Position numbers and translations under genes: made by a program
Part shown: positions 1 to 64,000 of the stretch, piece after piece
How positions within the stretch are numbered: position 1 is the first letter of the stretch
Layout of the letters: every line of letters starts with the position of its first letter
Notes under the pieces: generated by a model
The model's input: only the letters and a program-made list of their open reading frames with translations
The model's database searches: none
Told to the model about the DNA's origin: nothing
Source: Edaphobacter bradus
Lineage (GTDB): Bacteria; Acidobacteriota; Terriglobia; Terriglobales; Acidobacteriaceae
Assembly: GCF_025685645.1 (NCBI RefSeq)
Contig: NZ_JAGSYF010000001.1
Location: 186,001 to 250,000, forward strand
Length of the DNA: 64,000 bases
Direction: 5' to 3'

Positions 1-1577
1 AATTGGCCGAGGCCGCCGTCGATGAGGATCAGCGAGGGCAGCGCCTTCTTCTCCTCGGTCAGTCTTTTGTAGCGGCGGTGGATGATCTCGCGCATGCTGG
101 CGAAGTCGTCGACGCCGGTGACAGACCTGACCTGGAACTTGCGGTACTCGGACTTCTTCATCGCACCGTCCTCCCATACCACCATGGAGGCGACGGTCTC
201 TGCGCCTTGAATGTGCGAGATGTCGAAGCACTCGATGCGGCGCGGAGGTTCTTCAAGCGTGAGCGCGTCCTGCAGGGCCTCCTGGATGGCCTTCGCACCG
301 GGTTGCATCACGCGGAAGCGCTGGTCGTAGGACTGCTTCGCGTTCTGGCTTACGAGATCGACGAGCGAGCGCTTTTCTCCGCGCTGCGGGACGAGTATCT
401 CGACGCGACGGCCGGTACGCTCGGAGAGCATCTCGGCGAGAACACTGCGGTCCGGGAACTCGACGGGCACGAGCACCGAACGCGGCACGTAGTTCTGGTC
501 AAGGTAGAGCTGTTTGAGCAGGGCAGAGAAGAAGGCCGACGGACTGAAGGCTGCTCCGGGTTCGGAGATAGACGAGTGTTGTAAGACCGGCATCCCCTCG
601 CCGACCTCGGGCGCGGAGGCTGTGGGATCCGGCTCCATACGCGGCAGCGCCTCTGCCTCATCGGTGTCGCTGGCCTTTTCTTCGGTGGCCTCGGCCTGAA
701 ACATGTCCTCGAACTCGGGCAGGTCCTCCCAGAAGAAGTCGCGACGATCGACGATCTTGCCGTTGCGCATGTGGAAGAGGTTCACGGCGAGCATCTCGTT
801 CTCGTAGTGATAGCCGAAGACGTCGGCGTCCTCGTTGTCCGTGGTGGCGATGCGCTGCTTGTCCATCATCTGGTGGACAGTGGATATCTGATCGCGCAGG
901 CGGGCAGCGAGTTCGTACTGCTCTGCCTCGGCGGCCTGCTGCATGCGCGCGGTGAGCCGTTGTTCGAGCTCTCCGGGACGGCCTTCGAGGAAAAGTTGTA
1001 CATCGCGGATCGCCTGCCTGTAGAGCTCAGGGGTCGTCAGGCCCTCGACGCAGGGGCCAAGGCAGCGCTTGATGTAGTACTGCAGGCAGGCGCGCGGATG
1101 GTAGCGCGAGAGGTCCACCTTGCAGCTTGGGATGAGAAAGCTGCGGTGGACCAGGTCGACGAGTCGATGCGCGAGGTTGCCAGGGAAGTAGGGACCGAAG
1201 TAGGCGCTGCCGTCCTTCTTGAGGCGGCGTGTGACGAAGACCTTGGGGTAGCGGTCGCCCATGGTCAACTTGATGTAGGGATAAGTTTTGTCGTCGCGCA
1301 GCAGAATGTTGAAACGCGGCTTCCGCTGCTTGATGAGGTTGTTCTCGAGCGCGAGGGCCTCGTGCTCGTTGGCGACCGTGATGTAGTCCACATCGACGGC
1401 CTCGCGCATCAGGGTGCCGGTCTTGGCGTTGGCCTGTGAGGCCTCAAGAAAGTAGGAGCGAACCCGGGCCCGCAGGTTCTTCGCCTTGCCGACATAGATA
1501 ACCTCGCCCTCGGCGTTCTTGTATAGATAGCAGCCCGGGGAGGTGGGGAGGGTCCGGATTTTCTGGTACAGGTCCAT
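1..1577 (-). CDS. uvrC: Excinuclease ABC subunit C, 3' end cut off by the window edge
   Basis: UvrC makes the dual incisions in nucleotide excision repair together with UvrA and UvrB in the cytoplasm. Reading from the ATG at 1577, the protein opens with a GIY-YIG nuclease domain (PGCYLYKNAEGEVIYVGKAK, about residues 13-32), followed by the conserved RFNILLRDDKTYPYIKLT segment and four cysteines in the SCKVDL...ACLQYYIKRCLGPC region. A UVR-type UvrB-binding helix pair (EQYELAARLRDQI) lies near residue 220. The C-terminal RNase H-like endonuclease domain begins with the PRRIECFDISHIQG block and is cut at the window start just after LILIDGGLGQL. The reading frame is uninterrupted across all 525 visible codons. 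No operon partner is visible; the next gene is divergent. The assignment is secure. Confidence 0.97.
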   Translation of the reverse strand, partial: MDLYQKIRTLPTSPGCYLYKNAEGEVIYVGKAKNLRARVRSYFLEASQANAKTGTLMREAVDVDYITVANEHEALALENNLIKQRKPRFNILLRDDKTYPYIKLTMGDRYPKVFVTRRLKKDGSAYFGPYFPGNLAHRLVDLVHRSFLIPSCKVDLSRYHPRACLQYYIKRCLGPCVEGLTTPELYRQAIRDVQLFLEGRPGELEQRLTARMQQAAEAEQYELAARLRDQISTVHQMMDKQRIATTDNEDADVFGYHYENEMLAVNLFHMRNGKIVDRRDFFWEDLPEFEDMFQAEATEEKASDTDEAEALPRMEPDPTASAPEVGEGMPVLQHSSISEPGAAFSPSAFFSALLKQLYLDQNYVPRSVLVPVEFPDRSVLAEMLSERTGRRVEILVPQRGEKRSLVDLVSQNAKQSYDQRFRVMQPGAKAIQEALQDALTLEEPPRRIECFDISHIQGAETVASMVVWEDGAMKKSEYRKFQVRSVTGVDDFASMREIIHRRYKRLTEEKKALPSLILIDGGLGQ

Positions 1578-1811
1578 GCGCGCCGGTCGCCGAACCTTCA
1601 GTCTAAACCGCCGAAAGCCTTTGGATGCCTGAGTAGATTTGACTCATCTCCCTATCAAAACTTCCGGAAAGGATGTGGTGTGCAAGAGATTTCAGTTATG
1701 CATCCAGGGTGCAACTAGTTTATTTTGAATAAGTTGCCATGTTCTATCGTTTGGCATGCTAAATGCTGTAGTTGGTACGTAGCTTACTGTGAAGCAACAG
1801 AGAGGACTCCT

Positions 1812-2591
1812 ATGAGCTCCATGATGAACGAAAACAATGCCAATGTCTGTGTCGCGAGGAAGATTTCATCTGTCTGTGGTGCGCTGTTAGCAGGTACAGT
1901 CATTGTTACTTTGACTGTGGGTTGCTCTAGCAAGAATTATGTTCGATCCCAGACGGCTCCACTGATCGCGCAGGTCAACGATCTGGACGCCAAGACGGCG
2001 ACGGACCACCGCAACATCGCCGATACGGACGAGCGCGCACAGCGCGGGATCGCCGGCGCACAGAGCGCCGCCGACACTGCCGACCAGCACGCCCTCGCCG
2101 CAGGCCAGTCGGCTGACACCGCAGGCCACTCCGCCCAGGAGGCTTACAACCGCGTCGACACGCTGAGTGGGGTCGTAGCGAACCTCGACAACTACAAGTC
2201 CATCTCGGATGTGAGCGTGACCTTCGGCTTTGACAAGTCGGTGCTCACCGCGACCGACCGTCAGACGCTCGATGACTTCGCCGCGAGCCTTACCGGTAAG
2301 CGGAGCTACATTCTTGCTGTCACCGGCGGGACGGATTCGGTTGGCGACGCGAACTATAACTATCAGCTCAGCCAGCGCCGCGCCGATGCCGTAGTGAACT
2401 ATCTGGCGTCGAAGTACAATATCCCGCCGCACAAGTTCTACCTCATTGGAATCGGTAAGGATCAGGAGGTCGCGAGCAACAGCACGGCCGCCGGACGCGC
2501 GAAGAACCGGCGCGTTGAGGTCAAGCTGATGACCAACATGGAGCAGCCGTCGGGTTCGACAGTCGCCACGTCGACGCCTAGCGTCCAGTAG
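1812..2591 (+). CDS. OmpA/Pal-family peptidoglycan-binding lipoprotein
   Basis: The protein is predicted to be an outer-membrane lipoprotein that holds peptidoglycan through an OmpA-like domain. The ATG at 1812 is preceded by AGAGGA at a good distance and gives a signal peptide ending in the lipobox LTVGC. The in-frame TTG at 1725 would bury that signal behind 29 polar residues, so it was not used. Residues about 55-110 are alanine-rich and heptad-like (Lpp-like coiled coil). The C-terminal 120 residues carry the OmpA signature: VTFGFDKSVL, then GTDSVGDANYNYQLSQRRA, then AGRAKNRRVEV. A hairpin terminator follows at 2638. Expression may be substantial but is not demonstrated. It is not a canonical Pal, because the N-terminal coiled coil is long and no tol genes are adjacent. 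Confidence 0.85.
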   Translation: MSSMMNENNANVCVARKISSVCGALLAGTVIVTLTVGCSSKNYVRSQTAPLIAQVNDLDAKTATDHRNIADTDERAQRGIAGAQSAADTADQHALAAGQSADTAGHSAQEAYNRVDTLSGVVANLDNYKSISDVSVTFGFDKSVLTATDRQTLDDFAASLTGKRSYILAVTGGTDSVGDANYNYQLSQRRADAVVNYLASKYNIPPHKFYLIGIGKDQEVASNSTAAGRAKNRRVEVKLMTNMEQPSGSTVATSTPSVQ

Positions 2592-2637
2592 GACTCAATC
2601 TCCGCAACACCAATCCGCACGACCAACCACTCCGTGA

Positions 2638-2672
2638 GACACCGGGCCGAGATGCTGAGGCCCGGTGTCTTG
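2638..2672 (+). terminator. Hairpin terminator after the OmpA-like lipoprotein gene
   Basis: A perfect 11-bp stem, GACACCGGGCC (2638-2648) with GGCCCGGTGTC (2659-2669), encloses a 10-nt loop. The downstream T tract is poor, so termination may be partial or bidirectional with the convergent small gene. Confidence 0.6.
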
Positions 2673-2774
2673 CATCCTCCCCGAGCGGGCGGCGGGGCAG
2701 CATTCGCGAACCACCTCGCCACCACCTTCCTCTCGCTGCGCCTTGCGTCAGGCAACTTCAGCCAGCGGCGTCAG

Positions 2775-2814
2775 GTCGCTCGTCCTATTTATTTGTCGCT
2801 CGTCCTATTTATTT
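2775..2814. repeat. Perfect tandem duplication of a 20-bp unit
   Basis: The 20-bp unit GTCGCTCGTCCTATTTATTT occurs twice in direct succession (2775-2794 and 2795-2814). The second copy covers the stop codon and last codons of the minus-strand DUF3311 gene, so slippage here could alter its C-terminus. Confidence 0.9.
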
Positions 2815-3069
2815 ATCGCGCTGATCTTTCAGCTTCCTGTACACCAGCGTCAGTAAAGCCGAAGCCAGAATGACTGAGGCGAGCTGGTACCAGTAGAAGA
2901 AAGGAAATCCGCACAGCGACGGCGTGCTGCGCGCATAGAGTGCGGGGAAGCACAGTCCCAGATAAGGCAGTGCGAGCAGCCACACCCAGCGGCTTCTGCG
3001 TGTTTCGGTCTGTTCGGGCATCTGCAGCAAAGAATACTCGATCTCCTGTCTGTCCGTGAAGCCGGGCAC
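2809..3069 (-). CDS. DUF3311-family small membrane protein
   Basis: This 86-residue or shorter protein has two hydrophobic segments separated by the family-typical LCFPALYAR...GFPFFYWYQL block and a basic C-terminus (VYRKLKDQRDK). From family knowledge, DUF3311 proteins usually sit beside sodium:solute symporters and may be small accessory subunits. No symporter is next to this one, which is odd. The annotated start is a GTG at 3069; a TTG at residue 14 lies 11 nt after a GGAG, and an ATG lies at residue 17 (3021). The true protein may therefore be about 70 residues. The stop codon falls inside a 20-bp tandem repeat. Function is unknown. Confidence 0.7.
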   Translation of the reverse strand: MPGFTDRQEIEYSLLQMPEQTETRRSRWVWLLALPYLGLCFPALYARSTPSLCGFPFFYWYQLASVILASALLTLVYRKLKDQRDK

Positions 3070-3092
3070 AGTGAATCGGGTAAAGTAAAGAT

Positions 3093-3944
3093 ATGGCTCT
3101 GCTATCTCCAGAACCGTCTCACGAAGCAGACCCCATTGCTGAGGCTGTTGCGATCATGGCTAGGCTACGTGCTCCCAACGGTTGTCCCTGGGACCGGGAA
3201 CAGACCTTCGACACAATCAAGCGACACACTCTAGAGGAGACCTACGAGGTCTTTGACGCCATCGAACGCCGCGCGTGGCCCGATCTGAAGGACGAGCTTG
3301 GCGATCTTCTGCTGCAGGTTCTCTTTTATGCGCAGATGGCCTCGGAGGCAGGCCACTTCAACATCCACGACGTCGCTGCCAACCTGAACGCCAAGCTGAT
3401 CCGCCGCCATCCGCATATCTTCGGCGACGTTGAGGCCGGGGATTCGGCAACAGTGCTGCGCAACTGGGAGCAGATCAAGCGTGAGGAGAAGAAGTCCTCG
3501 GCAACTCAGAAGGACTCGCTTCTGGCCGATATTCCGCGCAGCATGCCCGCGACGCTGGAGGCTGGCAAGCTGGGCTCCCGTGCCGCGAAGGTAGGCTTTG
3601 ACTGGCCCGACGTCGATGGCCTCTTTGAGAAGCTCAACGAAGAGATCGCCGAACTCAAGCAGGAGCTGCAGGCCGCGCCAGGACAAGCTTCGCAGATTGC
3701 AGCCGTGGAAGAGGAGCTGGGCGATCTGCTCTTTACAGCGGTCAACCTTGCGCGGCACTTGAAGGTCGATCCCGAATCGGCCCTTCGCGCTGCGAATGCC
3801 AAGTTTCGCAGCCGCTTCGCCGCGATGGAACAGGCGGCCGGAGGCCCGGAGGCGCTGACTACCCACAACCCGGAGCAGCTGGAAGAGCTGTGGAGCAAGG
3901 CGAAGGCCACGGTAGCCTCCGCCAGCGGAGCAAGTCATTCATGA
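3093..3944 (+). CDS. mazG: Nucleoside triphosphate pyrophosphohydrolase MazG
   Basis: MazG hydrolyses (d)NTPs to the monophosphate and pyrophosphate, acting as a house-cleaning enzyme in the cytoplasm. Two tandem MazG domains are visible. The first has RLRAPNGCPWDREQTFDTIK and the metal-binding EETYEVFDAI...ELGDLLLQVLFYA helices (about residues 25-90). The second has EEIAELKQEL...EEELGDLLFTAVNLARHL (about 185-245). At 283 residues it matches the long bacterial form. The ATG lies 6 nt after a TAAAGT -10-like box with no Shine-Dalgarno, suggesting a leaderless message. Its stop overlaps the next start as ATGA, so it is probably translationally coupled to the acyltransferase gene. Confidence 0.95.
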   Translation: MALLSPEPSHEADPIAEAVAIMARLRAPNGCPWDREQTFDTIKRHTLEETYEVFDAIERRAWPDLKDELGDLLLQVLFYAQMASEAGHFNIHDVAANLNAKLIRRHPHIFGDVEAGDSATVLRNWEQIKREEKKSSATQKDSLLADIPRSMPATLEAGKLGSRAAKVGFDWPDVDGLFEKLNEEIAELKQELQAAPGQASQIAAVEEELGDLLFTAVNLARHLKVDPESALRAANAKFRSRFAAMEQAAGGPEALTTHNPEQLEELWSKAKATVASASGASHS

Positions 3945-4714
3945 GCAGCACCTTGCACGGCAACATCCAGATAGGCCACGCAACAACCCTCGAACACTTC
4001 GAACGATGCGTCGCTCTCCAGCTTGAGGTCTGGGGCTACACTGACGGCGACCTTATTCCCCGGCGTGTCTTCCTGGTCGCCCAGCGCATCGGCGGGCAGG
4101 TGATCGGCGCGTTCGACGGCGAGACGATGGTCGGATTTGCAATGGCCCTTCCGGGTGTCCGGGATGGGCGTCCCTATCTGCACTCGCACATGCTTGCGGT
4201 GCTGTCTCAGTACCGTAACGCCGGTCTTGGCCGTCGTTTGAAGCTCTTCCAGCGCGACGACGCCATCGCCCGCGGCATTGACCTGATGGAGTGGACGTAC
4301 GATCCCCTGGAGATCAAGAACGCCCACCTGAATATCGTCCGCCTGGGAGCCATCTCTCGGCGCTACAAGGCTGATTTTTATGGTCCCTCGTCATCGCCCT
4401 TGCAGGGAGGCCTTCCGACGGATAGGCTATACGCGGAATGGTGGCTGAACTCTCCCAGGGTTGTCAGCACGCTGCTCGGAGAGCCTCAGCCGGTCGAAGT
4501 CGTCGAACGTATCACCGTCCCGCACACCATCTACCAGTGGAAGCAGGACCCTCAGAGCAAAGATTTGGCCCAGCATCTGCAATTGAAAAATCGGCTGGCG
4601 CTGGAGTCGGCGTTCGGGCGGGGTCTCGCCGTAGTCGGCTACGAGCGCGACGCCGAAGGCAACGGCTCGTTTCTGCTTGGTCCATGGAGCGAACCAGCTC
4701 GCAAGCAGTCGTAG
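3941..4714 (+). CDS. COG3375-type GNAT acyltransferase (candidate amino acid N-succinyltransferase)
   Basis: The 257-residue protein has a GNAT fold: LEVWGYTDGDLIPRRVF near the N-terminus, then the acyl-CoA-binding region SHMLAVLSQYRNAGLGRRLK (about residues 82-101), then EWTYDPLEIKNAHLNIVRLG. The architecture matches COG3375, a group often found beside enolase-superfamily OSBS/NSAR enzymes. In characterised cases of that pairing, the GNAT protein N-succinylates D-amino acids and the racemase inverts them. Here the partner gene starts 68 nt downstream, so I infer the same job. The start is fixed by the ATGA overlap with mazG; an upstream in-frame ATG at 3890 lies inside mazG. The substrate is not determinable from sequence. 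Confidence 0.8.
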   Translation: MSSTLHGNIQIGHATTLEHFERCVALQLEVWGYTDGDLIPRRVFLVAQRIGGQVIGAFDGETMVGFAMALPGVRDGRPYLHSHMLAVLSQYRNAGLGRRLKLFQRDDAIARGIDLMEWTYDPLEIKNAHLNIVRLGAISRRYKADFYGPSSSPLQGGLPTDRLYAEWWLNSPRVVSTLLGEPQPVEVVERITVPHTIYQWKQDPQSKDLAQHLQLKNRLALESAFGRGLAVVGYERDAEGNGSFLLGPWSEPARKQS

Positions 4715-4782
4715 TGCGTCGCACCAGTTCTCAGCGGGCCACCGCTTCCATATCACCAGGAACCCAAAGAATAGGACCTCAC

Positions 4783-5913
4783 ATGCTCAATATCGATGCC
4801 ATCCACATGCGCGAGATCAACCTGCCACTGGCTCATCCATTCGAGACCAGCTTCGGCCTCACGACAGGCCGACGCATTCTTCTGATCGAGCTGGAAGCCG
4901 AAGGGCTGACGGCTTGGGGCGAGTGCGTCGCCGGCGAGCATCCCTACTTCAGCGACGAGATGATCGATACCGCGTGGATCATCACCGAGACGGAGCTGGC
5001 GCCGCGCCTGCTCGATGCAGACATCGAGAACGGCGGATCAGTTCCGCACATACTGAAGCAGGTTCGCGGTCACCGAATGGCGAAGGCTGCGCTGGAGAAC
5101 GCTGTCTGGGACCTTGAGGCACAGGTCGAGAAGATGCCCCTGTCGCAATTGCTCGGCGGAACGCGCAAAGTGATCCCCTGCGGCGTCTCCATCGGCATTC
5201 AGCCTACACTGGAGCAACTGCTGGACAAGATCGACCTGGAGCTTGAGGCCGGCTATCAGCGCATTAAGCTGAAGTGCAAGCCCGGCTGGGACAGCAATAT
5301 CTTTGAGGCCGTCCGTAAGCGCTGGCCCGACATCATGCTGAGCTGCGACGCGAACTCGGTCTACCGTCTCAAGGATATCGACCACATCGCCACGTGGGAC
5401 GAGTTCAAGCTGCTGATGATCGAGCAGCCGCTCTGGTACGACGACTTCTACTTTCACTCCATGCTGCAGAAGCGAATTGAGACAGCAATCTGCCTCGACG
5501 AGTCGATCCGTAACCGCCGCGACGCGCTTGCGGCCATCGATATGACCTCCTGCAGGATCATCAATATCAAGGTCGGCCGTGTCGGCGGACTCAGCGAAGC
5601 TATCGCCGTACACAACGCTGCCGAAGAACGCGGCATTCCGGTGTGGTGCGGAGGCATGTTGGAGACCGGCATCGGGCGTGCCCATAATATCGCTCTCTCG
5701 TCGTTGCCGAACTTCTCGCTTCCAGGCGATGTCTCCGCTTCCAAGCGCTACTGGTCGCAAGACATTATCGAGCCCGAGGTCACCGTCAGCTCCAAGGGAG
5801 AGATCGTCGTTCCGACGGGAATCGGTTCGGGCTATCAGGTCGACAAGGCTCGCATTGAGGCTCTCACCGTGCGTCGGCAGACACTGCGTTCCCGGGCTCG
5901 TGTGACTGCTTGA
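4783..5913 (+). CDS. menC: o-Succinylbenzoate synthase / N-succinylamino acid racemase (enolase superfamily)
   Basis: The 376-residue protein belongs to the MLE subgroup of the enolase superfamily. It has the acid/base lysine motif IKLKCKPG (near residue 160), metal ligands in SCDANS, IEQPLW and CLDESI, and the second lysine in INIKVGRVGG. The C-terminal GGMLETGIGR block is typical of OSBS/NSAR enzymes. Members either dehydrate SHCHC in menaquinone synthesis, racemise N-succinylamino acids, or do both. The GNAT acyltransferase immediately upstream favours racemisation, while absence of other men genes here neither supports nor excludes the menaquinone role. It starts at an ATG after TAGGAC. 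The symbol menC is family-level and function is ambiguous. Confidence 0.82.
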   Translation: MLNIDAIHMREINLPLAHPFETSFGLTTGRRILLIELEAEGLTAWGECVAGEHPYFSDEMIDTAWIITETELAPRLLDADIENGGSVPHILKQVRGHRMAKAALENAVWDLEAQVEKMPLSQLLGGTRKVIPCGVSIGIQPTLEQLLDKIDLELEAGYQRIKLKCKPGWDSNIFEAVRKRWPDIMLSCDANSVYRLKDIDHIATWDEFKLLMIEQPLWYDDFYFHSMLQKRIETAICLDESIRNRRDALAAIDMTSCRIINIKVGRVGGLSEAIAVHNAAEERGIPVWCGGMLETGIGRAHNIALSSLPNFSLPGDVSASKRYWSQDIIEPEVTVSSKGEIVVPTGIGSGYQVDKARIEALTVRRQTLRSRARVTA

Positions 5914-5929
5914 GCCAGCAGTTCGGACG

Positions 5930-6817
5930 CTAGTGGGTCGGCAAGGGCGTATTCAGCAGCAGGCGAATCGCGTCCTGATATTTCATCGGGGAAACACTCT
6001 GGAAGTTACTCGCGTCGACGGTGGTGTTGATGTTCAACGTCTTCACCATCAGCGCGCGTACGCTGATCTGTTCGGAGAAGTGCGTGAAGATCCAGCGCCC
6101 GTTACCCGCGTCGGCCTGATCGAGGGCCAGTTTGCCGCCGGGGTAGATGTGCGCGAGTACTCCCCAGCCAAAGTTGACTCCCTGGAAGATCGTTCCTTCC
6201 ATGCGGACCAGATGCCGGGTCTTTGCATCGACCCACGCCCGGCCCTTCAGTCCTTTCAATGCCTCAGCCGCCGTCGTAGGAGGATGGAATTGAGGATTCG
6301 GGGTGTAGTCGCTGACAACCTCCGTCATGTCAGGATTCATTCCCGTCTGGGGCTGGCCGGGGACGTAGGTGAAGATCATCGCATCAGGCACTAGCCGCAT
6401 CAGCGAGTCGGCGATCTTTCTCCCTGAGGAGTCGTCCTTGACGTGCTTGTAGTACTCCGAGGGAGACTGCAGCATGTCGTTCAGGCGGTGCCGCTCGGCC
6501 TTGTCTTCCTCCTCGGTCAGAGGCCTTCCATTCTTCAAAATCAGCCGGGCCACGGTGCCGTCTTCGCTCTCAAGCACGTCGCGGACCCGGTCGCCTTTGG
6601 CATCGACGATGCGCATGCGATAACGAAGATAGGAGCCCTGGTGGTGCAGGGTTTCCAATTCAGTGGCGACCGTATCGACGGCCCATGAGCGGGGAGGGAT
6701 GGCCGCGAGCCACGCCGGGACTCCCGCGCCGCTGGAGTCTGCCGCCTGCGCCTGCGAGTCCCGGGCTGCGGAAGCAGATGCAACGGCCAGAAATGTTGCG
6801 AGGAGCAAGCGCAACAT
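5930..6817 (-). CDS. Secreted protein resembling LolA/outer-membrane lipoprotein-sorting proteins
   Basis: The start chosen is the ATG at 6817, which gives a signal peptide (MLRLLLATFLAVASASA) cleaved near residue 18; upstream in-frame codons lack a signal. The mature part contains a stretch of beta-strand-like alternation with WVDAKTRHLVRMEGTIFQG, reminiscent of the LolA-like half-barrel (outer-membrane lipoprotein-sorting protein family) in which a lipidic ligand is held. An N-terminal region with NGRPLTEEEDKAERHRL is common in Acidobacteria proteins of this type. It is convergent with the racemase gene, whose stop lies 17 nt away. Exact function is unknown; a periplasmic role is inferred from the signal peptide. 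Confidence 0.6.
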   Translation of the reverse strand: MLRLLLATFLAVASASAARDSQAQAADSSGAGVPAWLAAIPPRSWAVDTVATELETLHHQGSYLRYRMRIVDAKGDRVRDVLESEDGTVARLILKNGRPLTEEEDKAERHRLNDMLQSPSEYYKHVKDDSSGRKIADSLMRLVPDAMIFTYVPGQPQTGMNPDMTEVVSDYTPNPQFHPPTTAAEALKGLKGRAWVDAKTRHLVRMEGTIFQGVNFGWGVLAHIYPGGKLALDQADAGNGRWIFTHFSEQISVRALMVKTLNINTTVDASNFQSVSPMKYQDAIRLLLNTPLPTH

Positions 6818-7054
6818 TCTGAGATCTCGACTGGCGAGCCCTGGTGACAGTGTGTACCTCCGTACCGTGTATCCCAACTTATCCGCTGCCCTTTGACCTC
6901 GGGCTGCGCACAATCTCCGTCTCCGGAGCGCCTTTGCATATCTTACGTAAGACTCGTGAACCCGAACAGAGTTTTGCCGGTTTGCCTCCTGTCACAGCCT
7001 TGGGTATAGTTCGGGCAAGACACACAGTAGCCGCAGTTGGGAGAACAGAAGCTC

Positions 7055-7465
7055 ATGAAGCCAGCAGAGGGTTCCACCGTTATTGGCAAATCGGTCTCAA
7101 TCCGCGGAGATCTCTCCGGAAAAGAAGACCTCTACATGGATGGCGAGATCGAGGGAACTATCACGCTGCCGGAAAATACCCTGACCGTGGGGCCGAACGC
7201 CCGTGTTATGGCGGATATTCATGCCCGGTCCGTCATCGTTCTGGGCAGTATTCACGGGAACCTGCATGCTACAGGACGCGTGGAGTTGCGTCACTCCGCA
7301 GCGGTTCTGGGTGATATCTTCGCCACCCGGCTCTCCATGGAAGAGAACGCCAATCTTAAGGGGCACGTCGAACTCATGACATCGGAAGCGTCCGTTTCGA
7401 GTTCCTTGCAGCCAGTTCCTTCCGTCGCAACTCAAGACTCCCTGGTTCTTGAGCCAAACGCATAA
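7055..7465 (+). CDS. Bactofilin (polymer-forming cytoskeletal protein)
   Basis: Bactofilins polymerise into nucleotide-independent filaments that scaffold cell-envelope enzymes. The 136-residue sequence shows the repetitive beta-helix pattern: TVIGKSVSIRGDLSGKEDLYMDG, then EGTI, then LTVGPNARVMADIHARSVIV, then GSIHGNLHATGRVELRHSA. Glycine/valine spacing repeats about every 17 residues, and short polar tails sit at both ends, as in the family. The ATG at 7055 is preceded by GGGAGA; an in-frame TTG at 7037 would add six residues. A methyltransferase-like gene begins 21 nt downstream, and the pair probably forms an operon closed by the terminator at 8153. Confidence 0.9.
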   Translation: MKPAEGSTVIGKSVSIRGDLSGKEDLYMDGEIEGTITLPENTLTVGPNARVMADIHARSVIVLGSIHGNLHATGRVELRHSAAVLGDIFATRLSMEENANLKGHVELMTSEASVSSSLQPVPSVATQDSLVLEPNA

Positions 7466-7486
7466 GCAGGGAGGAGAAGCGAGTTC

Positions 7487-8122
7487 ATGCGCGGTATCTT
7501 CGGCAGTAGCGAAGGGACACGAACATCAAGAGGTGCGGACGCTGCGCGCGTCGCAAGGCACTCCAGCGGTTGGAAGGAGCTTCTAAAGCACCTGAAGACC
7601 AAGGAATCGCTCCGCATTCTTGATATCGGTCCTACATCGTCCACGAACATCAACTACATCACCAGCCTTGGCCACAGTATCTACATGGCTAACCTGGTGG
7701 AAGAGGCTGCGAAGCCGGAATGGATCATTCCTGCCCCAGACGGCGAGACGGCCTTTGACGTCGAACACTTCCTTGCTACGAACCTCAACTTCACCGGCCG
7801 TAACTTCGACATCGTATTGCTATGGGATACGGCCGACTACCTTCCTGAACCGCTGGTCGCGCCAGTCTTCTCACGCATCCATGAGGTGATGGAGCCCGGA
7901 GGACTGATGCTTTGCTTCTTCCACGCGACTCCAGATCCGGGCGCCAACTTTAGTCGCTATCATCTTACCGATACGGAAGTTGTGGAGATGCAGCGCGCCG
8001 GGAACTTTGCTTTGCATCACATCTACAGCAACAGGAAGATTGAGAACCTGCTGAGCCAGTTCAGCACCTATCGCTTCTTCCTCGCAAAAGATAGTTTGCG
8101 CGAGGTTATCGTAACTCGATAG
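7487..8122 (+). CDS. Class I SAM-dependent methyltransferase-like protein
   Basis: The 211-residue protein has a Rossmann methyltransferase core: LRILDIGPTSSTNINYI (motif I with glycine, about residues 42-58), an acidic IVLLWDTADYL (motif IV region), and a post-core EVMEPGGLMLCFFHA strand-turn typical of these enzymes. The substrate is unknown. The N-terminal 30 residues are basic and disordered-looking. It lies 21 nt after the bactofilin gene with a GGGAGGAGAAG ribosome-binding site. I infer that the two are co-expressed, possibly linking the filament to envelope or polar functions, but nothing in the sequence proves that. Confidence 0.72.
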   Translation: MRGIFGSSEGTRTSRGADAARVARHSSGWKELLKHLKTKESLRILDIGPTSSTNINYITSLGHSIYMANLVEEAAKPEWIIPAPDGETAFDVEHFLATNLNFTGRNFDIVLLWDTADYLPEPLVAPVFSRIHEVMEPGGLMLCFFHATPDPGANFSRYHLTDTEVVEMQRAGNFALHHIYSNRKIENLLSQFSTYRFFLAKDSLREVIVTR

Positions 8123-8152
8123 CTGCGCCACACCTCAGGACTGGATTAATGC

Positions 8153-8190
8153 AAAAGCGCAGGCACTCTGGAAAGAGTGCCTGCGCTTTT
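8153..8190. terminator. Strong bidirectional hairpin terminator
   Basis: A perfect 17-bp stem (AAAAGCGCAGGCACTCT with its complement) around a GGAA tetraloop has A and T runs at its two ends. It can therefore serve both the bactofilin/methyltransferase operon and the convergent small basic gene at 8209. Confidence 0.9.
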
Positions 8191-8208
8191 CTACTCTTGC
8201 TTCCGATG

Positions 8209-8436
8209 TCAGGCCTTCGCGCCTTGCTTCCTGCGTTCTGCCCAACGCTTCTTCATCGCTTCTGCAATTCGCTTTCGGCCCTCTGGACTCAGCTTGCGCT
8301 TCTTGCCAACATTCGTGGCGCCCTTGGGCCGGCCGGGACCAGTACGTACGGTCTGTGTGCCAGCCAGCAGCGCGCGCGCCTGCTGTAACTTTGCAATCTG
8401 AGCGTCGATCTCAGCGATAATGCGGCTTACTTCCAC
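8209..8436 (-). CDS. Small basic protein with an AT-hook-like motif
   Basis: The 75-residue protein has an N-terminal coiled-coil-like helix (MEVSRIIAEIDAQIAKLQQA), a GPGRPKG AT-hook-like core near residue 34, and a highly basic C-terminal helix (KLSPEGRKRIAEAMKKRWAE). This layout resembles H-NS/nucleoid-type small proteins (oligomerising helix plus minor-groove hook) and a family of small Acidobacteria proteins of unknown role. The ATG at 8436 is preceded by GGAGGTAAC, a strong ribosome-binding site. It is a single-gene unit that faces the terminator at 8153. DNA binding is inferred from composition and motif only. Confidence 0.7.
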   Translation of the reverse strand: MEVSRIIAEIDAQIAKLQQARALLAGTQTVRTGPGRPKGATNVGKKRKLSPEGRKRIAEAMKKRWAERRKQGAKA

Positions 8437-8573
8437 TTGTTACCTCCGATATGGCATCAATAAGAGAGTCATTGAGCTGGCGTGATGCTCTATAAACCGG
8501 ATTATCTCGATGCCACATACAACGATACAGGAAGCATCTCTAACTCGCACAATATTTGTCTAGCTTATGCAAG

Positions 8574-10967
8574 CTATTTTTGTGAGACGGAAGATACCTG
8601 TTCATCCTTGCGGGATAAATCCGCGGGGCGAATCGCATAGCCCGGCCCCGTGTCATCCAGTTCCTCGCGGAACGACGTGCCCAGGCCCCGACGGTTATTG
8701 ACTTCATCCATACACTGCCGCAAGCCCTTCAGGGTTGCCTGCTTGTCGCGTGCAAACTCGCTGGCCAATCGAGTTAGAGCGTAGGTAATGACGTCACAGT
8801 GATGCAGCTGTTCCATCTCTGGAGACCGCCTCATGTTAAGCCAGAGACGATGCACGAGTTGGACTTCATCCGGTGTGATCGTCGGGGCGTGAGGACCGAT
8901 ATGAAAGCTAAGAGCCTCCCCGTCAGGTTTCACGACATAGAAAGTAAATTGACGCTTCGGTTCGGGCAGGGCTTCCCATGCCTGGCCGACGTGATAGGCC
9001 TGTTCCTGGGCCGTCAACTTACTCGACAGGCCCGAAACCACCGCGGCGGCATCAAGTGAGTTAGCAGTCTGAACCAGTGCGGCAAAGATATCTCCCGCAG
9101 GAACCACAAGCAGCGAGATGTGTTTGCCAAAGCTTTCCGCGACAGAGACGGCTTTGGTAAAGAGCATCTGCTCATGCTCGCTGAATAACTGCTCGGAGGC
9201 ATCGACGTACTCCGGTCCTCCGGCTCCCATCATGCGCGCAGCCAACACGACCAGGTCCTGGTCGTCGGTATTGGTGTGAGACAGGGCCCACTTGAGCGCG
9301 AACGGGGAGGCCGCATCGCGCATGGTAACGACGACCGCGCCCGGACGTATGGCCAGAGACTCGCGGCCGACGGTGTCCTGATGCTCCAGCTGAAAGTGCT
9401 CTTTCATCTGCCGCGTGGCCAGGTCGTGCCGCCGCTTGTTCTCCCGCTCCGAAAGAGAAAAGATTACGAAAAATACCACGGCAAACAAGATGCCACTTAC
9501 CGTCGCTACCGACTTGGTAAATAGGTTCACGGTCGCAGTCGTAAGGAGAACGAGAAAGATCGAGATAAGTCCAACGGGAATCTCAGTCTTTCCAATTTTG
9601 ATGTTGAGAGGTACCTTCCACCCGCGCTCGCCGTGATACTTCCACCGCAGGACAAGCATCGCCAGCGAGTTGAAGGTAAAGCTCCAGATGACGCCAAAAG
9701 CATAGGCTTCGCCGAGCATGATGACATTGCCGCGGGAAGCAATAATGGTAAACATCTGCAGGCCGGCGACAAGATTGACGATGCGATAACTCGTGCCAAA
9801 GCGCCGCTGTGGTCTTCGGAACCAGTCCGCCAGGACGCCATCCTCCGCCACGCGCATCAGCACGCCAGTCGATCCGACGATGGCCGTGTTCACCGCACCC
9901 CCCAGAATCAGGAAGCCGACGATGACGACAAAGACGCGGAACGCAATCTTCAAGGCAAGCGGCCCGACCATGTACATCGCCATGCCGGCGATCAGATTGT
10001 CGCGGTACACGGGCACGCGAACCGAGTCAGGGATCAGCATCACGGCCAGCAACGTGCCGACGCCGGTGAAGATGAAGCTGTAAAGTGCGATCACAATCGC
10101 AGCGCGTTTGAGGTTCTTCAGCTTCGGGTGTTCGATCTCGCGGTTGACCTGCGCCAGCGACTCTTCGCCGCTCATCGCCAGCACGGAGTGGCCAAACGCC
10201 ATAATGATGCCGAACAGTCCAAGCGTCTTTGCGAAGTTCGTATTCTTGAGGAAGCCCAGGGCATCCTTGCTAAATGAAAGATTCTCCGGTATTGGCAGTG
10301 GGGGCAGGTGTGCTCCCAGCTTGAACACCGAGAAGAAGCCCCATGCCAGAAGGATCACAACCATCACGGTCGTGATCTTCATCACCTTCAGGGCCTTGTC
10401 GCTGGACTCCTTGATGCCCTTGGTGTTTTGCCACCAGAAGTAGATCGTGACCATTCCGGCAATGGTTGCGGAAGTGCCGTCTACAGGGAGCTGCCGCGCC
10501 ACGCCGTCGGCGTGCGTCGCCAGTATGGTCACCCAGTGATGCGCTGTGCAGATTCGCAGTAACTCGTTGAGTAGTCCAACAATATACTGTCCGGCCGAGA
10601 CGCCGGAGATCGGCCCCGTGAGGATGTAGTCGAACATCAGCGCCGACACACTGAGCTTTGCGAAGGTCCCGCCGAGCGCCTCTTTTACGATGCGGTAGAC
10701 TCCTCCGCGGGTGAACATGCTGCAGCTCTCGACGTACACCGCGCGCACCGCGAAGCTGAACAGCATCACTCCGAGGACGAACCAGGGAGCCGACTTACCC
10801 ACAGCCTCCTCGGCGATTCCGCCAGCATAGAAGGCTGAGGAGCCCAAGTCATTCAAAACAATCGCTGCCGCTCGCCAGAAAGAGATAAAGGTGAGCATCA
10901 CCGATGAGGCCACGACCAGGCGAACCCTGGCGGGGAGGGGCTTATACGTAGTTTGTTTGGAGGCCAT
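8574..10967 (-). CDS. APC-superfamily permease with a USP-like C-terminal domain
   Basis: The 797-residue protein has about 12 hydrophobic segments in residues 20-520, beginning MLTFISFWRAAAIVLNDLGSSAFYAGG. It includes the APC-type FGHSVLAMSGEESLAQVNREIEHPK turn. It is predicted to be an inner-membrane amino acid or polyamine transporter. Residues about 550-690 form a soluble domain (SLAIRPGAVVVTMRD...LVVLAARMMG...HISLLVVPAGD) with alternating strands and helices, like universal stress protein domains fused to some APC transporters as regulators. The last 90 residues are a charged tail. It probably shares a transcript with the 43-codon gene 39 nt upstream. The substrate cannot be assigned. 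Confidence 0.85.
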   Translation of the reverse strand: MASKQTTYKPLPARVRLVVASSVMLTFISFWRAAAIVLNDLGSSAFYAGGIAEEAVGKSAPWFVLGVMLFSFAVRAVYVESCSMFTRGGVYRIVKEALGGTFAKLSVSALMFDYILTGPISGVSAGQYIVGLLNELLRICTAHHWVTILATHADGVARQLPVDGTSATIAGMVTIYFWWQNTKGIKESSDKALKVMKITTVMVVILLAWGFFSVFKLGAHLPPLPIPENLSFSKDALGFLKNTNFAKTLGLFGIIMAFGHSVLAMSGEESLAQVNREIEHPKLKNLKRAAIVIALYSFIFTGVGTLLAVMLIPDSVRVPVYRDNLIAGMAMYMVGPLALKIAFRVFVVIVGFLILGGAVNTAIVGSTGVLMRVAEDGVLADWFRRPQRRFGTSYRIVNLVAGLQMFTIIASRGNVIMLGEAYAFGVIWSFTFNSLAMLVLRWKYHGERGWKVPLNIKIGKTEIPVGLISIFLVLLTTATVNLFTKSVATVSGILFAVVFFVIFSLSERENKRRHDLATRQMKEHFQLEHQDTVGRESLAIRPGAVVVTMRDAASPFALKWALSHTNTDDQDLVVLAARMMGAGGPEYVDASEQLFSEHEQMLFTKAVSVAESFGKHISLLVVPAGDIFAALVQTANSLDAAAVVSGLSSKLTAQEQAYHVGQAWEALPEPKRQFTFYVVKPDGEALSFHIGPHAPTITPDEVQLVHRLWLNMRRSPEMEQLHHCDVITYALTRLASEFARDKQATLKGLRQCMDEVNNRRGLGTSFREELDDTGPGYAIRPADLSRKDEQVSSVSQK

Positions 10968-11006
10968 TATTAGTTTGCGTTCAGCAATGCGTCCCGCAGC
11001 CGCAGG

Positions 11007-11138
11007 TTACTCTTCATGTTCCAGCAGCTCTTTCAAATCCTCGATGAAACTCACCACAACCACGATGGCTGAACCCGCCAACCCCACTAAAAAAAGAGGC
11101 ACGACGATCTTGGCAACGAAGTGAATGATGATGTCCAT
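11007..11138 (-). CDS. 43-residue single-span membrane protein
   Basis: Reading from an ATG at 11138 to a TAA at 11007 gives a 43-residue peptide. It has one hydrophobic helix (about residues 4-31, with IVVPLFLVGLAGSAIVVVVS) and an acidic C-terminus (IEDLKELLEHEE). It precedes the APC permease by 39 nt on the same strand, suggesting an accessory subunit or a regulator of that transporter. Upstream GCAGTGG is a weak ribosome-binding site. The coding call rests on length, clean hydrophobic/acidic composition and position, so it is tentative. Confidence 0.5.
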   Translation of the reverse strand: MDIIIHFVAKIVVPLFLVGLAGSAIVVVVSFIEDLKELLEHEE

Positions 11139-11204
11139 ACCACTGCGTATTGTATCGCCACTTTAGCGTTCCTTAGGGTCGGCAGATGGTAGACTGCCGG
11201 TGCG

Positions 11205-12872
11205 ATGCGACCTCTTCCAACGAAGCTCTGGGTCCTGGCCGCACTCTCAGGCGTCCTTCAGGTTCTTCCTTTTCCCATTGCAGGGCCGGCGCCGGTGTGG
11301 CGCGCTGCATTCTGCTGGATCGCCCTGTTGCCGCTTCTCTGGGCGGTGCTGGGCAACAATAAGCAGGGAAAGCCACTTACTCTTGCTCAGGGCGCAATCC
11401 TCGGCTATCTGAGCGGATTCGTCTGGTACCTGGGCAACTGTTACTGGATCTACCAGACGATGTATCTCTACGGCGGCCTCGCCCGGCCGGTCGCTGCTGG
11501 CATCCTTGTTCTGTTCTGTCTCTATCTCGGCCTGTATCACCTTCTCTTCGCCACGTTGCTTGTTGCTTTCCGTTCGCGGTTTGGCCGTCAGGCTGCGATT
11601 TTGCTCAGTCCTTTCGCCTGGGTCGCCGTGGAGCTTGCTCGCTCACGCATCACCGGCCTCCCGTGGGACCAACTCGGGATCGCGCAGATCGATAACCCGC
11701 TGCTTACGCGCCTCGCTCCCTATGCCGGAGGCTACGGCCTTTCGTTCGTCATCGCTGCAATCAACGCGCTCTGGCTCGCGCGCATTCAGATTCGAGAGCG
11801 CCGTCATACTCGCTTGATCCTCACGTTCGCCGGCGTTGCGATCATCGTTTTCTACGTTCTCGGATTGCAGCGGATTCAGGCCCCCGTCGTCCTGCAGACC
11901 AACGCATACGCGACGCTGGTGCAGGAGAATCTTGAGGTAGGAGCCGCCGCCACAGAACCGGAGCCGAGCACCCAGCAACTGCTCGAATCCTTCTCCTACC
12001 TCAGTCGCCACCCAGGCAGTCGCCTCTTTCTCGGCATGCCGGAGCAGCGCAGCACGCCGATGGTTGACTTCCTGCCGAAGGCTGAACCCGCGAGCACCAA
12101 CCTGATCGTCTGGCCCGAGTCTCCCGCTCCCTTTCAGGAGAACGATCCGCAGTTCCGCGCCGCGCTCTCTTCCCTGGCGCGCGAGGCCAACGCGCCCATC
12201 ATCGCGGGCAATATCGGCATCGAGCGCACCACCGAGAACGCCCGCGGTTATCACCTCTTCAACTCCGCCTCGTTCGTCACACCGCAGGGAGAGTTCGCCG
12301 GCCGCTACGACAAGATGCACCTCGTCCCCTTTGGCGAGTACGTTCCCTTCAAGCAGATCTTCTTCTTTGCCAAGAACCTGCTCAATGAGGTGGGAACCTT
12401 CGAGCCTGGCACAGAGCGGTCCATCTTCAACGTCAACGGCCACGGCTACGGCACCTTCATCTGCTACGAGTCCGTCTTCGGCGACGAGGTCCGCCACTTC
12501 ACCCAGCAGGGAGCCGAGGTGCTCATCAACATCTCCAACGACGGCTGGTACGGCGACACCAGCGCTCCCTGGCAACACCTCAACATGGTCCGCATGCGCG
12601 CCATCGAAAATCATCGATGGGTCCTTCGCGCCACTAACACCGGGGTCACGGCGGCCATCAGCCCCACGGGGCGCGTCGTAGCTGCGGCGCCGCGCCACGT
12701 TCGCACCAGTATCCGAGTCAGCTTCTCTTTTGAGAACGGCCTTACCTTCTACGCCGCGCACGGCGACCTCTTCGCCTACGCCTGTGCTCTGGTGACGGCC
12801 CTCGCGCTCGCACTTAGTCTGCGGACAAAAATCGCCGCAAGAGAATCTGCGAGCGAAATTGCCGTAAACTGA
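11205..12872 (+). CDS. lnt: Apolipoprotein N-acyltransferase
   Basis: Lnt adds the third acyl chain to the N-terminal cysteine of lipoproteins at the periplasmic face of the inner membrane. The N-terminal 200 residues hold the hydrophobic spans (WVAVELARSRITGLPWDQLG lies among them), followed by the nitrilase-like domain. The expected triad is present: Glu in LIVWPESPAPF, Lys in YDKMHLVPFGEY and Cys in TFICYESVFGDE. The length of 555 residues is normal. The ATG lies 9 nt after a TAGACT -10-like box at 11190-11195 without a Shine-Dalgarno, so the message may be leaderless. prfB starts 7 nt after the stop. Confidence 0.96.
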   Translation: MRPLPTKLWVLAALSGVLQVLPFPIAGPAPVWRAAFCWIALLPLLWAVLGNNKQGKPLTLAQGAILGYLSGFVWYLGNCYWIYQTMYLYGGLARPVAAGILVLFCLYLGLYHLLFATLLVAFRSRFGRQAAILLSPFAWVAVELARSRITGLPWDQLGIAQIDNPLLTRLAPYAGGYGLSFVIAAINALWLARIQIRERRHTRLILTFAGVAIIVFYVLGLQRIQAPVVLQTNAYATLVQENLEVGAAATEPEPSTQQLLESFSYLSRHPGSRLFLGMPEQRSTPMVDFLPKAEPASTNLIVWPESPAPFQENDPQFRAALSSLAREANAPIIAGNIGIERTTENARGYHLFNSASFVTPQGEFAGRYDKMHLVPFGEYVPFKQIFFFAKNLLNEVGTFEPGTERSIFNVNGHGYGTFICYESVFGDEVRHFTQQGAEVLINISNDGWYGDTSAPWQHLNMVRMRAIENHRWVLRATNTGVTAAISPTGRVVAAAPRHVRTSIRVSFSFENGLTFYAAHGDLFAYACALVTALALALSLRTKIAARESASEIAVN

Positions 12873-12879
12873 AAGAGAT

Positions 12880-14011
<1,132 letters not shown>

Positions 14012-14109
14012 CTAGACTCGCTTGCTTGGCGTCGTCATCGCTCGCAAGCCCACTTTGTGACCTGAAGATGCCAGCGAGCATCTAATGGAACAAGGAAGGG
14101 AACTATCTT

Positions 14110-14613
14110 ATGTCGAAGGCCCCCGCAGATATTGGTAACGGCGAGCTTCGAAAGCAACTCCTCGCGCTTCTTCGCGGCGGGCAGGCCCACGCGACCCTCG
14201 AGGAAGTTATCAGAGACTTTCCCGAGCAACACCGCGGCACTGTTCCAGCCAACCTGCCTTATTCTGCCTGGCAGATCCTCGAGCATCTTCGCATTACTCT
14301 GCGCGACATTCTCGACTTCAGCGCTCCACCCACCGGAGGCTACCATCCCATCGAATGGCCCGACGGTTACTGGCCAAAATCCCCCGAGCCGCCTTCCCCG
14401 CACGCCTGGGACGCAACCATCGCGACTATACGCAAAGATCTCGAAACCTTTGAGGCTCTCATAACGCGGACTGAAGCCGATCTCTACAAGCCCTTCCGTT
14501 GGGGCGACGGACAGAATCTCCTGCGTGAGGCGATGCTCATTGCAGACCACAACGCCTACCACCTCGGCGAACTCGTCGTCATTCGTCGCCTGCTCGGCGT
14601 CTGGCACAGTTAG
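14110..14613 (+). CDS. DinB-family protein (four-helix-bundle metalloprotein)
   Basis: The 167-residue protein fits the DinB/YfiT superfamily, whose members bind a metal through three histidines on a four-helix bundle and often transfer thiols. Candidate ligands are His in WQILEHLRITLRDI (about residue 56) and the pair in DHNAYHLGELVVIRR (about 146-150). The loop rich in Pro/Trp (YHPIEWPDGYWPKSPEPPS) is common in this subgroup. The ATG is used because a GGAAGGGAAC ribosome-binding site lies just upstream. It stands alone between prfB and the CoA-binding protein gene; substrate unknown. Confidence 0.82.
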   Translation: MSKAPADIGNGELRKQLLALLRGGQAHATLEEVIRDFPEQHRGTVPANLPYSAWQILEHLRITLRDILDFSAPPTGGYHPIEWPDGYWPKSPEPPSPHAWDATIATIRKDLETFEALITRTEADLYKPFRWGDGQNLLREAMLIADHNAYHLGELVVIRRLLGVWHS

Positions 14614-14643
14614 ACTCGATTTGCAGGGATAAGATCAGACACT

Positions 14644-15060
14644 ATGAACGAACCTGAAACCATTCGCGCGATGCTCGGCAATCCACCTGCCGAGCCCCGC
14701 ACCATCGCGGTCATCGGCCTCTCCGGCGACTCGAACAAGCCGAGCCACTTCGTCCCGGAGTACATGCAGCAGCATGCCTACCGTATCCTGCCGGTCAACC
14801 CAATGGTGGAGGCCGTTCTCGGAGAAAAGTCGTACCCGGCGCTCAGCGACCTTCCCGTCAGGCCCGACGTCGTCAACGTCTTCCGCCTGCCAAAGTACAT
14901 TCCTTCCATCGTCGACGAGATGCTTCAGCTCGGCCTCAAAAATCTCTGGGTCCAGCAAGGAATCATCCACCTTGAAGCTGCTCGACGAGCCGAGGCCGGA
15001 GGCATCCGCGTCGTGATGGACCGTTGCATCATGGTAGAGCATCGCTGCGCCGGCCTCTGA
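14644..15060 (+). CDS. CoA-binding domain protein (YccU-like)
   Basis: This 138-residue protein consists of a single CoA-binding Rossmann domain: TIAVIGLSGDSNKPSHFVPEY at the N-terminus (glycine loop), YRILPVNPMVEAVLGEKSYP, DVVNVFRLPKYIPSIVDEM, and NLWVQQGIIHLEAARRAEAGG with VVMDRCIMVEHR at the end. It is the standalone YccU/COG1832 type, which resembles the nucleotide-binding half of succinyl-CoA synthetase but lacks catalytic partners. Its biological role is not established. A TAAGAT box ends 8 nt before the ATG with no Shine-Dalgarno. Confidence 0.88.
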   Translation: MNEPETIRAMLGNPPAEPRTIAVIGLSGDSNKPSHFVPEYMQQHAYRILPVNPMVEAVLGEKSYPALSDLPVRPDVVNVFRLPKYIPSIVDEMLQLGLKNLWVQQGIIHLEAARRAEAGGIRVVMDRCIMVEHRCAGL

Positions 15061-15115
15061 CACTGTCACCTTGGGCCACTTTCCGACGTCTAACCCTTAT
15101 CTACAATCAAAGCAC

Positions 15116-17278
15116 ATGAATGTCCGCCACTATCTAGTCAATCTTCTACTCCTGCTCTCCGCCGCTCTAGGCTCTGCGAACGCGCAGATCCCGACCGTCG
15201 GCGACGGTGGCCCCGGCCCCGTCAAGGCGCAACACCTCACCGCGGAACTGGTCTCGCTCGCGCCCTCTATCGCGCCCGGCGGAACCCTGCAGGTTGGCCT
15301 CGTCCTCACCTTGGAAGAGAAGTGGCACGTCTATTGGATCAACGCAGGTGACTCAGGCGAGCCGCCAAAGATCACCTGGACCCTCCCTTCGGGCATCACC
15401 GCTGGCCCGATGCAGTTCCCCATCCCCAGCCGGCTGCCGCTCGGCCCTCTTATGGACTTCGGCTACCAGGACGAGGTCGCCTTCCCGGTCCAGATCACTG
15501 CCGCGAAGAACCTCAAGCCCGGTCCCATCCATCTTGACGCAAAGGTCAACTGGCTCGTCTGCCGCGAGGTCTGCATCCCGGGCAAAGCGAACCTCGGACT
15601 AAACCTCACCGTCGATCCCGCAGCCACTGCCCCGGCGCAGCCGGTAGGCGCGCTCGGCGAAGCGCTCGGCCTGCTGCCCAAGCCTCTTCCCTCCGAGATG
15701 CGTGCCACAGTGACCGGCGGCAGGCAGGCGTTCGTCCTCAACCTCGTCACCGGCAAACGGCAGAACGACGCCGAGTTCTACCCCTTCGATCAGGAGCAGA
15801 TCGCCAACGCCGCAGACCAGGACATCGAGGCGCAGCCCGACGGTGTCCGCCTTCGCATCGCGCGTGCCCCTGAGTTGACAAAGCTCCCCCACGAACTCCA
15901 CGGAGTCGTAAAGCTCAGCGAGACCGAAGCCTATGAAGTCACCGCGCCAGTCACTCCCGGAGAGGTGGCCCCAGCCGCAGGAGGGAAGGCGTCCACCGGC
16001 AGCTCGGCAGAACTCACCGCTCTGGCGGCGGTCGGATTTGCCTTCGTTGGAGGCATCATCCTCAACCTGATGCCCTGCGTCTTCCCCGTGCTCTTCCTCA
16101 AGGGGCTCGCGCTCGTGCAGTCTTCCAGCGAGGAACGCAGCCGCATTCGCAGCCATGGCCTCGTCTACACGCTCGGTATCCTCGTCTCCTTCTGGGCCAT
16201 CGTTGCGGCGCTGCTCATCGTGCGCGCAGGAGGCAGCCAGGCCGGATGGGGCTTCCAGCTTCAGTCTCCGACCTTCCTCGTCTTCCTTGCCTCCGGCATC
16301 TTCTTCTTCGCGCTCTCGCTCGCCGGTCTCTTCGACCTCGGCCTCTCGCTCACCAGCGTCGGCGGAGAACTCGCGCAGAAGCAGGGCTACACCGGCAGCT
16401 TCTTCACCGGAGTCCTAGCCACGGTAGTCGCCACTCCATGCACCGCGCCCTTCATGGGAGCGGCCATCGGCTTCGCCCTCGCGCAACCCGGCTGGATCAC
16501 CTTCGCCGTCTTCACCGCGCTCGCCCTCGGCCTCGCCGCGCCCTATCTTCTGCTCAGCTTCCACCCCGCATGGACACGCATCCTCCCGCGCCCAGGCGCA
16601 TGGATGGAGACCTTCAAGCAGATCACCGCGGTCATCTTCTTTGCGACGGTCATCTGGCTGGCCTACGTCTACGGAAGCCTCTTCGCCTCAGGTGCCGGCG
16701 GCGGGCAGGGCACCTACCGCGTAGCGCTCCTGCTCAGCTGCTTCCTGTTGCTTGCCGTCGCCGGATGGGTGCTCGGCAAGTGGCCTGCTCGCTGGTCCAG
16801 TTCCATCGCGGCGATCGTCATCGGAGTCATCGCTCTCACCGTCCCGCTTTATCAGCCCAAGGACACGACTCTCACCTGGCAACCTTATTCGCAGAAGTCG
16901 CTCGATCAGGCCCGCGCCTCCGGTCACCCGGTCTTCATCGACTTCACCGCTGCATGGTGCCTCTCGTGCCAGGTTAACGAACGCGTCGTCCTCAAGTCCT
17001 CCGACGTTCAGCGGCAGTTCCGCGACAACCAAGTGACGCTTCTCAAGGCCGACTGGACCCAGTACGACCCCGAGATCACCAAACAACTCGCCTCCGTAGG
17101 CCGCAGCGGGGTTCCGACCTACGTCATCTATCCGGCAAACCCCAACTCTGCCGCTGACGTCCTGCCCGAGCTTCTTACCAAAGACATCGTTCTCACCGCA
17201 CTCCAGAAGGACACAAGCAATGAGCGCGAATCCAGCCAATCCGCAGCAGGACGAACAACAAATCCGGGCCCTCGTTGA
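15116..17278 (+). CDS. dsbD: DsbD-type membrane disulfide reductase with C-terminal thioredoxin domain
   Basis: The protein is predicted to carry electrons from cytoplasmic thioredoxin across the inner membrane to periplasmic disulfide or cytochrome c maturation partners. From the ATG at 15116 there is a signal peptide (LLLLSAALGSANA), a periplasmic DsbD-alpha-like domain (residues about 30-290, with a VCREVCIPGKANL cysteine pair), eight or so membrane spans with LMPCVFPVLFLKG and VVATPCTAPFMGAAIG holding the redox cysteines, and a thioredoxin domain with AAWCLSCQVNE. All three redox centres are present. A TACAAT box 8 nt before the ATG suggests a leaderless transcript. Its end overlaps the next gene by 59 nt. 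Confidence 0.92.
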   Translation: MNVRHYLVNLLLLLSAALGSANAQIPTVGDGGPGPVKAQHLTAELVSLAPSIAPGGTLQVGLVLTLEEKWHVYWINAGDSGEPPKITWTLPSGITAGPMQFPIPSRLPLGPLMDFGYQDEVAFPVQITAAKNLKPGPIHLDAKVNWLVCREVCIPGKANLGLNLTVDPAATAPAQPVGALGEALGLLPKPLPSEMRATVTGGRQAFVLNLVTGKRQNDAEFYPFDQEQIANAADQDIEAQPDGVRLRIARAPELTKLPHELHGVVKLSETEAYEVTAPVTPGEVAPAAGGKASTGSSAELTALAAVGFAFVGGIILNLMPCVFPVLFLKGLALVQSSSEERSRIRSHGLVYTLGILVSFWAIVAALLIVRAGGSQAGWGFQLQSPTFLVFLASGIFFFALSLAGLFDLGLSLTSVGGELAQKQGYTGSFFTGVLATVVATPCTAPFMGAAIGFALAQPGWITFAVFTALALGLAAPYLLLSFHPAWTRILPRPGAWMETFKQITAVIFFATVIWLAYVYGSLFASGAGGGQGTYRVALLLSCFLLLAVAGWVLGKWPARWSSSIAAIVIGVIALTVPLYQPKDTTLTWQPYSQKSLDQARASGHPVFIDFTAAWCLSCQVNERVVLKSSDVQRQFRDNQVTLLKADWTQYDPEITKQLASVGRSGVPTYVIYPANPNSAADVLPELLTKDIVLTALQKDTSNERESSQSAAGRTTNPGPR

Positions 17279-17627
17279 AACCTGGGGCGAGGCCTCCTGC
17301 GCTGGCGATCTCTTCGCGCAGATGAACCTCATGACCGAAGACGTCGTCTTCCTCACCGCCGGCAACATGCCGATGCGTCGCGACGAATTCGCCAACGGCT
17401 TCCGCGCCATGAGCGAGAAGGTCCATCTCGACGTCCGCTCCGACATTCAGGAGGTCACGATCCGCGGCGACGTCGCTGTCTGCTGGAACCTCCTCGAGGT
17501 CAGCATTACACCGCTGGCTGGCGGAGAAACCATGAAGCGAGCAGGCAATACTCTCACTGTCTTCCGCAGGGGCATCGACGGCCAGTGGCGCATTTGGCGT
17601 GATGCCAATATGTTGGCTCCGGCTTGA
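17220..17627 (+). CDS. NTF2-like (SnoaL/SgcJ-type) small protein
   Basis: The 135-residue protein has the cone-shaped NTF2-like pattern: QQIRALVETWGEASCAGDLFA helix, LMTEDVVFLTAGNMPMRRDEF, then curved strands VTIRGDVAVCWNLLEVSI and RRGIDGQWRIWRDANML. Many members bind small ligands or act as ketosteroid-isomerase-like enzymes; no catalytic residues can be assigned here. It begins 59 nt inside the 3' end of the dsbD-type gene in another frame, so the two are likely coupled. The start is the ATG at 17220, the only one that keeps the first helix. Confidence 0.75.
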   Translation: MSANPANPQQDEQQIRALVETWGEASCAGDLFAQMNLMTEDVVFLTAGNMPMRRDEFANGFRAMSEKVHLDVRSDIQEVTIRGDVAVCWNLLEVSITPLAGGETMKRAGNTLTVFRRGIDGQWRIWRDANMLAPA

Positions 17628-17698
17628 GAGTAGCGCCGTTGCGCGGTAGTCCCGCAAGCCGAAAATAGCGTCAAAGCAGATGTGGAGGTGACCCGCCG

Positions 17699-18301
17699 AT
17701 GTCCCACCGCCGTCTTTTCCCCTTCGTCATCGCTCTCGCCACCCTGCCTATCTTCGCGCTTACTCCAGGCTCCCCGGCTCCCGACTTCAGAGGCACCGAC
17801 TCCAACGGCAACACCCAGACGCTCTCGCAGTATCGCGGCAAGTACGTCGTGCTCGAGTGGGCCAACCGCGGCTGTCCCTATGATGGAAAGCACTACCTCA
17901 GCGGTAACATGGAAGCGCTGCAGCGTGAGTGGACCGGCAAGGGCGTCGTCTGGCTCTCCGTCATCTCATCGGCTCCTGGTGAGCAGGGCAGCGTCAGCCC
18001 CGCCGAAGAGAACCAGTACCTCAAGTCCATGAAGGCCGCTCCCACCGCAGCGATCCTCGATCCCAGCGGCACCATCGGCCATCTCTACCAGGCCAGGACC
18101 ACGCCGCACATGTTCGTCATCGATCCCACCGGCAAGCTCATCTATCAGGGAGCCATCGACGACAAGCCCACGACCAACCAGGCCGACATCAAGACCGCGC
18201 ACAACTATCTCAACGAAGCCCTCAACGCAGCCATGTCAGGCAAACCTGTGCCAACCGCCGTTACACGACCCTACGGTTGCTCAGTCAAATACAAGAACTG
18301 A
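17699..18301 (+). CDS. Secreted redoxin (AhpC/TSA-like) with a single active-site cysteine
   Basis: The 200-residue protein has a signal peptide (LFPFVIALATLPIFA) and a thioredoxin-fold redoxin domain: PGSPAPDFRGTDSNGNTQTL, YRGKYVVLEWANRGCPYDGKHY, PTAAILDPSGTIGHLYQA and PHMFVIDPTGKLIYQGAIDD. The usual CxxC is replaced by CPYDG, so only one cysteine remains at the active site, as in the NxxCP(F/Y)xxKHY redoxin subgroup. A second cysteine sits near the C-terminus (YGCSVKYK) and could resolve it. GGAGGTGACC lies 9 nt before the ATG. It follows the dsbD-type gene, a plausible electron donor in the periplasm. Confidence 0.85.
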   Translation: MSHRRLFPFVIALATLPIFALTPGSPAPDFRGTDSNGNTQTLSQYRGKYVVLEWANRGCPYDGKHYLSGNMEALQREWTGKGVVWLSVISSAPGEQGSVSPAEENQYLKSMKAAPTAAILDPSGTIGHLYQARTTPHMFVIDPTGKLIYQGAIDDKPTTNQADIKTAHNYLNEALNAAMSGKPVPTAVTRPYGCSVKYKN

Positions 18302-18322
18302 ACGGAGCCAATGGCTCTACGC

Positions 18323-19663
18323 TCAGTCTCGCCGCTTCTCTTGCCGGATCCGCGCAATCTCTTCCATCCGCTGAGCCAGAAGCTTCTCGCGCCCTTCGCT
18401 CGTCGGATGATAGTAACGCCGCCCGGCCAACGAAGGCGGCAGACACTCCATATCCGCCACGCGCCCCTCAACATCGTGCGCGTACTGATAGCCCTTACCG
18501 TAGTCGAGTTCCTTCATCAGCTTGGTCGGTGCATTTCTTAGGTGCAGCGGAACCGGCTCAGCCGCCGTAGCCTGAATATCTCCAAGCACCGCGCCATACG
18601 CCGTGTAAACCGCATTCGACTTCGGCGCCAGCGCAAGATAAACCACCGCCTGCGCCAACGCGAGATCGCCTTCCGGCTGCCCAAGGAAGTGCAGTGCCTC
18701 CTTCGCAGACAGGCAAAGATTCAGCGCCTCCGGGGCTGCCAGCCCAATGTCTTCTACCGCCATCCGCACAATCCGTCGAGCACAGTACATCGGGTCTTCG
18801 CCCGCCTCGAGCATCCTTCCCAGCCAGTACAGCGCCGCATCAGGATCGCTGTTCCTCACGCTCTTGTGCAATGCCGAGATGATGTCGTAGTGCTGCTCGC
18901 CCTTCTTGTCGTACAGCAGCACTCTTCGCTGCAGCGCCTCGCTCGCCAGAGCCTTCGTAATTCTGTGGTCGCCACGCCCGTCCGCGAGTCTAGCCGCCAC
19001 CTCCAGAGCATTCAGCGCATTGCGCGCATCGCCGCTCGAGTACGAAGCAATCGTCGTCAGCGCATCCTCGTCGGCCTCGATCCCCATTGCACCCAGTCCG
19101 CGTTCAGCGTCACTCAGCGCGCGCCGTAGCAGAATCAGAATCTGCTCCTCAGTCAGCGCGACCAGCGTATAGACCCTGCACCGCGACAGCAGAGCGGCGT
19201 TGATCTCAAATGAAGGATTCTCCGTTGTCGCGCCGATCAGCCGTATCGTCCCCCGCTCCACATAGGGCAGAAACGCATCCTGCTGGGCCTTGTTGAAGCG
19301 GTGAATCTCATCGACAAACAGGATCGTGCGCGAGCCGAGGTGCGCTGCCTTTTCCGCGTCCGCCATCACCTGCTTGATCTCCTTGATCCCGCTCAGCACG
19401 GCGGAGAACTCAATGAAGCTCGCCTGCGTGCGATGCGCGATCATCTTGGCCAGCGTCGTCTTTCCAGTACCCGGAGGCCCCCAGAAGATCATCGACGTCG
19501 GATCATCGCTCTCAATCGCCAGCCGGAGCGGCTTGCCGGGCGCCAGCAGATGCTCTTGTCCCTCATACTCATTGAGCGTGTGTGGCCGCATCCTGTCGGC
19601 CAGCGGAGCCTGCCGCCCCTGTCTGCCGGCCGCCACAATCGGACTCGTATCGAATAGACTCAT
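18323..19663 (-). CDS. rarA: Replication-associated recombination protein A (AAA+ ATPase)
   Basis: RarA/MgsA acts at stalled replication forks and is related to clamp loaders. The 446-residue protein has FWGPPGTGKTTLAKMIA (Walker A, about residue 58), ILFVDEIHRFNKAQQD (Walker B), GATTENPSFEINAALLSR (sensor 1) and the C-terminal RarA block RRIVRMAVEDIGLAAPEAL...YLALAPKSNAVYTAYGA. N-terminal PLADRMRPHTLNEYEGQEHLL is the family hallmark. Its start codon overlaps the stop of the upstream RNA methyltransferase gene by 4 nt, so the two are coupled. Confidence 0.96.
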   Translation of the reverse strand: MSLFDTSPIVAAGRQGRQAPLADRMRPHTLNEYEGQEHLLAPGKPLRLAIESDDPTSMIFWGPPGTGKTTLAKMIAHRTQASFIEFSAVLSGIKEIKQVMADAEKAAHLGSRTILFVDEIHRFNKAQQDAFLPYVERGTIRLIGATTENPSFEINAALLSRCRVYTLVALTEEQILILLRRALSDAERGLGAMGIEADEDALTTIASYSSGDARNALNALEVAARLADGRGDHRITKALASEALQRRVLLYDKKGEQHYDIISALHKSVRNSDPDAALYWLGRMLEAGEDPMYCARRIVRMAVEDIGLAAPEALNLCLSAKEALHFLGQPEGDLALAQAVVYLALAPKSNAVYTAYGAVLGDIQATAAEPVPLHLRNAPTKLMKELDYGKGYQYAHDVEGRVADMECLPPSLAGRRYYHPTSEGREKLLAQRMEEIARIRQEKRRD

Positions 19664-20466
19664 CGCTGCGCTCCTGCAGCAGCTCTCTGGCGCGAAGCCT
19701 CATACAGAAGCAGCGACCCCGCTACCGCCGCATTCAAACTCTCTACCGGCCCGGGGCAGGGAATCGTCACCCGCGCATCGGCTATAGCCATCCACTCCGC
19801 ACTCAACCCCGCGCCCTCGTTGCCGATCATCACCGCACATGCGCCGCGAAGGTTCGCATCCTGCGCAGCCTCAACACCAGCGTCCTGTGCTCCGACAGCA
19901 GCCAGCAGCCGCACGCCGCGCCGCTTCAACCCCGCAATCTCTTCAGCAGTGGCAGGCACTACCGGCACGCGAAAGACGCTCCCCACGCTAGCGCGCAGCG
20001 CCTTCTGGTTCCACGCGCTCACCGTTCCCGGGGTGGTCAAAACACCCGCAGCCTCAAACGCCTCCGCCGACCGCACCAGCGTCCCCAGGTTGCCGGGGTC
20101 TTGCAATCCGCAAGCAATGACGAGCAGCGGCTTCGGCCCCTCGAGCACATCATCGAGATGATGCACAGGCGGCGCCAGTAACGCTGCGATACCCTGCGGT
20201 GACTGCGTCTCTACCGCGCTCGCAAAGACGTCGTCGGTCACCCGCAGCACCTCGACGCCGTGAGGCAGGCCGCGAGGTATCGGCCTCCGCTCGCTCACAA
20301 ACACCATCTTCAAAGCGATGGCGCTGCGCACAGCCTCTTCCAGCAGATGCTCTCCTTCAATGGCGCTCAGTCCATCGCTCAGCCGCGCATTACCTGCAAA
20401 CGCCGCTCGCAACTGCTTCACCCGCGCATTCGCTCTGCTTGAGATCAGCGTCTCCGCCACTGTCAT
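19660..20466 (-). CDS. TrmH/SpoU-family RNA 2'-O-methyltransferase
   Basis: The protein is predicted to methylate ribose 2'-OH in rRNA or tRNA using SAM. The 268-residue sequence has an N-terminal substrate-binding domain (ISSRANARVKQLRAAFAG, EGEHLLEEAVR) and a SPOUT knot: VIACGLQDPGNLGTLVRSAE (motif 1), CAVMIGNEGAGLSAEW (motif 2) and VTIPCPGPVESLNAAVAGSLLLYEA (motif 3). It resembles RlmB/YsgA-type enzymes, but the target nucleotide cannot be read from sequence. A TAAGAT box ends 6 nt before the ATG, another leaderless-type start. It overlaps rarA by 4 nt. Confidence 0.9.
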   Translation of the reverse strand: MTVAETLISSRANARVKQLRAAFAGNARLSDGLSAIEGEHLLEEAVRSAIALKMVFVSERRPIPRGLPHGVEVLRVTDDVFASAVETQSPQGIAALLAPPVHHLDDVLEGPKPLLVIACGLQDPGNLGTLVRSAEAFEAAGVLTTPGTVSAWNQKALRASVGSVFRVPVVPATAEEIAGLKRRGVRLLAAVGAQDAGVEAAQDANLRGACAVMIGNEGAGLSAEWMAIADARVTIPCPGPVESLNAAVAGSLLLYEASRQRAAAGAQR

Positions 20467-20702
20467 TCCAAAATCTTACGCTGTCGCCTTCCAGCCTGCT
20501 CTCCGCCGCTTCAAGCGCGACCACGGATTACTGCAGATGGTCATAGATAAAACAGAACAGCAGTGGTCTTCGAAAACCAGCTTTCTGTTCTGGCCTTTGA
20601 TCCGTGCTGGTCCGCGCCCATCCGCGGTCAGCGTCCTTGAACCAATGCCACCGGTATACTATGCAAGATGGCCGCATCCCCCGGCACAGGAGCCCTGAAA
20701 TC

Positions 20703-21347
20703 TTGACGGCCGAGACACTTCGCATCCATCCCGACGAGCCCGAGCCTGAACTCGTCAACAAAGTTGTTGCTCGTCTTCACTGCGGCGACGTCGTCGCGCT
20801 CCCCACCGATACCTTCTACGGACTCGCCGTCGACCCGGTAAATCTCATGGCCGTCGATCGCATCTACGAGATCAAGTCCCGCGCCCGCCACAAGCCCCTC
20901 TCGCTGCTCATCTCCGACGTCGCGCAGGCCTACGAACTTGTCCGTACGGTCGATACTGCCTTCGACCGTCTCGCCGAGCGCTTCTGGCCCGGCCCGCTTA
21001 CTATCGTCGTCAAGGCCGGCTCGAAGCTGCCCTTGCGAGTCACCGCCAACACAGGCAACGTCGCTCTTCGCGTTCCGGAGGCAGCGATTCCACGAGCCGT
21101 TGTCAAGCAGCTCGGCCTGCCCATCACTGCGACCTCCGCCAACCTCTTCGGTCTCCCCGAGTGCACCTATGCCAACGGCGTCCGCGAGCAGCTTGGCGAC
21201 AAGATTCCCCTCATCGTCGATGGCGGCCCCACGGCACGCGCGATCCCGACCACCATCGTCGATCTCTCCGGCGGCGGCAACTCATGGATGATCCTCCGCG
21301 AAGGCGCTATCCCCACACATGAGATCGCCCTTACACTGCATCGTTGA
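20703..21347 (+). CDS. tsaC: Threonylcarbamoyl-AMP synthase (Sua5/YciO/YrdC family)
   Basis: The enzyme condenses threonine, bicarbonate and ATP into threonylcarbamoyl-AMP for t6A37 of tRNA. The YrdC fold is clear: GGDVV-like entry GDVVALPTDTFYGLAVDP, KSRARHKPLSLLISDV (KxR and KPL motifs), RFWPGPLTIVVKA, LRVPEAAIPRAVVKQLGLPITATSAN. I place the start at a TTG (20703) because AGGAG lies 10 nt upstream and a TATACT -10 box at 20655-20660 would start the RNA after the alternative ATG at 20661. The length of 214 residues is normal for the short TsaC form. TsaC versus a YciO paralogue cannot be fully separated. Confidence 0.85.
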   Translation: MTAETLRIHPDEPEPELVNKVVARLHCGDVVALPTDTFYGLAVDPVNLMAVDRIYEIKSRARHKPLSLLISDVAQAYELVRTVDTAFDRLAERFWPGPLTIVVKAGSKLPLRVTANTGNVALRVPEAAIPRAVVKQLGLPITATSANLFGLPECTYANGVREQLGDKIPLIVDGGPTARAIPTTIVDLSGGGNSWMILREGAIPTHEIALTLHR

Positions 21348-21407
21348 GCCCTTTTCGAAGGCTCTCCACACTCCCGCGCCGATGCCGTACACTCAAATCG
21401 CCCCACA

Positions 21408-22082
21408 ATGATCGTCCCGGCCTCCAACCTGCGGCGTAGGCGTTCTTCCAGCGGCTGGACTGCGTTGCGCCGTCTCGCCGGCATCGTCCTGGTCGTCGCG
21501 CTCGCCTGGAGCGTCTACGTCTACCACCAGATCGCCCAAGTCGCACACCACGATGACGCCCAGCCCGCCGATGCCATCGCCGTCTTCGGCGCAGCGGAGT
21601 ATCTGGGCCGCCCCTCGCCGGTTCTTCATGCGCGCCTCGACCACGCCGTCGATCTCTATCGCAAGCAGATTGCCCCGCTCATCATCACCCTTGGCGGCGG
21701 TAGCGACCGCGACTCCGGCAACACCGAAGGTGCCGTCGGCCGTGACTATCTCCTCGCCAACGGAGTCCCCTTCGGCAACATCATCGCCGAGACCCGCTCC
21801 ACCGATACTGAGCAGCAGGTCCGCCGCCTCGCGGCCATTGCGCGCGACAACAACCTCCATCACGTCGTCGTCGTCTCTGACGGCACTCATCTCTTCCGTA
21901 TCCGCGAGCTCTGCAGCGACGCTGGCCTCGACGTCTACACCTCGCCGCGCCCCGCGCTCGGCCACATCAGCAGCTACGACCTCGCCATGCGCTACTTCCA
22001 CGAGATCATCAGCTACACCATGGTGCGGCTCCACCTCGATGAAAGCTGGCTTCACTGGGTCGAGGGTAAAGAGGACTTCTAA
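21408..22082 (+). CDS. YdcF/ElyC-family (DUF218) membrane-anchored protein
   Basis: The 224-residue protein has one N-terminal membrane segment (LAGIVLVVALAWSVYVYH) followed by a DUF218 domain: ADAIAVFGAAEYLGRPSPVLHARLDHAVDLYR, LIITLGGGSDRDSGNTEGAVGRDYLL, ETRSTDTEQQVRRLAAIA, HHVVVVSDGTHLFRIREL. Family members such as ElyC and SanA affect envelope polysaccharide or peptidoglycan metabolism; the catalytic activity is unsettled. A TACACT box ends 14 nt before the ATG. It is convergent with the DUF92 gene, whose stop overlaps by 4 nt. Confidence 0.86.
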   Translation: MIVPASNLRRRRSSSGWTALRRLAGIVLVVALAWSVYVYHQIAQVAHHDDAQPADAIAVFGAAEYLGRPSPVLHARLDHAVDLYRKQIAPLIITLGGGSDRDSGNTEGAVGRDYLLANGVPFGNIIAETRSTDTEQQVRRLAAIARDNNLHHVVVVSDGTHLFRIRELCSDAGLDVYTSPRPALGHISSYDLAMRYFHEIISYTMVRLHLDESWLHWVEGKEDF

Positions 22083-22921
22083 CGCGTCAGCGCCTGTGCC
22101 AGCAGTGCAGCAAACAGAGTCGAAGCGAAGTTCACCAGGTCATTTCCCATCCATCCTCGCCGCTCGACCGTAGCTCCCAGCAGGCTGTCGAAGAGCAACC
22201 CTGCACAGGCCGCCCCCATCACGGCAGCCTTATTCGGCCACAGTGCATGGTGCATAGCGCCGATCGCCACGATCGCTCCTGCGGCGACGACTCCGGCCAC
22301 TGTTCCCCACATGCTCACACCTCCATCGGTGCCGGCTGGCACCGGCTTCAGCGTCGTGATCAGGAGCGCCCTGCCTCCCACAGCCTGCCCGATCTCCGAA
22401 GAGACCGTATCTGCCGTCGCCTCGGCCAGCGCCGCGATGCATCCCTCATATCGCCCCGCAGCGGCAAACAGAGCCGCGACTCCGAGGTTCGCCGCAATCT
22501 GCGACGCCTTCCGCCCGCTCCGCGCCTCTGCAACCCCGCGGGCCTCCTTCCTGGCGCGTCCAAACCTTGTCGCCGCAGATGTCAGCACAAACAGCACGAT
22601 CAGGGCAGGAAAGGCGGGCCGCAGCACCGGAAGCGAAGAGAACCGCGTCCAGACCTCGGACGACTGGGCCAGCAGAAAGCAGACCGCCCAGCCCATCGCT
22701 GTCCCGCCTGGAGTAGCCGCTCGCAGCCCCCACACCAGCGCCGCAAACAGGCTGCTGAGGAGTAGCGGCCCCGACAGCGACCACAGCGGCAGGCCCAGCT
22801 TCAGCGCGGCGATAGGCGGCGCCGCTGCAGCCAAGGCCAGCAGTAGTCCGACTACCCAGGTCAACGCAGCAGATTGTCTGCCGTCCCGCGCTCTTGGGAT
22901 CGCCTTATTCCAGACTTCCAT
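22079..22921 (-). CDS. DUF92 membrane protein (VTE6/phytyl-phosphate-kinase-like family)
   Basis: The protein is a polytopic membrane protein of about 280 residues with six or more hydrophobic stretches (WVVGLLLALAAAAPPIAAL, LIVLFVLTSAATRFG and others). It carries the DUF92 signatures GRKASQIAANLGVAALFA, AALAEATADTVSSEIGQ, GTDGGVSMWGTVAGVVAA and a C-terminal MGNDLVNFASTLFAAL. Plant VTE6, a member of this family, phosphorylates phytyl phosphate to the diphosphate, so an isoprenoid-phosphate kinase role is possible but inferred. I start at the ATG at 22921; an upstream in-frame start at 22975 would overlap the promoter of the divergent lipoprotein gene. Confidence 0.8.
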   Translation of the reverse strand: MEVWNKAIPRARDGRQSAALTWVVGLLLALAAAAPPIAALKLGLPLWSLSGPLLLSSLFAALVWGLRAATPGGTAMGWAVCFLLAQSSEVWTRFSSLPVLRPAFPALIVLFVLTSAATRFGRARKEARGVAEARSGRKASQIAANLGVAALFAAAGRYEGCIAALAEATADTVSSEIGQAVGGRALLITTLKPVPAGTDGGVSMWGTVAGVVAAGAIVAIGAMHHALWPNKAAVMGAACAGLLFDSLLGATVERRGWMGNDLVNFASTLFAALLAQALTR

Positions 22922-22996
22922 TAGCAGCGTCCAAGCCTCACAGTGATTTACAATCACTCTGAGCATAGCCAACACAGCAACATAGCGGGAGCAGTT

Positions 22997-24349
22997 TTGT
23001 ATCTAGTCCGTATCGCAGCAAAGGGAACCAACCAGCCACGGTCTAACCGACGCTCCATTCTGTCTCGGGCCCGGACCGCATCCACATTCGCTCTGGCAGT
23101 CGTCGCCCTCGGCTCTCTCGCCGGATGTGGGAACACGTACCGTCCCGTGGTGTCCTCTATCAACCCGGTCGGCCCGGCGGGTCAGCCCCAGAAGTTCGCG
23201 GTCGCCGTCTCCAGTCCCAGCTCGACGACACCAGGCATCGTTACATTCGTCGACTTTTCGGGTGATTCCGTCCTCATCACGGCAAATCTCGGGCTCGTCC
23301 CGTACTGGCTCTCGCTCAACGGCGGCGGCACCACCGGCTACACGCTCAACCAGGACGGCACCCTCACCAGCTTCGACATCTCCACCCAGCTTCAGACCAG
23401 GGATGTCCTGCAGACGACGCTGCTCTCGGGTGCGAATCCCGGAAACATCTTCGTCGACTCCAGATCGACCTACATCACGGAGCCCGGACGAAACGCCGTG
23501 GCTCAGCTTCAGGGATCGCCGTCAGCTCTCAAGCAGGAGTTTCCCATCGCCACGGGCTACTCTCCGGTTTACATCGCCGGCTTTCCCGGCTCTGCCAGGG
23601 CGTACATCATCAATCAGAGCACCTCGGGCGGCAATGGCCAGGTCGTCGCCATCGAATCGTCGAGCTCAAGCCTCTCCAACACGCTTCCTGTCGGCCACGG
23701 ACCTGTCTACGGCGTTATGACCGCCGACGGCAAGCGCGCCTTCATCATGAACAAGACCGACGGAACCGTCTCGGTCATCAACGCGCAGACCAACGCGCTC
23801 GACACGGCACCCGCCGGCAGCACCAACCCCATCGTCGTCGGCACCGCGCCTCTTTGGGCTGACCTTGCCCCAACGCTCAACGAACTCGTCGTAGCCAATG
23901 CCGGCGATGGAACCAACCCCGGCTCAGTCAGTATCATCAACATCCCGCTCTGCTCGGCCTCCGCGCTATCCAACAACCCGAACTGCGATGCGAATAATCC
24001 GGTCGACGCCAATGGATTCGGCCAGGTTCTCGCCAACGTCAAGGTTGGAGTGAATCCGCTCATGGTCGCGGTTCTGCAGGACGGCAGCAAGGCCTACGTA
24101 ATCAATCAGCATGACAGCACGGTCTCGGTGATCAACCTCACCTATAACACTGTCACTGCAACGATCCCGGTTCCCCGGACACCCAACCCCACCTTCATCG
24201 CCGCGACCACCGGAACCCCCACAGGAAAGGTGTACGTCACGTCGCCGACCTCCAACACCATGACCGTCATACGCACTGACACCGACGCGGTCGAGACCAC
24301 CGTTGACCTCCAGGGTAAGGGAGTGATGGTTCGCGTTACGCAGCCCTAG
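22997..24349 (+). CDS. YVTN/YncE-type beta-propeller lipoprotein
   Basis: The protein is predicted to be exported as a lipoprotein (VVALGSLAGCGN lipobox near residue 40) and to fold into a seven-bladed propeller. Blades recur as DGKRAFIMNKTDGTVSVINA, NELVVANAGDGTNPGSVSII, DGSKAYVINQHDSTVSVINL and TGKVYVTSPTSNTMTVIRT, each about 45-60 residues apart. The TTG at 22997 is favoured because GGGAG lies 5 nt upstream and a TACAAT -10 box is at 22949; the in-frame start at 22943 precedes that promoter. Such Acidobacteria proteins are abundant and without a known ligand; they may bind or hydrolyse extracellular compounds. Confidence 0.8.
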   Translation: MYLVRIAAKGTNQPRSNRRSILSRARTASTFALAVVALGSLAGCGNTYRPVVSSINPVGPAGQPQKFAVAVSSPSSTTPGIVTFVDFSGDSVLITANLGLVPYWLSLNGGGTTGYTLNQDGTLTSFDISTQLQTRDVLQTTLLSGANPGNIFVDSRSTYITEPGRNAVAQLQGSPSALKQEFPIATGYSPVYIAGFPGSARAYIINQSTSGGNGQVVAIESSSSSLSNTLPVGHGPVYGVMTADGKRAFIMNKTDGTVSVINAQTNALDTAPAGSTNPIVVGTAPLWADLAPTLNELVVANAGDGTNPGSVSIINIPLCSASALSNNPNCDANNPVDANGFGQVLANVKVGVNPLMVAVLQDGSKAYVINQHDSTVSVINLTYNTVTATIPVPRTPNPTFIAATTGTPTGKVYVTSPTSNTMTVIRTDTDAVETTVDLQGKGVMVRVTQP

Positions 24350-24378
24350 CCCGATCGCAGTAAAGCTCTGTGAGAACC

Positions 24379-25266
24379 CTAGTTCCCCGCCATCACAATC
24401 GGCATAGTCGGGGTCTGTGAGCCGCCGTCGTCCTCAACGGTGATGCCAAAGGCCCTCGCCTCGATCCCCTTGGGCAGCGGAGGTAGAATCACGCTGGCGT
24501 TCCCCCGATCATCCGGATGAAACGTCCCCGCCGGGATAGGATCGCGGCCGTCGGCTGGAATGAGCCACAGCTCGTAAGTCTTATACGTCTGCAGCGGCTC
24601 CATATTGCTGGCGAGAAAGATCAGCGTGCCGTTCCGCGGCACATAGGTCACTCTCCCCTGTGGCTGCGGAGGCGTCTGCGTCGCCGGAGCCTTTGTCAGA
24701 GTCACCTGCCTGGCCGTAGGATCGGTCATCGTATCGACCAGCTGTTTGGCCGCGGCCGCATCACTGCTCAGCCGGTCGATCTGCGCCGCCTGCAACGTCG
24801 CTGAGGCACGCAGCGCCTGGCGCTCGTGGTAGAGGCTTCCTGCTGTCACTGCGAGTCCCGCCGCCACAGCCCACCCCACCCACGGAAACACCTTCGCGGC
24901 GATATTCCGTCGCGGAGTGACCTCTTCTTCGTCAAGATATCTGCCGCTTCCCAACCCCCTGCTGAAGCTATTCTGCCCGCGTAGCGTGTTCTCAAACGGC
25001 ACCGGAACTGGCGGCCGCTCCACCGGAACAGCCTTCTTCTCGCGGGCGACCTGTTTCATCAGCCGCTCGCGTGCCTGTGCCGGCTGCGAGTGCATCTCGG
25101 CCGTCATCGCATAGATCGCCAGGTCGCCCTGATGCTCTGCCACCTGGTGGCGGCATGTGGCGCAAGCTGCAAGGTGGGCCGCAATCTCCGCTGCCTCTTC
25201 TTTGGAGAAAAGCTGCATGGCGTACAGTGCCAGATCGTCCGAATCGTAATGTCTGGTCGCGTTCAT
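24379..25266 (-). CDS. Anti-sigma factor (zinc-binding ZAS plus RskA-like domain)
   Basis: The protein should hold the ECF sigma factor encoded just upstream in an inactive state at the inner membrane. It has an N-terminal zinc-binding anti-sigma domain with HLAACATCRHQV (HxxxCxxC), one membrane segment near residue 130 (WVGWAVAAGLAVTAGSLY), and a periplasmic C-terminal domain of the anti-sigma-K (RskA) type (YKTYELWLIPADGRDPIPAGTF, GIEARAFGITVEDDGGSQTP). The start overlaps the sigma gene's stop by 4 nt, typical of such pairs. The signal that releases the sigma factor is not evident. Confidence 0.9.
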   Translation of the reverse strand: MNATRHYDSDDLALYAMQLFSKEEAAEIAAHLAACATCRHQVAEHQGDLAIYAMTAEMHSQPAQARERLMKQVAREKKAVPVERPPVPVPFENTLRGQNSFSRGLGSGRYLDEEEVTPRRNIAAKVFPWVGWAVAAGLAVTAGSLYHERQALRASATLQAAQIDRLSSDAAAAKQLVDTMTDPTARQVTLTKAPATQTPPQPQGRVTYVPRNGTLIFLASNMEPLQTYKTYELWLIPADGRDPIPAGTFHPDDRGNASVILPPLPKGIEARAFGITVEDDGGSQTPTMPIVMAGN

Positions 25267-25829
25267 GCCAGGAATGCCCTTCTCAACGTTGTCAGCGCGC
25301 TGCGTATTCTCGTCTTCACGGTTCCCAGCGGATCGCCCGTCATCTCTGCGATCTCCGAATGGGTCAGGCCGTCGAAGAACGCCATCTCCAGCGTCTTGCG
25401 CTGATCGACCGGAAGCCTGTAGATCACGCCCCGCGCCTTCTCCATCAGGGTATTGCGTTCCGCCTCATTGGCCAGGTCGTACGGACCTGCCAGAGCAACC
25501 TCATCGACGGATTCTGCCGGTCTCTTCCGCCGAAGCGCATCGATCGACCGGTTCCGCGACACGACAACCAGCCAGCCCCCCAGGCTGCCGCGAGTCGCCG
25601 TGAACGTCGCCGGATTCCTCCAGATCTGCATGAACACGTCCTGAAGAATGTCCTCAGCCGAGGCGGGGTCGCGCAGAACCCGCAGCGCCACCGAGTACAC
25701 CAGCTTCGCGTACCGGTCATACAGCGTTGCCATCGCCTGCTCATCGCCACGCTGCACCTGAGCCAGCAGGATGACATCATCCTGCTGCGAAGCCGGCGAG
25801 GTCCCCGCGAGTCCCGTCTCTCTATACAT
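25263..25829 (-). CDS. ECF-family RNA polymerase sigma factor
   Basis: The protein carries sigma region 2 (EQAMATLYDRYAKLVYSVAL, LQDVFMQIWRNPATF with VVVSRNRSIDALRR) and region 4 (LPVDQRKTLEMAFFDGLTHSEIAEMTGDPLGTVKTRIRSAL helix-turn-helix). It resembles the SigK/RpoE subgroup and is paired with the RskA-like anti-sigma gene downstream with an ATGA overlap. I start at the ATG at 25829; a GTG three codons upstream is possible and no strong ribosome-binding site decides. Target promoters are unknown; the only other genes on this side of the divergent region are the anti-sigma factor. Confidence 0.9.
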   Translation of the reverse strand: MYRETGLAGTSPASQQDDVILLAQVQRGDEQAMATLYDRYAKLVYSVALRVLRDPASAEDILQDVFMQIWRNPATFTATRGSLGGWLVVVSRNRSIDALRRKRPAESVDEVALAGPYDLANEAERNTLMEKARGVIYRLPVDQRKTLEMAFFDGLTHSEIAEMTGDPLGTVKTRIRSALTTLRRAFLA

Positions 25830-26074
25830 ACAACGCACCCGCGCATTGCACCGGATTGCTCCGGCCCAATGTCTTTACGGTTCCCGCGTTCTTTCGGACA
25901 CATCCCATTCCGCTATCATCAACTCCGTTACCTAGTCACTCTAACTGAATTTGTCCGCCTATCCCACACACAAACAACGCCTTCCGCCGCATGTACCCTT
26001 AGTAGTGAATAACGAATGAATAAGATGCACCTGTTCGCGAAGTCCACCTTCGGCACAGCAATCGGAATGGATTC

Positions 26075-26833
26075 ATGAAGACCCGTCTCGACAAACTCCT
26101 CGTTGACCAGGGCCACGCCGCCTCCCGCGAGCGCGCCCAGGCCCTCATCCTCGCTGGCCGCGTCCTCGTCAACGAGCAGCGCGTCGACAAGCCCGGAGCC
26201 CCCGTCCCAGCCGACGCGGCCATTCGCCTCCTCGGCTCCGATCTCAAATACGTCAGCCGCGGCGGCCTCAAGCTCGAGCACGCCCTCGCCCACTGGCGCA
26301 TCGACCTTACCGGCCTCGCCTGCGTCGACATCGGAGCCTCCACCGGCGGCTTCACCGACTGCATGCTCCAGTCCGGAGCCGCCTCCGTTCTCGCCGTCGA
26401 TACCGGCTACGGCCAGATCGCCCACAAGCTCCGTGACGACCCGCGCGTCACCCTCCGCGAGCGCACCAACGCCCGCCTGCTCACCTCCGGCGAACTCCTC
26501 TCGCCCAACACACCCACGCCGGCGTTCCTCTCCATGGACGTCTCCTTCATCTCCGCAACCCTTGTCCTCCCCGCCGTCATCGCGGCCCTCAGCACATCCA
26601 GCCAGCGCTGGCAGGGAACTGCCGTCATCCTCATCAAACCGCAGTTCGAGGTCGGCCGCCACAACATCGGCAAGGGCGGCATCGTGCGCGACCCCGAGGC
26701 CCGCAAGCAGGCAATCGAAAAAGTAACCGCCTGTGCTGCCGAACTAGGCGCAACCGATCTCGAAGTTATCGATTCCCCCATCCAGGGCATGGAGGGCAAC
26801 CACGAGTACCTCCTGAAAGCGCGATGGGAGTAA
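26075..26833 (+). CDS. tlyA: TlyA-family rRNA 2'-O-methyltransferase
   Basis: TlyA enzymes methylate ribose in 16S and/or 23S rRNA and confer capreomycin sensitivity in mycobacteria. The 252-residue sequence has an N-terminal S4 RNA-binding domain (RLDKLLVDQGHAASRERAQ, AGRVLVNEQ) and an FtsJ-like Rossmann domain (KYVSRGGLKLEHAL, CVDIGASTGGFTDCMLQSGA, VDTGYGQIAHKLRDD, SMDVSFISATLVLP, LIKPQFEVGR). Catalytic Lys/Asp/Lys residues are in place. Whether it acts as a hemolysin, as older names suggest, is not supported by anything here. It is followed by nadK 98 nt downstream. Confidence 0.94.
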   Translation: MKTRLDKLLVDQGHAASRERAQALILAGRVLVNEQRVDKPGAPVPADAAIRLLGSDLKYVSRGGLKLEHALAHWRIDLTGLACVDIGASTGGFTDCMLQSGAASVLAVDTGYGQIAHKLRDDPRVTLRERTNARLLTSGELLSPNTPTPAFLSMDVSFISATLVLPAVIAALSTSSQRWQGTAVILIKPQFEVGRHNIGKGGIVRDPEARKQAIEKVTACAAELGATDLEVIDSPIQGMEGNHEYLLKARWE

Positions 26834-26931
26834 TCCCCGAGCCGCAACCGGATCGCCACGAAGATTGGTGCGATGCCTTCCATCAACGCTCATCCGTGAA
26901 GATCCGCGGCCGTGCCGTAAACTAGACATCA

Positions 26932-27789
26932 ATGTTCAAGGCAGCCATCATCTCGAAGCCTCAGAAGCCCGAACTCGCCCAAATCCTGCACGATCTGCTC
27001 GACTGGCTCAAAGCACATGACTACGAGGCTCTCCTCGACCCGCAGAGCGCTGCCTACGTCGGCGCGCCCAACCCTATCAGTCGACCCGACCTTGCCAGCC
27101 ATAATCCGCATGTCGTCATCGTCCTCGGCGGCGATGGCACGCTGCTGGCCGCCGCGCGGGCCTTCGGCCAGGCCCCCACGCCAATCCTCGGCGTCAACCT
27201 GGGCTCGCTCGGCTTCCTTACCGAAATTCCCCTCTCCGACCTCTACACCGCACTCGAAGCATGGTGCGACAACTGCGCCAGCATCGAGCAGCGCGACATG
27301 ATGCACGCCGAGCTCCGGCGCGGCGGCAAGCTCGTCGAGCGCTGGGACGCCCTCAACGACATTGTCGTCTCTAAGGGAGCCATTGCCCGCATGACCGACT
27401 TCTCGGTTGAGATCGACCAGCAGTTCGTCGCCTCCCTCCGCGCCGACGGCATCATCGTCTCCTCGCCCACTGGCTCTACTGCTTACAACCTCTCCGCCGG
27501 CGGGCCTATTGTGATGCCCACCGTGAACGCGCTCGTCGTCACGCTCATCTGTCCCCATCTGCTCACCGTACGCCCCTTTGTAGTCCCCGGCGACTCCACC
27601 GTCACCATCCACATCGAGGGCGTCCCCCAGCTCAACTATCTCACCGTAGACGGGCAGCAGGCCGTCGAGCTCCAGTTGGGCGACGAGGTCATCTGCCGCC
27701 GCTCAGACCGTAAAGTCCGCCTCCTCCGCCCGAGCCGCAATGGTCTCTTCAACGTCCTACGCAGCAAACTAAGCTGGGGCGAGCGCTAG
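26932..27789 (+). CDS. nadK: NAD kinase
   Basis: NadK phosphorylates NAD to NADP with ATP or polyphosphate. The 285-residue protein has VVIVLGGDGTLLAAARAF (GGDGT motif, about residue 65), GVNLGSLGFLTE, and SSPTGSTAYNLSAGGPIVMP with HLLTVRPFVVPG. The order and spacing are those of bacterial NadK. A TAAACT box at 26918-26923 ends 8 nt before the ATG, with no Shine-Dalgarno, so the gene is probably transcribed separately from tlyA as a leaderless mRNA. Confidence 0.96.
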   Translation: MFKAAIISKPQKPELAQILHDLLDWLKAHDYEALLDPQSAAYVGAPNPISRPDLASHNPHVVIVLGGDGTLLAAARAFGQAPTPILGVNLGSLGFLTEIPLSDLYTALEAWCDNCASIEQRDMMHAELRRGGKLVERWDALNDIVVSKGAIARMTDFSVEIDQQFVASLRADGIIVSSPTGSTAYNLSAGGPIVMPTVNALVVTLICPHLLTVRPFVVPGDSTVTIHIEGVPQLNYLTVDGQQAVELQLGDEVICRRSDRKVRLLRPSRNGLFNVLRSKLSWGER

Positions 27790-27801
27790 CGAGTTCCAGC
27801 A

Positions 27802-28734
27802 CTACTGCCGCAGCCACACACCCCGAATCAAGTGGTCCGAGTGTTTATGCAGAATCAGATCGGCGCGTTGGCGTGTCGGCTGAATGTTCTCTCTCAGGTT
27901 AGGCAGATTGATCTCCCGCCATATCCTCAGGGCAGTCTGTACGGCCTCTTCCCTCGGTAGCTCGCGATAGCGGTAGAAGTACGAGTGAGGATTCTGGAAG
28001 GCCGTGTGCTGAAGAAGCAGGAACCGCTCGACGTACCACCGCTCGATGTCCGTCTCCTCCGCGTCGAGATACACCGAAAAATCGAAGAAGTCCGACGCAA
28101 TCACGGAAGCTCCATGCGGAGCCTGAAGCACATTGAGCCCCTCGAAGATCAGAATGTCCGGCCGCCTCACGATCTGCCGCTCGCCGGAGACGATATCGTA
28201 TGTCAGGTGCGAATAGACCGGCGCCTCGACCACCTCGTCGCCCGCCTTCACCGCATGCAGAAAATTCAGCAGGTTGCGAATGTCATAGCTCTCCGGAAAC
28301 CCCTTGCGCTTCATCAGGCTCTTCTCTTCAAGAACTGCATTGGGGAAGAGAAAGCCGTCAGTCGTCACCAGCGCAACCTTGGGCCGCTCGGGCCACCGTG
28401 ACAGAAGCGCCTGCAGTACGCGGGCGAAGGTGCTCTTGCCCACCGCCACGCTGCCCCCAATTGCAATCACAAAAGGAGAATGGATCGCCTGCCATCCCAG
28501 AAACTCGTTCTGGGCTTCAACAAGCCCATGCGCGGCCTTTACATGAAGCGAGAGATACCGCGACAGCGGAAGATACATCTCGGCAACTTCCGTCAGCGAG
28601 AGCCCGTCGTGCAGCCCACGCAGCGCGGCAACGTCCTGGTCCGAGAGAGACATCGGAGTGTTGGCCCGCAGCGCTGTCCACTCTTCCCGGCTGAAGTATC
28701 GAAAGGGGCTGGTAGCGTTCCCGATGGCGGTCAT
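27802..28734 (-). CDS. coaA: Type I pantothenate kinase
   Basis: CoaA phosphorylates pantothenate, the committed step of CoA synthesis. The 310-residue protein shows [20 protein letters not shown] (P-loop, about residue 95), [44 protein letters not shown] and FEGLNVLQ, all diagnostic of the prokaryotic type I enzyme. The N-terminal [19 protein letters not shown] is also family-typical. A TAGATT box ends 9 nt before the ATG, in keeping with leaderless starts seen for other housekeeping genes here. The iron operon ends 12 nt upstream on the same strand, so read-through is possible. Confidence 0.95.
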
Positions 28735-28746
28735 GGACGAATCAAT

Positions 28747-29490
28747 CTACCGACGCAGTGTAACAACTGGCCCGCCCACTGGGTGGCAGAAGACCTTGCC
28801 ATGGCTTAGTGCAATCTTCCGCTGCGCCAGCGCCGCCATCTCCGGATCATGCGTCACAATCACAATTGTATGGCCCTGCGCGTGAAGGTTCTTCAGCAGG
28901 TCCGCGACGATCGTCTGGTTGGCCGCGTCCAGATTCCCTGTAGGCTCATCGGCCAGCAGAATCGGCGGATTGTTGATGAGCGCCCGCGCGATGCACACCC
29001 GCTGCTGCTCGCCTCCGGAAAGCTCGCTTGGCAGATGCTCTGCCCGCTCGGCCAGCCCCACGCGCTCCAGCGCCGCCCTTGCCTCTGCCTCGTCCGTCAT
29101 CGAGTGGAAGTACTGCGCCAGCATCACATTCTCAAGAGCAGACAAATAGGGAATCAGATGAAACTGCTGGAAGATAAATCCGATCTTGTCCGCGCGAAAC
29201 CGGTCCAACTCCGTCGCCGACATCGCTGCCACATCCGCGCCGTCAATGTACAACTGTCCTTCAGTCGGCCGGTCGAGGCAGCCGATCAGATTGACGAGCG
29301 TGCTCTTGCCCGAGCCCGAAGGCCCCGTAATCGCGACCCACTCGCCCGCCACAATCGAAAACGAGGCATGGTCGAGCGCTCGCACGACGCCCGCGTGGCC
29401 CGTATACTCCCGGGTCACACCATGCAGCGCAATCACCGCGCAGCCGGGCCGCGTCTCCAGATCGATCGGATTTTCCCTCACCGCATCCAT
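28747..29490 (-). CDS. ABC transporter ATP-binding protein of the FTR1 iron operon
   Basis: The 247-residue ATPase is of the MacB/LolD type: [21 protein letters not shown] (Walker A), Q-loop [18 protein letters not shown], signature [19 protein letters not shown], Walker [13 protein letters not shown] and H-loop IVIVTHDP. It is the last gene of a four-gene operon with two FtsX-type permeases and an FTR1-DUF2318 protein, separated from the upstream permease by 4 nt. By analogy with FTR1/P19-linked ABC sets it would energise the membrane complex; whether it moves iron, a lipoprotein or a chaperone is unknown. Confidence 0.9.
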
Positions 29491-29494
29491 TCTC

Positions 29495-30604
29495 TCACTC
29501 GCCCTTCAGCAGCGCCGCCGGCTGCAATCCGCGCAGTACCCGCAGCGGAAACAGCGACGCCATCACCGCAATCAGCACATTCAGCAGCAGCACCAGCGGC
29601 AAAACCCGCAGCGTGGGCAGGGAAGAGGTATGGAAGTTCAACTGGCTGATCCCCCACGCCGCCGCGGAGCCAACTGCAAAACCCGCCGCCACTCCCGCCA
29701 GCGCCAGCACCAGCGCCTCCAGCAGAAACATCGCCATCAACTGCATCTGCGACCCACCCAGCGCCTTCATCAACGCAAAGTCCCGTCGCCTCTCAAGCAC
29801 GCTTGCCGACAAAGTCGCCAGCACGCTCACCGCGACCGTCAGCGCAATCAGCAACACCGCTCCGTACATCAGCGCATGCGTCTTATCGACGATCCGCGAC
29901 TCGCCCTCGACAAGCTGCCGAACCGCATCCACCTTCATCTCCGGCAGCGCCGCATGCAGCCGCGCCATCGTGGCTTCAACCTGCGCCGCTCCACCCGGAA
30001 CCTGCACCTCAATCACGCTCGGCCCCGCACCGGTCCACGCCGTGAACGCTGCCATCGGCATATAAATCCGGCTGTCCTCGTCGCTTCCCGTCCGCAGACG
30101 CCCCCTGCCATGCAACGTGAGCGGCTTGTCCGCATAGGTGAGCGTCACGGCCTTCTCATCCGCGACAAACTCCGCTGCCCGCTGTCCCAGCAGCGCCGCG
30201 TCCGCATCGCTGGCTGAAGGCCACGCATCCACCTGCCACCACGCGTCGAGCTTCTTCACTGCGTCGAAGTCCGTCCCCGCGACAACAACAGAAGTCCCGC
30301 GGTCCGTCGTCGCCACCGCATAGCCAAACTCCGCCGCCAGGGCATCGCTTCCCGCAGCGCTCTTCACACGGGCCAGCGCATCCGCCGGCAATCCCTTGCC
30401 GTCGCTCGGAGCCGTCACCACCACGTTTGCCCCAAAGCTCCGGAACTCTTTGTGCAGCTTCGCATCGAGATCGGCATACAGCGTCAGCAATGCCGTCGCC
30501 ACCGCAGCCGAAACCGTCATCGCCACCAGCGCAGACAGGCTCCTCGCTCGCCGATGCACCAGCGACCGCCGCAGAATCGCCGCAAACCCCAGCCGCGTGC
30601 TCAT
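29495..30604 (-). CDS. FtsX-type ABC permease, iron operon
   Basis: The 369-residue permease has an N-terminal membrane span (ARSLSALVAMTVSAAVATALL), a large periplasmic MacB-like domain (FRSFGANVVVTAPSDGKGLP, TAWTGAGPSVIEVQVPGG) and three C-terminal spans with the FtsX signature RRDFALMKALGGSQMQLMAMFLLEALVLALAG. The chosen ATG (30604) overlaps the stop of the preceding permease as ATGA; longer in-frame starts upstream run through that gene. Its partner permease is a paralogue, so the pair probably forms a heterodimer. Confidence 0.87.
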   Translation of the reverse strand: MSTRLGFAAILRRSLVHRRARSLSALVAMTVSAAVATALLTLYADLDAKLHKEFRSFGANVVVTAPSDGKGLPADALARVKSAAGSDALAAEFGYAVATTDRGTSVVVAGTDFDAVKKLDAWWQVDAWPSASDADAALLGQRAAEFVADEKAVTLTYADKPLTLHGRGRLRTGSDEDSRIYMPMAAFTAWTGAGPSVIEVQVPGGAAQVEATMARLHAALPEMKVDAVRQLVEGESRIVDKTHALMYGAVLLIALTVAVSVLATLSASVLERRRDFALMKALGGSQMQLMAMFLLEALVLALAGVAAGFAVGSAAAWGISQLNFHTSSLPTLRVLPLVLLLNVLIAVMASLFPLRVLRGLQPAALLKGE

Positions 30605-31929
30605 ACGTCCGCCCGCAGAATCGCCGCCGGGTCCATCCTCAGCGCCGACCGAATCGAAGGCGTGCTTCCCGCCGCCGCTACCACCAGCGCCAGCGCCACC
30701 ACCACCGGCAGCAGCACAGGATTCAGCGCCGCGACATTCGCCGCCCCGTCCCCCGCAAAGATCCTCGCCCCCAGCCACGCCGCCAGCCCTGAGCCCAGCA
30801 GATACCCCATCCCACCTGCAAGCAACGCCAGAATCCCCGTCTCGGCATAGAACAACATCGCAATCGCGCCCTTGCTCGCACCCAGCGACCGCATCAGCCC
30901 AATCTCTCCCTGCCGCTCCAGAATCGCAGTAGCCATCGCCGCACTCACCGCAAACCCAGCCGCGAGCAGTGCCGCCACACTTACCAGCCACATCAGCCCG
31001 CTGATGCGCGCCAGCACCGTGCCCTCGCTCTGCTCCACCCGCCGCACCTGCTCCGCCTCTGCCCCCGGAATCGTCTCACGAATCTGATAAGCAATCGAGT
31101 TCGCATAAGGCCTGCAGTACCAGATCTCCTTCATCTGCGGCGACATCGCATCGGGATTCTTCCGCGCGAACGTATCCTCCGGTTTTGTCCGCGCGCTCAC
31201 CTCAACGCGCCGCACCGCATCCGGAGCCCCCAGGATTCTCTGTGCCGCACTCAACGGCATCAGCACAGCGCCATCCATCGCATCGCCCGTCGAAACAACC
31301 CCTACGATCCGCAGCGAAAATCCCTTCGGCGCCGTTGGCGAAGTGGCCTCCTTCGCCGTCTCGATCACGTCCCCAATCTTCAGCCCGAGCCGCGAAGCCA
31401 GCGCGCTTCCAATCACAACGTCAGTCGAGGTCGCGGTTGACACCTCTTCCTTCGGCCATGCTCCACTCAGCTTCCACAGCGGATGAAGCGCCACAGCGCC
31501 GGTCGTCAGTGCGGCGCCGCCATTGCTCAGCGCATGATCAAACCACAGCCCCACACCTGGAGCGTCGACTATCTCACCCGCAGGCGTCGCCCCCAGCACC
31601 CGCAGCGGCAGCTCCGGCGAAACCCCCGTAATATTGTTCGCCCAGAAGATCCCCCGCAGCTTCTTCAAATCACTCTCGTGAAGATAAGCCCCACCCGAAG
31701 CGGGCTTTACATCCACCCCACCCACCTTCACATCCAGCAGATCAGCCTTCGGGTAAACCACGATGTTCGCACCATAGACGGCCAGTTCCTGGTGAATCCG
31801 GTCCCCAATCGAGGTCGCCAGTGCGAGCATCGCCGTCACGGCCGTCGTTCCCAGCAGAATCGCCAGCCCCGCCAGCGTCTTCCGCCGCCGCTGCCGTCTG
31901 AAGCTCTCCATCAAAAGACGAAAGAACAT
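30601..31929 (-). CDS. FtsX-type ABC permease, iron operon
   Basis: The 442-residue permease has an N-terminal span (KTLAGLAILLGTTAVTAML), a MacB-like periplasmic domain with ELAVYGANIVVYPKADLLDV and three C-terminal spans containing ERQGEIGLMRSLGASKGAIAMLFYAETGILAL. The mid domain has a CRPYANSIAYQIRETIPGAEAE block typical of the permeases that accompany FTR1-DUF2318 systems. It begins 8 nt after the FTR1-DUF2318 gene and overlaps the next permease by 4 nt. Confidence 0.87.
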   Translation of the reverse strand: MFFRLLMESFRRQRRRKTLAGLAILLGTTAVTAMLALATSIGDRIHQELAVYGANIVVYPKADLLDVKVGGVDVKPASGGAYLHESDLKKLRGIFWANNITGVSPELPLRVLGATPAGEIVDAPGVGLWFDHALSNGGAALTTGAVALHPLWKLSGAWPKEEVSTATSTDVVIGSALASRLGLKIGDVIETAKEATSPTAPKGFSLRIVGVVSTGDAMDGAVLMPLSAAQRILGAPDAVRRVEVSARTKPEDTFARKNPDAMSPQMKEIWYCRPYANSIAYQIRETIPGAEAEQVRRVEQSEGTVLARISGLMWLVSVAALLAAGFAVSAAMATAILERQGEIGLMRSLGASKGAIAMLFYAETGILALLAGGMGYLLGSGLAAWLGARIFAGDGAANVAALNPVLLPVVVALALVVAAAGSTPSIRSALRMDPAAILRADV

Positions 31930-31937
31930 TGCCCCAC

Positions 31938-33212
31938 CTAGCGCTCAAACACCGGAGCCAGAGCCTTCAAATCCGCTGCCTGAATCGTCACAATCCCACT
32001 TGCGATCGAGCTCTTCAGCGGAATCGGATTGCACCCGCCCTCCTGCCCCATCGACGACGCATTCAGAGGCGACGCGCACATCTTGCAGGTAATCCCCTGG
32101 CTGCCGATGTAGAACCCAACCGGCCCGCAGATCCTGCACGCATCGCCCACCGCCACGATATTGCCATCCGGCTTCTTGAACAGCAGGAACCGCACCTCAA
32201 CGCTCCCGCCCTTGCCGTCGTCCACATGCACGCCATAGCGGTGCAGCTTGTCGTCGGTGACCTCCGAGGTCTGCACCGTCACCTGGCTCCCCACCAGCGT
32301 CACAGCGGTCGTCGGGCTAAGCGCCGTCGTGCTCTTTGCATAGATGAACTCCGCCGTCGACAGGAAGATGAACACGAAGCTAGTCACCACGACCGCATTC
32401 ATCCACATCTTCTCGCGCCGCTGGCTCCACTGCGCCCTGCGCTTGTCCGCAGCAGTCGCATCGGCAGCCAAAGTCACCGGAGCCCGCCGCCTGTACTCCA
32501 GCAGCACCATCAGTCCCGCCAGCGCCAGCATCGTCACGAAGAAGAAGAAGTCGTTCCTCACGATCGGCCCAATCAGCCGCATCTCCGTCGTGCTCGAAGG
32601 CAGCACGCCGTTCTCGCTCAACTCATGCAGCCCGCTCACGACGAGCTGGAACGCGACGAAGTACAGAATCACCGTCGTCACCCGGAAGAACCGCTGCAGG
32701 TTGATCTTCACGCTCCCACGCACAAACAGCACGCCGAACACGACCGCCACCGCAATCCCCAGCAGCGTCCCAGTAAAGCTAAGCAACTCGGTGGAGTTCA
32801 GCGTCACTGCCGACAGAATCAGCACCGTCTCCGCGCCTTCGCGCAGCACCAGCAGAAACACGAAGAAGAACAACCCCAGCTTTGAGACGCCATCCGCCCC
32901 CGTATACTTCGCGACCTTCTGCTCGATGTTCCCGCGCATCGTCCGCGCCGCCCTATGCATGAACCAGATCATGCTGACGACAAAGAACGCGGCGGCCAGC
33001 ATCACCCAGCCCTCGAAGATGTCGGTATTGAGCTGCATCCGGGACATCACCACCGCGCCCGCCACGCTCGCCGCTATCGCCGCCCCCATCGCCCAGAAGA
33101 CCGTCTTCTTCAGCTCGTTTCTGCCAATCTTCGTCAGGTAGGCGAAGACAATTCCGACGATCAGCGACGCCTCCACACCCTCGCGGAGCGTGATGATAAA
33201 TGCCTGCAGCAT
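31938..33212 (-). CDS. FTR1 iron permease fused to a DUF2318 (metal/Fe-S-type) domain
   Basis: The N-terminal 270 residues form an FTR1 permease with seven or so spans and the two REGxE iron-coordinating motifs, ITLREGVEASLIVG (about residue 10) and LVLREGAETVLILS (about residue 120). After an internal span (VVVTSFVFIFLSTAEFIYA) comes a DUF2318 domain, predicted periplasmic, with VGDACRICGPVGFYIG and GITCKMCASPLNASSMG; its cysteine pairs may bind metal. In other bacteria these two domains are separate or fused, next to P19 and ABC permeases. P19 is not in this operon. It is the first gene behind the twin-operator promoter at 33312-33360. Iron uptake is inferred from family knowledge. Confidence 0.9.
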   Translation of the reverse strand: MLQAFIITLREGVEASLIVGIVFAYLTKIGRNELKKTVFWAMGAAIAASVAGAVVMSRMQLNTDIFEGWVMLAAAFFVVSMIWFMHRAARTMRGNIEQKVAKYTGADGVSKLGLFFFVFLLVLREGAETVLILSAVTLNSTELLSFTGTLLGIAVAVVFGVLFVRGSVKINLQRFFRVTTVILYFVAFQLVVSGLHELSENGVLPSSTTEMRLIGPIVRNDFFFFVTMLALAGLMVLLEYRRRAPVTLAADATAADKRRAQWSQRREKMWMNAVVVTSFVFIFLSTAEFIYAKSTTALSPTTAVTLVGSQVTVQTSEVTDDKLHRYGVHVDDGKGGSVEVRFLLFKKPDGNIVAVGDACRICGPVGFYIGSQGITCKMCASPLNASSMGQEGGCNPIPLKSSIASGIVTIQAADLKALAPVFER

Positions 33213-33311
33213 AAGGTGCTTCTCTTCCTCTCGAAGCTTGACGGAGACCGCCCGGAAACGGCCTGCAACGCCAACTTGCGGGGCGTCCTATCCGTCTGGC
33301 TTCCACCTATC

Positions 33312-33360
33312 AGTCTAAAGAGGACCAATTTAGTCGTCAATCACTCGGACTAATTTAGTC
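33312..33360 (-). promoter_or_regulatory. Promoter with two palindromic operators for the FTR1 operon
   Basis: On the minus strand a -35 TTGACG (33340-33335) and a -10 TAGACT (33317-33312) are 17 nt apart. The sequence GACTAA-T-TTAGTC (33348-33360) is a perfect 13-bp palindrome, and GACCAATTTAGTC (33323-33335) is a one-mismatch copy 25 bp away, lying between -35 and -10. This is the classic arrangement of a repressor operator. The ACTAA/TTAGT half-sites resemble those of Rrf2-type (IscR-like) regulators; the actual regulator is not in the window. Confidence 0.72.
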
Positions 33361-33487
33361 GTGAATTAAACCGACGATAATCGGCAAGTTCCGCAGTTAG
33401 GTTGGATTCCGCTATCCGGAATCAGCCGCGGAAATTACCTCGGCGATGCTTGTCACGTGCCCGGCGACTAACTGACCCAACACTCGC

Positions 33488-34009
33488 TCAGAATGGATGG
33501 AGAGGCTTACTTTGGACGATCTTTTCTACCTCTTCATATCCGGTCGGAAAGGCATAGTCGAACCGAGGGGGTAAAGCGAAGACATACTTGGAATTTCTCC
33601 CGATCTCGCCAGGTCCGAACGGGGCTGCGCTCATAATCAGCTTATCCTGACGAATCAGCGCCCACTGGCGAAGCGTAAACACCATAATCGGAATGTCTTG
33701 GCGAGGATGATCCTCGGTCCACAGCGGGTGCCTGATTGTAATCTCGGGACCTCGTTCAGTCGTTTCATTTGTTGCAGGAATGCCACCGCGCCATTCTCCT
33801 CCGAGGATGGAGTAACCTTTCCAACTCGCCGGAAGGCTGAAGCGAAAGCCATACCGCCTGTTGACGTACACCACAGATGAAGCTTTCGGTGATTTTTCTG
33901 CACTCGCCTGAGTCGTCTGAAAGAGAGCGGCATGCAGAGACCGGGGCAACAACGCCATAATTCCTACGCACAGGACCGCGATTCGTCCTCGTTCCCATGC
34001 TCTTCGCAA
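33488..34009 (-). CDS. Secreted hypothetical protein
   Basis: The 173-residue protein has a signal-like N-terminus (RIAVLCVGIMALLPRSLHA) and then a compact domain with VYVNRRYGFRFSLPASWKGY, resembling the start of PsbP-like or related small secreted domains found in many bacteria, but I do not recognise a named family. The start is a TTG at 34009 with a strong GGAGGA 5 nt upstream. It stands alone between the iron operon and a tRNA gene. Function is unknown. Confidence 0.6.
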   Translation of the reverse strand: MRRAWERGRIAVLCVGIMALLPRSLHAALFQTTQASAEKSPKASSVVYVNRRYGFRFSLPASWKGYSILGGEWRGGIPATNETTERGPEITIRHPLWTEDHPRQDIPIMVFTLRQWALIRQDKLIMSAAPFGPGEIGRNSKYVFALPPRFDYAFPTGYEEVEKIVQSKPLHPF

Positions 34010-34100
34010 GGCATTCCTCCGCGTGACACCGCTCTACTTGCAAGATACACGAAGACAATCTCGACGATACGATGACTTGTCTGAACTAGAAGTGAGGAGA

Positions 34101-34177
34101 TGGTGCGCCCGGAGAGATTCGAACTCCCGACCTACCGGTTCGTAGCCAGTTGCTCTATCCAACTGAGCTACGGGCGC
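34101..34177 (-). tRNA. tRNA-Arg (anticodon ACG), copy 1
   Basis: The minus strand folds into a full cloverleaf: acceptor GCGCCCG/CGGGCGC, D arm with AGCTCAGTTGGATAGAGC, anticodon loop CTACGAA (ACG), T loop GTTCGAATC, and a genomically encoded CCA end. It differs from the copy at 36174 by compensating changes in the T stem and by single changes in the D arm and anticodon stem. Confidence 0.95.
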
Positions 34178-34318
34178 ACATTGCGGCGCATCGACTACGC
34201 CGGCGACTCCAACTAACTGGCAAGCGTGAAAAATTCACATTGACGGGCTCGTTTTGAATGGGTATCGTCGCTGCCGAAGGTCAGCGAGATTCTTAGTTCA
34301 GTCAAAAGGAGCGCAAGG

Positions 34319-35992
34319 ATGAAGCGATCCAATACGAGCAGTGTGGTCACTGGAGCACGTGCAGAATCTTCGATGCTGTTTTCAAGCATGTTCTTCTTCC
34401 TGTTGGCGATGGCCCCTGCCCACGCCCAACCAAAGGCAATGCTGACGCACCATACACGAGACGCCGTCTCCAGCGGGCAGGCGGCCCACGTGGGCAGGCT
34501 TTCCGCTACGCAGATTTTGCGGCTGGACATTGCTCTGCCTCTGCGCAACGAGGCTCAGCTGGATGAGGAATTGCAACAGCTCTACGATCGGAACAGCTCC
34601 TCTTACCACCAGTTCCTCAGCGTGGAGCAATTCACCGAGCGGTTCGCACCGTCGAAGCAAGACTACGACGCGGTGATTCATTTTGCGCAAGCGAACGGCC
34701 TGACGGTGACCGGTACCACTCCAAACCGGATGCTCGTCAATGTCGTCGGACCGGTAGCGAATATTGAGCGAGCATTCCACGTCGCATTGAACGTCTATCA
34801 GCACCCAACAGAGGCCCGCACGTTCTACGCTCCGGACCGCGAACCGACGGCGGATCTATCGACTCCGTTGTGGCACGTCAGCGGACTCGACAACTTCTCC
34901 ATTCCCCATCCAGCAAGCCTCAGGCATGAGCCCGAGGTGAAGAGCGGTCCGGCGGCAACGGGCTCAGGACCTAATGGCTATTTTCTCGGCAGCGACATGC
35001 GTGTGGCCTACTATGGTGGTTCGGCGCTTACGGGTAGCGGCCAGTCCGTTGGTCTGCTCGAATTCGCGGGCTACAACATAAACGACGTCAACAACTACTT
35101 CAGCAGGGTGGGGCAGCCGCTCACGGTTCCCGTCGTAGGTGTATCCACCGACGGCTCCAGTCTGAGCTGCACGGGAAGCTGTGATGACACCGAGCAAGTG
35201 CTCGACATCGAAGTGGCAATCTCCATGGCACCGGCGTTGAGTTCCGTTCGAGTCTACGTGTCGGACACAAGCGACGTAAGTATGTTCAATAGGATGGCGA
35301 CGGACAACATCTCCAAGTCCCTTAGCTGCTCTTGGGGATGGAGCCCCGCCGATCCCACCAGTGACGATCCGATCTTCAAGGAGTTTGCAGCACAAGGACA
35401 AAATCTGTTTGTCGCCTCAGGCGACAGCGGTGCATACAGCAAGAGGTCTCGATTCGTCTATCCGGCTGACGACCCCTATGTCACGTCCGTGGGCGGCACG
35501 GACCTCACCACCTCAGGGGGCGGCGGCCCGTGGAAGTCGGAGACAGCGTGGAGCTCTAGCGGCGGTGGAGTCTCTCCCAATAAGATTGCGATCCCCAGCT
35601 ACCAGAAGACCTCCGGGGTCATCACCACGGCCAACAGAGGATCGACGATCTATCGCAACAGTCCGGACGTCGCTGCTGAAGGGAATACAGACAACTTCAT
35701 CTGCTACAACGGCACCTGTGCCGGAGGATGGGGAGGAACGAGCTTCGCTGCGCCGCGATGGGCCGGCTATCTCGCGCTCGCGAATCAACAGTCTGTGGCG
35801 CACGGCCTGGGCACGCTCGGCTTCATCAATCCAACGCTCTACCAGATAGGGCTGGGATCGAGCTACGGCACCAACTTCCACGACATCACCAGCGGCTCGA
35901 ACGGCAGCTACTCCAGCCAGAAGGGCTATGACCTGGTGACCGGTTGGGGAAGCCCGAACGGGAGCGGATTGATCTACACCTTGGCACCGTAA
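34319..35992 (+). CDS. Secreted S53-family serine-carboxyl peptidase (sedolisin/kumamolisin type)
   Basis: Sedolisins are acid-active extracellular proteases. The 557-residue precursor has a signal peptide (MLFSSMFFFLLAMAPAHA, about residues 19-36), a pro-kumamolisin activation domain (LPLRNEAQLDEELQQLYDR, SSYHQFLSVEQFTERFAP) and the catalytic domain. Candidate catalytic residues are the Glu/Asp pair in EQVLDIEVA, Asp in VASGDSGAYS for the oxyanion region, and the nucleophile Ser in GWGGTSFAAPRWAG. The C-terminal calcium site DITSG...GYDLVTGWGSPNG is intact. AAAGGAG precedes the ATG. It lies between two tRNA-Arg genes and ends in a good hairpin terminator. Terriglobia often carry several such proteases. 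Confidence 0.93.
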   Translation: MKRSNTSSVVTGARAESSMLFSSMFFFLLAMAPAHAQPKAMLTHHTRDAVSSGQAAHVGRLSATQILRLDIALPLRNEAQLDEELQQLYDRNSSSYHQFLSVEQFTERFAPSKQDYDAVIHFAQANGLTVTGTTPNRMLVNVVGPVANIERAFHVALNVYQHPTEARTFYAPDREPTADLSTPLWHVSGLDNFSIPHPASLRHEPEVKSGPAATGSGPNGYFLGSDMRVAYYGGSALTGSGQSVGLLEFAGYNINDVNNYFSRVGQPLTVPVVGVSTDGSSLSCTGSCDDTEQVLDIEVAISMAPALSSVRVYVSDTSDVSMFNRMATDNISKSLSCSWGWSPADPTSDDPIFKEFAAQGQNLFVASGDSGAYSKRSRFVYPADDPYVTSVGGTDLTTSGGGGPWKSETAWSSSGGGVSPNKIAIPSYQKTSGVITTANRGSTIYRNSPDVAAEGNTDNFICYNGTCAGGWGGTSFAAPRWAGYLALANQQSVAHGLGTLGFINPTLYQIGLGSSYGTNFHDITSGSNGSYSSQKGYDLVTGWGSPNGSGLIYTLAP

Positions 35993-36013
35993 CACCTCGT
36001 CCAGATCATGAAG

Positions 36014-36050
36014 AAAGGGCCCGGATCTCACACGATTCGGGCCCTTTGTA
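36014..36050 (+). terminator. Hairpin terminator of the sedolisin gene
   Basis: AAAGGGCCCGGATC pairs with GATTCGGGCCCTTT over 14 positions with one G-T pair and a 6-nt loop, followed by TGTATG. It lies 21 nt after the stop. Confidence 0.85.
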
Positions 36051-36173
36051 TGTATGGCGTATTTCTAGATCAGGCGATGGCATGAACACTAAGTCGAGGC
36101 AGTCAAATCCGCGCTGTTCCGCGACAATCCGCGGTCGTCTTTTGTCGTTTGACTGTGGGGGAGGAGGGAATTA

Positions 36174-36250
36174 TGGTGCGCCCGGAGTGATTCGAACACC
36201 CGACCTACTGGTTCGTAGCCAGTTGCTCTATCCAGCTGAGCTACGGGCGC
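36174..36250 (-). tRNA. tRNA-Arg (anticodon ACG), copy 2
   Basis: A complete cloverleaf with encoded CCA and anticodon loop CTACGAA (ACG). The T-stem change A/T to T/A against copy 1 is compensated on the opposite strand, showing the two genes have diverged under selection rather than being a recent duplication. Confidence 0.95.
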
Positions 36251-36386
36251 ACATTGCATTAGATGCAACCTTCTAAACATACCGGATTTAGCGTTTCAGG
36301 GCAACCCTTCACCCTGTGAATCCCTGCTCTGAAGCCGATAAGTGATGCTCTGTACTCTGTCGCATCCCTTGCAGAGTACGAAGAAA

Positions 36387-36463
36387 TGGTGCGCCCGGAG
36401 AGATTCGAACTCCCGACCCTCTGGTTCGAAGCCAGATGCTCTATCCAACTGAGCTACGGGCGC
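36387..36463 (-). tRNA. tRNA-Arg (anticodon TCG)
   Basis: A complete cloverleaf with encoded CCA, acceptor identical to the two ACG genes, and anticodon loop CTTCGAA (TCG), reading CGA and CGG codons by wobble or standard pairing. It is the third arginine tRNA within 2.4 kb on the same strand. Confidence 0.95.
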
Positions 36464-36538
36464 GGCATGGGCAGGGAAGCCCCACACATCTTACCCGCAA
36501 CAGCGGGTATTTCACATTCTCAATTTTTGAGATACGGG

Positions 36539-36808
36539 TTACGACGCAGCCGGAGCGGGAGTGGGCACAGGCGCCGGAGGAGCGGCCAGCACCACGCGCT
36601 CGATCAGATCCAATCCCGCACGCCGCAGAAGCTCATGGATCATCGGCTCATTCAGCCGCGTCGCGTCATACTCCACACGAATCGTCTTTGCTGCCTCATC
36701 GAACTCGATCCGTCGCACTCCATACACCTCGCGCACCCGCGCAACGGCAAGCGCAGAAGCCTCGGTAGGAGGCACTCCGTAGCGATACAGAACATCAAGC
36801 TGTGTCAT
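36539..36808 (-). CDS. Small HMA-like-fold hypothetical protein
   Basis: The 89-residue protein has a ferredoxin-like pattern (MTQLDVLYRYGVPPTEASAL, VYGVRRIEFDEAAKTIRVEYD, EPMIHELLRRAGLDL) like heavy-metal-associated domains but has no CxxC metal motif. The C-terminal Pro/Ala tail is unstructured. An ATG at 36808 is used. It may be a divergent member of small HMA-like proteins seen in Acidobacteria, with an unknown ligand. It follows the tRNA genes on the same strand. Confidence 0.55.
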   Translation of the reverse strand: MTQLDVLYRYGVPPTEASALAVARVREVYGVRRIEFDEAAKTIRVEYDATRLNEPMIHELLRRAGLDLIERVVLAAPPAPVPTPAPAAS

Positions 36809-36911
36809 ACCTAACGATGATAGCAGCGCACCTCACGCCAGTTTTCCTTGAGTCGCGGCAGTTCCCCGCCATCGAGGTTGCAGGTGCTCTCACCGCTGCG
36901 GTCTACGCGGC

Positions 36912-36945
36912 AGCAGTCTGCCCTGAGCGAAGTCGAATGGGTCCC
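36912..36945. repeat. REP-like intergenic repeat fragment
   Basis: The sequence around TGCCCTGAGCGAAGTCGAA resembles the inverse of the element at 47025-47105 (CTTCG-rich stem with GAGCTCAGGGCAG core). Such short palindromic repeats are dispersed in many genomes; only fragments are present here. Confidence 0.5.
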
Positions 36946-37028
36946 GCGAGCGCTCTTTCTACTGTGAGTGGAGAAACCCGCTTCTCACCACATCCGCTTT
37001 CCGCTGACCTGCGGACCCGCCGACAAGT

Positions 37029-37240
37029 TCTCCACAGAAATCCTGTCAAGCCCCTAATCCGCCTAACACAAACAAAACAAGCATGATCTCCGTGACAGAG
37101 TAGTTTCTGCCGGATTGCTAAAATGGAAACAGAGACAGACTTGAAGCCCCGGAGCAACTCCGGGGCTTTACCTTTGTATATATAAGCCTTTTGTTTTTAA
37201 TATTTTACCCATAACCCATTTAGATTGAATATTTTTGCAC
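37029..37240 (+). repeat. Intergenic composite element, copy A
   Basis: The copy contains, in order, TCCACAGAAATCCTGTCAAG (37031 onwards), an extended -10-like TTGCTAAAAT (37115-37124), a perfect 11-bp hairpin (37144-37168) and the block TAACCCATTT (37212-37221) followed by TTGAATATTT. All of these recur in the same order on the minus strand at 46445-46618. It lies in the 548-bp gap before pruA. The 36809-37028 part of that gap shows only a REP-like fragment. Whether the element is transcribed or only a terminator is unknown. Confidence 0.7.
37144..37171 (+). terminator. Hairpin inside intergenic element A
   Basis: AAGCCCCGGAG (37144-37154), loop CAA, CTCCGGGGCTT (37158-37168), then TA. A perfect stem-loop of terminator type. 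No gene ends directly before it, so it may terminate a short RNA from the TTGCTAAAAT box or the 3' end of the tRNA-side transcripts. Confidence 0.75.
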
Positions 37241-37356
37241 CGAAAAATCTCGGTAACTCCATGGTGGGAAAAGGTTTAGCCGCTTCGACCGGGGGGAGGG
37301 GGTCTAACGGGGGGTGCCCGAACGAGCCTCTCGCTGCCGCGCTAAAATTAGGTGTT

Positions 37357-38994
37357 ATGGCAACCGCAGATATCGCCCCTCCCTCGACTGCGCGCACCGC
37401 GCAGACACCCTTCGCCAACGAGCCTTTCGTCGACTTCTCTCTAGCTGAAAACAATCGCGCCATCGAGGCCGCCCTCGCCAAAGTTGAGAGCGAACTCGGT
37501 CGCGAGTACGACATGATCGTTGGCGGCCGCCGCCTGAAGACCGCGGGCAAGATTCGCTCCGTCAATCCGGCTCGGCCCACGCAGGTCGTCGGAATCCACC
37601 AGCGCGCCGAAGCCGAGCACGCTGAAGGCGCTATGCAGGCCGCGCTTGCCGCGTTCCCTGCGTGGAGCCGCACGCCCGTCGCCCAGCGCGCCGCACTGCT
37701 CTTCCGCGCCGCTGACCTCATCCGTGAGCGCAAGTTCGAGTTCTGCGCCTGGCTCACCTTCGAGGTAGGCAAGAACTGGGGCGAGGCTGACGCCGACGTC
37801 GGCGAGACCATCGACTTCCTCGAGTTCTACGGTCGCGAGGCTCTTCGTCTCGATCAGGCGAAGACGCCAATCCAGTTTCCCGGCGAGCGCAACCAGCTCC
37901 GCTACATTCCGCTCGGCGTCGGAGCCGTCATTCCACCGTGGAACTTTCCTTTCGCCATCATGGCGGGAATGACAGCAGCCTCCATCGTCTGTGGCAACAC
38001 TGTCGTTCTCAAGCCCTCGGTGGACGCGCCCACAGTGGCCGCGCTCTACATGGGAGTGCTCGAAGAGGCCGGCCTGCCCAGCGGCGTCGTCAATCTCTGC
38101 CCTGGCGAAGGACCCGACTTCGGCTCCGCCATCGTCGAGCACCCGCAGACACGCTTCATCGCCTTCACCGGCTCCAAAGCAGTTGGTCTCGAGATCCACG
38201 AGCGTGCCGCGCGTACGCAGCCCGGCCAGATCTTCATCAAGCGCACCATCCTCGAGATGGGCGGCAAGGATTCGATCATCGTCGATGCCGATTGCGACCT
38301 CGACGCTGCCGTTGAAGGCGTCGTCGCCAGCGCCTTCGGCTTCAACGGCCAGAAGTGCTCCGCCTGCTCCCGCGCCATTGTCGACGCCAGCATCTACGAC
38401 GTCTTCTGCGACCGCCTGCAGGCGCGCGTCAAGGCCATCCAGACCGGCGACCCTGTGAAGAACGTCTACACCGGTCCTGTCATCAGCGAGAAGGCCTACA
38501 AGAAGGTCCTCAACTACATCGAGATCGGCAAGACCGAAGGCCGTGTCCTCAACGGAGGCCACGCCGTCGAGACGTCCGAAGGAGGCTATTACATCGCTCC
38601 CACGGTCATCGCCGACGTCGCACCGACGGCCCGCATCGCGCTCGAAGAGATCTTCGGCCCGGTGCTGGCGGTCATCAAGTCGCAGGGCTTCGACCAGGCG
38701 CTCTCGATCGCAAACAACACGGAATACGGTCTCACCGGCTCCATCTACTCCAACTCACGCGAGAGACTCGACCGCGCCTCGGAGGAGTTCCACGTCGGCA
38801 ACCTCTACCTCAACCGTAAGTCCACCGGAGCGATGGTCGGCGCTCATCCTTTCGGAGGCTTCAACATGAGCGGGACCGACTCCAAGGCCGGTGGCCCCGA
38901 TTATCTCCTGCTCTTCACGCAGGCCAAGAGCGTCGGCGAACGGCTCGGCGGCGCGCCGGCGCCTGACCCACAGGCCGACCATATGGGCATGTAG
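37357..38994 (+). CDS. pruA: L-glutamate gamma-semialdehyde dehydrogenase (P5C dehydrogenase)
   Basis: The enzyme oxidises P5C/glutamate semialdehyde to glutamate with NAD, the second step of proline catabolism. The 545-residue standalone form has the ALDH signature: VGAVIPPWNFPFAIMAGM, KRTILEMGGKDSIIVD with the catalytic Glu, GQKCSACSRAIVD with the nucleophile Cys, and LEEIFGPVLAVIK. No proline dehydrogenase gene is adjacent, so the bifunctional PutA arrangement is not used. A TAAAAT box (37343-37348) ends 8 nt before the ATG without a Shine-Dalgarno, another leaderless-type start. The start at 37357 is favoured over in-frame codons upstream that lie in the repeat region. Confidence 0.93.
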   Translation: MATADIAPPSTARTAQTPFANEPFVDFSLAENNRAIEAALAKVESELGREYDMIVGGRRLKTAGKIRSVNPARPTQVVGIHQRAEAEHAEGAMQAALAAFPAWSRTPVAQRAALLFRAADLIRERKFEFCAWLTFEVGKNWGEADADVGETIDFLEFYGREALRLDQAKTPIQFPGERNQLRYIPLGVGAVIPPWNFPFAIMAGMTAASIVCGNTVVLKPSVDAPTVAALYMGVLEEAGLPSGVVNLCPGEGPDFGSAIVEHPQTRFIAFTGSKAVGLEIHERAARTQPGQIFIKRTILEMGGKDSIIVDADCDLDAAVEGVVASAFGFNGQKCSACSRAIVDASIYDVFCDRLQARVKAIQTGDPVKNVYTGPVISEKAYKKVLNYIEIGKTEGRVLNGGHAVETSEGGYYIAPTVIADVAPTARIALEEIFGPVLAVIKSQGFDQALSIANNTEYGLTGSIYSNSRERLDRASEEFHVGNLYLNRKSTGAMVGAHPFGGFNMSGTDSKAGGPDYLLLFTQAKSVGERLGGAPAPDPQADHMGM

Positions 38995-39009
38995 TCGCAA
39001 GGGAACGAA

Positions 39010-39050
39010 ACGACACGGGGGCTGCCGATTTGGCAGCCCCCGTGTCGTCT
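39010..39050 (+). terminator. Hairpin terminator after pruA
   Basis: CGACACGGGGGCTGCC pairs perfectly with GGCAGCCCCCGTGTCG around a GATTT loop, starting 17 nt after the pruA stop and followed by TCTTAGCC. It can also serve the convergent LuxR-type gene. Confidence 0.88.
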
Positions 39051-39068
39051 TAGCCGCTTCAAGGGAGA

Positions 39069-39725
39069 TCAGGCAGACCTCATCTCGATCAGGTCGCCGG
39101 CCTTTGCAGCCGCCTCAGCCAGAACTCGGTGATGGATGGTAAACAGCGCAAGCTCCAGCCGGTCTGAGACGCCGGTCTTATCGTAGATGCCGCGAAGATA
39201 GTTCTTGATGACCTGCTCCTTGGTGCAGAGTTGCAGCGCGATCTCCTTGTTCTTGCAGCCCTGCACGATCAGGGCGACGATCTGCATCTCCTTCGGAGTC
39301 AGCCTGGCGCGCACACGAGCGCCGACGTTGTCCGAGGCACGGATCGTCGTTACATTGGAGCGCTGCACATACCGCTCTCCGCGAGCCACCAGCCGCACGC
39401 ACTCCAGCAGATCGGCCCCGCTCGCGTTCCGCTGCATAACGCCGGCCAACTGTTGCGCCGTCCCGTCTGGGAGCGGCTCGGAGTTCTCCGTGACGAGTAC
39501 GACATGGCTGCCGAGGCTCTCTGCCTTCGAGGCCAGCGCAGGGACATCGGGTTTCAGGCTTGAGCCGACGATCACTATTGAGCCTCGCAGCCCTTCAACT
39601 GCAGTCCAGAGCTTTGCCAGGTCCTCGCATTGCGCAACGATGCGCATGTCGTCCTCCAGTGCCAGCACGCGCGCCGCGCCGGCCCGGAAGATCGTCTGAT
39701 TGTCCGCCAGAATGAGTCGGTTCAT
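39069..39725 (-). CDS. LuxR/NarL-type regulator with a degenerate receiver domain
   Basis: The C-terminal helix-turn-helix is clear: RARLTPKEMQIVALIVQGCKNKEIA...VIKNYLRGIYDKTGVSDRLEL (about residues 140-190). The N-terminal half has a receiver-like pattern (LILADNQTIFRAGAARVLAL, then IVIVGSSLKPDVP). But the phosphoacceptor Asp expected before the SSLKP turn is Gly/Ser, and the acid pair reads ADN. The conserved Lys after the last strand is not visible either. I infer a phosphorylation-independent pseudo-receiver. It is divergent from the receiver-TrxR fusion gene with 240 nt between them, so it may control that module. Confidence 0.82.
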   Translation of the reverse strand: MNRLILADNQTIFRAGAARVLALEDDMRIVAQCEDLAKLWTAVEGLRGSIVIVGSSLKPDVPALASKAESLGSHVVLVTENSEPLPDGTAQQLAGVMQRNASGADLLECVRLVARGERYVQRSNVTTIRASDNVGARVRARLTPKEMQIVALIVQGCKNKEIALQLCTKEQVIKNYLRGIYDKTGVSDRLELALFTIHHRVLAEAAAKAGDLIEMRSA

Positions 39726-39965
39726 ATCCCTCGTACGTATCTCCTGCGGCGGGATTCTGTTGCCCGCACTCTTCTCATCGGCAGAGAGTGGCGGACGATG
39801 TGGCCTGTCTCAAATTCGGACAAAGTAACGCCATGATACCTGCTGCCCAGAGCCAAGAACATCAATAGCTTACGCAGCTTTGCTTTTTTGAACCCTTGGG
39901 GTTTCGGGAATAATCCAATCTTACGCGGATGTGTCTTTTACACGTTCGCGAAGTATAACAAGGGT

Positions 39966-41612
39966 ATGCCGAAGCCCATCTTACTTGCTGTTGACGACGA
40001 CACCAGCGTCCTTGAAGCCGTGGTCCAGGATCTCCGCCGACACTACGGACAGGACTACCGCATCCTGCGTGCCGCCTCGGGCGGGGCTGCTCTGGACATC
40101 TGCCGCCAACTCAAAGAGCGTAACGACATCGTCGCTCTCTTCCTCTCAGACCAGCGCATGCCAGGCATGACCGGCGTCGACTTTCTTGAGCAGGCGATCA
40201 AGATCTATCCCGAGGCCAAACGCGTCCTGCTGACGGCCTATGCAGACACAGAGGCCGCCATCCGGGCGATCAACGCAGCCAAGATCCACTACTACCTCAA
40301 CAAACCATGGGATCCGCCGGAGGAAAAGCTGTATCCAGTCCTCGACGACCTTCTTGAGGCGTGGAAGCGGGGCTATAAACCTCCCTTTGAAGGCATTCGG
40401 GTGGTTGGCACACGCTGGTCCTCTACCGACCATGCTGTCCGCGAGTTCCTGTCCCGCAATCGCATTCCCTACCTGTGGCTGAACCCTGAACAGCATCCTG
40501 AGGCCGTTGACCTCCTGAAGGGAAAAGGTCTCGATGATACGCGGCTTCCCGTTGTGATCTTCGGCGACGGCACCGCGCTCGTTCAGCCCTCATCGAACGA
40601 TCTTGCGACCAAGCTCGGCATGCCCAGACAGGCCCAGCAGAAGTTCTACGACGTCGTGATTGTGGGCGCTGGCCCGGCAGGTCTGGCAGCAGGCGTCTAT
40701 GCGGCCTCCGAAGGCCTGAGCACTCTGATCGTCGAAGGCGAGGCTGTCGGCGGCCAGGCTGGTTCCTCTTCGCGGATTGAGAACTACCTCGGCTTTCCTC
40801 AGGGGCTTAGCGGCGCTCAGCTTGCCGATCGCGCTTATATTCAGGCGCAGCGGCTCGGGGCGGAGTTTCTGGCACAACACGTCACCTTTATCCGCCGCGA
40901 CAACCAGTACCAGATCGTTCGTATGGCGGATGACCAGGAGATTACCTGCCACGTCTGCCTCATTGCGACTGGGGTCGCTTACTGCAAGCTCGACGTCCCC
41001 GGTGCAGATCAGCTGGCGGGAGCCGGCGTCTACTACGGCGCGGCGCTAGCCGAGGCGATCTCCTGTGCCGATGAGATCGTCTACATCGTCGGAGGCGCCA
41101 ACTCCGCAGGGCAGGCTGCGATGCACTTCGCCCGCTACGCCAACAAGGTCCACATGCTGGTTCGCGGCGATTCGCTGACGAAGAGCATGTCAAAGTACCT
41201 CATCGACCAGATTGCAGCCACGCCCAATATCATCGTCGAGACCTGCTCGGAGATTACCTCGATGTGTGGAAACAGCCATCTCGAGAGCCTGACCCTCAAG
41301 ACTCCAAAGGGCGAGGAGACGCGACCTGCCTCTTCCGTGTTTATCTTCATCGGAGCTGCTCCCAAGACAGACTGGCTCCCGAAGGAGATCGCCGTTGATG
41401 GTAGGGGATTCATCCTTGCGGGACCCGACCTCAAAACCAAGGCTCCCGCGGCATGGAAGCTCGACCGCGATCCATACCTTCTTGAGACGAGCGTCCCCGG
41501 TGTCTTTGTCGCCGGAGACGTTCGCTACAACTCCGTCAAGCGATGTGCCTCAGCCGTTGGCGAAGGCTCCATCGCCATTCAGTTTGTGCATCAGTATTTA
41601 GCGACACTTTGA
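39966..41612 (+). CDS. Fusion of response-regulator receiver, glutaredoxin-fold and thioredoxin-reductase-like domains
   Basis: The 548-residue protein is built of three parts. Residues 1-125 are a canonical receiver (AVDDD, phosphoacceptor Asp62 in LSDQRMPGMTG, Lys113 in YLNKPW). Residues about 143-215 look like a glutaredoxin fold (IRVVGTRWSSTDHAVREFL...LPVVIFGDGTALVQPS) in which the usual CxxC is Ser-Ser-Thr-Asp. Residues 225-548 are an FAD/NADPH pyridine-nucleotide oxidoreductase of the TrxB type (VIVGAGPAGLAAG, IVGGANSAGQAAMHFA, GVFVAGDVR), but the redox CxxC is missing (GAGVYYGAALAEA). So redox activity, if any, must use FAD without a disulfide. The ATG at 39966 follows AAGGG. The partner kinase starts 22 nt later. 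Confidence 0.88.
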   Translation: MPKPILLAVDDDTSVLEAVVQDLRRHYGQDYRILRAASGGAALDICRQLKERNDIVALFLSDQRMPGMTGVDFLEQAIKIYPEAKRVLLTAYADTEAAIRAINAAKIHYYLNKPWDPPEEKLYPVLDDLLEAWKRGYKPPFEGIRVVGTRWSSTDHAVREFLSRNRIPYLWLNPEQHPEAVDLLKGKGLDDTRLPVVIFGDGTALVQPSSNDLATKLGMPRQAQQKFYDVVIVGAGPAGLAAGVYAASEGLSTLIVEGEAVGGQAGSSSRIENYLGFPQGLSGAQLADRAYIQAQRLGAEFLAQHVTFIRRDNQYQIVRMADDQEITCHVCLIATGVAYCKLDVPGADQLAGAGVYYGAALAEAISCADEIVYIVGGANSAGQAAMHFARYANKVHMLVRGDSLTKSMSKYLIDQIAATPNIIVETCSEITSMCGNSHLESLTLKTPKGEETRPASSVFIFIGAAPKTDWLPKEIAVDGRGFILAGPDLKTKAPAAWKLDRDPYLLETSVPGVFVAGDVRYNSVKRCASAVGEGSIAIQFVHQYLATL

Positions 41613-41634
41613 AAGGCATTCCTGCGAGACAACA

Positions 41635-43098
41635 ATGAGCGAGCAAACCCAGATCGTCCCCAGCCAGCAGATCAACGAAGCGCTCTTTGCGAAGCTGCGT
41701 AAAGCTCCCATTCTGTCTTCGGTCAAAGACGATGACATTCGCTGTCTTAAGGGTGTCGAAGAGGTTTGCCTTGAGGCGGGCGATTTCCTCGCCCGTCAGG
41801 GTGAGGCCGCTCACTACTTCTGGATACTTCTTGAAGGCGACATTACGTTTTATCAGACAACTCCGGAGGGCGAGGAGATAGCGCTTACCTCCGTCAGCGC
41901 TGGCCATTCCTTTGGGGAGGTCCCTTTGCTCGCCAACATTCCGAACGCTGCCAGCCTGCGTGCAGCAGGCCATTGCTGTCTCGCGCAATTGGATGAAGAT
42001 TCCTTCTGGAATCTCATGACCACCTGTCCGGGGGCACGCACGGCAATTCTGAGCAACATGGCCAGCCGTATTCAGAAGCTGCAGAGCTTCACGGTGCAGA
42101 AGGAGAAGATGGCCTCTCTCGGCACGCTTGCGGCAGGTCTCATGCACGAGCTCAATAACCCCGGTACTGCCGCGCGCCGCGCCGCCTCGCAGCTTCGTGA
42201 GAATCTGCTCCGGCTACACGAAATCTCCGCTCGCTTCAGCAAGACAGAGATGACGCATGAGCAGAAGGAGTGCATGTTTGACCTTCAGGAGCATGCCCTA
42301 GCTGGAGGCCATCCTGTTCTCATGAACTCCATCGAGCAGAGCGATGCCGAAGAGGCGTTGGCCGAGTGGCTCGAAGCACACAACATTGAGAATGCATGGA
42401 AGATGGCTCCGACGCTGGTCTCCGCAGGGCTCAGTGCGCACCAGCTCGAGTGCGCCCAGCATGCGTTTTCCGGCTCCACGCTCTCCGACGCTCTCAGCTG
42501 GCTTGACGCTCTCGTCTCCAGCATGCAGCTCGTCGGCACCATCGAAGAGAGCATTGGCCGCGTCTCCGACCTCATCTACGCCGTTAAGTCTTACGCCTAT
42601 GAGGGGAAAGCCAAAAACCAGGCCGTCGACGTAAACAAGAGCATCCACGCCACGCTCGTCATTCTCGGCCACAAGCTGCGCGAGAAGGAGATTGTGCTCG
42701 AAAAGGACTTTGCGGCCGACCTTCCTCCGCTTCTCAGCGACGGCACCGGGCTCAACCAGATCTGGACCAACCTGCTTGATAATGCCATCGACGCTCTTCC
42801 TCAGGGCGGCCGCATCGGCGTACGCACCTGGGCAGAGAAGGCGTCCGCCGAACCTGCCCATTCGCGTACGGACATATGCATCAGCATCAGCGACAACGGC
42901 CTAGGCATCCCCATCGAGTGCCAGGCGCATATCTTCGATCCTTTCTATACAACCAAGCCCATCGGCGTTGGCACCGGCATCGGACTCGGAATCGTCCATC
43001 GCATCGTCGAGCAGTACCACGGCTCCATTCACTTCTCTTCCATGCCGGGGAATACGGAGTTCGTCGTTCGCATCCCCAGCGCCACACCAGAAAAGTAG
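41635..43098 (+). CDS. Histidine kinase with cyclic-nucleotide-binding sensor domain
   Basis: Residues 20-135 form a cNMP-binding (CRP-like) domain: [20 protein letters not shown] and [20 protein letters not shown], close to the cyclic-nucleotide phosphate-binding cassette. A HisKA-type dimerisation helix carries the phosphorylated His171 in [13 protein letters not shown]. The ATPase domain has an N box ([17 protein letters not shown]), DNGLGIPIE (G1), and [12 protein letters not shown] (G2). No membrane segment is visible, so it should be cytoplasmic. It directly follows the receiver-TrxR fusion and probably phosphorylates it. Which nucleotide or redox ligand is sensed is not clear. Confidence 0.9.
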
Positions 43099-43238
43099 GC
43101 TTGCCTCCGCAGACTCCGTGGTTACGACGAGAGCTTTTCTCGCCGCTGACTCCGCCGCGAGTTAATCAGCGCGATGAACCAAACACGTTGGCGAGGCTTC
43201 TGCACGCTATCATTTGGCTGGAGGAGATTCGGCCGCGC

Positions 43239-43658
43239 ATGCCCAACCCATTCCATATCGCCTTTCCTGTCGATGATCTCGACGCTGCCAGACACTTCTA
43301 TGGATCCACGCTCGGTTGTCCTGAAGGCCGCAGCTCCTCCCAGTGGATCGACTTTGATCTCTTCGGCCACCAGATCGTCGCTCATCTGAAACCGTCATCC
43401 AGCCGCGAGAAGACGCACCATAATCCCGTAGATGGATGTGACGTTCCTGTACCTCACTTCGGTGTCGTGCTTACGATGGACCAGTGGGAGGCGCTCGCGG
43501 ACCGGCTGCGTCGCGCAGGCATCACCTTCATCATCGAACCCTACATTCGCTTCAAAGGCGAGGTCGGCGAGCAGGCCACGATGTTCTTTCTTGACCCGGC
43601 GGGCAACGCGCTTGAGTTCAAGGCATTTGCTGATATCGGTCAGCTCTTCGCGACATAG
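43239..43658 (+). CDS. VOC-family (glyoxalase/dioxygenase superfamily) protein
   Basis: The 139-residue protein has a two-repeat VOC fold: [55 protein letters not shown] and [21 protein letters not shown]. Metal ligands would be His in FHIAF and HFGVV and the Glu in ALEFK. The substrate is unknown. GGAGGAG lies about 11 nt before the ATG at 43239. It is downstream of the kinase gene by about 140 nt, on the same strand. Confidence 0.85.
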
Positions 43659-43813
43659 TCGTGAGCTGGCCGCCGCCTCCTTCCTTCTAGAATCATCCCT
43701 GTGTGGTTCTGGTGGCCGGTTCCTTTCGGATCGGCCATTTCGATGCCTGCGCTCGTCCATAATGAGTTGGCTCGGGCGGCATGGATTGCATCACAGATTC
43801 AAGGGGATATGGA

Positions 43814-46354
43814 ATGAGCAACCGCACCACCCGCCGTCGATTTCTTGCTACTTCTGCTGCTGCCGCCACTGTACTGTCTCAGGGGGGCGTCTTCGCGGCG
43901 GCGCAGGAGCCCTCGCCTGCCGACGACGCGACACCTTACAAACTCTTCTTCGGTCAGCCGGCGGCGAACTGGGCTGATTCGCTGCCGGTCGGCAATGGCC
44001 GGCTTGGAGCCTGCGTCTTTGGCAATCCGGCGAAGGAGCGCATCCAGCTCAACGAGGACTCGATCTGGGATGGTGAGGTGCGTGACCGCAACAACCCCAA
44101 TGCGGGCGCAGCGGTCAAGAAGATGCGCGAGCTGCTCTTCGCCGGGCAGCTCGGCGAGGCTGAGGTATTGGCGCTCACGGACTTCCTTGCCATCCCACGC
44201 CGCATGCCCTGCTATCAGACACTCGGCGATCTGCATCTGGACTTCGGCACGATGGAAGGGGTCACCGACTATAGGCTCGAACTCAATCTGGATACAGCGA
44301 TCGTCGCGACCACCTTCACCCACCAGGGCGTTCTTTACACGCGCGAGGTCTTCAGCTCGGCTCCCGATCAGGTGATCGTGATGCGCTTCACCGCGAGCCA
44401 GCCGGGCAAGCTGAGCTTCACAGCGACGCTAGACCGTCCAGCGAACTTCAAGACTGCGGCTGCGGCGCAGAACCGCATCACGCTCTTCGGCGAGGCGCTG
44501 CCGGTGAATGACAATCCTGGGCAGCAAGTGAAGGAGCGCCAGATTGGGGTACGCTACTACGCTGAGCTGCTGGCTTCGATCACCGACGGCTCGGTCTCCA
44601 CGCATGGCGATGCGCTCTCAGTTTCCAACGCGACGGCGGTGACGCTGCTGCTCGACTGCGCGACAAGCTATCGCTATCCCGAGGGAGACAGCGCCATGCG
44701 CGCTGCTGTGGCGGCGAATCTGCTTGCCGCGTCTTCGCGTCCGTACCTCGATCTGCGCAACCGACATGTTGTCGATCATCGGATTTACTTCCGTCGAGCC
44801 GAGATCTCGCTTGGCCCAGCGCGGGACGCGAATGCCAACGTGCCGACGGACCAGCGGCTTCATCGGGTGAAGCAGGGCGGCGAAGATCTCGGTCTGCTCA
44901 ACATCTACTTCCAGTTCGGCCGCTATCTGCTCATCTCGAGCTCGCGGCCGGGCACGCTTGCGGCGAACCTGCAGGGCATCTGGAACGAGGCGGTCGATCC
45001 TCCTTGGGGATCGAAGTACACCATCAACATTAACATCCAGATGATCTACTGGCTGGCCGAGCGCGCGAATCTGCCTGCGTTCCACGTGCCGCTGTTCGAT
45101 CTGATCGATCGCACTCGCACTCCCGGTTACCTTACTGCTCAGCGCTACTACGACGGGCGCGGCTACGTCGTCCATCACAACACGGACATCTGGGGCGACT
45201 CTGTGCCGGTCGATGGGATCGGCGGCGGCGTTTGGCCGATGGGAGCTGCGTGGCTCTCGCTGCATCTGTGGGACCACTACGACTACTCGGGCGACTACGC
45301 CTTTCTGCGCGATCGTGCATATCCTCGGCTGCGCGAGAATGCGCTGTTTCTGCTGGACTACCTTGTCGAAGACCCGGAGAGCGGACATCTGTTCACGGGG
45401 CCTTCGTGCTCGCCGGAGAACAAGTATCAGCTTCCCGACGGCAGTTCGTGGAACCTGTGCATGGCTCCGACGATGGACATCGAGATCACACGCGCTGTTC
45501 TGTCCAGGCTGCTGCAGTCTTCGGATCTGCTGGCGGCGTCTGCGGACTGGGACGCTACGGCCGATGCCGACCTCTATACCCGCGCGCGGACGGCATTGAT
45601 TCGGCTGCCGGCGTTTCAGATCGGCAAGGCAGGCAATCTGCAGGAGTGGCAGCAGGACTATGCCGATCACGAACCGGGGCATCGTCACATCTCGCATCTC
45701 TTCGCGCTCTTTCCGGACGACCAGATTTCACCGCACCGCACGCCGCACTACGCGAAAGCGGCACGTGTGACGCTCGACCGGCGGCTGGCCGCGGGCGGCG
45801 GCAGCACGGGCTGGTCGCGTGCGTGGATCGTCTGCTGCATGGCGCGGCTGGACGACGGCGACGCTGCTTACCAGAATCTGCTTGCGCTGCTGCGGGACTC
45901 GACCCGGGCTAATCTCTTCGACATCTGCGGCGTCAAAGAGGACTCGCCGTACCAGATGGACGGCAACCTTGGCGGCCCGACCGGCATGGTGGAGATGCTG
46001 CTACAGTCCCATGCGAGCGGGTCGAACGCTGATCCGGCTCACACTCGCGGGCCCAGTGCGACCGGGAACGTCATCCGCCTGCTGCCGGCGCTGCCGAAGG
46101 CGTGGCCGACCGGATCGTTCCGCGGACTGCGCGCCCGGGGCGGGCTTGAGGTCGACCTCGCGTGGGAGAACGGCAAGGCGACGACCGCGACCCTTAGGGC
46201 CAAGCTGGATCTTACGCATCGCATTATTGCTCCCAAGGGACAGAGGGTCGCCGCGGTCTTTCCACCGACAATGTCTCCCATGCCGGCGGATACTCCGGAT
46301 GAGATTGTGCTACCGGTGAAGGCGGGAGTGTCGTATCGGCTGAACTTCGCGTGA
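43814..46354 (+). CDS. GH95 alpha-L-fucosidase, Tat-exported
   Basis: The protein is predicted to remove alpha-1,2-linked L-fucose (or related sugars) from plant or host glycans outside the cytoplasm. The N-terminus has a twin-arginine signal (TTRRRFLATSAAAATVL). The 846-residue body shows GH95 features: WADSLPVGNGRLGACVFG at the start of the N-terminal domain, NLQGIWNEAVDPPWGSKYT, NININIQMIYWLAERANL, HHNTDIWGDSVP, PSCSPENKYQ (candidate catalytic Glu), and GRHLQEWQQDY-like LQEWQQDYADHEPGHRHISH with the Asp. A strong AAGGGGA precedes the ATG at 43814. Gene is alone; no sugar transporter is near. Confidence 0.92.
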   Translation: MSNRTTRRRFLATSAAAATVLSQGGVFAAAQEPSPADDATPYKLFFGQPAANWADSLPVGNGRLGACVFGNPAKERIQLNEDSIWDGEVRDRNNPNAGAAVKKMRELLFAGQLGEAEVLALTDFLAIPRRMPCYQTLGDLHLDFGTMEGVTDYRLELNLDTAIVATTFTHQGVLYTREVFSSAPDQVIVMRFTASQPGKLSFTATLDRPANFKTAAAAQNRITLFGEALPVNDNPGQQVKERQIGVRYYAELLASITDGSVSTHGDALSVSNATAVTLLLDCATSYRYPEGDSAMRAAVAANLLAASSRPYLDLRNRHVVDHRIYFRRAEISLGPARDANANVPTDQRLHRVKQGGEDLGLLNIYFQFGRYLLISSSRPGTLAANLQGIWNEAVDPPWGSKYTININIQMIYWLAERANLPAFHVPLFDLIDRTRTPGYLTAQRYYDGRGYVVHHNTDIWGDSVPVDGIGGGVWPMGAAWLSLHLWDHYDYSGDYAFLRDRAYPRLRENALFLLDYLVEDPESGHLFTGPSCSPENKYQLPDGSSWNLCMAPTMDIEITRAVLSRLLQSSDLLAASADWDATADADLYTRARTALIRLPAFQIGKAGNLQEWQQDYADHEPGHRHISHLFALFPDDQISPHRTPHYAKAARVTLDRRLAAGGGSTGWSRAWIVCCMARLDDGDAAYQNLLALLRDSTRANLFDICGVKEDSPYQMDGNLGGPTGMVEMLLQSHASGSNADPAHTRGPSATGNVIRLLPALPKAWPTGSFRGLRARGGLEVDLAWENGKATTATLRAKLDLTHRIIAPKGQRVAAVFPPTMSPMPADTPDEIVLPVKAGVSYRLNFA

Positions 46355-46444
46355 GGTACCCTCCCCCCCGGTTATTGTGCAAGTCTTCATTCTATGTGGT
46401 TTGATGTAGTACTTCCGTTGTAAGGTCTTCCATTCAAACGGTTT

Positions 46445-46618
46445 ACTTGTAAAGTATTCCAAACAAATGGGTTGTGGCTAAGTGAGAAAGCCCCGGAAGG
46501 CCCGGGGCTTGGATCTATTTCTATTGTAGCAAGTTGGGGAAACTGCTCTGCCACTCATAAATTGTTTATTCTGATTGAGTTAGTTGGTTTGAGGGCTTGA
46601 CAAGATTTCTGTGGAAAT
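46445..46618 (-). repeat. Intergenic composite element, copy B
   Basis: Read on the minus strand it repeats copy A (37029-37240): TTCCACAGAAATCTTGTCAA (from 46616), TTGCTACAAT (46532-46523), a 9-bp hairpin (46510-46488), and AACCCATTT (46473-46465) with TTGGAATACT after it. It lies in the 335-bp gap between the fucosidase and the small protein at 46690; the 46355-46444 part of that gap holds an A/T-rich, C-run-containing stretch that also resembles the flank of copy A. It may be a transcribed small RNA or a dispersed terminator-like repeat. Confidence 0.68.
46488..46512. terminator. Hairpin in element B
   Basis: AAGCCCCGG (46488-46496) pairs with CCGGGGCTT (46502-46510); loop AAGGC. It lies 134 nt after the fucosidase stop, so it may also end that transcript. 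Confidence 0.65.
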
Positions 46619-46689
46619 CCGGTAGCTCGGTTGGGGGATGGCGCGCCATGATCGATTCCAATAGCCTCGGGGGACGAGGAGTCAGAGAC

Positions 46690-46956
46690 ATGTCTGCTGA
46701 TCGTGGAGAAACGGCAGTACGCGCGGTGGCGATACGCTCCATTCTTGGATGGGCGCACTCGTTCACCATCAGGCATTCCAATGAGGGATATGAACTCAGC
46801 GATCCGGATGGCGACGGTGCAGTTTTCTGCAGGGATTGGCCTCAGGTAGAAAGAGTGCTGATCCGGCTGGAAGTGCCGCCACATAAGATCGAAGAAATCA
46901 AGGAGCTCCTCTGGCCCGGTACGGATATTGTTGTGCGCCGGAAGATCGGCTACTAA
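46690..46956 (+). CDS. Small hypothetical protein
   Basis: An 88-residue protein: RGETAVRAVAIRSILGWAHSF, then TIRHSNEGYELSDPDGDGAVFCRDWPQVERVLIRLEVPP and a C-terminal KIEEIKELLWPG. I do not recognise a family. GAGGAG lies 8 nt before the ATG at 46690, which is why an in-frame ATG at 46648 was not used. It is flanked by repeats on both sides and has no obvious operon partners. Confidence 0.55.
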   Translation: MSADRGETAVRAVAIRSILGWAHSFTIRHSNEGYELSDPDGDGAVFCRDWPQVERVLIRLEVPPHKIEEIKELLWPGTDIVVRRKIGY

Positions 46957-47024
46957 GGCCGCAGCCCACCCAAGTGCTACGTTCAGAGTTGAGAAGCGAT
47001 GGACAGCCTGGAAATCCACGTCTC

Positions 47025-47105
47025 AGAAGCGAGACCCTTCGGCAAGCTCAGGGCAGGCTGTGGGGCACCCGCTCGGAAGCGGATCCCTCCGGGATGACAA
47101 CAAGA
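47025..47105. repeat. REP-like palindromic intergenic repeat
   Basis: The stretch has CTTCGGCAAGCTCAGGGCAG, then GGCACCCGCTCGGAAGCGGATCCC with a short palindrome, and ends CTCCGGGATGACAACAAG. The CTTCGGCAAGCTCAGGGCAG core resembles dispersed palindromic repeats common in bacterial intergenic DNA, and a diverged piece is at 36912-36945. With 46957-47318 it makes a gene-poor stretch of about 360 bp with no supported gene. Confidence 0.6.
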
Positions 47106-47187
47106 AAGGCAACGGGGGGCAACTGCGAAACAGCTTAGAACCTATCTCATAAATCGACGAGCCGGGTTTGCCCGCCCTCGGCATAAC

Positions 47188-47564
47188 TTCCGTATTGCCG
47201 GTCACTCGTCAATAACCGTGCTCTTAATCGGGGCAAACGGAAGAATCTCGGGTAATGGTCAAGTTTGCTGGCCTCAGCGACCACGTATGGAGCTTGGAAG
47301 AGCTTGTAGGCCTGCTGTATGCGTGAGAGCATGGCTGGCATGAGCGAACCGCCGGTGAACATTCAATGGGGTCCGTGTTGTTTTTGTGGGAAGGGCATTC
47401 AAGATTCGGACTGCGATCCTTGTCATGTCGTAGTCACGCCCAAGAGTGGAAAGTGGCAGACGTGGTTCTGTCACGCGGCCTGCTTTAAGCAGAGGCTCAC
47501 AGACCCTCCCAACGCGCCGGGTCTATTCGATCCAGCCCACTTTTAGTAGTTCCGTATTGCCGGT
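47188..47564. repeat. 15-bp direct repeats flanking a small gene
   Basis: TTCCGTATTGCCGGT occurs at 47188-47202 and again at 47550-47564, about 360 bp apart, around a small zinc-binding-like protein gene at 47319-47546. The pair may mark an insertion or recombination event. No terminal inverted repeats or transposase are recognisable. Confidence 0.6.
47319..47546 (+). CDS. Small cysteine-rich (zinc-ribbon-like) protein
   Basis: A protein of up to 75 residues with NIQWGPCCFCGKGIQDSDCDPCHVVV and WQTWFCHAACFKQRL. The cysteine/histidine spacing suggests a zinc-binding knuckle. Start may be at 47319, 47331 or 47340; no clear ribosome-binding site. It sits between two 15-bp direct repeats. The coding call rests on the cysteine pattern and on open length. 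Confidence 0.5.
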   Translation: MRESMAGMSEPPVNIQWGPCCFCGKGIQDSDCDPCHVVVTPKSGKWQTWFCHAACFKQRLTDPPNAPGLFDPAHF

Positions 47565-47657
47565 GATACGTCCAGAACGAGTTCGTGAGTGACGCGACCA
47601 GTTTATGATTGGAGGCGATTAATTGGGGTGAGGTCGAACGCTAGGGGGCCTGATTAA

Positions 47658-48083
47658 ATGAACGCTGAACGCCCGCGATTTTCGCTACTTGTCTATTTTT
47701 ACCTTGTGACATTCTTTTTACTGCTTGGTTTTCTGCCGATCTGCCTTACGGCAACCATTGGCCGGGCAGCAGCCATGCCAGCTTATTGGCTAGCATCGCT
47801 AATGTGGCCTGCTGTGATTGCCGTTTTGTGGGGTTACGCGCAGCGACGGTGTTCCAGTGACCGCATGCGCTTTAGCGATGGGCTGCTCTGGGTAACGGCG
47901 TCGATGATGACGGGCTGGTTATACATGTCATTCATCTTCGTCCTCCCAGCGTTGTTGGTGGTATTTTCGGGCTCAGTCCTCATCGCACTTTATGGAGATA
48001 TCCGCCGCACGCCTGGGTACTCACATGCCAAATGGCAGCGCCTCGTCTACTACTTTTACCGCAACCGAATGAGGCAACCATAG
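47658..48083 (+). CDS. Hypothetical membrane protein
   Basis: The 141-residue protein has about four hydrophobic segments (LLVYFYLVTFFLLLGFLPICL, YWLASLMWPAVIAVLWGYA, LLWVTASMMTGWLYMSFIFV, LPALLVVFSGSVLIALYG) and a basic C-terminus. I do not recognise a family. The ATG at 47658 has a GC-poor upstream region with GAGGTCG. No partner is identifiable. Confidence 0.5.
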   Translation: MNAERPRFSLLVYFYLVTFFLLLGFLPICLTATIGRAAAMPAYWLASLMWPAVIAVLWGYAQRRCSSDRMRFSDGLLWVTASMMTGWLYMSFIFVLPALLVVFSGSVLIALYGDIRRTPGYSHAKWQRLVYYFYRNRMRQP

Positions 48084-48215
48084 AACATTAGCGCATCCAG
48101 CCGGACACCGCGTAGGCGGGAAAATCAAGTGTAGCTGCCGTCATGTCTGCATTGTCGGCAATCCGGAAGTAATTCTGCCAAGCTTCGCCGACCAGAGGCA
48201 TTTATGAGATGGGTT

Positions 48216-50495
48216 CTAGAGTTTTTCCTCGATGTTGAGGGATTCGATTTTGTTGGTGAGGTCTTGTTGGGCGGTCTCGCGCTGCTGGTGGAGCCCGTCG
48301 AGGTCTTTGCGTAGTGTGGCGAGCTTGTCCTCCTGTTGATTGAGCTCTTCGGTGTAGCGTCTGGCGAGGGAGCGCTCTTCGGCGGAGCCTTTAAGGGCGG
48401 AGAGGTTTTCGCGGAGGCGCTTCTGGTCTTCGGTGATCTGGTTGATGTCGGATTGCTTGATCTGAATCTGGCGGTCGAGGCCGGAGACGGCGCGCTTGGC
48501 GGCGAAGACGGGTTCGAGCTGCTGGGTGAGGGCCGGGCTGGCGTTTGCGTTGCGCAGGATGAGGGTGAGCTGCTCGTCAGAGGTGTTGACGAGGTGGTAG
48601 ACCTGAGCGAAGGTGCGGCGCTGGCCGATGTGGAGGCGGACTGTCTCACCGGGCTGGTTGGCGACGCGGAAGCGATAGGCGCTGGGGGTGGTCTCGGCGG
48701 GCTGTGGGTCGTTGTTGTTGCCGCTGCCGCTGTCGAGCTTCCAGCCGGGGCGGACGGGCTGCTCGACGATGACGGTGCGGGCGTCGGGGGCGGCGTTGTG
48801 GACGAGGTATTCGATCTCGGAGACCTCGGCGCGGTTCTCGCGGAGGATGCCGCGGCTGACGGTGATGCTCTGGACGTGCTGGGTGTCGTGCGAGTTGTCT
48901 ATGGTGACGCGAACGGCCTGGTCGGCGGCATAGGAGAGGAGACGGCGCTCGCTGGGGTGGATGGGATCGAGGAGGCCCTCGCCGCCGAAGTTGCCATTTT
49001 CGACGATGGAGAAGCTGCCGCGGTCGAGGGTGAGGGAACTCGAGTTGGTGATCCAGAGAGCGCGGAGGGCGCGGGGCTCTGCCTCAGCCAGCGAGCTGGC
49101 CGGGGACCCCGTTCGCGAGGGCGACCAGAGGGTGACTCGCTCGACGGGGATTTTGGTCTGGAGGATGGGGACGAGGGCGGACTCGTTTTTGCGGATGGTG
49201 ACTGGGTCGGTGAGCTTGTACTCGAAGTAGTCGTCGTAGGCGGCGGTGGTGGTGTTGGGAACAAGGGAGTCGGCGGCTGCGGCCTCGTACTCGATCATGG
49301 GGGCGGCGCTGTTGAAGTTGACGGATTGGGCGGCGCTGCGGGCCATAGGTCCACCCATGGCCGGCGACTTGAGGACTGGTGATGGAGCGGCGCCGATGCC
49401 TCCCATCACTCCGCCGGCAACTCCAGAGCCAGAACCCATGCCGGACATGCCTGCGACTCCTGCAGAGATCTTTGCTGGCGCTGCGTTTGTATCACCAGAG
49501 AGATGCGTCTGCGGGGTGAGCTGGGCTTCCTCGGCGATGGGGATCTCGGGGCGGTGGGAGTAGATGGGCTGTGAGATGGGCTGGAGGAAGCTCTGCGGGG
49601 AGCCGGCGATGAGGGAGAGCTGGACGTTGTTCCAGTCGGTGCCTACGGTGTTGTCGACGACGGCCCAGCCCTGGAGGGTGGCGGTTTGGGGCGTGGTGCC
49701 TGAGGGCGAGTCGGTGAGGAGGATGCGGTAGGTGGACTTCCAGATGGGGACTTCGGAGATGTAGGAGACGCGGAGCGTGCGGGTGCCGCTGCCGTTGGCT
49801 GGAGCATTGTCTCGCAGGGTGAGGTGGCGGAGGCCCTGGCTGCGGTTGCTGGCGATAAGTTCGAGGTAGCGGGCGAGGTCGGCGTGGAGGGTGGAGTCGA
49901 GGAGGCGAACCTGAGTTGCGGAGGTGAGCTCGAAGGTGCGAACGGTGCCAGAGTCGGAGATGACGGTGAGGAAGCGCTTCTCGGTTGGAGGAGTGTTTTC
50001 GGTGGGGCCGGGGATGGAGCGAATCTCCATGTTGAGGATGCGGCCGGTGAAGGCGGCTCCGGAACCGGTGACCTCGACGTGCGCGCCACGGATGGCGGCG
50101 TAGAGGTCGGCGGCGGAGGCGTCGTTGCCGAGGGCGAGAGGGAGCGCCTGGAGCTGCTGGTCGAGGGGCGTGGTGGAGTTGTAGCCGGCGCCGGAGATGC
50201 GGCCGCCGTTGAGGTCGATGGCGGTGAGGGACTGGAGGACGTCGTTGAGCTGGGCGGTGGTGAAGTCGATGGTGACGGACTGGTTGCCAGTGACGGAGCC
50301 GGAGTGCTCGAAGTAGCCGACGCCGTTTTTATAGAGCGCGACGCGGGTGACGGGGAGGAGTGTGGCCTTTTCGGTGACGGGAGGCTTGAGTGTGGGCTTG
50401 ATGGCCGCGTGCGGTGGCTTGGGAGTCTGGGCACTGAGGGTAAGGGTGAGGGCGAGGGCAGAGGAGAGCAGGGAAGAGGAAGCCAGGGTTCGCAA
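48216..50495 (-). CDS. Secreted DUF4139 protein (mucoidy-inhibitor MuiA-like)
   Basis: The 759-residue protein has a signal peptide (ASSSLLSSALALTLTLSA) and a large beta-rich body with DUF4139 features: VTRVALYKNGVGYFEHSG near residue 50, WKSTYRILLTD, LQGWAVVDNTVGTDWNNVQLSLIAGSP, and DYFEYKLTDPVTIRKNESAL. The C-terminal part forms a coiled coil (QIQIKQSDINQITEDQKRLRE...LDGLHQQRETAQQDL). DUF4139 proteins relate to MuiA, of uncertain function, possibly envelope-associated. The start is a TTG at 50495 preceded by AAAGG. It has a very high GC third-codon bias like most of its region. Confidence 0.82.
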   Translation of the reverse strand: MRTLASSSLLSSALALTLTLSAQTPKPPHAAIKPTLKPPVTEKATLLPVTRVALYKNGVGYFEHSGSVTGNQSVTIDFTTAQLNDVLQSLTAIDLNGGRISGAGYNSTTPLDQQLQALPLALGNDASAADLYAAIRGAHVEVTGSGAAFTGRILNMEIRSIPGPTENTPPTEKRFLTVISDSGTVRTFELTSATQVRLLDSTLHADLARYLELIASNRSQGLRHLTLRDNAPANGSGTRTLRVSYISEVPIWKSTYRILLTDSPSGTTPQTATLQGWAVVDNTVGTDWNNVQLSLIAGSPQSFLQPISQPIYSHRPEIPIAEEAQLTPQTHLSGDTNAAPAKISAGVAGMSGMGSGSGVAGGVMGGIGAAPSPVLKSPAMGGPMARSAAQSVNFNSAAPMIEYEAAAADSLVPNTTTAAYDDYFEYKLTDPVTIRKNESALVPILQTKIPVERVTLWSPSRTGSPASSLAEAEPRALRALWITNSSSLTLDRGSFSIVENGNFGGEGLLDPIHPSERRLLSYAADQAVRVTIDNSHDTQHVQSITVSRGILRENRAEVSEIEYLVHNAAPDARTVIVEQPVRPGWKLDSGSGNNNDPQPAETTPSAYRFRVANQPGETVRLHIGQRRTFAQVYHLVNTSDEQLTLILRNANASPALTQQLEPVFAAKRAVSGLDRQIQIKQSDINQITEDQKRLRENLSALKGSAEERSLARRYTEELNQQEDKLATLRKDLDGLHQQRETAQQDLTNKIESLNIEEKL

Positions 50496-50779
50496 GGGAG
50501 GCCTTTCGTCCGGCGGAGCTTTGATGCTGGATGGGTAGACTCCGGCGAGGTGGAAAAGGTTCCCGTCAGGGTGGGGAAAGTTTTGCGGGGACTCCTAAGG
50601 AGAGGCAAAGGCAAATCAGATCCCTGCGGGAGGACAACACAAGAAGGCAAATGCAAATGCAAACGCGAAGGACGCGAAGGGTAACACAAAGGGCAGATAA
50701 GAGATGGCTGGAGCGCAAGAATTAGTATGCATTTTTGTGATAGGGTTATTAGTCTTAGTTATAAAGCCGGAGGGATGGG

Positions 50780-51937
50780 ATGTTTGGATTGAATGAAGAG
50801 CAGGAGCAGCTGAGGAAGGAAGTACGGGCGTTTGCGGAGCGGGAGGTGGCTCCACATGTGATGGAGTGGGACGAGAAGAGTGAGTTTCCTCATGCTGTGG
50901 TGAAGAAGCTGGGTGAGATGGGGCTGATGGGCGTGATCTTTCCGGAGTCGCTGGGTGGGGCTGGGATGGGTTATGTCGAATATGTGCTGGCGATCGAGGA
51001 GTTGTCGCGCGTGGATGGGAGCGTGGGGATTATCGTGGCCGCGCATAATTCGCTGTGTACGAACCACATCATGCTGGCGGCGAACGATGAACAGCGCAAG
51101 CGATGGATTCCGAAGCTGGCGAGTGGGGAGTGGCTGGGCGCGTGGGGGCTGACGGAGCCGGGGTCGGGCTCGGATGCAGGTGGTGCGCGCACGACGGCGG
51201 TGAAGCGCGGGGACAAGTGGGTGCTGAATGGGTCCAAGACCTTCATCACGAACGGGACGTATGCGAACTGTGCGGTGGTGCTGGCGGTGACGGACAAGGA
51301 GAAGGGGACGCGGGGGGGAATCTCGGCGTTTGTGGTGGAGAAGGGAACGAAAGGGTTCCGGCCTGGGAAGAAGGAGAACAAGCTGGGGCTGCGGGCGAGC
51401 GATACGGCGGAGTTGATCTTCGAGGATTGCGAGATTCCGGAGGAGAATCAGATCGGCAAGATTGGCGATGGTTTCAAGGACGCTATGCGGGTGCTGGATG
51501 GAGGGAGAATTTCGATTGCGGCACTGGGTTTGGGGATGGGGCGCGGGGCGCTGGATTCGGCGATGAAGTATGCGCAGCAGAGGAAGCAGTTTGGGAAGAC
51601 GATCAGCGAGTTTCAGGCGATCCAGTTCAAGCTGGCCGATATGGCGACGGAGCTGGATGCGGCGTGGCTGCTGACGATGCGCGCGGCGAAGATGAAGGAC
51701 GCGGGTGAGAAGGTGACGCTGGAGTCGGCGATGGCGAAGCTGTATGCGAGCGAGGCAGCGTGCAGGATCTGCGATGAGGGCGTGCAGATTCATGGAGGGT
51801 ATGGGTTCATCAAGGACTATCCGGCGGAGAAGTTTTATCGCGATGTGAGGCTGTGTCCGATTGGCGAGGGGACGAGCGAGATTCAGCGGATGGTGATCGC
51901 GCGGGAGTTGCTGGGGAAGGCTCCTAGCCGGGGGTGA
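50780..51937 (+). CDS. Acyl-CoA dehydrogenase
   Basis: The enzyme introduces a trans-2,3 double bond into acyl-CoA with FAD, probably short-chain or branched-chain. The 385-residue sequence has the N-terminal helical domain, [16 protein letters not shown] (FAD contact), [36 protein letters not shown] and the C-terminal catalytic region [41 protein letters not shown]. The catalytic Glu may be in the [14 protein letters not shown] or GEGTSE segment, depending on subgroup. GGAGGGATGGG precedes the ATG. It is monocistronic; a typical fatty or branched-chain degradation role is inferred. Confidence 0.93.
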
Positions 51938-51978
51938 GGGACCGCGCTTTGCGCGATTGTCTCCCTTGGCCTGGGACG

Positions 51979-52974
51979 TCAGACCTCAAAGTTCTCCCAC
52001 ATCTCGCGCACGCGGTCGACCAGGTCGTCGAACGCGGGCGTGTGACGGACGGGTGCAAGCAGGGGGTCCCAGCGGCTGATCATCGGGTAGTTAATGAAGC
52101 CCTTCTGCATGGCGCATTCAAGCCAGGTGATCGAGGTTTTTGTGTCGCCGAGCAGAGCGTAGGCCTGAGCCATGCTCCAGGAGTAGTGGGGATCACAGCT
52201 GGCGATCTCTTTGAGTTCCTTGGATGCGGCCTGTTCGACGGCTTTGCTATCGCCGTTAATGGCGGCCTGCATGAGTGCGCCGAGCTGTGCGAAGAAGTGC
52301 CCGGGACAGTCGGCTTCGATCTGCTGGAACTGAGCGATGGCGTCCTCGTTGCGCTGTAGGAGGGTGAGCACCTGACCGCGGCACCAGAGCAGCATGGCGT
52401 TGCCGGGATCGAGCCGGATGGCTTCATCGAACGACGGCAGAGCATCGGCGAACTCGCCCCCCATGAGGGAGAGGAGTCCAGGGACGAAGCGGTAGACCGG
52501 GGTGAGGGGGTCCATCTCAAGGATGCGTCGTGCGAGCGGCATGGCGGCGTGGGCCTTGCCGCTGAGGCCGCAGATGGCGGAGTACCAACTCAACGTGTCG
52601 GAGTCGTTGGGCTCGGAGAGGATGGCGCGCTTGAGAAGCTGGACGGCCTTCTGGCTCTCGCCTTCGTGCACGCTGATGAGGCCGAGCAGACGGAAGGCGT
52701 GGGCTGAGTTGGGATCGATGGAGAGCGCCTCGTCGGCGCAATGCTTTGCTTTGATGAGGTATTGGGAGTCGGAGGAGATGCCGGCGTTGACGTACTGCCA
52801 GTAGACCTGTCCTCGGGCTGAGAGCAGAAGCACGTTCTTGCCGACGGCCCGCTCGCCGGTCTCGAGGTATTCGAGAGCACGGGCCAGGCCATCCTCGGAG
52901 TAGTTCAGGATCTCGTGCTTCGCCATCAGGTAATAGCGATAGGCTTCGATGTCGGGGATGGGACGCTCAAGCAT
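51979..52974 (-). CDS. TPR-repeat protein of the HO-fold/peptide cluster
   Basis: The 331-residue protein consists largely of TPR repeats with no signal peptide: DPNSAHAFRLLGLISVHEGESQKAVQLLKRAIL, LDPGNAMLLWCRGQVLTLLQRNEDAIAQF and others. The ending MISRWDPLLAPVRHTPAFDDLVDRVREMWENFEV matches the C-terminal tail of TPR regions fused to kinases or cyclases in Acidobacteria, but no such domain is attached here. It starts 3 nt after the stop of the heme-oxygenase-fold gene, so it is co-transcribed and probably provides a scaffold. Confidence 0.85.
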   Translation of the reverse strand: MLERPIPDIEAYRYYLMAKHEILNYSEDGLARALEYLETGERAVGKNVLLLSARGQVYWQYVNAGISSDSQYLIKAKHCADEALSIDPNSAHAFRLLGLISVHEGESQKAVQLLKRAILSEPNDSDTLSWYSAICGLSGKAHAAMPLARRILEMDPLTPVYRFVPGLLSLMGGEFADALPSFDEAIRLDPGNAMLLWCRGQVLTLLQRNEDAIAQFQQIEADCPGHFFAQLGALMQAAINGDSKAVEQAASKELKEIASCDPHYSWSMAQAYALLGDTKTSITWLECAMQKGFINYPMISRWDPLLAPVRHTPAFDDLVDRVREMWENFEV

Positions 52975-52977
52975 TCT

Positions 52978-53691
52978 TTATCCTCGGGCGTACGAGAGTA
53001 TCTGAGTTGTATCATGCCGCGCTGCGTGCTCTTCGAGCATCTCGTCGAAGATGGATGCGACGGCGTCGATGGTGTGGAATGCGCTCAGAGCGATGAACTT
53101 CTGCTGCTGGGGCGTCAGCGGCATGCTGTCGAGCGTTCGATTGAGGTCGGCGATGTGGTGCGGGTCGTTGTCGGCGTGCGCATGCAGGCAACGGAAGGCA
53201 GTTTCGGGGAGGCCGGTGCGGACGCGAATCTCCTCAAGCTGGCTGGAGAGGGGCGGATAGCCTTCAAGCACGATGAGGTAGCCGAAGACCGCTACCGGGT
53301 GGATGTTGAGTCCCCAGAAGTATTGCGCCCCGAGGAGTGAGACGACCGATGGCAGCGGCGTGGCCTGCTGCACTTCGGCCGCAGCGATGCCGAGCGTGGA
53401 GATATCGTTCAGGAGCCAGGCGTCGTGGTCTTTTTCTTCGTCGATGTGGGTTTCGAGGTAGGCGGCTGCGATTTGCGCAACCTCGTCATTGGTGAGCCCT
53501 AGTGCGCGCTCGCGTGCGACGCGCATCAGCGAGATCCCGCCCTGCATCACGCGATGAAGCTGAACGAGGAAGCCGGGCAGCAATTCGGCGAGATCAGGGT
53601 GGGTCCAGAAGCGATCGCTGGCCGAGACGAGACGGCCTTCTGCGAGATGAATTCTGCTCCACAACGCCTCACTGTGTGTGGCCGTACGCAT
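52978..53691 (-). CDS. Heme-oxygenase-fold diiron-type protein (iron-containing redox enzyme family)
   Basis: The 237-residue protein looks like the all-helical heme-oxygenase-like fold: LPGFLVQLHRVMQGGISLM, AAAYLETHIDEEKDHDAWLLND, YFWGLNIHPVAVFGYLIVLEGYPP and CLHAHADNDPHHIADLN. The clustered Glu/His residues (about Glu80, His82, Glu86, His89, His131, Glu143, His170, His178) resemble the metal ligands of the HO-like diiron enzymes, which oxidise small-molecule or peptide substrates. GGGGGAG precedes the ATG at 53691; the longer in-frame upstream start lacks a ribosome-binding site. The 64-residue gene lies 131 nt upstream, the TPR gene 3 nt downstream. The reaction is inferred, not established. 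Confidence 0.75.
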   Translation of the reverse strand: MRTATHSEALWSRIHLAEGRLVSASDRFWTHPDLAELLPGFLVQLHRVMQGGISLMRVARERALGLTNDEVAQIAAAYLETHIDEEKDHDAWLLNDISTLGIAAAEVQQATPLPSVVSLLGAQYFWGLNIHPVAVFGYLIVLEGYPPLSSQLEEIRVRTGLPETAFRCLHAHADNDPHHIADLNRTLDSMPLTPQQQKFIALSAFHTIDAVASIFDEMLEEHAARHDTTQILSYARG

Positions 53692-53822
53692 GGCACGAAC
53701 TCCCCCTCGTCTACGTTGACCGTGATTTTTTGTGTGTGGGGCCGGGAGGCCATCGAAGAAGGTTCGATGGCCACTTAGCCACGAAGGTGAATGCAACGCA
53801 GGGATCCCGGTGCAGCGCAGAG

Positions 53823-54017
53823 CTAGACAGGGAAGTTGGGACGCATGTGATCTTTGCCGGTCGCGACCTGTCCCATCTTCTTGCGTAGTTTGATGAGCGC
53901 CTCTGTCTCGTCTGTCGTGAGGCTCTCGATAACCTTCTTATCGTCTTCCGTGAAATGTTTGGGGTCTAAGGCTCCAGCTTCGTTGAGGCGTTCAAAATTC
54001 GATTTGGCAGCAGACAC
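53823..54017 (-). CDS. 64-residue peptide, possible RiPP-type precursor or small regulator
   Basis: The GTG start at 54017 has a strong AAAGGGAGA 5 nt upstream. Residues 1-47 (NFERLNEAGALDPKHFTED, then DKKVIESLTTDETEALIKLRKKM) are helix-forming and charged, resembling the short domain that occurs in some RiPP-associated small proteins (VIESL...DEVDALI pattern). The last 17 residues, GQVATGKDHMRPNFPV, are glycine/proline-containing and could be a core. The region upstream carries a 100-nt structured-looking leader. Neighbouring genes encode an HO-fold oxidase-like protein and a TPR protein. The precursor interpretation is speculative. Confidence 0.6.
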   Translation of the reverse strand: MSAAKSNFERLNEAGALDPKHFTEDDKKVIESLTTDETEALIKLRKKMGQVATGKDHMRPNFPV

Positions 54018-54210
54018 GGCTTTCTCCCTTTTGTGACCTGACAGTTTCTCGATGGTCGCCTCACGGGGTTTCCCGCCATAGGGTCTCCATCTTCATCGAA
54101 GTTCGCACAATTGTATATGTTGTGGATTGCAAAAGTGCGCCGAAGTGCAACAAAAGGCAAGGAAAACGTGTACTCTAGCGAAAACGCTGGAGAGAAACCT
54201 TGCAATCCTG

Positions 54211-54771
54211 CTACTGGCCAGCCGCGGCGAACTCAACGAAGTTGCGTCCGGCGTACAGGCGGTATCGCTGCGGATTGGCCGGAGAGGCCAACACCTGCAG
54301 CGGGGTGGGGCGATGGAGGGTTGCGTCGTGTGTGGACTTCACGGTGAAGAGGTCGTGCCCGCCGATGTCCATGACGATAAAGTTGTCGCCGGCGATGAAG
54401 CCGCAGCCGTAGGCTCCGGGGGGCAGGCGGTGATCCTCGAAGACGACCGGCACTTCGGTGATGAGATAGGCCTGATATTTCTGCTGGAGTGAACTGGAGT
54501 AGCCGGAGGTGTCGACGAGCACTGCGAGCATGAGAGCGTCTTTGGAGAACTGCACACCGCCTGAGTTGCGGGCCTGGGTGGACGCGCTCTGACCGCGAAA
54601 GAATACGGCAGGTGGGAGGACCGATCCCGCCTCAGTTGCGTTGAGCACCTTGGGGGAGGTGACGGTCGCCGCGGGAATCGGAGCGGCCTGGGCCTTTGCG
54701 AAGACAGGGACGGTAGAAGCAATCAGGAGGAGCGTGGCAATTCGCAGGTGACGGAGCATCGGATTTCTCAT
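54211..54771 (-). CDS. Secreted hypothetical protein
   Basis: The 186-residue protein has a signal peptide (LRIATLLLIASTVPVFAKAQA) and a domain with KDALMLAVLVDTSGYSSSLQQKYQAYLITEVPVVFEDHRLPPGAYGCGFIAGDNFIVMDIGGHDL. The pattern LPPGAYGCGF resembles proteins of unknown function in Acidobacteria. Start is ATG 54771 or the in-frame ATG at 54759. Not recognised. It lies between the peptide cluster and the trehalase gene on the same strand. Confidence 0.6.
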   Translation of the reverse strand: MRNPMLRHLRIATLLLIASTVPVFAKAQAAPIPAATVTSPKVLNATEAGSVLPPAVFFRGQSASTQARNSGGVQFSKDALMLAVLVDTSGYSSSLQQKYQAYLITEVPVVFEDHRLPPGAYGCGFIAGDNFIVMDIGGHDLFTVKSTHDATLHRPTPLQVLASPANPQRYRLYAGRNFVEFAAAGQ

Positions 54772-54845
54772 AAGTGCAGATCATCGTAACGGCTCATCCA
54801 TGATGCTGCAATGGGGATGCTGCAATGGGAAGCGGAGGATGATTC

Positions 54846-56588
54846 TCAGCGGCTGAAGCTGATGCGATGCTGATAGCTGACGGGTAAGGGGTCCTGGCGC
54901 TCGCGCTCGCGTTCGCGCCGCGCCGCCGTGGCACGATGCTGCGCTGAGCGCATCAGCAGATTGTTCATCTGCAGATAGACGCCGTTCGTCCAACCGAAGC
55001 CGACGACGTTGGTCTTGTAGCCGGTTGCGACATCGACGTTGCTCGACCCGCCGACGACGTTATATTTTTCGCGGATGGTGCCGTCGTTGAGGAAGTTCTT
55101 GAGGATGGTGTCGGAAAACTTTGCAGCGATGCGGTCTGCGTCTTTGTTGAAGCCGTATCGGGCGAGCCCGTCGATCGCAATCCATGTAGTGGGAGCCCAT
55201 CCGAAGGGAAGATCCCACTGTGTGCCGGAGTCGAAATCGCTCATGGCGAGGCCAGCATTGCGCTCCATCAGGGGCAAGTGCTTCTCCAACGCTGCGGCCT
55301 GCTGCGGCGTGGCTAGACCAGCCCACAGAGGATAGAAGGCCGTGAGGTAGTTGTAGTTGGAGAGGCGGTGTGTGGTGAAGTCGTAGTCGTAGAACATGCC
55401 CCGTGCGGGGTCCCACATATATTTGTTGATTGCGGCGCGCCGGGCTGCAGCACGCTGGCGCCACTGCGCAGCCTCGGCCCTGAGGCCGAGCAGATTCGCG
55501 ATGCGCTCCATGTCGCGCTCGTATTTGTAGAGGAGGCTGTTGAGGCAAACGGGAGCGTAGTGATCCGTGGATCCGCTGAAGGGACCGAAACGGAAGCTGG
55601 TGTCGAACCCTGACTCGCGCATGGCACGATCACCGTGATAAAAGCCCGCGCTGAGACGGTGGCCACTGACGTGAGCGGCGGCACAGACCTTCGACGCGGC
55701 GATATCGCAACTGGTTGTCGCAAGCTCTGCGGCCTGTGTTGGAGTTGGGTCGTCGGGGGCTTCGATGAGATAGTCGGCGTGGAGATCGGGGTGCGAGAGC
55801 AGCCAGCGGATGACGTCCGTATAGTACGAGCTGTCGTCGGCCATTTCGGGAACGGGGCCACCGCCGAGATCGGAGTAGCGCGCGAGGCCAGTGTCACCTG
55901 CCAGGTGCGGCGCACTGGTCCATGTGTTGTAGTCGAGCTTCGCATACCGGTATGCGCTTGCAAGCCAAGTGTTCGAGATGTCAGCGCCTGCAGGATGCTC
56001 GTACACTGCGCGAATCATTGAGGTAAGGAAGGGCGGCTGCGAACGGGTGAGGTAGTAGTTGCGGTTTGCGTTGAGGATGGAGCCGTAGTTTTCGATCTCG
56101 AAGAAGAAGTTTTCGACGATGCCGCGGGCAAGATCGCTATGATGGTCGGCAACCAGCCCCAGGATAATGAAGTAGCTGTCCCAGCCGTACATCTCGTTGA
56201 AGCGACCGCCGGGGACGACGTAACGGTTGGGCAGGTAGAGGAGGCCTTCGTCCGGAACGTCGGAGACGCGGACATCGCCCATGTGCGTGATCCTGCGAGG
56301 CAGACTGCGTACCTCAACCTTGCATTGCTGCTGCATGGCTGTAACCTCAGGCGGCGTGAGCATTCCGGCCGGCAGGTACAGCACGGGCGCCGTCGTGACC
56401 TTGGGATCGACCAGCGACTTGCAGTCTGTCATCGAGCGGGAGAGCGTCTCCCAGCCGTTGTCGATGTAACGGAGGATCTTTGCTTTGTCGGTGGCCTCAG
56501 AGTGCGACGGCTGCGCGAACGCAAAGCGCGCTGCGGTGCAGCAAACCGAGAGGAGCAGAAGGGCGGAGCGACTGGCTGTTCGTATCAT
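54846..56588 (-). CDS. treA: Periplasmic trehalase (GH37)
   Basis: The enzyme hydrolyses trehalose to two glucoses. The 580-residue protein begins with a signal peptide (SALLLLSVCCTAARFAFA). It carries trehalase signatures PGGRFNEMYGWDSYFIILGL and QWDLPFGWAPTTWIA. Catalytic residues are placed by analogy with the E. coli periplasmic enzyme: Asp in ESGFDTSFRFG and Glu in REKYNVVGG. Location outside the cytoplasm suggests use of external trehalose. The gene is probably expressed separately; the hypothetical gene at 54211 follows by about 75 nt. Confidence 0.95.
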   Translation of the reverse strand: MIRTASRSALLLLSVCCTAARFAFAQPSHSEATDKAKILRYIDNGWETLSRSMTDCKSLVDPKVTTAPVLYLPAGMLTPPEVTAMQQQCKVEVRSLPRRITHMGDVRVSDVPDEGLLYLPNRYVVPGGRFNEMYGWDSYFIILGLVADHHSDLARGIVENFFFEIENYGSILNANRNYYLTRSQPPFLTSMIRAVYEHPAGADISNTWLASAYRYAKLDYNTWTSAPHLAGDTGLARYSDLGGGPVPEMADDSSYYTDVIRWLLSHPDLHADYLIEAPDDPTPTQAAELATTSCDIAASKVCAAAHVSGHRLSAGFYHGDRAMRESGFDTSFRFGPFSGSTDHYAPVCLNSLLYKYERDMERIANLLGLRAEAAQWRQRAAARRAAINKYMWDPARGMFYDYDFTTHRLSNYNYLTAFYPLWAGLATPQQAAALEKHLPLMERNAGLAMSDFDSGTQWDLPFGWAPTTWIAIDGLARYGFNKDADRIAAKFSDTILKNFLNDGTIREKYNVVGGSSNVDVATGYKTNVVGFGWTNGVYLQMNNLLMRSAQHRATAARRERERERQDPLPVSYQHRISFSR

Positions 56589-56664
56589 CGGTCGTCTGTC
56601 ATGCGTGGCAGTTGCCGGAGACTATTCTAAGCTCGCTGCCCACGAAAGCAACTCTGCTCAATGG

Positions 56665-58515
56665 CTAAAGCATGGGATGCGATGGCCCCATCGCGACGGT
56701 CTTGAGCACCTTGCCACCCTCCTGCACCACGTAAAGATGGTTCGCGGCGAGGTTGGGGAGTTTATCGATTGCGCCTGACGGCCAGCGAATTTCGACGTCT
56801 GCGTTCGTGGCCTTATCGAGACCGAAGTGCATGCGGAGGTCGTTCTGGGAGAAGTAGCTGCCGCCGCTGCGAACCTCATCGATCTGGACGAAGGGTTTGC
56901 CTTCGGCTAGATGGATTGTAACGGCAACACGCGCGCCGATACCGGTGCGGTTTGATTTGGTGCCGACGGTACGAATCTTGATCCAGTTGCGGCCGGTTGT
57001 CGAATCGCAGCGTATGAGCTGGGGCAGGCTGTTGACACAATTGACGACGATGTCGATGTCTCCGTCGTTATCGTAGTCGCCGAAGGCGGTGCCGCGCGCG
57101 GGGGCCGGGGTGGTGATGCCGGGACCAGCCTGCGAGGTGACCTCCTCGAACTGGCCGTTGCGCAGGTTGCGGTAGAGGTACTTGTGCTGGGCGTAGGGCG
57201 CGTCGACATTTGTGCCTTCGACCTCAGGGTAAACATGGCCGTTGGACATAAGCAGGTCGGGCCAGCCGTCGTTGTCCATGTCGAAGAAGCCGACTCCCCA
57301 GCCGAGAAAGCGAGTGTTTACGCCCAGACCGGAGAGATAGGTGTGGTCGTCGAAGTTGCCACCGCCGAGGTTGAGGTAGAGGGAGTCGACGTCCCCGGCG
57401 AAGTTGGTTTTGACGATGTCGAGGAGGCCGTCGCGGTTGAAATCGCCGATGGAGACACCCATTCCGGCTTGTGGCTTGCCGTCAGGGGAGTAGGCAATGC
57501 CTGCCTCGATCGCCACATCTTTAAATGTCCCGTCCTTCTGGTTCTGGTAGAAGGTTGCGGCGGTGGAGTCGTTGGCCACGTAGATGTCGGGCCAACCGTC
57601 GTTGTCGAGGTCCGCGACGGCGACGGAGAGAGCGTAGGTGCCGATGGTGTCCCACATGCCGCTTTTTTCGGAGACGTCGGTGAATGTGCCGTCGCCGTTG
57701 TTGTGATACAGGATGTTCTTGCCGCCTTGAAGGCCGGGTGGTCCACAGGCGACTTGGATACCTTTGTAGGCGCATCCGGCAGCTTCGGGCAAGGGCGTTG
57801 TCTTGATGTCAAACTCGATGTAGTTGGCGACGAAGAGATCGAGGTGTCCGTCGCGATCGTAGTCGAGGAAGGCGCAGCCTGTGTTCCAGCGCGTCTTTGG
57901 CTGGAGGAGGCCGGCTTTGGCGGTGACATCGGTGAATGTGCCGTCGCCGTTGTTGCGATAGAGGACGCTCTGTCCGTAATAGCTGACGAAGAGGTCGTTC
58001 CAGCCGTCATTGTTATAGTCGCCGACGCAGCAGCCTTGCCCCCAGCCGCTGCGGGCGAGGCCTGCTTTGGCAGTGACGTCGGTGAATGTGCCGTCGCGAT
58101 TGCTCTTGAAGAGATGCGATACAGGTTCCTGCCCCTTGGGAAAGCCATCAATGCGGGAGCCATTGACGAGAAAGATATCGATCCAATCGTCCTGGTCGTA
58201 GTCGAAGAAGGCTACACCGCAGCCTGTCGTTTCGAGGAGGTAGCGATTTTTGTGTTCGCCGCCATAGATGGTCTTGGCGTTCAGCCCAGCCTCACGAGCG
58301 ACATCGAAAAATTTAACACCAAGCGGAGTTCCGGCTACGGGTGACGGAGGACCCTTGGGAGCAGGGCGTGGTTTGGCGTCATAAGTGGGGCGAGAGCCGA
58401 TCTGAGGCGGGGCGGGAGCTTGTTGTGGCGATGCAAGGGCGAGGACGTCTTCGAGCGAAAGGACGAGAGCTGTCCGCGAGAGGGAGTTGAGAAATGTACG
58501 GCGAGACCAGGTCAA
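56665..58515 (-). CDS. CRTAC1-family secreted protein with VCBS/FG-GAP repeats and ASPIC/UnbV domain
   Basis: The 616-residue protein has a twin-arginine-like N-terminus (TWSRRTFLNSLSRTALVL) and repeated FG-GAP/VCBS calcium-binding units, for example FFDYDQDDWIDIFLVNGS, VGDYNNDGWNDLFVSYYG, VADLDNDGWPDIYVANDS and FFDMDNDGWPDLLMSNGH. The C-terminal ASPIC/UnbV domain contains GRNWIKIRTVGTKSNRTGIGARV and GGSYFSQNDLRMHFGL. Such Acidobacteria proteins are extracellular or periplasmic and of unknown function. The start is a TTG at 58515 preceded by AGGGGG. Confidence 0.88.
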   Translation of the reverse strand: MTWSRRTFLNSLSRTALVLSLEDVLALASPQQAPAPPQIGSRPTYDAKPRPAPKGPPSPVAGTPLGVKFFDVAREAGLNAKTIYGGEHKNRYLLETTGCGVAFFDYDQDDWIDIFLVNGSRIDGFPKGQEPVSHLFKSNRDGTFTDVTAKAGLARSGWGQGCCVGDYNNDGWNDLFVSYYGQSVLYRNNGDGTFTDVTAKAGLLQPKTRWNTGCAFLDYDRDGHLDLFVANYIEFDIKTTPLPEAAGCAYKGIQVACGPPGLQGGKNILYHNNGDGTFTDVSEKSGMWDTIGTYALSVAVADLDNDGWPDIYVANDSTAATFYQNQKDGTFKDVAIEAGIAYSPDGKPQAGMGVSIGDFNRDGLLDIVKTNFAGDVDSLYLNLGGGNFDDHTYLSGLGVNTRFLGWGVGFFDMDNDGWPDLLMSNGHVYPEVEGTNVDAPYAQHKYLYRNLRNGQFEEVTSQAGPGITTPAPARGTAFGDYDNDGDIDIVVNCVNSLPQLIRCDSTTGRNWIKIRTVGTKSNRTGIGARVAVTIHLAEGKPFVQIDEVRSGGSYFSQNDLRMHFGLDKATNADVEIRWPSGAIDKLPNLAANHLYVVQEGGKVLKTVAMGPSHPML

Positions 58516-58905
58516 GCAGGAGCCCCCTGCGGTTCAGGATGCCATCTCAATTCACAGTGTGGGCGGCATGTCACTTCCGCGTTGGAGCGAGTATAGATAA
58601 CCGACCGAGCGGACGCAATCTCGCCGTGGGTAGGGGGATAGGGAGCCGGAAAAGTGCACCCCCTCCGGGCTTAACCCCAAAAGAGCTTTTAGCCTTATTC
58701 ACACCATAAAAAGAAAAAAAATAATATCCTTCGGGAGGTCCGGGATCCAATCGATACACTCCCTTCGCATGATTCGCCGGTTTGCAGATGAGGTTCCCGG
58801 GTCTCGGACAATGGGTTTGATCATGGCATGATGCGATAGAGAACTAATCAACGGTCTCGCAACCATCGAAATCAGATCTACGACCAAATCAGGGGTGAAG
58901 TCAGA
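58516..58905. other. 390-bp intergenic region at the border of the low-GC segment
   Basis: No supported gene is seen. It has a C/G-run stretch with CACCCCCTCCGGGCTTAACCCC near 58656 that loosely resembles the flanks of the repeat elements at 37 and 46 kb, then an A-rich run (58710-58722). It marks the change to lower GC DNA that continues to the window end. Confidence 0.5.
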
Positions 58906-60840
58906 GTGAACGCGAATGCGGTTCCGATCCTAGCGATCTTTGAAAAGAAAGTACGTCTCGAAGTGCCGCTATTTCAGCGGGCTTATGTTTGGAACCAAGA
59001 ACATCAATGGGAACCGCTCTGGGAGGACATCGCCAGAAAATTTACCGAGCACTTGCAAGACAGGTTAGATGCCCCTGTCCACTTCTTAGGCGCAATGGTG
59101 CTGGATCAAAAGGCGACTCCAACAACACATGTTGAGAGACGCCAGATCATCGACGGACAACAACGCTTGACAACCCTACAGTTGTTCCTGGCGGCATTCC
59201 GCGATTTTTGCTCGTCTCATGGGTGTGAAGAACTTGCAGTTGAGTGTCGTGGGTTCACGCTGAACAGCGGGATGATGGCAGACCCGACAGTAGACAGGTT
59301 CAAAGTATGGCCGACGCAGACAGATCGCGACCAGTTCACAAAGGTGATGAGTGCGGAATCGCGCTCAAGTGTCGAAAAATCCTTTCCTTTGACAAAGAAG
59401 AAATATGCTCGTGCTTTCGATCCACGTCCCCGAATGGTTGAAGCCTACTTATATTTCAGTAGCGCGCTTGCCGAGTTCTTCCTAGGGACGCCGGATGACT
59501 TGCCTCTAGCATCCGATCGCTCACTTGCTGACCGCTTGGAGATTGCGTTTACGGCTTTAAAGAACAGTCTTCGTGTAGTGGTGATCGATCTCGAGAAAGA
59601 TGACGATGCTCAAGTTATTTTCGAAACACTGAATGCCCGAGGCGAACCGCTCCTACCAGCGGACCTCCTGCGCAACTACATCTTTCTCCGCGCGGGACGG
59701 GCACAACTCAACCAAGAGGCGCTATATGCAGATTACTGGCAGAAGTTTGACGACTTCTTCTGGAGGCAAGAAGTTCGGCAGGGCAGATTGCGTCGGCCTC
59801 GCAGCGATCTTTTTATTCAACACTACCTGGCTAGCAAACAAGGCTTCGACATTCCCATCAAACACTTGTTTGTCGAATATAAGTATTGGATTGATCGGAG
59901 ACACCCCTTCGAGTCGGTGACGGACGAACTAAAGACCCTCGTCTCTCAGGGGCTCGATTATCGTCGCGTTATCCAAGTCAAGGATGGTGACCCCCTTAGT
60001 CATCTTGCCCGATTTCTGGATGCGTTTGACACAAGTACCGTCTACCCTTTGCTGCTGCACATCCTGAACACCGATCCGAGTGAGGAAGATCTAAGCCATT
60101 ATGCTGCGACCCTCGAAAGCTATCTTCTACGACGCGCCGTATGCGGACTGACCACGAAAAATTACAACAAGATTTTCCTGAACCTCACACGCGTTCTGCA
60201 GAAAGAGGGCACATCGCCGTCGGCTGTGACAGCACACTTGCTCGGGCTAACGGGTGACAGTGCAGCGTGGCCAACAGACGCGGAGTTCCAGAAATTTTGG
60301 GATGCTGCTCACGCATACATGACCCTGAATAATCCGAAGCTTGTATATATTTTCAAGCGGCTGAATGAGACCTACCTAACAAATAAGCACGAAGATGTAG
60401 CGTTTGGAGGTCAATTGACTATCGAGCATCTGCTGCCGCAGGCTTGGGTCAACAACTGGCCATTGCTAGACGGAAGCATCGGTCTGACCTACAACGAGAT
60501 CCTCACAACACCGACTAACGACGCGCGATCCGTTCAGACAAGCACAAGAAATGCGTTGCTCCAGACATTGGGGAATCTAACGATTCTAACCTCTCCACTC
60601 AACAGCAGTGTGAGTAATGGTCCTTGGGATACTAAGCGGTCGACGATTCTAACGACCTCTCTTCTTCCGCTTAACCAAGTCTTTCATGCTTACAAGATCT
60701 GGGACGAGGATGGAATCCGCGCAAGAGGAAACGACCTTTTCAAGAGGGCACTTAAGCTTTGGCCAAAACCCGAGAATCCGCGAGCGGGCTCGACAGTTGG
60801 GAACCCCAAAGAGGTCTCGGCAGTTGGGACTCTTGGATGA
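58906..60840 (+). CDS. GmrSD-like DUF262/DUF1524 protein (type IV restriction-like)
   Basis: The GmrSD family recognises and cuts modified phage DNA. The 644-residue protein has an N-terminal DUF262 ParB-like nuclease/NTPase domain with VPLFQRAYVWNQEHQWEPLWEDI and the DGQQRLTTL signature, and a C-terminal DUF1524 HNH-type part with GGQLTIEHLLPQAW and LQTLGNLTILTSPLNSSVSNGPWDTKR. GTG start at 58906 is preceded by AGGGGTGAAG. It is visibly less GC-rich than the bulk of the window. The convergent gene is an Eco57I-type methyltransferase. Restriction activity is inferred; the HNH histidines are present in IEHLLPQ. Confidence 0.87.
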   Translation: MNANAVPILAIFEKKVRLEVPLFQRAYVWNQEHQWEPLWEDIARKFTEHLQDRLDAPVHFLGAMVLDQKATPTTHVERRQIIDGQQRLTTLQLFLAAFRDFCSSHGCEELAVECRGFTLNSGMMADPTVDRFKVWPTQTDRDQFTKVMSAESRSSVEKSFPLTKKKYARAFDPRPRMVEAYLYFSSALAEFFLGTPDDLPLASDRSLADRLEIAFTALKNSLRVVVIDLEKDDDAQVIFETLNARGEPLLPADLLRNYIFLRAGRAQLNQEALYADYWQKFDDFFWRQEVRQGRLRRPRSDLFIQHYLASKQGFDIPIKHLFVEYKYWIDRRHPFESVTDELKTLVSQGLDYRRVIQVKDGDPLSHLARFLDAFDTSTVYPLLLHILNTDPSEEDLSHYAATLESYLLRRAVCGLTTKNYNKIFLNLTRVLQKEGTSPSAVTAHLLGLTGDSAAWPTDAEFQKFWDAAHAYMTLNNPKLVYIFKRLNETYLTNKHEDVAFGGQLTIEHLLPQAWVNNWPLLDGSIGLTYNEILTTPTNDARSVQTSTRNALLQTLGNLTILTSPLNSSVSNGPWDTKRSTILTTSLLPLNQVFHAYKIWDEDGIRARGNDLFKRALKLWPKPENPRAGSTVGNPKEVSAVGTLG

Positions 60841-60913
60841 AAACCTGACTCTCCTTCTACTTTAGAATGATTTGCGTGAGATTCACATCTGGAGGCTGCG
60901 CGCGCTTTTATGA

Positions 60914-63900
60914 TTAGTTGTTGTCACGCGTATGAACAACGGCCTTCATCGCTTCGCTGAGGATCTGCGCCTGAACATGAGTGTCAGACGTCACAGCTTC
61001 GGCTACGCCAGTTAGCTCTCGCTGGAAGGTGGCCAAGTAATCATTGATCCTTGCAAAAACCAAATGGCAGTCCTCAGGTTCGAAAGGTAGGTTGTACGTA
61101 CCTGAGAGCCCGACCCCAGAAAGCAGGCCTACCAAACGCGCTTGTTCTTCGGAGGAGAAAGAGAGAGTGCGTCCTTTAATCTTTCCCCGAATGTCACCGC
61201 CACTGAAAAGATCAGGTGGACTGATAATTAGTTCACCCGGTGCGGGGATGTGGAACGGCCTGCAAGCAATATTCTCAGAGATAAAGCCGTTAGGAATCGC
61301 CATTAGAGTAAGTTGCTTTTCAGCCAGAATTCCGGGAAGGAGATACTGTGCCATCTCTTTAGGAGAGGTTCTAGTCGCACCGTTGATGCCGCGCCTGTTT
61401 TCCTGTCCTTGAAACTCGAGAAGCTTGAGCTTTCGGGTATATTGCATGAGTTCATCGCAGATTCGTTCACGCATCGAACGGGTCTCATTCTCCTTCAGCC
61501 CTAAGCTCTCCAACAGAATCAGATCGATTTCCTCCCTCGCATCATTCGTCATGAAGGGTGGCCATGATTCCTTACATATTGGCGTACGTGCCACGAAATC
61601 CAATGCTGCCCCTTTCCCTAGGCTCATCAATTCCACATCTAGCGCCGGTTCCGGCTCTGATCTCAACAACTGTTTAGCGGCTCTTCTTAGCCGGATACGA
61701 TGGTCCCTGCTCATAGTAAGCAGATTTGGAACCCGCAATTGCTCAGCCGTGAATACCTCAATGTCAATTGCGGCTTCAATGCCCAAGGCCTTGGCAGCGG
61801 TGTACCTCTCGAACGCAAAGAGTGTTGAATTCAATAATGCCCAAAGTGCCAAGGCGTCAACAGCTTCATCAGGAAGAATCTCATAGAGCCTCTGGTTCGC
61901 AAGAAGAGAGGCGTCATTCCAAAGAACCGATGGAAAGTATTGACTTGTTTTTGGAAAAAGCAACGGTGCTGGCTGCGTCTCACGCAACACGAACCATTCA
62001 TTGCGGTGTTCCGCAAAGCTAGGGCTCAAATGCCATCTCTCGCGTTCACCCGCCAAGATATAAGAACGTTCCAACGGCGAGTGTGCCCGTCGATTGGCCC
62101 CTAACCTAACAACGTATGACTTGTTCTCGATACATCCAGTGGATAGCGCACGAAAGTCTCGGGCAGTCTTCATGACTGGCTGCAGGGATGCCGCTGGCAA
62201 TGCGAATTGAACGCCATCCTTTCTGGCAACGATCTTGATGTCCCCACTCACGACCGCGTTACGGGGTACTCCGTGAAGCTCTTTGAATTCCTGCGGGATA
62301 GTGAGCCTCTCTAAAGAATCCGCGGACACATCTTCCACAAGAAAGAAGTCATCGCAATTAGTGGTGATTCCACGACGTAGGCTTCCGAGATCGGCAAGCT
62401 TCACGAATGAATCAGAAAATCGACCATAGAGTTCATACAAGGTATCTGGGGTCCTCAGATGTCGGCCCCATCGTGAACCGACATAGACTCCACCTTCAGA
62501 TAATCCCTCGGTTCTGAGTTGCTGCTGAGGCACAGCGCGATTCCTGTAGTAGGATTCAAAGCTCCGACCACCAAGAATCGCCTCTGCAACAGCTTCAGGA
62601 GAACCAAGTTCTGGATGAGCAACTATTGAACGCAAAGGTTTGTTTAGCTGGACGAAACGGACGCTGTGGTTACGCGACACTACGCTGGTTCGCTTCAGGA
62701 CGGTGATTGTCGTCGCTACTCGTGCGCCGGTAAACCAGGGTTCCGCATCGCTTTCGATGATTGCCTCAATCTCGAAGTTCGAGAGCATCCAATCTTGAAG
62801 CGGAATGCCGAAATCCACATCCAACCATGCAGCTTGAGTGAGCAATGCCAATCTGCCGCCTTGCCTAATAGATTTCGCTGCGTGGAGCCAGAAATACAAA
62901 AAGATATCAGATGAAGGCTTCCACTCGAATGTTGGCCAAGCTTGCTGTGCGTAAGCCAAGTACTTCTTTTTGGCATCCGTCGGGATCAATCGGGCATTTA
63001 TGTATGGAGGGTTTCCAATAACGACGTCCAGTGAATCAGGAGCGATGGAGGTATCCACTCTTCCAACTGGTAATCCTCCAGCTTGGACACGATACGGTTG
63101 CGACGAAAATACGTCGCCAAAGTTATAATCTAAGAAATCACCACAGTGGACTCTTGGGAAATTATCATCGTCAATTAGGTCACGAATCGCTAGATTAATT
63201 GTTGTCAAGTGGCAAGCGTACTGCAGGACGTCACAACCGTAGAGACTCGCCAAAAGCTCGGAATGGTCAAGATCGGGATCCAGCTTTGCCTTCCTCTTGT
63301 AAGCTCCTACAAGGAACGTTCCTCCCCCGCATCCCGGATCAAGCACCTTATCTTCGCCACCTTCGATGCTAAGTGCTGCCATCAAGTCAACGACCAACGG
63401 TTGCGTGTAATGCTGCCCATACCTATGTCGTTCTGCTGGCGTTATTAGCCGTTCATACATTGAGCCTATGACGTCAACGTCGATGTGTGCGAAATCATAA
63501 TTGTCAAGCAGCCGGATCAGGTCTCGCCAATCTCCTATAGCGTCATCGCTTAACACGGGTAATCGGTCGCCAAAGTCGCCTTCAAATACCGTTTCGTAGT
63601 CGCCTGTGAACCGTCGAGCATCCGCGAACGCAGAGATTAGCTTTCGCTCTAGCATCGGCCCAGTCGTCACATTGTTTGCGACGGTTAATCTCGGTAACGC
63701 TGAATATTTGCGACGTAACGCATTGTAAAAGCACAGACGATTTACGAGAACGTAGCAGGTGAATCTCGCTGCGCGTTGAACATTCTCGGCTTCGTTAGCT
63801 TCCGTTACAGGCCAACCCTGAGCGTCTCTCATCCACTTATTAAGCTGTAGTTTGAAAGCCCGTTCGCTCACCATACGTTCGGTGATGGCCATCTCAGTAG

Positions 63901-64000
63901 CCGCAATCGGATGATCGAGCGCTGACTCTAGCCGCGCGATGAATATGCGATCGATCGGCAAAAAGTGGAGTTCGCGTTGACCTGCAAACAGACTAGAAAT
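60914..64000 (-). CDS. Eco57I-type DNA N6-adenine methyltransferase (restriction-modification), 5' end cut off
   Basis: The C-terminal stop is at 60914 and the frame stays open to the right edge, with plausible sequence (LFAGQRELHFLPIDRIF) before the first TTG at 63961. I therefore treat the gene as truncated by the window. It has the motif X/I region RHRYGQHYTQPLVVDLMAAL and LDPGCGGGTFLVGAYKRK, and motif IV VVIGNPPYINARLIP, an N6-adenine methyltransferase signature. The later part contains a target-recognition-like region (SLRRGITTNCDDFFLVEDV). Such proteins are often the modification half or a bifunctional type IIG enzyme; I do not see a clear PD-(D/E)xK nuclease in the visible part. It is low-GC, convergent with the GmrSD-like gene at 74 nt. 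Confidence 0.88.
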   Translation of the reverse strand: MSSLFAGQRELHFLPIDRIFIARLESALDHPIAATEMAITERMVSERAFKLQLNKWMRDAQGWPVTEANEAENVQRAARFTCYVLVNRLCFYNALRRKYSALPRLTVANNVTTGPMLERKLISAFADARRFTGDYETVFEGDFGDRLPVLSDDAIGDWRDLIRLLDNYDFAHIDVDVIGSMYERLITPAERHRYGQHYTQPLVVDLMAALSIEGGEDKVLDPGCGGGTFLVGAYKRKAKLDPDLDHSELLASLYGCDVLQYACHLTTINLAIRDLIDDDNFPRVHCGDFLDYNFGDVFSSQPYRVQAGGLPVGRVDTSIAPDSLDVVIGNPPYINARLIPTDAKKKYLAYAQQAWPTFEWKPSSDIFLYFWLHAAKSIRQGGRLALLTQAAWLDVDFGIPLQDWMLSNFEIEAIIESDAEPWFTGARVATTITVLKRTSVVSRNHSVRFVQLNKPLRSIVAHPELGSPEAVAEAILGGRSFESYYRNRAVPQQQLRTEGLSEGGVYVGSRWGRHLRTPDTLYELYGRFSDSFVKLADLGSLRRGITTNCDDFFLVEDVSADSLERLTIPQEFKELHGVPRNAVVSGDIKIVARKDGVQFALPAASLQPVMKTARDFRALSTGCIENKSYVVRLGANRRAHSPLERSYILAGERERWHLSPSFAEHRNEWFVLRETQPAPLLFPKTSQYFPSVLWNDASLLANQRLYEILPDEAVDALALWALLNSTLFAFERYTAAKALGIEAAIDIEVFTAEQLRVPNLLTMSRDHRIRLRRAAKQLLRSEPEPALDVELMSLGKGAALDFVARTPICKESWPPFMTNDAREEIDLILLESLGLKENETRSMRERICDELMQYTRKLKLLEFQGQENRRGINGATRTSPKEMAQYLLPGILAEKQLTLMAIPNGFISENIACRPFHIPAPGELIISPPDLFSGGDIRGKIKGRTLSFSSEEQARLVGLLSGVGLSGTYNLPFEPEDCHLVFARINDYLATFQRELTGVAEAVTSDTHVQAQILSEAMKAVVHTRDNN

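What the first reader, a model, noticed from the sequence alone, without database searches (positions are those of the whole stretch)
39069..43098. Redox-signalling module: receiver + cysteine-less glutaredoxin fold + TrxR-like fusion with a cNMP-domain histidine kinase
Seen: one protein joins a canonical receiver (Asp62, Lys113), a Grx-like domain with WSSTD in place of CxxC, and a TrxB-type FAD/NADPH domain lacking the redox CxxC. The next gene, 22 nt away, is a soluble kinase with a CRP-like cyclic-nucleotide domain. A LuxR-type regulator with a degenerate receiver is divergent with 240 nt between. Family knowledge says receivers and TrxR-like domains rarely combine. Inference: phosphorylation may control NADPH-dependent FAD chemistry, or FAD redox state may feed back on the kinase; the missing cysteines mean it is not ordinary thioredoxin reduction.
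Basis: partly seen in the sequence, partly recalled or inferred. Interest (0 to 1): 0.65.

Follow-up and report, generated by a model that had tools for sequence, protein, structure and literature searches.

The report
Kinase-controlled thioredoxin-reductase-like flavoenzyme module
Three neighbouring genes encode a signalling kinase, a phosphorylation-receiver fused to a flavin enzyme that has lost its usual active-site cysteines, and a regulator; the kinase-enzyme pair recurs in many bacterial phyla but its job is unknown.

Summary
Window 39966-41612 encodes receiver + glutaredoxin-fold domain + TrxB-like domain (RR-Grx-TR), with the CxxC missing at both canonical sites. A soluble CRP-domain histidine kinase (HK) follows after 22 nt; a LuxR-type gene is divergent. 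The 'rarely combine' premise is wrong: the full fusion is in 30 of 247 Acidobacteriota, 37 of 296 Actinomycetota and 32 of 247 Bacteroidota genomes, and REC-TrxR fusions were already named in print (PMC5847659).

What I add: the HK is the genetic partner in nine phyla by record title. All 148 proteins with an HK within 3 kb keep Asp62, Thr90 and Lys113; of 35 without, 14 keep Asp62. All inferred receiver changes fall on HK-less branches, although HK changed only about four times. A ubiquitin-type zinc-finger (zf-UBP) gene adjoins 19 of 48 fully flanked pairs and is fused to an HK once. In 20 of 21 same-genus spacers a palindrome lies between LuxR and fusion; it occurs once in the window's genome.

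Best reading: a two-component system whose output is flavin chemistry or partner binding rather than transcription. Direction of control, ligand and electron acceptor are inferred, not shown. New variant of a known kind.

The parts
39069..39725 (-). LuxR/NarL-type regulator: HTH plus an aspartate-less receiver-like N-terminus
   Evidence: GerE E 2.8e-10, no Response_reg match; HTH near-invariant in 14 rows; no Asp, by eye, where the phospho-acceptor is expected
39806..39822 (.). 17-bp imperfect palindrome TGTCTCAAATTCGGACA, candidate operator between the divergent genes
   Evidence: core invariant in the 15 spacers aligned; 5 of the 6 same-genus spacers not used to derive it; 0 of 7 spacers outside the genus; only site in the own 4.75-Mb genome
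39966..41612 (+). RR-Grx-TR fusion, 548 aa
   Evidence: the 20 same-genus relatives with an intact 5' end begin with ATG at the same place
39966..40328 (+). canonical receiver domain (D10-D12, D62, T90, K113)
40380..40625 (+). glutaredoxin-fold domain without CxxC (WSSTD at 151-155)
40644..41609 (+). TrxB-like FAD/NAD(P)H domain without CxxC (A359, A362)
41635..43098 (+). soluble histidine kinase, 487 aa
   Evidence: no hydrophobic stretch of transmembrane strength
41767..42021 (+). CRP-like (cNMP_binding) domain of the kinase
   Evidence: E 8.3e-18, residues 45-129
42145..42147 (+). phospho-acceptor His171 codon; the two DHp helices (132-203, 280-322) are split by a helical insert (about 208-277)
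   Evidence: (H171 invariant in 35 of 35 rows)
42739..43080 (+). HATPase_c catalytic domain of the kinase

Best explanation
This is a two-component system with an oxidoreductase-type output. The CRP-like domain of the soluble kinase senses an unidentified cytoplasmic signal and sets autophosphorylation of His171. The phosphoryl group goes to Asp62 of the receiver. The phosphorylated receiver changes how the cysteine-less Grx domain and the FAD/NAD(P)H domain are arranged, switching electron flow from NAD(P)H through FAD to a separate partner that docks through the Grx domain, or switching the docking itself. In many lineages a small zf-UBP zinc-finger protein belongs to the same system. In this genus an Asp-less LuxR protein controls the locus through a local palindrome. 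Shown by sequence: anatomy, gene pairing, loss of both CxxC, receiver integrity tracking HK presence. Inferred: phosphotransfer, direction of control, electron acceptor, the role of zf-UBP, and LuxR binding to the palindrome.
For: An HK of this family lies beside the fusion in records of nine phyla (titles; gene calls in 33, 34; three of the nine rest on one MAG contig each). In Acidobacteriota all 30 genomes with a full-length RR-TR, plus G158, have the HK; 3 of the other 216 have a match, all partial. Of 195 RR-TR proteins (intact = acidic pair, D62 and K113): 148 intact with HK within 3 kb, 18 intact without, 28 degenerate without (one, L243, only cut by a contig edge), 1 'degenerate' with HK (L028, likewise cut). 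The 148 with HK keep D62, T90 and K113 without exception; in 35 without HK these are kept in 14, 5 and 16. All 12 parsimony changes of receiver integrity lie on HK-less branches, 31% of the tree length (5 losses there, 0 elsewhere, p 0.003). HK His171 is invariant in 35 of 35. FAD and NAD(P)H motif residues are among the invariant columns, and the model fits the FR-conformation TrxR 5mh4 (Z 35.2, rmsd 1.8) better than the two entries titled FO (rmsd 7.3 and 5.2). zf-UBP lies within 300 nt on the same strand in 19 of 48 fully flanked RR-HK loci; one HK carries it as a C-terminal domain.
Against: No phosphotransfer, cofactor or activity data exist here. HK presence changed only about four times on the tree, so the Fisher p (1.3e-20) is not phylogenetically independent; the independent-pairs test had 3 pairs (2 in the expected direction, 1 tie) and cannot reach significance. 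Eleven of the 35 HK-less proteins keep an intact site and may use an unlinked kinase or none. G158 keeps the HK although its TR gene lacks the receiver. L050 has an intact receiver and no HK within its flanks (4.0 and 7.0 kb), though its genome has two HKs elsewhere. One cyanobacterial fusion (L308) has a kinase of another kind next to it. The third Gly of the NAD(P)H motif is Ala in 109 of 148 HK-linked proteins, so NAD(P)H use is not certain. zf-UBP is absent from 29 of the 48 fully flanked RR-HK loci and is unlinked in the window's own genome.
Confidence: 0.55

Rival explanations
1. The signal runs backwards: the TR domain senses NAD(P)H or redox state through its flavin and, via the receiver, sets the kinase/phosphatase balance of the HK, whose real output is elsewhere.
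For: No internal redox cysteines, so the flavin could act as a sensor rather than a catalyst. The own genome has two further HK paralogues without a linked RR-TR. The LuxR gene is tightly linked in this genus.
Against: The LuxR receiver lacks the Asp, and the LuxR gene was seen beside the fusion only in part of the acidobacterial loci, so it cannot be the general output. No second protein matching this receiver profile recurs beside the pair (other receiver types were not profiled).
Confidence: 0.2
2. The TR domain is a catalytically dead scaffold: phosphorylation regulates binding (for example to the zf-UBP protein), and FAD is structural.
For: Neither canonical CxxC present in any of 227 rows; zf-UBP adjacency and one HK-UBP fusion.
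Against: FAD and NAD(P)H motif residues are among the most conserved columns; CxxC-less TrxR relatives such as FNR2 and Bdr, which appear among the fold matches, are active enzymes (recalled).
Confidence: 0.15
3. It is an ordinary thioredoxin/glutaredoxin reductase with an added receiver.
For: TIGR01292 TRX_reduct is the top NCBIfam match (212.9 bits).
Against: That score is below the curated cut-off of 343.45; no CxxC at either canonical site in any of 227 rows.
Confidence: 0.04

Closest known systems
REC-thioredoxin reductase fusions named in PMC5847659 ('Mycobacterium-like', also in two Heimdallarchaeota organisms)
   Same: Receiver combined with a thioredoxin-reductase domain; probably this family (two passages read; identity not checked)
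   Different: One line in a census; the two passages name no partner kinase, Grx domain, CxxC loss, zf-UBP or operator
Cyclic nucleotide-binding domain-containing thioredoxin-disulfide reductase (NCBI product name, NZ_CP022991.1)
   Same: Homologous CxxC-less Grx + TR halves; the window genome carries two (L172, L173)
   Different: The CRP-like domain sits directly on the enzyme; here it sits on a kinase and is linked to the enzyme by a receiver
Bacterial TrxB thioredoxin reductase
   Same: FAD/NAD(P)H fold, Z about 35
   Different: No CxxC; extra receiver and Grx domains
TrxR relatives FNR2 (8c16) and bacillithiol disulfide reductase Bdr/YpdA (7a7b)
   Same: Same fold (Z 27.9 and 27.1); that they too lack CxxC is recalled
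   Different: No receiver or Grx domain; their substrates are not known to apply here
Response regulators with enzymatic outputs (recalled: CheB, PleD, RpfG, PorX)
   Same: Receiver controlling an enzyme-like domain rather than DNA binding
   Different: Output here is an oxidoreductase fold
Thioredoxin as a docking station for response regulators (PMC9584953; search listing and start of abstract seen)
   Same: Precedent for a Trx-fold surface contacting receivers
   Different: Separate proteins there; here a Cys-less Grx domain lies in the same chain
Aspartate-less receivers (PMC4395418; search listing and start of abstract seen)
   Same: The LuxR partner lacks the phospho-acceptor Asp
   Different: No closer relation tested

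Membership tests
Two-component system | phospho-acceptor His in a DHp domain | tested here: met
   H171, N175 and P176 invariant in 35 of 35; HisKA only marginal in Pfam (E 0.045); DHp hairpin in the model, split by an insert
Two-component system | HATPase_c catalytic domain | tested here: met
   E 3.4e-23
Two-component system | receiver with acidic pair, Asp, Thr/Ser, Lys | tested here: met
   D10-12, D62, T90, K113
Two-component system | conserved HK-RR gene pairing | tested here: met
   HK within 3 kb in 149 of 195 RR-TR proteins
Two-component system | phosphotransfer | not testable with these tools
   needs purified proteins
Thioredoxin reductase (TrxB) | FAD/NAD(P)H pyridine nucleotide-disulphide oxidoreductase fold | tested here: met
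Thioredoxin reductase (TrxB) | redox CxxC in the NADPH domain | tested here: not met
   A359 and A362; no Cys in those columns in 227 of 227 rows
Thioredoxin reductase (TrxB) | NCBIfam TIGR01292 curated cut-off | tested here: not met
   212.9 against 343.45 bits
Glutaredoxin | Trx/Grx fold | tested here: met
   order of elements in the model; profile match to 2lqo E 3.3e-10; 16 of 32 members match PF00462, the window's none
Glutaredoxin | CxxC (or single-Cys CxxS) active site | tested here: not met
   WSSTD in the window; of 227 rows none has both Cys and 15 have one, 3 of them at the first position
TrxR-like ferredoxin/flavodoxin-NADP+ reductase | TrxR-like fold without CxxC | tested here: met
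TrxR-like ferredoxin/flavodoxin-NADP+ reductase | family C-terminal residue stacked on the flavin; ferredoxin reduction | not tested
   C-terminal features not compared; activity needs protein
Cyclic-nucleotide-binding protein | cNMP_binding fold | tested here: met
   PF00027 E 8.3e-18
Cyclic-nucleotide-binding protein | phosphate-binding Arg | tested here: inconclusive
   Asn in the window by eye, Arg in a few homologues; motif recalled
NarL/LuxR response regulator | GerE HTH | tested here: met
   E 2.8e-10
NarL/LuxR response regulator | phospho-acceptor Asp in receiver | tested here: not met
   absent by eye in 14 aligned rows; no Response_reg match

The most novel reading that the evidence does not exclude
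A widespread, uncharacterised signalling system in which a CRP-domain kinase uses phosphorylation to gate electron flow from NAD(P)H through a cysteine-less Grx-TrxR flavoprotein to the zinc-thiol cluster of a ubiquitin-type (UBP) zinc-finger protein: a direct link between two-component signalling and protein redox state, without transcription. The single-chain cNMP-Grx-TR enzymes would be the same circuit with sensor and output fused.
Probability: 0.15. Interest if true: 0.85.

Novelty: new variant of a known kind. Interest (0 to 1): 0.6.

Why it matters
If right, a receiver domain switches a flavin oxidoreductase directly, a two-component output for which my ten paper searches found only a census mention. 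The fusion is in about one in eight of the Acidobacteriota, Actinomycetota and Bacteroidota genomes sampled, so an unread redox circuit would be common. It also gives bacterial zf-UBP proteins, relatives of a eukaryotic ubiquitin-binding finger (recalled), a testable context. Phosphotransfer plus an NAD(P)H-FAD assay would settle the core question.

Tried and rejected
Rejected: chance or annotation artefact (conserved in 21 of 24 other same-genus genomes); ordinary thioredoxin reductase; rarity of the fusion.

Considered and dropped: Cys367 as an alternative redox centre; it is the only column with Cys in over 30% of rows (154 of 227), but other rows have Phe, Met, Tyr and so on. zf-UBP as a partner in this genome: its single UBP gene lies on another contig behind an NtrC-type regulator. 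Own HK paralogues: two, not next to any gene matching this family's profiles. The palindrome as a general operator: 0 of 7 spacers outside the genus and not L030 within it (two of the seven spacer ends, L140 and L142, were my estimates).

Weaknesses: one search counted only proteins with a detectable receiver, so receiver-less TRs (G158, L087) and a gene whose receiver and TR parts lie in separate frames (L258) were left out; L114, also frame-broken, was listed and left out of my counts. Identical proteins were counted once; 7 rows with short flanks and 5 with gaps at the acidic pair were dropped before the tree (195 to 183). The pattern for the palindrome was derived from 15 of 21 same-genus spacers, and all 10 genomes are among those 15, so there only its absence elsewhere informs; the reversed control pattern gave 2 hits in those 10 genomes, as many as the extra forward sites. 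Many survey loci have only 1.5 kb flanks. The whole-model fold search tested only residues 224-548, so the Grx assignment rests on the order of elements plus profiles. No chance control was run for zf-UBP adjacency. PMC9025218, a review of cyanobacterial TRs, did not mention the fusion in the passages read. Paper searches showed no account of the HK + RR-Grx-TR pair or the zf-UBP link; several lists were capped (40: 20 of 5,982; 76: 20 of 111; 96: 12 of 70; 97: 12 of 406), and beyond listings only the passages were read.
Full report
What is there. Three genes: a LuxR-type regulator (39069-39725, minus), a receiver + Grx-fold + TrxB-like fusion (39966-41612, plus) and a soluble kinase (41635-43098, plus). 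The host is an acidobacterium of class Terriglobia: a genome listed as 'same class' (G039) has a contig of 47,124 bases with the match at 28447-29682, the same length and place as in the record titled Terriglobia MAG Centralia_MAG_166 (L031 and L103).

Anatomy. The fusion model has mean pLDDT 91. Residues 144-216 run b-a-b-a-b-b-a, the Trx/Grx order. A profile of this domain (32 sequences) finds the glutaredoxin Rv3198.1 structure 2lqo at E 3.3e-10, with thioredoxin and glutaredoxin entries next; 16 of 32 members match Pfam Glutaredoxin singly, the window's does not. Both canonical CxxC sites are empty: none of 227 rows has a Cys in either TrxB CxxC column and none has both Cys of the Grx pair, while 15 have one of the two. 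The TR part fits FR-conformation thioredoxin reductase best (5mh4, Z 35.2, rmsd 1.8), against 7.3 and 5.2 A for the two listed entries titled FO (5mjk, 5w4c); FNR2 (8c16) and Bdr (7a7b) also appear. The kinase model has a CRP-like domain, a DHp hairpin split by a helical insert, and a catalytic domain.

Distribution. Genomes with a strong match (750 bits or more) were counted by hand from the place lists; each count includes the genome used as centre. Acidobacteriota: 30 of 247, plus G158 without the receiver and G265 with a degenerate one. Actinomycetota: 37 of 296, one of them cut by a contig end, with further weaker full-length matches. Bacteroidota: 32 of 247. Cyanobacteria: 8 of 194. Pseudomonadota: 1 of 299, the centre itself. 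Searches used a stricter E limit. Record titles add Verrucomicrobia, Chloroflexi (Sphaerobacter) and Gemmatimonadetes, one MAG contig each, and Deinococcus: nine phyla by title, each with at least one HK beside the fusion. MAG titles can be wrong; the Verrucomicrobia one is the listed homologue nearest to the window (68%). Among the 80 loci, which is a capped list, 40 have a strong canonical receiver; 38 of these have an HK of this family in the locus, one (L049) 2.5 kb away; L086 ends at a contig edge and L050 has none. In the plasmid collection I read six of the ten records with over 50% identity; in 6 of 6 the HK is the next gene downstream. Of the 8 cyanobacterial hits, 6 have a family HK in the stretch (one divergent), one has another kind of kinase, one (L050's genome) none.

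HK and receiver belong together. In the same 247 Acidobacteriota genomes, all 30 with the full fusion, plus G158, have the HK; G265 has none; 3 of the other 215 have a match, all partial. Over 195 proteins (intact = acidic pair, D62, K113; HK = within 3 kb): intact + HK 148, intact + no HK 18, degenerate + no HK 28, degenerate + HK 1. The last (L028) and one of the 28 (L243) are only cut by contig edges. Of the 18, seven lie in short stretches or at contig ends (L086, L199, L204, L215, L227, L228, L231), one is L050, and ten are proteins of the actinobacterial sample, in 8 of which Thr90 is Val or Ile. All 148 with HK have D62, T90 and K113. On a tree of the TR domain alone, HK presence changes 4 times (one clade of 32, plus three single rows), while receiver integrity changes 12 times, every time on HK-less branches. 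I read this as relaxed constraint after partner loss. It rests on few independent HK changes; the independent-pairs test had 3 pairs and no power.

More than one kinase. The window genome has three HKs of this family and one RR-Grx-TR, so several signals may converge on one enzyme (inference).

A third partner. A 90-120 aa zf-UBP protein lies within 300 nt on the same strand in 19 of 48 fully flanked RR-HK loci (15 Actinomycetota, 3 Bacteroidota, 1 Acidobacteriota), 1 of 25 HK-less RR-TR loci, 5 of 26 cNMP-TR loci and 2 of 4 others. One HK (L268) carries it as a C-terminal domain (Pfam E 3.6e-10). Six Cys and two His are invariant in all 39 aligned copies. zf-UBP is otherwise sparse: one gene in the window genome, matches in 2 of 14 control genomes. 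In the window genome it is not linked to the module.

Local regulation. I aligned 15 of the 21 same-genus spacers (own included); a 17-bp palindrome (39806-39822) has an invariant core in all 15. As an out-of-sample check, 5 of the 6 spacers left out match the full pattern and L030 does not; 0 of 7 spacers outside the genus match. The pattern occurs once in the window's genome and at this spacer in 10 of 10 genomes, with 2 further sites in all; the reversed control gave 2. So the site is genus-wide and nearly exclusive to this locus, and the neighbouring LuxR protein probably serves this locus alone. Its receiver lacks the phospho-acceptor Asp.

Relation to known systems. As a kind it is a two-component system with an enzyme-like output. 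The REC-thioredoxin reductase combination was already mentioned in a census (PMC5847659). The cNMP-Grx-TR proteins, two of which are in this genome, share the output half and carry a CRP-like domain directly; on the TR-domain tree they group apart from the RR forms, with low support (39). This suggests one output used in two wirings.

Verdict. Phosphotransfer from the HK to Asp62 is very likely (about 0.85). That this gates flavin chemistry or docking is the best guess (about 0.55 for the whole statement). Ligand, electron acceptor and direction are open.

Noticed in passing
L268:2325-3992, L041:9107-9460, L044:9137-9487, L067:8671-8946: zf-UBP zinc-finger genes next to, or fused to, the kinase or the TR enzyme in several phyla; all 39 aligned copies keep six Cys and two His.
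   Followed up: partly
L304:4028-5428 and L305:4039-5610 (own genome): Two further cNMP-kinase paralogues without a linked RR-TR (L305 near an IlvC-like ORF, by eye), suggesting several kinases for one output protein.
   Followed up: partly
L043:4484-9062, L049:11237-14149, L078:8647-11559, L311:889-3752: Loci with two kinases of the same family beside one RR-TR.
   Followed up: no
L039:9148-10323, L040:11334-12563, L309:7118-8299: Low temperature requirement protein A (LtrA) genes near the pair in cyanobacteria and Deinococcus.
   Followed up: no
L159:2297-4993: A family member keeps the kinase but its TR gene lacks the receiver; truncation or assembly join not resolved.
   Followed up: partly
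window 40947-40958: CHVC (Cys328-Cys331) on a beta strand of the RR-TR, outside the canonical CxxC site; 30 of 227 rows have some CxxC anywhere.
   Followed up: partly
L235-L266 (actinobacterial sample): A large group of kinase-less fusions with decaying receivers.
   Followed up: yes
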